Shown here piece after piece: positions 1 to 23,084 of a stretch of 23,084 bases of DNA (its first letter is position 1; every line of letters begins with the position of its first letter). The stretch lies in the NCBI GenBank assembly GCA_023150835.1, contig JAKLKB010000066.1:1-23084 (forward strand), written 5' to 3'. Made by a program: the position numbers and the translations under genes. The notes beneath the pieces are model-generated. The model saw only the letters and a program-made list of their open reading frames with translations, made no database searches and had not been told where the DNA came from. The DNA comes from Myxococcota bacterium. Lineage in GTDB: Bacteria > Myxococcota_C > UBA6777.

Positions 1-29
1 CAACAGATATCGCTGCTTTAGACACCCTC

Positions 30-95
30 TTATACGAGATCCGCTCGTTGTGTGATCGTAAAAATGTAGGGGCAGCCCCCTGTGGCTGCCCAAGA
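30..95 (-). repeat. Hairpin repeat family P, copy 1
   Basis: This stretch is nearly identical to the reverse complement of 11075-11142. Shared parts are the end motif TTATACGAGATCCG (30-43), the TGTGATCGTAAA block and a hairpin with an 8-bp stem GGGCAGCC/GGCTGCCC (70-77 with 84-91). A weaker third copy lies at 18459-18512. It is intergenic and non-coding. The function is unknown; a mobile REP/MITE-like element or a transcription-ending hairpin are both possible. Confidence 0.7.
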
Positions 96-200
96 AGTGA
101 GGGGTCAGAACATCGCGGATCCAACCACCTTCTCTCCAGAACAAACCTTTTTCGCAAACACCCTCTGAGATCACGTTTCTTTTCGTTCCGTATTTTGATC

Positions 201-229
201 TTGACGGCCCACCCCTCTGTGTGTATCCT
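201..229 (+). promoter_or_regulatory. Probable sigma70 promoter of rpmB
   Basis: TTGACG at 201-206 and TATCCT at 224-229 are separated by exactly 17 bp, close to the sigma70 consensus. Transcription would begin near 236 and leave a leader of about 100 nt before the rpmB start. No clear attenuator was recognised in that leader. Confidence 0.6.
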
Positions 230-335
230 CACGAGCCTTTGCTTTGTATGGACAAGATCGTACCCCCGAAAAACGGCCCTTTTTGTCTATCCTTGGCTCT
301 TCGACACAAAAACTCAACCATCCTAGGAGGCTTTT

Positions 336-578
336 ATGGCTCGCACATGTCAATTTACTGGAAAAAAACCCTTGGTCGGTTGCCGCGTCTCCCACGCCAA
401 CAACCACACCAAAATGCGCCAACTCCCTAACCTTCAAAACAAGCGCATCTATGATGCCGAACTCGGTCGCTTTGTCCGCGTTCGCCTCTCCACCCGCGCC
501 CTTCGCACCGTCACCAAGCTCGGTCTCTCCGTCTACCTCCGCAAGCTTGGCCTCTCCCTCAACGACGTCCTCGCATAA
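336..578 (+). CDS. rpmB: 50S ribosomal protein bL28
   Basis: The 80-residue product begins MARTCQFTGKKPLVG and continues with VSHANNHTK and RQLPNLQNKR, the conserved N-terminal signature of bL28, a structural protein of the large ribosomal subunit. Length is normal for the family (about 70-80 residues). It has Cys5 and Cys16 but lacks the CxxC pairs of zinc-binding L28 forms, so it is the zinc-independent type seen in many proteobacteria. The start is set by a perfect AGGAGG at 325-330, five bases before ATG. No rpmG (L33) neighbour follows; downstream is a pyrimidine tract and a dispersed repeat, so rpmB is apparently monocistronic. Confidence 0.97.
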   Translation: MARTCQFTGKKPLVGCRVSHANNHTKMRQLPNLQNKRIYDAELGRFVRVRLSTRALRTVTKLGLSVYLRKLGLSLNDVLA

Positions 579-580
579 CT

Positions 581-656
581 CTCCTTTGATCCTCTCTCTT
601 CTTCTTTCCCCTCTCTTCTATCCTCTCTCTTTTATCCTCTCTCTTCTTCTTTCCCT
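581..656 (+). repeat. Polypyrimidine tract with internal direct repeats
   Basis: This 76-base stretch just after the rpmB stop is almost purely C and T on the plus strand. A 22-bp unit beginning ATCCTCTCTC occurs exactly at 589-610 and 634-655, with a shorter copy near 619. No gene is seen. It could favour triplex DNA or act as a C-rich Rho-loading region for rpmB mRNA, both inferences. Confidence 0.75.
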
Positions 657-693
657 TAAAACACCGCTGTCTGGGCCGTTGTTGGCGTCCTGC

Positions 694-826
694 TTTTGTG
701 GGGTTTGAACCCCAAACCCCGCCATAGAGCGCGGCTCTATGGACCCCGTATCGGCGGGACGAATCGATGTTTTTCAAACCAACAGCGGTGCCGCTTGTAA
801 GCCCGCGAACACGGGAGTTTTTGGAG
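694..826 (+). repeat. Dispersed repeat family R, copy 1
   Basis: One of four related intergenic elements (also 4113-4232, 8423-8553, 11157-11287). Shared blocks in order are a G/C-rich hairpin (GTGGGG...CCCC), CCGCCATAGAGCGCGGCTCT (perfect stem CCATAGAG/CTCTATGG at 722-742), GGACCCCGTAT, TTTTTCAAA with CCAAC, and CGCTTG...GCGAACACGG. The copies diverge moderately, so this is a spread family rather than recent duplication. It contains no open reading frame of note. Confidence 0.75.
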
Positions 827-880
827 GAAGTTGCCGGCGTGGTGGCTTGTAAGCCCGCGAATACGGAAGTTTGGAGGAGG
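793..880 (+). repeat. Tandem duplication of the repeat R tail
   Basis: The block GCTTGTAAGCCCGCGAA plus an ACGG, AGTTT and GGAGGA tail occurs at 793 and again at 845, a 52-bp period. The 3' end of repeat R copy 1 has therefore been duplicated in tandem next to the tRNA terminator. Confidence 0.7.
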
Positions 881-884
881 AAAC

Positions 885-919
885 AAAAAAACCCCATAAG
901 GAGAACCTTATGAGGTTTT
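885..919 (-). terminator. Intrinsic terminator of the tRNA operon
   Basis: Read on the minus strand, AAAACCTCATAAGG pairs with CCTTATGGGGTTTT around a 4-base loop with one mismatch. The stem runs into TTTTTTTG. It lies just beyond the 3' end of tRNA-Asp in the direction of transcription. Confidence 0.8.
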
Positions 920-925
920 GGGGAG

Positions 926-999
<74 letters not shown>

Positions 1000-1032
1000 A
1001 TATTCGGGGATTTGCGTATGAGGGCTGAAGGT

Positions 1033-1106
1033 TAGGCGGAACAGGACTCGAACCTGCAACCCTCGGCTTGTAAGGCCGATGCTCTAACCAGTTGAGCTAT
1101 CCGCCC
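1033..1106 (-). tRNA. tRNA-Val (TAC)
   Basis: The minus-strand transcript begins GGGCGGATAGCTCAACTGG and ends TCCGCCTA. A 5-bp anticodon stem TCGGC/GCCGA encloses loop CTTACAA, giving anticodon TAC (Val). The T-loop GGTTCGAGTCC is intact. The first acceptor pair is G-U. CCA is not encoded. It is the first gene of a two-tRNA operon with tRNA-Asp. Confidence 0.95.
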
Positions 1107-1120
1107 CCAACGCGAAGTGA

Positions 1121-1149
1121 TGTATATACCAGCCCAAACACTTCGTCAA
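1121..1149 (-). promoter_or_regulatory. Sigma70 promoter of the tRNA-Val/tRNA-Asp operon
   Basis: On the minus strand TTGACG (1149-1144) and TATACA (1126-1121) are separated by 17 bp. The -10 lies about 15 bases before the mature 5' end of tRNA-Val, which fits a short leader removed by RNase P. Confidence 0.8.
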
Positions 1150-1250
1150 CATCTTTTTCATGGAAAGTAGACAATGGCTTGTGTTGGAAGATGATTCTTG
1201 CGCTAGAGCAACGGGGAGAAGGGGGGCGGTTTGAGAGCTTCGGACGCTCT

Positions 1251-1366
1251 GATGTTGGAAGAGGATTCTTGTGCCAGAGTCTCGGGCGCTCTGATGTTGG
1301 AAGAGGATTCTTGTGCTAGAGTCTCGGGCGCTCTGATGTTGGAAGAGGATTCTTGTGCTAGAGTGA
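1251..1366 (+). repeat. 42-bp tandem repeat (minisatellite)
   Basis: Units starting GATGTTGGAAGAGGATTCTT begin at 1251, 1293 and 1335 with nearly perfect identity; the third is partial. A degenerate unit lies earlier at about 1181-1209. The period is a multiple of three, so both strands stay open for short artificial reading frames, but no start with a ribosome-binding site supports coding. It lies between the tRNA promoter and the DUF434 gene. Confidence 0.85.
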
Positions 1367-1409
1367 TGGGGAGTCCACATTTGATGCGAGAACCAAGCGA
1401 GGAGGAGCG

Positions 1410-2153
1410 ATGGATCTGGAAGGCAAGGGTCGTGGGGCAAGTCCACGAGATCATGATATCTTTTCTTCAAAGATGTTGGAGCGTTTGCGCGAAGCGACGT
1501 TGGATATGAGTTTTTTGGTTGCGCGGGATTATGCGGAGGCATCGGCGTTAAAGGTGGTGGGGGATCGTTATCAGTTGCACCAGCGGCAACGGCTTGCGGT
1601 GTTGCGTAGCGCGTCAAGCGCAAAGGATATCGCGGAGAGTGCGAGCAAGAGGTGCGACGATCTACGCGAGCAGATCTTGGATATCGACACATTGAATCTG
1701 GTGATCTTGTTGGAGAGCGCGTTGGGGGGAGGGGTGTTGTTGAAAGGCATGGATGGTTGTTATCGTGATCTGGCGAGCGTTCATGGGACGTATCGGATGG
1801 TGGAGCAAACAGGCCCGTTGCTTCGGCGTTTTGGGCATTGGATGATGGGGAGAGGTGTGGCAGGAGTGCGTTGGTGGATCGATCAGCCTGTGTCCAACAG
1901 CGGTCGATTGGCTTCGTTGCTGCGCGAGATCGGAGAAGAGGCGGGATGGTCTTGGGAGGCCCAAACCACGCCGTATGTGGATCGCGAAGTGGCTCAAGCG
2001 CAAGGGATCTCGATCAGTACGGACAAAGTGATCTTGCGGCATTGTCGGCAATGGAACAACGCAGGTCGTGAATTTGTGGAAGCCCATATCCCCGAAGCTT
2101 GGGTCTTTGATCTGGGGATCTCGCCGTTAGAACTTGCGAGCGCGAGCCTGTGA
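1410..2153 (+). CDS. DUF434 / PIN-like domain protein
   Basis: The 247-residue product matches the layout of DUF434 proteins with a C-terminal PIN-like domain (DUF5616). Residues about 35-68 carry the DUF434 pattern (ARDYAEASALKVVGDRYQL). Residues about 88-247 carry the PIN-like part, with ILDIDTLNLVILLESAL, DGCYRDLASVHGTYR, WWIDQPVSNSGRLA and ISISTDKVIL, where D93, D158 and D205 are candidate acidic residues. The family's activity is not established; nuclease action is inferred from the fold. The start is supported by AGGAGG at 1400-1405. The next gene starts 23 bp downstream, so the two are probably co-transcribed. Confidence 0.85.
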   Translation: MDLEGKGRGASPRDHDIFSSKMLERLREATLDMSFLVARDYAEASALKVVGDRYQLHQRQRLAVLRSASSAKDIAESASKRCDDLREQILDIDTLNLVILLESALGGGVLLKGMDGCYRDLASVHGTYRMVEQTGPLLRRFGHWMMGRGVAGVRWWIDQPVSNSGRLASLLREIGEEAGWSWEAQTTPYVDREVAQAQGISISTDKVILRHCRQWNNAGREFVEAHIPEAWVFDLGISPLELASASL

Positions 2154-2176
2154 ACGGATAGGAAAGGAGAGAGACG

Positions 2177-3706
2177 TTGCGTCGTTGGTGTGGTTGGGTG
2201 TGGTTGGGTGTGGTGTTGTGGTCGCCGTGGAGTGTCTGGGCGCAAGTGTCGCTCAAAGGTTATTTGGAGTCCTGTAAGCCGCAAGAGTGCGACAATGCGC
2301 AGTTTTTGACGTGTGGTGGCGTGGGGGAAAAGGCGATTTGTGTTCCGATGTGCGATGCACGCCAACCCGTATGTCCGCGCAATGAGCCTTGTGCGATCCA
2401 AGCCGACGGTCAAGGGGCTTGTTTGTGCGCGAAAGATGACGAGTGTTTTCCCCCGTTGACGTGTCAAAACGGCCAATGTGCGGGGACGGTGGCGAGCGGG
2501 CAATCCTGCGCAGTTGATCGCCTTTGTGGTCGAGGGATGTTGTGCGTGCAGTTGGGGACGGAAACGCAGACCTTCTGCCGCCCGATGTGTGGCTTTGTGG
2601 GGAAAGCCTGCAAGGATGGTGAGCCTTGCATCAACCATCTCGCGAGCAGTTTTCCTGTTTGTTATTGCAGCAAAAACGAGGATTGCCCGGACGCGAAGAA
2701 CTGCGTTTTAGGGCGATGTGTGATCCCGCCGACGTATGGGGGCGCTTGCGATGAGCAGATCGGCTGCCGTCGTGGCTTGGTGTGTACACAAATGCTCGGA
2801 TCGAAAGAACGCTATTGTTTGCCGCCATGCGGAAGCGGCGCGTGCGTGGGCGGAGAGCGTTGCTTTGATGCAAGCAATCGCCAGCGAATTTGTGCTTGTA
2901 CGTCCAGTGATCCTTGTCCAACAGGGATTCCTTGCACCAACGGCGTCTGTTTGGACAGCCCGCGCTGCGATGATGTCCAAAAATGCACAGAGAACAGCTA
3001 CTGTCTTTCCGCAAAAGTTGGAGCTTACGGGGGGATCTGTCGTCCTCGATGTTTTGCCAAAAAGGATTGTAGCGCGGACGATACGCCCTGCAAAAATGTC
3101 CAAGGCATCTTGCTTTGTGCGTGTACTGCCGATCAAGATTGCCCAAGCGGGCAGGTTTGCAGCCAACACCGCTGCATCAAGACGAGCACCACCGAACCCA
3201 CCGAACCCACCGAACCCACCGAACCCACCGAACCCACCGAACCTTCCGAGCCTGTCGAAGATGGCGGAGAGCCTGTCGAAGAAAAAACCGCCATTGAAAA
3301 AACACCCACGGAGTCGACGATCTTGGCGTGCGATCCGCCTTGTTCGGGAAAGCAGCGGTGTGTAAACGGTACTTGTCAAAAGCTCGGATGGCGCGAGTTT
3401 TGTGAGCTTGATTCAGATTGTTCGTCAGGTTTTTGTTTTTCCGCAGATGCGCGGGTGAAGATCTGCACCACAAAGGATTGCAATCAGTGTGGCTTGCTTG
3501 GCTTGCAATGTCTCCAAGGGAACGGGCAAGAGGGCTGTTATTATCCGCCGTACATCGATCCTGTTCCTGACAAGGGGCAAGCAACTAGCTGTAATTGTGA
3601 TGCCTTTGATCCGATGGGGTGGTCGTTTTGGGGCGGGTTGCTTTTGTTGCTCGGTGTAGGTCGATGGCGGCGGCGTTTCGTCAGGGATGCTTCGCTGCAT
3701 CCGTAG
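2177..3706 (+). CDS. Cys-rich secreted protein with MYXO-CTERM-like tail
   Basis: The 509-residue product starts at TTG, preceded by AAAGGAGAG at 2163-2171. Residues 1-22 form a signal peptide ending in SVWA. Residues about 30-335 hold repeated Cys-rich units of the form C-x(n)-DxxCP-x(n)-C-x(n)-GxC, like disulfide-rich extracellular modules. A Thr-Glu-Pro spacer follows at about 337-356, then a second Cys-rich section. The tail (about 471-509) has a CNC motif, a hydrophobic segment FWGGLLLLLGVG and the cluster RWRRRF. This order resembles MYXO-CTERM surface anchors, which are cleaved and attached to the outer surface in Myxococcota. No catalytic motif is visible; a surface or adhesion role is inference. 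It follows the DUF434 gene by 23 bp. Confidence 0.8.
   Translation: MRRWCGWVWLGVVLWSPWSVWAQVSLKGYLESCKPQECDNAQFLTCGGVGEKAICVPMCDARQPVCPRNEPCAIQADGQGACLCAKDDECFPPLTCQNGQCAGTVASGQSCAVDRLCGRGMLCVQLGTETQTFCRPMCGFVGKACKDGEPCINHLASSFPVCYCSKNEDCPDAKNCVLGRCVIPPTYGGACDEQIGCRRGLVCTQMLGSKERYCLPPCGSGACVGGERCFDASNRQRICACTSSDPCPTGIPCTNGVCLDSPRCDDVQKCTENSYCLSAKVGAYGGICRPRCFAKKDCSADDTPCKNVQGILLCACTADQDCPSGQVCSQHRCIKTSTTEPTEPTEPTEPTEPTEPSEPVEDGGEPVEEKTAIEKTPTESTILACDPPCSGKQRCVNGTCQKLGWREFCELDSDCSSGFCFSADARVKICTTKDCNQCGLLGLQCLQGNGQEGCYYPPYIDPVPDKGQATSCNCDAFDPMGWSFWGGLLLLLGVGRWRRRFVRDASLHP
3190..3248 (+). repeat. 9-bp tandem repeat coding a Thr-Glu-Pro spacer
   Basis: About six in-frame copies of ACCGAACCC encode (TEP)n between two Cys-rich regions of the surface protein. 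Copies are nearly identical at DNA level, so the spacer is prone to change length by slippage. Confidence 0.85.
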
Positions 3707-3819
3707 CACGTCGTTATAACGGCCCATCAAGGAACGAGAGTGCTTGGACGAACGACGAATCAAATGCCATCCCTCAGTCTCCAAATCCAATAAAAACCGA
3801 AACCACCCCATCCAAAACA

Positions 3820-4087
3820 AAAAGAAACGTTTCTTTTGCCAAGCGACCTCATCTGTTTGCCATTTAAGCGTTTCTTTTTCCGTACCGCACCCATCCCAAC
3901 CGAAAAGCAACGTTTCGTTTTCCGAGCGAACTCGTTTCCTCGCTGTTTGATGCCTCTGTTTTGCAATCGGCCTCGTCCCCTTGCCACCAAGGTATTTTTT
4001 TTAAACGGTTAGCCTCGTCTCCTCGCTGTTTTGACGTTTCTTTTGGCTTGTCGACCTCATCCCCGCTCAAAAGAAACGTTTCTTTGA
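3820..4087. repeat. Degenerate ~43-bp tandem repeats bracketed by palindromes
   Basis: The gene-free gap 3707-4260 is largely filled here. Motifs like CGTTTCTTTT, GCGACCTCATC and CCTCGCTGTTTGA recur near 3828, 3868, 3911, 3957, 4034 and 4078, a period of about 35-45 bp. An 18-bp perfect palindrome AAAAGAAACGTTTCTTTT lies at 3820-3837 and a 16-bp version at 4070-4085, marking the ends. No credible gene was found; reading frames here are short and repetitive. Confidence 0.65.
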
Positions 4088-4112
4088 GTGGGGCACTCCT
4101 GCCCTCAACAAA

Positions 4113-4232
4113 GACGTGTTCGCGGCATTTCAAGCGACAGAGTGGTTGGTTTGAACTGCGTGTGCTTGTCTCGCCAACACGGGGGTCAAGGGCCGACAGT
4201 CTATGGCGGGGTGTGGGCAAAGCCCCAAAAAA
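4113..4232 (-). repeat. Dispersed repeat family R, copy 2
   Basis: Read on the minus strand this runs TTTTTTGGGGCTTTGCCC, CACCCCGCCATAGA, CCCCGTGTTGGCGA, TTCAAACCAACCACTCTGTC, then CGCTTG and GCGAACACG. The order matches the other three copies. The CCATAGAG/CTCTATGG hairpin is lost in this copy. It lies 28 bp beyond the stop of the YVTN gene. Confidence 0.7.
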
Positions 4233-4260
4233 GAAAACCCAAAATCAAACCAAGAGGCCA

Positions 4261-4764
4261 CTATTTTTGGGGAAAAACGAGTCGCCACCGCCAGACGCGC
4301 CCTGTGTCCCATCCTGTGGCGTAGAGGTGTTGGTTGTCGGGGGAGAGGGCCAAGCCAGAGAGGCGGTCGGGCATGGGGAGACGTGTGGATTCGCGCCCGT
4401 GTTGGAGATCGACGATGGAAAGTGAACGGCCTGCGTAGTTGGCGCTAAACAACCAGCGTCCGTCGTGTGTGACGTCGATCGTTTTGGGCCAAGCGCCGAC
4501 GCGGATCCGTCGAAGGATACGGCCTGTTTTGGCGTCGATGGCGGCGATGGTTGCGGAGCCTGTATTCGAGGCGTAGACGATCTTGCTTGTGACGTAGGCT
4601 TTTTTTCCGTTGGGGGCGACGCCGATCTGTTTGGGTTGTTTTCCGACGTGCAGAACACCCGCTGGTTCGAGATCTAGAACGTTGTCTGACGGCGGAGCCG
4701 CGTGCAGAGATTTGAAAAGCCAACTGTATCCGACAAGTGCAACGAAAAACCATTTGAGGCGCAT
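4261..4764 (-). CDS. Short YVTN-type beta-propeller protein, possibly truncated
   Basis: The 167-residue product has a signal peptide at 1-22 (ending SLHA) and then about three blades of a YVTN-like beta-propeller. Recurrent motifs are GKQPKQIGVAPNGKKAYVTS, ATIAAIDAKTGRILRRIRVG, PKTIDVTHDGRWLFSANY and LSGLALSPDNQHLYATGWDT. Full propellers of this class usually have six or seven blades and about 300 residues, so this is either a minimal form or a C-terminally shortened gene. It ends 28 bp before a dispersed repeat. The start has a strong GGGAGGA ribosome-binding site. It is divergent from the CstA-family gene with 139 bp between starts. A periplasmic binding or surface role is inference. Confidence 0.7.
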   Translation of the reverse strand: MRLKWFFVALVGYSWLFKSLHAAPPSDNVLDLEPAGVLHVGKQPKQIGVAPNGKKAYVTSKIVYASNTGSATIAAIDAKTGRILRRIRVGAWPKTIDVTHDGRWLFSANYAGRSLSIVDLQHGRESTRLPMPDRLSGLALSPDNQHLYATGWDTGRVWRWRLVFPQK

Positions 4765-4903
4765 TCGATCCTCCCGAATGACGGTGTTCTTGTTGTGCGC
4801 CTTTGTTCATACATACATCTGGCCTGTTTTCCAAGTCTTGCGATCTCGGTTAAGCTACGCATCGCTCCGTGTTCATTGGATCTCAAACGAAGGGGAATTG
4901 GCG

Positions 4904-6739
4904 GTGAATCGAAAGGTTTGGGTGCTGTTGGGATTTTTGCTGAATGGTGGTTTGCTGTTGTGGCTTGGGCTGCGACAGAGCGCGGTGGGGATGTTGTTGT
5001 TTGCGGGAGTTTCGTTTGTGTTGGGTTATGTGGTGTATGGTCGGTTTATTGCGCGGCAGTTGGGGCTTGGCGAGCATGATCCAACGCCTGCTCACACCCA
5101 AGCGGATGGCGTGGATTATGTGGCAGCACCGATGCCGATCGTCTTGGGCCATCACTTCGCATCGATCGCGGGTGCGGCTCCGATCATTGGCCCTGTGACG
5201 GCTGCTCAGTATGGCTGGGCTCCTGTGTTGGTGTGGATCATTTTGGGTGGGATCTTTATGGGGGCGGTCCATGATCTGACATCGATGGTGGCATCTTTGC
5301 GCCACAAGGGCCGATCTATCGGAGAGATCATCGAGGAGTATTTGGGGCACACAGGCAAGATGTTCTTTTTGATGTTTGCGTGGGCGGCGCTGATCCTGAT
5401 CATCGCGGTGTTTACGATCCTTGTGGCCCAGACGTTTACAAAAGAACCTGCAGCGGGGAGCGCGTCGTTGTTGCTGTTGGTGCTTGCGGTGTTTTTTGGT
5501 TTGAGTGTGTACCGCTGGAATGTGAACTTTGTGGTGGCGTCGGTGGTGGGTGTGGTGCTGGTGTTTGGGTCGTTGGTGTTGGGGTTGATGTGGCCTTTGG
5601 ATTTTGCGTCGTGGTCGGCGGTCAAAAGCTTTGCGGCTAGTGTGAAATGGAAGCCTGAGGATATGGCGATGGCGATCTGGACGGTGTTTTTGATGATCTA
5701 CATCTTCCTTGCGTCGGTGATGCCAGTACACATCTTGTTGCAGCCCCGCGATTATCTGAATTCCTTTTTGCTCTACGCGATGATCGCTCTTGGATTGTTG
5801 GGCGTTTTGGTTGTGCAGCCCACGATCCAGATCCCCGCCCACGCGCAGTTTTCTGTCGAAGGCATCGGTTTGATGTTTCCGATGTTGTTTGTGACGGTGG
5901 CTTGTGGGGCGATCAGCGGGTTTCATGCGTTGGTGTCTTCGGGGACGAGTTCAAAGCAACTGGATCGAGAGAGCGATGCGTTGCCCGTTGCCTACGGGGG
6001 AATGTTGATCGAGTGTATGCTGGCGGTGCTTTCGTTGATTACGGCGATTATGCTGACGCAGCCGCAGTATGCAGCGTATTTCAAGAGTGGTGGTGGTGGA
6101 CCCGTCACTTTGTTTGCTCAAAATCTGGGGACGTTGATGGCGGCCATCGGTTTGCCGAGGGATGCGGCGATCAGCTTCACAGCGTTGACGGTTTCGGCGT
6201 TTGCGCTGACTTCGTTGGATACGGCCACTCGTTTGGCGCGCTTCCTTTTTGAAGAGTTGTTTACGCCGCGCCACGATCCTGCATTTCGACATGAACATCC
6301 CGAATCTTCCGAGTCGATATCGTCGCCTTCCTCTTCAGCAAGCGTGCCGAAAACATCGACGATGACGGCCCTTTTGACGAACCGCTACGTCAGCACGACC
6401 CTCACCGTTGCACTGGGCGGTGCGTTGGCCTTTTCGGGGCAATGGAAGACGCTGTGGCCGTTGTTTGGTGCTGCCAATCAGTTGCTTGCTTCTCTGGCGT
6501 TGTTAACGGTGACGGTGTGGTTGGCACACAAAAAGGTGAGCAACTTCTTTACGCTGATCCCAACGATCTTTATGTACGCCGTGACGCAAACCGCCCTTGC
6601 CAACATCGTTTACACAAACCTCCGCGCACAGAAATATTTTCTGGCGGGGATCGCTGTGTTGTTGATCGGTTTGTCGTTGTTTTTGGGTTACTTGTTTGTG
6701 AAGGATCAATTTTTCAGCAAAAAGCTCGTTCCTGCTTGA
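4904..6739 (+). CDS. cstA: CstA-family carbon starvation / pyruvate-peptide transporter
   Basis: The 611-residue product is a polytopic inner-membrane protein. Its signature GHHFASIAGAAPIIGP at residues 82-97, followed by GGIFMGAVHDLTSMVASLRH, is diagnostic of the CstA/BtsT family. Family members take up pyruvate or peptides during carbon limitation. Many hydrophobic segments alternate with short loops; a Ser-rich polar insertion at about 465-485 separates the last helices. GTG at 4904 is chosen as start because GAAGGGG lies at a suitable distance and the protein then begins MNRKVWVLLGFLLNGG. An open frame continues upstream but overlaps the divergent YVTN gene. E. coli CstA is longer (about 700 residues). 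The exact substrate cannot be told. Confidence 0.9.
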   Translation: MNRKVWVLLGFLLNGGLLLWLGLRQSAVGMLLFAGVSFVLGYVVYGRFIARQLGLGEHDPTPAHTQADGVDYVAAPMPIVLGHHFASIAGAAPIIGPVTAAQYGWAPVLVWIILGGIFMGAVHDLTSMVASLRHKGRSIGEIIEEYLGHTGKMFFLMFAWAALILIIAVFTILVAQTFTKEPAAGSASLLLLVLAVFFGLSVYRWNVNFVVASVVGVVLVFGSLVLGLMWPLDFASWSAVKSFAASVKWKPEDMAMAIWTVFLMIYIFLASVMPVHILLQPRDYLNSFLLYAMIALGLLGVLVVQPTIQIPAHAQFSVEGIGLMFPMLFVTVACGAISGFHALVSSGTSSKQLDRESDALPVAYGGMLIECMLAVLSLITAIMLTQPQYAAYFKSGGGGPVTLFAQNLGTLMAAIGLPRDAAISFTALTVSAFALTSLDTATRLARFLFEELFTPRHDPAFRHEHPESSESISSPSSSASVPKTSTMTALLTNRYVSTTLTVALGGALAFSGQWKTLWPLFGAANQLLASLALLTVTVWLAHKKVSNFFTLIPTIFMYAVTQTALANIVYTNLRAQKYFLAGIAVLLIGLSLFLGYLFVKDQFFSKKLVPA

Positions 6740-6766
6740 CGGATGCCCGTCTGAGCGGAGGGCAGC

Positions 6767-8404
6767 TTAACGCCAGAGGGAAGGTGTGGGAGCGGGATTT
6801 TTGAGGGGATCGAGCCAGTGCCAAGTGGTTTGATGGATCCATCGAGGCCCAAAGGGTCCGCTGTTTCCGAGACTACGCGCAAGGGGCCATCGTTTCATCA
6901 CGCGGCCAAGCTGCGCAGCGGCAGCCCCGCGCAGGCCCGATGCAAAGGGTTCTTGGTTGCCCCAACGCCCTGCAAAACTGACCCATCGGACATGATCTTT
7001 GTACAATTGACCGAGGCAACACGGCCTGTTTGCGTTGCCGGCTTGGACATCACACATCCGCACAGCGGGGTGTTCTTTGGGAGACAAACAACGCGGAGTG
7101 AAGGCAAGTTTTTCAGAGAGCAGTTGTTTTTCTCGGATAGAGAGGGGTTGAAGCCCTGCTTCGTGGGTAAGAGTGCGGTCTGGGTAGGTGGTGGGGGGAG
7201 GGGTCCTCAAATTCGCCGAGTTCGTTTTTGAGGGGCTTTTTGAAGCAAACTCAGGGGAAGGCGCGAGGAGGGGCATTGAAGCGGGCGGAGTGCGTTGGGG
7301 AGACGGAAAGATCCCGCGCAGTCGAACGTTTCGCCAATCGAGCCAGCCTTCTTTGGGCATTTCGGCCCCTGTGCGTTCGATGGCACGAGGATCGTCGGGG
7401 GGAAGCCAAGCTCGGTAGATCGGCCCATTGCCTCGATGCCATTCGGTCAAGCGGTCGGAAAGTCCACGACTGGTGCAGATCCGTCGGACCCAAGGGCGGA
7501 TCTCGATCGGGAAGTTGTTCGCCATCTTGGTTTGTCCTGCGCGGGGATAGAGTGCGTGACCCAAAGACCCCATGTAAGCGACAGGATGCGTCCCTTGCAC
7601 AAAGGTGACTTGCTCAGGAGAAAACACTTTGGTCTTGTAATGGCCGTAATATCCGACTCGGACGACGGCTTTACGTTGTTCCTCAGGCGTGCGGGCTGCT
7701 TCAAAATTGCGGATATCGACGACGACGACCATCCCTTCGTGTTCGCCTTCGTGGATATTGCAAGCGTCGTTGTACATCAAAGGCACGAAGTATTGGATGA
7801 TATAGAAGCGATCGACTTTATCGTCGACACACAAGCGCATCAGATTACGGCGCAGGCAGCGTTGGATCTGACGTTCGTACACGCGAAAAGATATCTCGGG
7901 TGTTACGGCAAAACGGAAGGCTCCGCGCAACAGCGTGGCGTCGTCTTTTTGGCGAAAGCGCAGGTAGAGATTGCTCGGCGCGGCAAGCAGCGTGTGTTGG
8001 TTTTGTTTGGTGTTGCTTGTGGAAAAGGCCGCGTAGCGGAGATCACAAGTGTTGTCGGTGTTCCATCGAAAGACATCGCGAACGGAAAGCCATGTCCCAT
8101 CGCCCACACGGATCGCAAGGGCCGAAGTGCTTTGTTGGGAGCGGGCGTTGCGCTGGTTTTGGCTTCGCAAAGAATTGCGTTTGGCGCGAGTACATCCACG
8201 CATCTCGGCCATCAGGTCGCTTTGAGCCAGAAAATAAGGTATCGAGCCGATCCCGTACCGCTCTTTTTGATCTTGTCGGATCTCTGGGGCGTACAACATC
8301 GCCAATCGGCGGCGCAAAGCAGGATCGGATATCGGAGAAGCTTGTGCCGTATTTGCAAATAGGCAGGCAAAGGCCACCCAAAGGAGCGCTTTTTTCAACA
8401 GCAA
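6767..8404 (-). CDS. Secreted Vps62-like protein
   Basis: From a TTG at 8404 the product has 545 residues with a clean signal peptide (MLLKKALLWVAFACLFANTAQA). The core resembles the Vps62/DUF946 family: YAPEIRQDQKERYG (38-51), FYIIQYFVPLMYN (200-212), HEGEHEGMVVVVDIRNF (218-234), VRVGYYGHYKTKVF and HPVAYMGSLGHALYP (273-287). The C-terminal part (about 345-545) is Pro/Cys-rich and unrecognised. Function in bacteria is unknown. The frame is open to an ATG at 8581, itself preceded by GAGG, but the extra 59 residues are encoded largely by dispersed repeat R copy 3. Gene and cstA are convergent, 27 bp apart. Confidence 0.75.
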   Translation of the reverse strand: MLLKKALLWVAFACLFANTAQASPISDPALRRRLAMLYAPEIRQDQKERYGIGSIPYFLAQSDLMAEMRGCTRAKRNSLRSQNQRNARSQQSTSALAIRVGDGTWLSVRDVFRWNTDNTCDLRYAAFSTSNTKQNQHTLLAAPSNLYLRFRQKDDATLLRGAFRFAVTPEISFRVYERQIQRCLRRNLMRLCVDDKVDRFYIIQYFVPLMYNDACNIHEGEHEGMVVVVDIRNFEAARTPEEQRKAVVRVGYYGHYKTKVFSPEQVTFVQGTHPVAYMGSLGHALYPRAGQTKMANNFPIEIRPWVRRICTSRGLSDRLTEWHRGNGPIYRAWLPPDDPRAIERTGAEMPKEGWLDWRNVRLRGIFPSPQRTPPASMPLLAPSPEFASKSPSKTNSANLRTPPPTTYPDRTLTHEAGLQPLSIREKQLLSEKLAFTPRCLSPKEHPAVRMCDVQAGNANRPCCLGQLYKDHVRWVSFAGRWGNQEPFASGLRGAAAAQLGRVMKRWPLARSLGNSGPFGPRWIHQTTWHWLDPLKNPAPTPSLWR

Positions 8405-8422
8405 AAGAGTTCCGCAAAAGCC

Positions 8423-8553
8423 CAAAAAAGCCGTGTTCGCGAGCGCCCAAGCGACAGAGTTGTTGTTTTGAAAAATCTGCGAGCTTTTCGCCTCTCTCGG
8501 GTTCAAAGGAGCCGCGCTCCCTTGCGGGGTGTGGGGCAGCGCCCCACAAAAAC
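8423..8553 (-). repeat. Dispersed repeat family R, copy 3
   Basis: On the minus strand it reads GTTTTTGTGGGGCGCTGCCC, CACACCCCGC, GAGCGCGGCTCC, GAGGCGAAAAG, TTTTTCAAAACAACAACTCT, GTCGCTTGGGCGCTCGCGAA and CACGGCTTTTTTG. It starts 19 bp upstream of the TTG start of the Vps62-like gene and is read through in frame from the ATG at 8581. The GTGGGGCGCTGCCCCAC hairpin is perfect in this copy. Confidence 0.75.
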
Positions 8554-8686
8554 AAGCCAAATGCGCAAGTCCTGATAGCATAAGAACCTCGATGTGTGGT
8601 GGTGTTGGGGGAGGGTCATGGTGTGGGGGCGTCGAGCGGATTGCGTTGTAAGGTGCGGTGTGAGCGACGATGGCAACGCGGATCGT

Positions 8687-9745
8687 TTACCAGCTTTCGA
8701 TGCGCTCTGCGACGACTTGGTTTCGCCCCGAGCGTTTGGCGTGATAAAGCCGTTCATCGGCTTCTTGCAAGAGTTCTTCGGGAGAATGAAAGGCTTGGGT
8801 GTAGAGGGTGACAGCTCCGATACTCAGGGTGATTTGGAGCACAGCCGTTTCGATCGGGATGCGGAGTTCTTCTACTTTCATGCGGATGCGTTCGGCAAGG
8901 ATGGCTGCTTGGGTGGGTAAGATCCCTCGTGCAACGACCGCAAATTCTTCGCCGCCATAGCGTGCGACGATATCTTCTTTGCGCAAGGCCATCTGGATGG
9001 TTTGCGCGACCATCCGGAGGGCTTGATCGCCTGCGGGGTGTCCGTGTGTGTCGTTGAGATGCTTGAAGTGATCGATATCCATCAACAGCAAAGACAGCGG
9101 AGTTTTGTGGCGCTGAGCAAAGCTAAATTCGGTTTGCAGGCGTTCGTCGAAGAACTTGCGGTTGTAGACTTGGGTCAAGCCGTCGAGTACGGCGCTTTCG
9201 TAAAGTCGCCGTTGGAAGAGTTCTTCGAGTTCGTCGTGGAGAGAAAACTTGAGGATCGTGCTGCGGCCGAGTTGGATGCGATCGTTGTCTTGGAGCAGGT
9301 AGCTTTTGACGCGGCGACCATTGACGAAGGTTCCGTTGGTGCTTCCGAGGTCTTCGAGCAAAAAAGTGTCTGTGTCGCGCTGTTCGATCCGCGCATGGAT
9401 CCGCGAGATATCGTTGTCGCGCAAAGATATCTCGCATTCGCTACTGCGGCCAAGATGAACACAACGCTGTTCCACACGAAACATCTGGCCCGTCAGATGG
9501 CCCGATATCACCAACAAACAGATGCGATCTTTTTTTTCTTCGAGTTGTTGGCGCAAGTCTTCGACACGAGCGATCACGGTGGCTTCTTCGGCGGGGCTAT
9601 CGTCTTGGTCGGCCAGATGTTGAGCGAGATGCGGGGGGACATGCAACTCGGGTAGAGGCATGGTCATCTTGCCGACGCGGCGTCGTTCTTCCGTCGACGA
9701 GGCGATTTGAGCGCGGTGTTTTTTGGGTTCGCTGGAGTATGTCAT
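8687..9745 (-). CDS. FHA-GGDEF diguanylate cyclase
   Basis: The 352-residue protein has an N-terminal FHA domain (about 75-168) with HLGRSSECEISL and the phosphothreonine-binding GSTNGTFVNGR at 134-144. A GGDEF domain (about 185-350) follows, with LLLMDIDHFKHLND at 219-232 and active-site GGEEF at 264-268. The inhibitory RxxD site is intact as RKED at 255-258, exactly five residues before GGEEF. It should make cyclic di-GMP from two GTP in the cytoplasm, with binding of a phosphothreonine partner through FHA and product feedback through the I-site. No transmembrane segment is visible. The FHA domain suggests control by a Ser/Thr kinase, not seen in this window. ATG 9745 has an AGAAGAAG site; M27 is an alternative start. 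Confidence 0.93.
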   Translation of the reverse strand: MTYSSEPKKHRAQIASSTEERRRVGKMTMPLPELHVPPHLAQHLADQDDSPAEEATVIARVEDLRQQLEEKKDRICLLVISGHLTGQMFRVEQRCVHLGRSSECEISLRDNDISRIHARIEQRDTDTFLLEDLGSTNGTFVNGRRVKSYLLQDNDRIQLGRSTILKFSLHDELEELFQRRLYESAVLDGLTQVYNRKFFDERLQTEFSFAQRHKTPLSLLLMDIDHFKHLNDTHGHPAGDQALRMVAQTIQMALRKEDIVARYGGEEFAVVARGILPTQAAILAERIRMKVEELRIPIETAVLQITLSIGAVTLYTQAFHSPEELLQEADERLYHAKRSGRNQVVAERIESW

Positions 9746-10051
9746 AACTTCTTCTTACACAACCGTATGGAAGGAGACGAATCCTTGGTGGAGATGACAC
9801 GCATCAGACTTGCAAGGTGTAGCGTTTCGTGCTAATGCGCCGCCGTGGCGCACGCCCAAGGGGTTATCCTATGCTTGTGTGCGCTTAAAAGCGAGACCCG
9901 CGCCTATCCCCAACCGCCCACAGCCCCACAGGGCCTTGTTTGTGGAGATCCACGCTCGCATAGAACGAAGCCTCTCGGCATGATAAAGTCTTTGCGCCAG
10001 ACACGCAATGCTTTCTCTCACGCCTCTTTACCTCTACAGGATAAAAACACC
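9746..10051. other. Divergent intergenic region
   Basis: This 306-bp gap separates the divergent GGDEF and threonine dehydrogenase genes and should hold both promoters. A hairpin with 6-bp stem TGCGCC/GGCGCA lies at 9836-9852. No consensus sigma70 pair could be assigned with confidence. The plus-strand frame of the dehydrogenase extends into the gap but without family similarity. Confidence 0.5.
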
Positions 10052-11005
10052 ATGCCAAAGATCCTTGTCACCGGTGCGCTCGGCCAGATCGGTTCTGAAC
10101 TGACCCGCGTTTTGCGCGAAACGTATGGCGATGCTCAAGTGATCGCTTCGGATATCCGCTTGCCTGATCTTGCGGCACATCCGCACAATGGCCCGTTTGA
10201 AACGCTTGATGTCATGGACGAACAACAAGTCCACCAGATCATCGAAAAACACCAACCCCAACAGATCTATCACCTCGCGGCGTTGTTGTCTGCGGTGGCT
10301 GAACGCGATCCGCTGCGCGCTTGGAACCTCAATATCAACGGCTCGCTGCACATCTTTGAAGCGGCGCGCAAACACCAAGTCGAGCGATTGTTTGTACCGA
10401 GTTCGATCGCAGCCTTTGGCCCGACCACGCCGCTAGATCACACGCCCCAAGACACCATCCAACGGCCCAATACGATGTACGGTATCACCAAAGTGACCAC
10501 CGAGTTGCTCGGAGAATACTACTACAAACGCTTTGGCTTGGACTGTCGTGGTTTGCGCTTGCCCGGGGTGATCAGCTACACCACTCCGCCCGGGGGAGGG
10601 ACGACTGATTACGCGGTGGAGATCTTCCACTATGCGGTGCGCAACCAACCTTATACTTGTTATCTTCGCCCCGATACATCGCTGGATATGATGTACATGG
10701 CAGATACTCTTCGCGCTTGTTTGGGGGTGATGGCAGCGGAGAGTCAACGCCTGATCCATCGCAACGCCTTCAACGTGACGGCCATGCAGTTTACTCCCGC
10801 GCAGCTCGTGGCTGCCATCCAAAAGCACATCCCCTCGTTTGTTTGCCATTATGAGATCGATCCGCTGCGGCAATCGATTGCCGATTCATGGCCCAACGGG
10901 ATGGATGACTCTGCGGCCCGCCAAGAATGGGGATGGCAACACGAGTATGATCTTTCCCGCACAGTCGAGATCATGATCAATGCTTTGCGAAAAGCACAAC
11001 ACTAG
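10052..11005 (+). CDS. L-threonine 3-dehydrogenase, SDR/epimerase type
   Basis: The 317-residue product is an extended short-chain dehydrogenase. The NAD-binding motif GALGQIG is at 8-14, the conserved LAALLSAVAE follows at about 75-84, PSSIAAFGPTTP at about 116-127 and the catalytic YGITK (Y143, K147). The segment LRLPGVISYTTPPGGGTTDY followed by AVEIFH is characteristic of the epimerase-like threonine dehydrogenases of mouse and some bacteria rather than of the zinc Tdh. The reaction oxidises L-threonine to 2-amino-3-ketobutyrate with NAD+, usually then split to glycine and acetyl-CoA by Kbl; no kbl is in the window. The start MPKILVTG is where the family begins; the ribosome-binding site (ACAGGA) is weak. 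An upstream in-frame ATG at 9980 is less likely. Confidence 0.92.
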   Translation: MPKILVTGALGQIGSELTRVLRETYGDAQVIASDIRLPDLAAHPHNGPFETLDVMDEQQVHQIIEKHQPQQIYHLAALLSAVAERDPLRAWNLNINGSLHIFEAARKHQVERLFVPSSIAAFGPTTPLDHTPQDTIQRPNTMYGITKVTTELLGEYYYKRFGLDCRGLRLPGVISYTTPPGGGTTDYAVEIFHYAVRNQPYTCYLRPDTSLDMMYMADTLRACLGVMAAESQRLIHRNAFNVTAMQFTPAQLVAAIQKHIPSFVCHYEIDPLRQSIADSWPNGMDDSAARQEWGWQHEYDLSRTVEIMINALRKAQH

Positions 11006-11023
11006 GCTGTGATCGCGTAGGGC

Positions 11024-11142
11024 TTATACGAGATCCGAGAGAAGTATGCACAAACGAGAACACGCGGATGCCCGATTCTTGGGCAGCCACAGGGGGCTGC
11101 CCCTACCTCTTTACGATCACGCAACGGGCGGATTTCGTATGA
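11024..11142 (+). repeat. Hairpin repeat family P, copy 2
   Basis: This 119-bp element has imperfect inverted ends, TTATACGAGATCCG (11024-11037) and CGGATTTCGTATGA (11129-11142), 12 of 14 pairing. It contains the hairpin GGGCAGCC/GGCTGCCC (11081-11088 with 11095-11102). It matches copy 1 (30-95) in inverse orientation and resembles copy 3 (18459-18512). It lies 18 bp after the threonine dehydrogenase stop. Size and inverted ends suggest a MITE-like element. Confidence 0.75.
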
Positions 11143-11156
11143 CGCATTTGGACGGA

Positions 11157-11287
11157 TGTGGTGGGGTTTCACCCCGCGCCCCGCTTCCTTAGCGCGGCTC
11201 TATGGACCCCGTATTGGCGAAGCGATCGCAGGTTTTTCAAGACAACGACTCTCTCGCTTGGGCGTTCGCGAGCATGGCTTTTTTGCC
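11157..11287 (+). repeat. Dispersed repeat family R, copy 4
   Basis: It shares with copy 1 the exact 28-bp core from AGCGCGGCTCTATGGACCCC through GTAT, then TTGGCGAAGCGATCGCAG, GTTTTTCAAGACAACGACT, CTCTCGCTTGGGCGTTCGCG and AGCATGGCTTTTTTG. It follows family P copy 2 by only 14 bp and fills the convergent gap before the aldolase stop. Confidence 0.75.
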
Positions 11288-11363
11288 AATCGCATAACCC
11301 CTACCACGATCGAGAGAAAGAACGAAGCAAAAGAGAGCGGTTGTTGGGGGGATACGGGGCGGG

Positions 11364-12431
11364 CTAGGCGATCGTGATCTGATCGCAGAGATAGACGTCT
11401 TGGACGGCGTTCAATAGCGTAACGCCGTCTTTGACGGGGCGTTGAAAGGCTTTGCGTCCAAGGATCAAGCCCATGCCACCGCCGCGTTTGTTGATCACGG
11501 CGGTTTTGACGGCTTCTTCCAGATCGCTTTCGCCCGAAGATGCGCCGCCTGAGTTGATCAAGCCACAACGCCCCATGTAGCAGTTTGCGACTTGCCAGCG
11601 CACATAATCCACAGGGTTTTCTGCGACCAGTTCGCCGTAGACTTTTTTGTGGGTCTTGCCGTAGTTGGAAAGAGCCTTGTATCCGCCGTTATGGGTCGGG
11701 AGTTTTTGCTTGATGATATCGGCGTGAAGGGTGACGCCGAGGTGGTTGGCTTGGGAGGTGAGATCGGTCGCGGTGTGGTGATCGACGCCTTCGACTTTGA
11801 AGCTGTTGTTGCGCAGATAGCACCACAGGATCGTCGCCATGCCGCGCTGATGGGCGTGTTGAAAGGCTTTGCCCACTTCTTCGATCTCACGCGCACAATC
11901 GGGCGAACCGAAGTAGATCGTTGCACCGACAGCGGCTGCGCCCATATCCCATGCTTGGTCGATGTACGCAAACATCCGTTGTTCGTGCTTGTTGGGATAG
12001 CTGAGCAGTTCGTTGTGGTTGATCTTGACGACAAAAGGGATGCGGTGAGCGTATTTGCGCGCCATGATCCCGAGTACACCGCCCGTTGAGGCGACCGCGT
12101 TGCAACCGCCTTCGACGGCCAGTTCGATGATCTTTTCGGGATCAAAGTACATCGGCGCAGGCGCAAATGAAGCAGCACCCGAGTGCTCGATCCCTTGATC
12201 GACGGGCAAGATCGACATATAGCCCGTTCCTGCAAGCCGACCCGTTCCAAAGATCCGCTGAAGATTGTTGAGCACTTGCATCGGTCGATCGGAGTGCGTA
12301 AAGACGCGATGAACAAAGTCTTCTCCGGGAAGGGTCAACATCTCTTTGGGGATGCCTTTGCAGACATGACCCAACAACGAATCGGCATCGCCGCCCAAAT
12401 GCTTCTGGATATCGTCAAAACTCAAACCCAT
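11364..12431 (-). CDS. fbaB: Class I fructose-bisphosphate aldolase (DhnA/FbaB type)
   Basis: The 355-residue product matches the FbaB/DhnA-type class I aldolases, Schiff-base enzymes that interconvert fructose-1,6-bisphosphate with glyceraldehyde-3-phosphate and dihydroxyacetone phosphate. Conserved stretches are [96 protein letters not shown] and [17 protein letters not shown]. Length matches E. coli FbaB (350). The start MGLSFDDIQ is preceded by AGAGGAG at an ideal distance; an upstream ATG at 12479 has no comparable site. In E. coli FbaB is linked to gluconeogenic growth, so a similar role is plausible. It converges on the threonine dehydrogenase. Confidence 0.95.
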
Positions 12432-12459
12432 GTTTCCGCTCCTCTTTGCTTGCCTTTGC

Positions 12460-12475
12460 GCATACGATGGTATGC
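12460..12475. promoter_or_regulatory. Dyad-symmetric site upstream of fbaB
   Basis: GCATAC and GTATGC form a perfect inverted repeat around GATG, about 29 bp upstream of the aldolase ATG. It could be an operator or a leader hairpin. No regulator is identified. Confidence 0.35.
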
Positions 12476-12569
12476 ACACATCCTACGCCTCGGTGGTTCG
12501 ACGCAGACCATGCCTTTTCTTCCGCGAACCCGCGATTTTTTTGACTTTTGAAAGCGCCTACTCTCTATA

Positions 12570-12655
12570 TGTTTCAATGCTCGTCCGTACGGACGCTACG
12601 TTCTGGACATGGCATACCGAACACGCAAGGGCCGACCTGTTCCAATGCTCGTCCG
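12570..12655 (+). repeat. Short direct repeats and palindrome in the fbaB/12755 gap
   Basis: TGTTTCAATGCTCGTCCG at 12570-12587 recurs at 12638-12655 with one mismatch. The first copy overlaps a perfect 14-bp palindrome CGTCCGTACGGACG at 12582-12595. These lie in the 323-bp divergent gap 12432-12754, which otherwise shows no gene; it should contain promoters for both flanking genes. Confidence 0.6.
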
Positions 12656-12754
12656 CCCCCTCTATCTGGATTCCAACAAAAGGTCAAGGACTTTCCTGTG
12701 GCGCGTCGGCGCATCGCCGATCTCTGCCCCCAATGATACAAGGAAGCGCAGCGG

Positions 12755-14743
12755 ATGGACACAACAAGACGATTTCTTTTCATCGGCCTCTTTTTTCTCG
12801 GTGGGTGGGCCTCGCACGCGCAAGCCAATCTCACGGTTTGCGGTGTCGATCTGCGAGGAAACCCCCGTTGTCATCGCGAACTCAAACGGCTCGTCGCAGG
12901 TTGCAAAGAGCAGCCTGTGATCTGTGGTCGGTCGTACCAATACGGCCCGCTCCCCAACCTCGAAGAAGTGACGCAACGCTGCAATCTTTGGCATCGCAGC
13001 CATCGCCGAAAATGGGTGACGGGTATGTGTGGAATCCCCTTGTATTCGGCTCCACGCACCTTTTGCGGTCGTAAGGGAATGGAAGTTGCGATTAGCTGCA
13101 TCCGCAACGTTCGCGCCAAACAGCCCGAGATCCCGATGACTCGACACGATGCGCCCACTCCTACTCCTACTCTTACACCCACCCCTGCTCGCGCACCTTC
13201 ACAAATCACGCCTTCCCCGTCCTCCCATCCCAACGCACCCACCGTCGCTCCCCGTGATTCAGCTTCGGATGCTGCGCCTTCGACACACCAAGACACCCAC
13301 AACGCCCAAGAAGCCACCCCCCAAAATCCTCCGTCTTCCGCCTCCACCACACAACGCGATCCGCGCACAGGTTCCTTGGCGCAGATCTCTGCACCCTCCG
13401 CCCCTGCTTCCCAAGGGACGGGCGTTTGGCTGTGGGCCGTGTTGCTACAATTGTTGACGCTTTGCCTTGTGATCTTTTTGCTGCAACAGCGTCCTACGCC
13501 CGAAAGCGCCAAACAAGCCCGCCGATCTCTCCAAGACGACGAGGATGCTTGGGTAGACGGCAGCCACCAAGACGCCAAAGACGACCACAGCGTCGCGATA
13601 TCCGATCTTCTCCACGAAGTGCAGCGCCGTCTTGACCACTCCACCGAACAGATCGAACAGATCGTCTCTCAACAAGCCGCTGCCCCCGCACAAGTGCCGT
13701 TTGCTGCGCTCCAACGCGAAGCGGACGAGATGTTGCGTTATTACAGCGGCATTGCCCGCGTTGTCCTGCAAGATACCGCAAAAGCCCGTCCCGCCGTCTT
13801 CCAACAACGCTTGATCGAGGCCCGTGAACGCCTTCAATGGATCTTCCAAGGCCACCGCGAACACAATGTCCGTGCGCTCTCGCTCCACAACTTCCAAGAA
13901 GAAACCCTCGCCTTGATCGATGCTTTGCTCGAACGCATGGGCTATCTTGACCTGCCTTTGTTGATCCAACAACACCTCACCCAAGGCCAATTCAGCTTCC
14001 GTGAATATCTCCACCGTATCGAAGTCGATCAGGCCGAGTACATCCGACGCGCCCAATCTCCCCAAAGCTTCAAAGAAGTCCGCGAATCTTTCATGGCGCG
14101 CATCGAAAGCCTCTACCGCAACAACCTGCTCAGCCTCCAAAAACAGCCGATTCCACAACACACCATGCCCGAAGACGAACAAGCCGAACTCTACCAACAA
14201 CGCTACGTCCGCGCTTTTCTCTTGAAAGAGCTTCCCCGCCAGCTTCGCAGCCTTGCTCGTCAATCGAGTCCGGGTCGGATCGGTGCGCTCGTCGATATGC
14301 TTGTGCAATTCATCGAAGATCAAGTCCTTCAATCGGGCTTATCGATCACTTTCCCCGAAGATGCAGCACTCGAAGAAAGCATGATGGGCCGTATCGTTCG
14401 CCTCGAAAAAGCGCGCATCACCGAGGAAAGCAGCAGCGCCTCTGCCGATCTTTCTGCTGCGATGCAGCGGATGGATCAGGCTTTTGGTGCGCTTTCTCTC
14501 CAAGCGCCACCTTCTGATAGCGCATCCCACACCCTCGAACCCGGCGCGCTGCCTGAAGCACTCTCCCATCCTGTGATCGCCAACCCCGACAGCGATCCGC
14601 CCGAACTGGCGTGGGAAGCACCGCGTGGAACCTTCGGTAGCAGCGAGCTTGACGCGCTCCAAGCCAACGTCGGACATACACTCGGAACCCGCCCCAACGG
14701 CACCCATCCCACCACCAACAGCTACAACACGCTTTCAAAGTGA
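12755..14743 (+). CDS. Unrecognised bitopic membrane protein with Cys-rich ectodomain
   Basis: The family of this 662-residue protein is not recognised. Residues 1-24 are a signal peptide (ending SHAQA). Residues 29-115 contain eight cysteines, probably four disulfides, in a small periplasmic or surface domain. A Thr/Pro/Ser/Ala-rich linker spans about 128-222. One transmembrane segment (223-243, WLWAVLLQLLTLCLVIFLL) follows. The remaining 420 residues are charged, Gln/Glu/Arg-rich and strongly helical, likely partly coiled coil, and should be cytoplasmic. The layout suggests a link between an envelope sensor and a cytoplasmic scaffold, which is inference. The start has AAGGAAG upstream of ATG. 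The stop is 11 bp before direct repeat copy A. Confidence 0.75.
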   Translation: MDTTRRFLFIGLFFLGGWASHAQANLTVCGVDLRGNPRCHRELKRLVAGCKEQPVICGRSYQYGPLPNLEEVTQRCNLWHRSHRRKWVTGMCGIPLYSAPRTFCGRKGMEVAISCIRNVRAKQPEIPMTRHDAPTPTPTLTPTPARAPSQITPSPSSHPNAPTVAPRDSASDAAPSTHQDTHNAQEATPQNPPSSASTTQRDPRTGSLAQISAPSAPASQGTGVWLWAVLLQLLTLCLVIFLLQQRPTPESAKQARRSLQDDEDAWVDGSHQDAKDDHSVAISDLLHEVQRRLDHSTEQIEQIVSQQAAAPAQVPFAALQREADEMLRYYSGIARVVLQDTAKARPAVFQQRLIEARERLQWIFQGHREHNVRALSLHNFQEETLALIDALLERMGYLDLPLLIQQHLTQGQFSFREYLHRIEVDQAEYIRRAQSPQSFKEVRESFMARIESLYRNNLLSLQKQPIPQHTMPEDEQAELYQQRYVRAFLLKELPRQLRSLARQSSPGRIGALVDMLVQFIEDQVLQSGLSITFPEDAALEESMMGRIVRLEKARITEESSSASADLSAAMQRMDQAFGALSLQAPPSDSASHTLEPGALPEALSHPVIANPDSDPPELAWEAPRGTFGSSELDALQANVGHTLGTRPNGTHPTTNSYNTLSK

Positions 14744-14754
14744 ACCTCGCAAGA

Positions 14755-14865
14755 GGCTTTGGGTGTAGGCGCTTGCGTTGTGTGGGTGGGGTATGCTTCA
14801 CTTGTCCGTGGTTGCGGCACAAAAAACGAACGAGGGAGGCGCAGATGACATACCGTTGGTTGTGG
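14755..14865 (+). repeat. 111-bp direct repeat, copy A
   Basis: It matches 15769-15879 with only three mismatches (14824, 14850, 14851), at an offset of 1014 bp. It includes a leader, the ribosome-binding site GAGGGAGG and seven codons equivalent to the start of the alpha/beta-hydrolase gene. After TTGTGG, similarity stops abruptly. TATGCT at 14793 may be a -10 box but no good -35 partner is visible. Confidence 0.9.
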
Positions 14866-14901
14866 GTGCCGTTGAGAGGCACAAGGGAGGGGGGATGGTG
14901 A
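14845..14901 (+). pseudogene. Truncated duplicate of the hydrolase N-terminus
   Basis: ATG at 14845 opens 18 codons (MTYRWLWVPLRGTREGGW) ending in TGA. The first seven residues match the hydrolase start MTNRWLW with one change. The TGA (14899-14901) overlaps the start region ATGGTGA of the next gene, whose ATG is at 14895. It may persist as a translated leader that couples translation of the pair downstream. Confidence 0.6.
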
Positions 14902-15173
14902 AGAAAGACATCGCTCGATTTTTAAAAAACCATGTTTTGGGTGAGCGCGAAGCTGTTCTCGCGGATATCGAACGTTATCGGGGAAGGAGTTTGGAAGAAC
15001 TTGGACGGGAGTTGACTGTGGTGTGTCGCGTTGCTGCGGAAGTTTTGGAGGCATCGCCTGAAAAAGAGCGGATATTGGATTTTCGGGAGCCGGCTGATCA
15101 GAGCTACTTTCGTTTTCTCCGATCGATGAAAAGAAAGCAAAGGCATGAGGGGGGAGAGGATCTTGTCGCATGA
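14895..15173 (+). CDS. Small protein preceding a nucleotidyltransferase (putative antitoxin)
   Basis: The family of this 92-residue protein is not recognised. It begins MVKKDIARFLKNHVLGEREA and is mostly charged and predicted helical, with a basic RSMKRKQRH patch near the end. No helix-turn-helix is evident. AGGGAGGGG precedes the ATG. It overlaps the downstream nucleotidyltransferase gene by 29 bp, the layout of many toxin-antitoxin pairs, so an antitoxin role is inferred from context only. The pair lies between two 111-bp direct repeats. GC content looks similar to neighbours by eye. Confidence 0.7.
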   Translation: MVKKDIARFLKNHVLGEREAVLADIERYRGRSLEELGRELTVVCRVAAEVLEASPEKERILDFREPADQSYFRFLRSMKRKQRHEGGEDLVA

Positions 15174-15729
15174 GGGGCCGGATAAAGCGGCTGTAGAACT
15201 GGTTGAGGCATTGGAAGGTGCAGGGATCTCTTGCGCGATCGGTGGTGCGTTGGCGTTGGGCTTTTGGGCGGGGCCCCGAGGCACGATCGATGTTGATTTG
15301 AACGTTTTTGTCGAAGAGGCAGAATACGAAAGGTTATTGGATATCCTTTTGGAGGCCGGTTGCTCTTTTCATCGGGAAAAGTGCCTTCAAGATGCCGAAC
15401 AGGGCAACGCGATGATCCTTCAAAAGGATGGCTGGCCTATCGATTTGTTTGTCCCCTCCATCCCTTTTTATTCGGAAGCGCAACGCACCGTTCGGCGGGT
15501 GCGTTTGAGAGAGAAAGATGTGCCTGTCTTGGGACCCGAGGCTCTTTGCGTCTTCAAGCTGCTGTTTTTTCGCAGGAAGGATATCGTGGATCTCGAACGG
15601 CTGGTCGCGTTGCAGGGGCACAAGCTGGATCGCGCCTATATTCGGGGCTGGATTGTGGATATGCTCGGCGAAGAAGATCCTCGAGTAGGAGAATGGGATC
15701 GTATCCTTCGGGTACATGGGCCGCTGTGA
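15145..15729 (+). CDS. AbiEii-like nucleotidyltransferase (putative toxin)
   Basis: The 194-residue product has a nucleotidyltransferase fold signature. GGALALGFW (33-41) is followed by R45 and DVD (D49, D51) in GTIDVDLNVF. A third carboxylate lies at D100 in WPIDLFVP, and KLLFFRRKDIVDLERL (138-153) gives the distal Lys/Asp pattern. These resemble AbiEii/MenT-type toxins and related DUF6036 proteins, which transfer nucleotides onto RNA or protein. Whether it is toxic or an orphan enzyme cannot be told. The start could be ATG 15145 or TTG 15163, the latter preceded by GGGGGGAGAGG. It overlaps the small upstream gene by 29 bp. A hairpin with T-tract follows at 15741. Confidence 0.8.
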   Translation: MRGERILSHEGPDKAAVELVEALEGAGISCAIGGALALGFWAGPRGTIDVDLNVFVEEAEYERLLDILLEAGCSFHREKCLQDAEQGNAMILQKDGWPIDLFVPSIPFYSEAQRTVRRVRLREKDVPVLGPEALCVFKLLFFRRKDIVDLERLVALQGHKLDRAYIRGWIVDMLGEEDPRVGEWDRILRVHGPL

Positions 15730-15740
15730 TTGATCGGGCG

Positions 15741-15764
15741 CAAACAACCGTCAAAGGTTTTTTG
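15741..15764 (+). terminator. Probable intrinsic terminator after the nucleotidyltransferase
   Basis: CAAACAACC pairs with GGTTTTTTG around a 6-base loop with one mismatch, and the 3' arm is T-rich. It lies 12 bp past the stop and just before direct repeat copy B, so it would isolate the inserted pair from the hydrolase gene. Confidence 0.5.
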
Positions 15765-15768
15765 TGGG

Positions 15769-15879
15769 GGCTTTGGGTGTAGGCGCTTGCGTTGTGTGGG
15801 TGGGGTATGCTTCACTTGTCCGTGGTTGCGGCACAAAGAACGAACGAGGGAGGCGCAGATGACGAACCGTTGGTTGTGG
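15769..15879 (+). repeat. 111-bp direct repeat, copy B
   Basis: This is the intact counterpart of 14755-14865. It holds the leader, the GAGGGAGG ribosome-binding site and first seven codons of the alpha/beta-hydrolase gene, which continues normally beyond it. It is therefore likely the original location of the sequence. Confidence 0.9.
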
Positions 15880-16956
15880 ACGTTGGGTTGGAGTGTGTGG
15901 GTGTGGAGTGGACTGGCTTACGCGGGGGAGGTGGCGTTTGTCCACAAGAGTTCGGATGGGTTTTCTTTGGCAGGGAAACTGGCCTATCCTACAGGGATAA
16001 CGGATGCCAATGCTGCGCGTGTGGTGATCTTGATACACGGATCGGGTCCGCAAGGGATGGACTCCGATCTTTCTGCTGCGAGCGCTGGCAAACCCAACTG
16101 TTTTTTCTGTGATATCCGCGATGGTTTGGTCAAAAAGCAATTTGTGGTGCTCCGCTACAACAAGCGCTCTTTCGAGATCAACCAACTCGCGGCCAAAGAC
16201 AAAAACTATGTCAAAGGCCCAGCATTCAAGGCGTTTATGGAAAACCCACTCAAGTACTTTGTGGACGACGCACGCGGCTTGGTGCAGTGGGCGCAAAACA
16301 AGATGCCCAAAGCCAAGATCTACCTCGCAGGGTTTTCGCAAGGAACCTACATCGCCTTGCAAGTCGCTGAGCAAGAAAAAGCCGTCGCAGGTGTCGCTTT
16401 GACGGGCTTTTATGCTTCGACGCTTGAAACCATCTCGCATGAACAGATCATCCATCGCCCGTTGCATTGGTTCCGCAGCGTCGACAAAAATAACGACGGT
16501 TTGCTCGATCCCAGCGAACTTATGCAAGCGGGGGCCGTCGGCTTGAGTCTGGCCGCACAAGGGCCTGCCTTGGATGCCGATGGTGACGGCAAGATCAGCT
16601 TCATGGAGATCCAAGGCGGAAACTACATCAATATGCTCAAGTTTCAACGGATGCTGCGCGCCAATACCCTTCAAGAACTCCGCTATCCTCGCGTGGATCA
16701 GATCCTTGAACGACTCAAGATCCCCGTGATCTTTTTCCAAGGGATGTGGGACAACCAGACGCTTGCTTATCATGCCCTATCTATCCGCATCTTGGCCCAA
16801 TACATCTGGAAGAAAAACAACTTCCGCTTCTTCTTTTTCCCCAAACTAGGGCATATCCTCGACAAGCGCGACCGTTTCGATGATCTGGTCTACCGCCGTA
16901 TCGAGGCTTCTGCTTTGGAAAAGCTCGGCAGCGAGATGGCCGCTCTGTTCAAGTGA
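15859..16956 (+). CDS. Secreted alpha/beta-hydrolase with EF-hand pair
   Basis: The 365-residue product has a signal peptide (1-22, WSGLAYAG). The hydrolase core shows HGSG (60-63, oxyanion region), nucleophile elbow GFSQG (S160), Asp298 in GMWDNQT and His332 in LGHILD, a complete Ser-Asp-His set. Two canonical calcium loops are inserted between strand and lid: D209-E220 (DKNNDGLLDPSE) and D239-E250 (DADGDGKISFME). Substrate is unknown; an esterase or peptidase of the cell envelope is plausible. The start ATG 15859 follows GAGGGAGG. The open frame runs back to 15730 but that part is leader DNA. The FadL-like gene starts 77 bp downstream, possibly in the same operon. Confidence 0.88.
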   Translation: MTNRWLWTLGWSVWVWSGLAYAGEVAFVHKSSDGFSLAGKLAYPTGITDANAARVVILIHGSGPQGMDSDLSAASAGKPNCFFCDIRDGLVKKQFVVLRYNKRSFEINQLAAKDKNYVKGPAFKAFMENPLKYFVDDARGLVQWAQNKMPKAKIYLAGFSQGTYIALQVAEQEKAVAGVALTGFYASTLETISHEQIIHRPLHWFRSVDKNNDGLLDPSELMQAGAVGLSLAAQGPALDADGDGKISFMEIQGGNYINMLKFQRMLRANTLQELRYPRVDQILERLKIPVIFFQGMWDNQTLAYHALSIRILAQYIWKKNNFRFFFFPKLGHILDKRDRFDDLVYRRIEASALEKLGSEMAALFK

Positions 16957-17033
16957 GTCCCTTGCGGATAAAGCAGGATAGAAAACAAGACTGCCGAGAA
17001 ATCAGGGTTTTTCGTCAACTGCGAGAGAAGAGT

Positions 17034-18425
17034 ATGTCGTGGTATCAGATGCGGATCGTGTGGATGAGTGTGTGGTGTTTGTGTTGGGGATGGCTGCAAG
17101 AAGCCCGATCAGCGGGATTTTATTTGCCGGGACGTGGTGTTTCTGCGATGGCGCGGGGAGGAACAGGGATCGCAGGTGCAGATTCGTTGCAGGCCATGTG
17201 GTACAACCCGGCCAATCTTGCGGCGTTTCAAGGCCCGCATCTGCTTGTGGATGCGGGAGTGATCTTTTCGGGCAGCAGTTTTCAACGCTCGGATCGCAAA
17301 AAGCCCGATGGAACGGTCGAAACCTTTTCGCTTGTGGAAAATCAAGCCCCACCGCTTCCTGATCCTTCGTTGCTGTTTGCGTATGGTTGGAAAGATCCGA
17401 ATATCACGGTGGGATTGGGCGTGTATGCGCCCTATGCGATGTCGCTCAAGTTTCCCGATACAGGGGCGCATCGGTATGGCATCATCGACATGAGCGGGAG
17501 CTTGTTTATCGTGTCCCAAGCCTCGATCGCGTGGTCGCCGCATCCGCGTTTTCGGGTGGGATTGAGCATTCAAAATGTCACGGTGACCGTTCGTTTGATG
17601 ACCGCTGCATCGGCTTATTTGGGCATCTTTGGCGAACCCGAAGCCCCCGATCTCGATCTTTATACCGAAGCTCGCTTGAACAGCTATTTCAATCTTTCGG
17701 GAAACCTCGGTGTGTGGGGGCGTGCGGTCGATACGGCTGGATTCAAGCTGGATGTTGCCGCCAGTATGCAAGCCCCTGTGCGCGTCCAAGGCGAAGGCAC
17801 CATGCGCGTCCGTCTCCCCACACATCCGCTGTTTGATCCCACAAAGGTCGAAGGCGACCAAGTCTCCGCTGGCTTTTGGTTGCCGTTTATCATCCGTGCG
17901 GCCGTTCGAGCGACGTTTTGGGGGGATCGCGCAGATATCGAAGCCGCCTTTGTCTACGAAACGTGGTCGATGCACGACACCATCAACTTTTCTCCCGCAG
18001 GATCAGGCATCACCTTGCGCAATGTCCCGACTATCGGCGATTATGTCGTCCCACCGATCAAGATCCCCCGAAACTGGCAAGATGCCTTCTCTGTTCGTGT
18101 TGGCGGACGCATCGAAGTCGTCAAAGGTTGGTTTCAGATCCTATACGGCTATATCTTCGAAACATCCGCTGTCCCCGACAAGATGTTTTCCGTCTTGATC
18201 ATGGACAGCAACAAACACGTCTTTTGCCTTGGTGCGAGTTTGACGCTTGCCAAGATGCGCTTTGACCTTGGCTACGGGCTTTATTGGATGCCCGAACGCA
18301 CCATCACCAACAGCCAATACAAACAGATCAATCCCCTCAACCCCGAAGGAGCTTCGATCATTGGAAACGGCGTTTACAACGCGACGGTGCATGTGTTGGG
18401 GCTAAGTTGGCAAGGGCAGTTTTAG
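17034..18425 (+). CDS. FadL/OmpP1-like outer-membrane protein
   Basis: The 463-residue product begins with a signal peptide (to about residue 27, ending EARSA) and then GFYLPGRGVSAMARGGTGIA and DSLQAMWYNPANLAAF. This is the N-terminal signature of FadL/TodX/OmpP1 transporters, which carry hydrophobic molecules such as fatty acids across the outer membrane. Alternating strand patterns follow to the end, and the protein closes with LGLSWQGQF, a typical C-terminal aromatic residue for outer-membrane assembly. The start ATG has GAGAGAAG upstream. It follows the EF-hand hydrolase by 77 bp; a lipase-like enzyme next to a lipid porin would make functional sense, but this is inference. Confidence 0.88.
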   Translation: MSWYQMRIVWMSVWCLCWGWLQEARSAGFYLPGRGVSAMARGGTGIAGADSLQAMWYNPANLAAFQGPHLLVDAGVIFSGSSFQRSDRKKPDGTVETFSLVENQAPPLPDPSLLFAYGWKDPNITVGLGVYAPYAMSLKFPDTGAHRYGIIDMSGSLFIVSQASIAWSPHPRFRVGLSIQNVTVTVRLMTAASAYLGIFGEPEAPDLDLYTEARLNSYFNLSGNLGVWGRAVDTAGFKLDVAASMQAPVRVQGEGTMRVRLPTHPLFDPTKVEGDQVSAGFWLPFIIRAAVRATFWGDRADIEAAFVYETWSMHDTINFSPAGSGITLRNVPTIGDYVVPPIKIPRNWQDAFSVRVGGRIEVVKGWFQILYGYIFETSAVPDKMFSVLIMDSNKHVFCLGASLTLAKMRFDLGYGLYWMPERTITNSQYKQINPLNPEGASIIGNGVYNATVHVLGLSWQGQF

Positions 18426-18458
18426 CTTGATGCGTTCTGCTGTGATCGCTCTGCTTTC

Positions 18459-18512
18459 GGGTAGCCGCTGAGGCAGCCTTACTTCGGCCACACAACGGGC
18501 GGATTTTGTGTC
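18459..18512 (+). repeat. Hairpin repeat family P, copy 3 (degenerate)
   Basis: Starting GGGTAGCC and ending CACAACGGGCGGATTTTGTG, this stretch follows the order of 11081-11142 with several changes; the hairpin is weakened. It lies in the 178-bp convergent gap between the FadL-like gene and the helicase, which holds no gene. Confidence 0.55.
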
Positions 18513-18603
18513 CATTTGAAGCGTCGGATGGGGGCGTGCGCTGCGTGGTTGGTCAGAGTATGGATGCGTTTGTTGTTTTGTTGGAAAGCACGGGGCGTTG
18601 GGG

Positions 18604-21600
18604 CTATCTTTGTTTCAAACAGCCACGAAGGAGTTCAAGGGCGGCAGAGCGTTTTTGGCGGGAGAGGTATTTTTTGGCGTCGCGAAGTTCATCAAGGAGA
18701 TCTTCGTCGGCAGGGGTTGCTTGGCTTTGAAGGAGGATGGCTTGGTCGAGCCAAGCATTCAGATCGGGTTCGGAAGCACTTTCGATGTCGATGTAGGGGA
18801 TTTGGAGCCCGTTGTGAAAGGTGAGAGAGTTGCTGCGGGGTGATGCGCTTGCGAGGTTGTCCGAATGGAAAAGAGGTTGAAGTTCGGACAGTAGGCTGCT
18901 TTGTCTTTCCTCGCTGTTGGGGTGGACGGCAGAAACGAGTTGCTTTAGAAGCACTTGGCTGTCTTGCCAGTCGCGCTGCGATTTGACTGCGAGCGTGCTA
19001 CAGAGAGCTTTTAGAGCGGCCTCTGCTTCGGCGTACTGGCTGATCGAAGCCCAACAAGAAAGCAGGATTTCCATTTGTTCGGAGGCTTTGTTGGGTAAGG
19101 GATCGTCGAGCAGCTTTTTCCATTGCTTTTCCAAGTCCCCTTCGATGAGGTTTTTTGGGTAGGGCGGCTTGGCAGGTTTGTTTTGGTGCCAGAGCTTGAT
19201 GGCGGTGGTCTTGCGATCTTTTTCTGCCAACCCCCAATACGGGTCCGAGCGGCTCCACAGAAGGCTCGGAAAGAGAAGGTGGAGATCTTCGATGTCGCGC
19301 CGCACGTAACGCTCCTCAAGTCCTTTAAAAAAAAGAGAAAAGGCTTCGTGGGGTTTTGCGTTTGCCTGATTCCAAAAATCTTCTATCGATTCCAGATCAA
19401 GGGCGTAAAGATCCGATGGTGCGCGGTTTTCTGGAGAGGATTTGGGGTTTTTCAGATCGGGCAAGAACCGACCAACAAAAGGCGACAAGAGCTGTTTGGT
19501 TGTATCAAGCCAGCCCCTCCATGCCTGAAGGCTAAAACCTTCTCGAAGCAACTCTTTGATCTGATCTTGCGTTTCTTTTTTTTGAGCGGAGGAGGCCTTG
19601 TCGAGAAAATCAGCCACGCTGCGTTCGGAGGGAAACTTCCTTTGGAGTTCTAATACTTTTGGGCTAGGTTTCGTGCCGAAAGAGAAGTGAAGCCACTCGT
19701 GAAGACCTCTGCGCCACCATTTGTCGATATCGTGAGAAAGACTGAACCATCCCCCAAGTTGATAAAAAGAAGAAAGGACGCGCTTGCACAGGAGGCGGAA
19801 GTATCGGAAACAAGTTTCGATGGGGGCTTTTGTGCCGATGGCCAGTTGGGCCGCCATAAAAGGATCGGACGTGGAGAGGCTCTCTAAAAAGAGTTCGTTT
19901 TCTTTTTTACCTTCGTTGGTTTCGGCGCGCTCTTTGAGGCAGTTCACAGCGTTTTCCACATCTTTTGTGCGAACGAGGGAATCGAGGAGTCCGATGGCTT
20001 GGTTCTGATCGTTACGCAAAAAGATCCCGAAAGAAAAGACGGGTTCTGTATTACGCGCTTCCATCGCGATCTCTTTGATCCGAGCTTGTTGTTGTGAGGA
20101 TTCGGCTAATTTTACAGCACTTTGCCAGCCTTTCAGCGACTTGATTTGGCGGTAGCTCTCAACGGCTTCGTAAGCGTCGCTTTTGTCGCTGGTGGACTCC
20201 CAAAGCTTCTTCCATGTGTCCGCTTTTTTTTCGGGATCTGCGATCTGACGGGCGTCTTCACGGGCTTGGCGGATGGCTTCTTCGCGCTTTGTGGGCAGAT
20301 CTGTCGACGTCGCAGATTCGATCCAACAATCGGCGCTTGCTGCGCGATCTCCGAGTTGGCGGTAGTGGTAACAGGCGTTCTCGTAGGACTTCTCTTCTCG
20401 ATAAAAATCCGCCGCAGAACGTCTTGCTGTGATGATTCCGACTTCGTTTTTGGCCTCGCGGAAAGCGATGAGAGCTTCGTTTAACCAGCGTTCTTCCTTG
20501 GTGATAAAAAACTCTTGGAGATAAGAGTCCCCCGATCGGGTCAAGGCCGATTGGTTGACACGAGTACGAGCAAACTCCGGCAACCATCGGCGTAAAAGCT
20601 CTTGGACTCGGTTCGGATCGCGAGGTCCCTTTAGGCTTTTCCAGCCAGCCTGCTGCAAGAAATCCATCTGTTCGGGAGTGAGGTACAACATCAATAACCC
20701 CGAAGAGCGTGTGATGCCTGTGTACCACTGGCTCAATAGATCTTTTTCAACCGCATTCGGATTCGAAACATTCAGCGAGATCGGCATCCCAAGGATGATC
20801 ACGCGAGAGAATTCCAATCCTTTGCAACTTAACAAAGGCAAGACAGTGACGGATTTCTGCACTAATTCGATGTCGAGTCGCTCTTCTGTTCCAGATATCA
20901 CAACGGAACGTGTGTCGCTTGCATCAAGCTTGCCGGCCTGCGCTTCCAAAAAACATTGTAGCTCGCGCTTGAACAGTTCAGGTGATCCAATCAACACAAC
21001 GGGTATGCGTTCTTCGTCGGAGAGCGCCATGATCTCGTCTTCGACTTGGCTTGGGAGGGTCTGTTTGGGATCGATCACGTTCGCCAATATCCGCTCGCGG
21101 GTTTGAGGGTCTTTGACTTGGGTGGAGACGATCTCTTGCATCATGGTTTGGGCAAATAGAGCCACTTCTTCGGTCGTGCGGTAGTTATTGAGCAAAAGGA
21201 AGCATGGGTGGGGGCCGCTTTGGATTTGGGCGTCTTTGAAGGAGCGGAAGGCAGGAAGGGCAAATGGTTGGCTGGAGTGTAGGGTGAGGGCAATTTTGTC
21301 TACGATATCAAAGATATCCTCCCATCTGAATCCTGTGGGGGTGATCATCTGGTTGAAATCACCAAAGAAAAACAAGCGGCTACGGTGATTGCGCGGCAAA
21401 TGAAACCAACACCGAACCAACAATTGGATTTCTGTTTCGCACAGATCTTGGGACTCGTCGATCATGAGGATCGGGTACGCTAAAGTCGAACCGAGGTTTT
21501 CGAAGAAGTGCGTACCACGTAAGCCGTAGAGAGGGACGTTCTCCTTCAGAAAATTACGGAGATTTCTCCATTCTTCGGTTTTACACCGTTGGCCTCGGAG

Positions 21601-22494
21601 CATCTGCTCAACGGGATCGAGCAGTGGGCGATACAAGCGCAAGACAGGGATATCGGTGTAGGAGGTGAGCGCTCGTTTGAGCCATCGCAAGGCTTCTTGC
21701 AGAGAGGGATTTTTTTTGAGCGCCTCAAAAAGTTTTTCAGCATCCATCTCAAGGATGATCTGGTAGTGTTTCTCCTCTTCGAGCAAACTTTTGAGCAAAC
21801 GATGCCCCAACAAACCCCGATCAAGCCGCCCTGCAAGTTTTTTTTGGTAGGCATGGTGCAGCATGGCGATCTCGCTGAGTTTTTGGGACTCTCCTTGCGT
21901 GATGCGAAGATCACCACACCTACTTGCGATCTCAATGTCTTTTTGCGTCCAAGAGCGCTGCGTGCTTTGGAAAAAAGTGGTGATGTAGACAAAGGCTTGT
22001 TCGGGTGGGAGTCGGACCCCTCTTCGGGCACAAAGTCCCCGTAGGATCTCGACGGATTCCTCGTCTGTGCAGACGAGTTTGCGATCTTCTGGAGGAAGCA
22101 GAACGCGGCAGAACTCTGTGAAGGTCATCATATTGGCGCGGCTTTCGGCCAATTGATTCACCGTGCTGCAAAGATCTGCGTGTGGGCTTTGGGTAAGGCT
22201 TTCTCTTAGGCGCTGAGAGGAAGAGTTGAGCAACTCGAGGTTGTACGTCACCAGTAAAAGCGATATCCGTTCGTTTCCAAGGAGCATCCCCGCATGGTCT
22301 TCAAGGAACTCACGCAAAACGCTCAAAGCAACGGTTGTTTTTCCTGAACCTGCAACGCCCTGTACCAAGATAACGGGAGGGAACGGAGACTGAGATGTCG
22401 CCCCAACCACCGCTTGGTTGAGTACATGGCGCTGCTCCTGTTCGAGTTTGCCACGATCCGGCAAGCCGAGAATATAGCTGGAGTTTGTGGACAT
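18604..22494 (-). CDS. UvrD-like SF1 helicase with long helical C-terminal region
   Basis: The 1296-residue product has all main superfamily 1 motifs. These are Walker A GVAGSGKTT (46-54), Ia LLVTYNLELL (80-89), II LMIDESQD (343-350), III FFGDFNQ (376-382), IV NNYRTTEEV (436-444), V LSCKGLEF (555-562) and VI YTGITRSSGLLMLYL (591-605). An insertion of about 250 residues separates Ia and II. Residues about 660-830 show helical repeat patterns like TPR (for example FREAKNEVGIITARRSAADF), and the last 450 residues have no recognised domain. No nuclease motif was seen. The start has AAGGAGT before ATG. It stands alone on the minus strand, 85 bp after a cytochrome c gene. A DNA-repair, RNA-processing or defence role is possible; none is proven. 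Confidence 0.88.
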   Translation of the reverse strand: MSTNSSYILGLPDRGKLEQEQRHVLNQAVVGATSQSPFPPVILVQGVAGSGKTTVALSVLREFLEDHAGMLLGNERISLLLVTYNLELLNSSSQRLRESLTQSPHADLCSTVNQLAESRANMMTFTEFCRVLLPPEDRKLVCTDEESVEILRGLCARRGVRLPPEQAFVYITTFFQSTQRSWTQKDIEIASRCGDLRITQGESQKLSEIAMLHHAYQKKLAGRLDRGLLGHRLLKSLLEEEKHYQIILEMDAEKLFEALKKNPSLQEALRWLKRALTSYTDIPVLRLYRPLLDPVEQMLRGQRCKTEEWRNLRNFLKENVPLYGLRGTHFFENLGSTLAYPILMIDESQDLCETEIQLLVRCWFHLPRNHRSRLFFFGDFNQMITPTGFRWEDIFDIVDKIALTLHSSQPFALPAFRSFKDAQIQSGPHPCFLLLNNYRTTEEVALFAQTMMQEIVSTQVKDPQTRERILANVIDPKQTLPSQVEDEIMALSDEERIPVVLIGSPELFKRELQCFLEAQAGKLDASDTRSVVISGTEERLDIELVQKSVTVLPLLSCKGLEFSRVIILGMPISLNVSNPNAVEKDLLSQWYTGITRSSGLLMLYLTPEQMDFLQQAGWKSLKGPRDPNRVQELLRRWLPEFARTRVNQSALTRSGDSYLQEFFITKEERWLNEALIAFREAKNEVGIITARRSAADFYREEKSYENACYHYRQLGDRAASADCWIESATSTDLPTKREEAIRQAREDARQIADPEKKADTWKKLWESTSDKSDAYEAVESYRQIKSLKGWQSAVKLAESSQQQARIKEIAMEARNTEPVFSFGIFLRNDQNQAIGLLDSLVRTKDVENAVNCLKERAETNEGKKENELFLESLSTSDPFMAAQLAIGTKAPIETCFRYFRLLCKRVLSSFYQLGGWFSLSHDIDKWWRRGLHEWLHFSFGTKPSPKVLELQRKFPSERSVADFLDKASSAQKKETQDQIKELLREGFSLQAWRGWLDTTKQLLSPFVGRFLPDLKNPKSSPENRAPSDLYALDLESIEDFWNQANAKPHEAFSLFFKGLEERYVRRDIEDLHLLFPSLLWSRSDPYWGLAEKDRKTTAIKLWHQNKPAKPPYPKNLIEGDLEKQWKKLLDDPLPNKASEQMEILLSCWASISQYAEAEAALKALCSTLAVKSQRDWQDSQVLLKQLVSAVHPNSEERQSSLLSELQPLFHSDNLASASPRSNSLTFHNGLQIPYIDIESASEPDLNAWLDQAILLQSQATPADEDLLDELRDAKKYLSRQKRSAALELLRGCLKQR

Positions 22495-22579
22495 CGTTGA
22501 CTCCTTGTTTTTTTGTGCATCGCTTTGTCCAAAGGCCCTGTCGTATCGGGGGCGATCGTCTGACCCGTTGGCTTTGTGT

Positions 22580-23084
22580 TTAGCGTTGTCCGAGGGGGCG
22601 GGGGGGGAGGCTACGGAGGTGATTCCAAAGGGCTTGGAGTTCGATCTCGTTCATATTTTTGAGGATCTCAAGAGGCATAAAGGAGTGGATGGTGGTTCCG
22701 TTGGGGCGGCGAGCGGTGGCGATGGCTTTGCGAAAGTCTTGCATCGTCCATGTTTTGAGGCCCGTTTCGTGGGGGGTGAGGTTGGTGGGCGGTGGGATGT
22801 TGGGTGGAGCGCCCGGGATGGGGCCACCGCTGAGATGGTCGCCGTGACAACCTTGGCAGCCGCGAGCGATGAAAGAACCGTAATGTGCGGTGGGCGCGGG
22901 AGGTGGGGCTTGAGGGATGTCTTTGTGGTCGATGCGTCGGCCCACATCGAAGACCAGCCAATCAAGGCGGTCAAAGATCCGACCGATCCAAGTCACTTGC
23001 ATGGGGGCGGGGCTTTTGGAAGAAGGGGGGACGCTGCGAACCCACGCGATGATCGCCAAGAGGTCTTTTTCAGGAAGCCAGTTG
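22580..23084 (-). CDS. Cytochrome c protein, 3' part (gene runs off the window)
   Basis: Only the last 168 residues are present. The piece opens with NWLPEKDLLAIIAWVRSVPP, which is the typical end of a cytochrome c domain. A second domain follows with heme-binding CQGCH in ARGCQGCHGDHLSGG, then NLTPHETGLKTWTMQDFRKA and SFMPLEILKNMNEIELQALW, where the Met is a candidate distal ligand. The whole protein therefore likely has at least two hemes and works in periplasmic electron transfer, similar to the cytochrome subunits of sugar or alcohol dehydrogenases. The stop TAA is at 22580-22582. The partner enzyme is outside the window. Confidence 0.88.
   Translation of the reverse strand, partial: NWLPEKDLLAIIAWVRSVPPSSKSPAPMQVTWIGRIFDRLDWLVFDVGRRIDHKDIPQAPPPAPTAHYGSFIARGCQGCHGDHLSGGPIPGAPPNIPPPTNLTPHETGLKTWTMQDFRKAIATARRPNGTTIHSFMPLEILKNMNEIELQALWNHLRSLPPRPLGQR

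Follow-up and report, generated by a model that had tools for sequence, protein, structure and literature searches.

Probable insertion of a MenAT1-like toxin-antitoxin gene pair into a hydrolase leader, with duplication of about 111 bp of the target, in a Myxococcota genome

The window analysed here, a stretch of 23,084 nucleotides from a Myxococcota genome assembly (G000), contains a two-gene operon resembling MenAT1 of Mycobacterium tuberculosis which, with a probability of about 0.7, was captured at the leader of a hydrolase gene after the lineage had split from the congeneric genome G001, with some 111 bp of the target being duplicated and one copy placed on each side of the operon. The way in which small toxin-antitoxin modules without a transposase enter chromosomes is poorly understood. 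In this regard, the locus represents a toxin-antitoxin insertion for which a close relative possesses an empty site with a single leader, and it connects such modules to a mode of insertion that has been described for restriction-modification systems. The features of the locus are collected in Table 1.

Table 1. Coordinates of the gene pair, its flanking repeats and the neighbouring genes within the window.
Feature	Position	Strand	Remarks
Upstream host gene, 662 aa	12755..14743	+	No Pfam family above cut-off; G001 ortholog 94% identical, same position
Repeat copy 1, 111 bp	14755..14865	+	Hydrolase leader, ribosome-binding site and first 7 codons; now 5' of the gene pair
Truncated hydrolase start frame, 18 codons	14845..14901	+	Codon 19 is a stop (14899-14901), shortly after the small gene begins
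Inserted segment (best reading), 903 bp	14866..15768	+	Unique in surveyed host DNA; absent from G001
Small helical protein, 92 aa, putative antitoxin	14895..15173	+	Family conserved upstream of the nucleotidyltransferase in Myxococcota, Deltaproteobacteria and Planctomycetota MAGs
AbiEii-type nucleotidyltransferase, 194 aa, putative toxin	15145..15729	+	Best structural match MenT1
Repeat copy 2, 111 bp	15769..15879	+	Own leader of the intact hydrolase, plus its first seven codons
Intact hydrolase gene, 365 aa	15859..16956	+	Alpha/beta hydrolase with EF-hand motifs; G001 protein 98% identical

The initial annotation had described near-identical 111-bp repeats around the pair, each carrying the leader, ribosome-binding site and first codons of the hydrolase, and this description was borne out. 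The two copies are identical at 108 of 111 positions (97%), lie 1014 nt apart, differ at positions 14824, 14850 and 14851 (copy 1 coordinates) and have 69 nt as their longest common exact run; both include the first seven codons, the hydrolase ATG being located at 15859 in copy 2 and its counterpart in the same start region of copy 1 at 14845. Comparison of the two flanks by blastn returned an E value of ~1e-50 and 187 bits, and a search of the whole 7.56-Mb host genome revealed no further copy of the 111-bp sequence. It is unlikely that the repeats arose as a k-mer assembly artefact, because their longest exact run is 69 nt and the genes on either side stand in the same order in another genome. 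Past the end of the repeat, the hydrolase frame of copy 1 enters other sequence before it stops. As had also been proposed, the hydrolase itself was left intact, its gene being complete and having copy 2 as its own leader. The motif TTGTGGG, spotted by eye in G/T-rich sequence, occurs at both junctions (14860-14866 and 15762-15768) and may represent microhomology. The repeat search of the window reported no terminal inverted repeats of at least 25 nt, and no recombinase gene is present within the inserted segment.

The genes of the pair overlap and constitute, as judged from sequence comparison, a conserved two-gene operon. A scan of the genome collection retrieved 26 relatives of the nucleotidyltransferase, 37-63% identical in their best segment, from MAGs labelled Myxococcales, Deltaproteobacteria, Planctomycetota and the like, and the same kind of small gene was found immediately upstream in the 23 loci examined, where open frames were read by eye. 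No close relatives of the nucleotidyltransferase were detected in viral contigs or plasmids, and the pair matched no named NCBIfam or PADLOC family and gave no informative PHROGs match. The small protein has no Pfam match, and its 18 relatives show isolated weak matches, none of which recurs.

With respect to function, the initial annotation had regarded the pair as a toxin-antitoxin-like module with an AbiEii-like nucleotidyltransferase, a view which structural comparison supports and sharpens: by fold and layout the pair is probably a MenAT1-like toxin-antitoxin module, since the best structural match of the nucleotidyltransferase is the M. tuberculosis toxin MenT1. An AlphaFold2 model of the protein (pLDDT 93.4) was searched with Foldseek, and the top five matches were all MenT1, with E values down to 3.4e-10 and TM scores of 0.71-0.74 for the best (8an5, 8an4, 8rr5). 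Similarly, a profile built on 18 nucleotidyltransferases matches MenT1 (8an4, E 6.5e-6), the GG, T-x-D-x-D and K (lysine) regions lining up with those of MenT1, and T47, D49, D51, K138, D146 and D149 are invariant across the 18 homologues. MenAT1 consists of a 68-aa antitoxin without a DNA-binding domain and a nucleotidyltransferase toxin that adds CMP to tRNA 3' ends (PMC10435456), and MenT1 activity requires T39 and D41 (PMC11375011). These two residues correspond to T47 and D49 of the window protein; among the active-site residues T39, D41, K137 and D152 of MenT1, the T, D and K are aligned, and the counterpart of D152 among the aspartates is ambiguous.

Like MenAT1 (Rv0078B-Rv0078A), the window pair places a small putative antitoxin gene beside a gene for an AbiEii-type nucleotidyltransferase of ~195 aa with the same predicted fold and active-site layout; the two systems differ in that the structurally aligned nucleotidyltransferases are only ~22-24% identical and the small partner has no detectable sequence or fold match to MenA1. 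The small protein is predicted to be helical, without a recognised DNA-binding domain in its model, and would act as the antitoxin that keeps a tRNA-modifying nucleotidyltransferase toxin in check. The AbiE systems (AbiEi/AbiEii) belong to the same nucleotidyltransferase superfamily through AbiEii. Unlike them, the window pair has no AbiEi winged-helix antitoxin, and its nucleotidyltransferase falls below the cut-off of the AbiEii family PF08843 (15.6 vs 22.5 bits), which only 1 of 18 family members matches at E <= 0.01. A different function, in which the pair is not a toxin-antitoxin module and the substrate of the nucleotidyltransferase is an antibiotic or another small molecule, appears unlikely: Pfam matches to aminoglycoside adenylyltransferase are sub-threshold and ANT(2'')-Ia has a lower rank in the fold search, MenT1 being clearly the best match by both structure and profile, and the small helical partner is conserved upstream across phyla.

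The argument for an insertion depends on comparison with G001, the closest genome, which belongs to the same genus, has flanks ~93% identical to those of the window and is the sole congeneric genome for comparison. An empty site with a single repeat between the gene at 12755 and the hydrolase, which the initial annotation had proposed to look for, is present there: in G001:C474 the upstream gene, one leader and the hydrolase follow each other as in the window, the pair is missing, and neither of its proteins has a match anywhere in this 86% complete assembly. This site supports the proposed insertion with duplication of the host leader. Each window copy differs from the G001 leader at 6 or 7 positions and by a 3-bp indel; four of the substitutions and the 3-bp insertion are common to both window copies, and of the three differences between the copies, two seem to have arisen in copy 2 and the third in copy 1. 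Because the window copies are closer to each other than either is to G001, these sequences are best read as an insertion in the window lineage; the event could look younger than it is if gene conversion has acted between the copies.

With G001 as the only congener to compare, and the hydrolase standing in this context in no outgroup, the polarity of the event rests on these shared differences and on a spacer described below; in G003, the hydrolase is 47% identical and the homologue of the upstream gene lies on a different contig. It has to be considered that the leader was first tandemly duplicated, an ordinary small event, and that the pair entered later between the copies. The outcome would look identical, and a unit with a Phd-VapC pair elsewhere in the host genome (G000:C135, see below) looks like a decayed tandem duplication. 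On the other hand, two independent events would be required at one place and no strain with a tandem leader is known, G001 being the one genome compared, so that we regard this course as rather improbable.

Even less probable is that the pair and both repeats are ancestral in the genus and that G001 lost the pair by recombination between the repeats, although repeats this similar would permit such a loss and only two congeners are known. In G001, ~25 nt separate the terminator-like hairpin of the upstream gene from the leader; these are missing left of copy 1 and resemble the left flank of copy 2, where they are partly retained (ttttttgtggggg). A product of simple recombination would keep the left junction of copy 1 (agagg|ctttggg), and G001, with its copy-2-like spacer before the leader, is therefore not such a product of the window arrangement; judged from the sequences, a gain in the window lineage fits the ~25-nt spacer better than a loss in G001. 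Furthermore, the pair is absent from G001, G003 and G004, and the pair of G002 occupies another locus without such repeats. At that locus (L052, G002:C314), in a family-level relative, the pair has as neighbours a probable tRNA gene and an array of 20-nt tandem repeats.

It could also be asked whether such a duplication generally accompanies the pair. For 29 other pairs the flanks were viewed, 23 from the collection scan and 6 from whole-genome searches; one (L078) was left out for its short upstream sequence, and comparable flanking repeats were found in 0 of the remaining 28, all at or below 36.5 bits vs 187 bits for the window, with several short flanks making the negatives partial. Since none of these 28 pairs has a comparable flanking duplication, the duplication belongs to the history of this locus and is no fixed property of the pair. 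The initial annotation had suggested searching for the pair with different duplicated flanks, of which these pairs provide no example, and had named a wide occurrence of the pair without flanking duplications as evidence against its proposal; such an occurrence is what the 28 other pairs display. A paralogue of the nucleotidyltransferase (G000:C195), situated between direct repeats at 13287-13364 and 15044-15121, was rejected as a second case because the repeats around it are members of an intergenic family that is dispersed in dozens of copies. Mobilisation of a non-autonomous element by a site-specific recombinase in trans, with the host sequence on both sides serving as attL and attR attachment sites, is very improbable given a segment without a recombinase gene or reported terminal inverted repeats of at least 25 nt, a repeat sequence found nowhere else in the genome and the 0 of 28 other pairs with comparable repeats.

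For the preferred reading, namely capture of the operon at the hydrolase leader with target duplication, there is a known precedent. Insertion with long target duplication was described for restriction-modification genes, first in Helicobacter pylori (summarised in PMC1643837, which cites Nobusato et al. 2000 for it, and in PMC3874152 and PMC3031569), and the duplications in these systems are long and variable, of the order of 100 bp (PMC3874152, PMC3031569, PMC1643837). The window shares with these cases a selfish module between direct repeats of ~100 bp of host target, a single copy in a related genome and the lack of a transposase. It differs from them in its module, a MenAT1-like pair, in its host, whose lineage is related to MAGs labelled Myxococcales, and in its repeat, which includes the downstream gene's leader and start codons. 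The pair thus does not belong to the restriction-modification genes for which the phenomenon was originally described, and the resemblance concerns the mode of insertion. The statement in the initial annotation that this mode of acquisition was not recognised for AbiE-like modules holds in part: the mode is known for restriction-modification systems, and a literature search with partial coverage found no description of long target duplication for AbiE-like or other toxin-antitoxin pairs. The mechanism is therefore of a known kind in a new setting, the new element being that a toxin-antitoxin module is involved and that an empty site is available for it. How the insertion may have proceeded physically can be outlined as follows.

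A MenAT1-like operon would have entered the hydrolase leader in the lineage of the window species, after its split from G001, and ~111 bp of the target would have been duplicated, leaving one copy on each side. The DNA may have been joined without a dedicated transposase, either by integration of a small circle or by staggered-break repair or template switching. Only 29 nt separate the end of copy 1 from the start codon of the small gene, so that hardly any sequence upstream of the pair is its own and its use of the duplicated leader for expression is plausible, and the pair would then be transcribed from this leader; no canonical sigma-70 promoter was found in it. Translation of the pair may be assisted by the 18-codon hydrolase remnant, for which translational coupling is possible. 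As the duplication brings the leader and start codons of the neighbour, it suggests how a captured operon could be expressed at once while leaving the neighbour unharmed. The direct repeats would in turn permit exact loss or tandem amplification of the module through homologous recombination.

Long direct repeats were also surveyed elsewhere in the host genome, covering 2.125 Mb (28%) and low-copy direct repeats with 0.4-6 kb spacing, of which those of at least 50 bp and at least 89% identity were kept and those inside paralogous or repeat-bearing genes were excluded. With a filter settled while viewing the data and exclusions judged by eye, four single-locus repeats with the look of scars from insertion or duplication were left, and all four, the window included, flank toxin-antitoxin or restriction-modification modules. 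In G000:C48 (L154, 18312-19677), repeats of 68 bp and 90% identity surround an HTH_17 + PIN_3 toxin-antitoxin pair upstream of a metG-like gene (read by eye), the right copy lying within the metG-like leader; these repeats and the pair are also present in G001 (L204, G001:C241). In G000:C135 (L219, 8059-9056), repeats of 76 bp and 93% identity surround a Phd-VapC pair and duplicate the preceding gene's 3' end; a second phd start, truncated, comes next, and the unit looks like a decayed tandem duplication; the locus was not found in G001 (86% complete assembly). The fourth case, G000:C30/C203 (L124, L092), a contig join that rests on an 87-bp end overlap, has 96% identical repeats (182/187 bp matched, ~230 bp in all) which enclose an N6_N4 methyltransferase gene and a presumed restriction gene; a neighbour of 384 aa had no library match, and G001 (L140, G001:C508) has the same restriction-modification-like genes with the repeat on one side only. 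The survey repeats L179, L183, L178, L165, L191 and L128 were set aside as lying inside paralogous or repeat-bearing or tRNA genes, and L159 as ambiguous, since it lies at a contig end and resembles a tandem paralogue's 3' end.

The entire host genome yielded only 7 PF01850 PIN genes and 3 PF02604 genes, and toxin-antitoxin type modules thus look sparse in it. The association of long repeats with addiction-type modules in 28% of the genome is a lead and not a statistic; it could be tested by a simple repeat survey in other genomes. Of the four loci, only the window has an empty site and is demonstrated as an insertion. It may tentatively be proposed, as a doubtful extension of these observations, that toxin-antitoxin and restriction-modification modules of unrelated families are gained and kept in this lineage by a common process duplicating ~70-230 bp of host target, whereby repeats would mark selfish modules genome-wide, a module would take over the leader of its neighbour and clean loss would be possible.

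Several other features of the window deserve mention. On the minus strand, 18604-22494 encodes a 1296-aa UvrD-like/AAA ATPase protein with weak similarity to GajB (Gabija), possibly a defence gene. Positions 32-96 and 11076-11140 form a pair of 65-nt inverted repeats, 92% complementary and 11 kb apart. Finally, positions 728-821 and 11191-11284, together with many survey loci, are members of an intergenic repeat family of ~100-130 bp that is dispersed in the host genome, where 0.78 Mb hold dozens of copies, and a dispersed repeat recurs in G001 as well.
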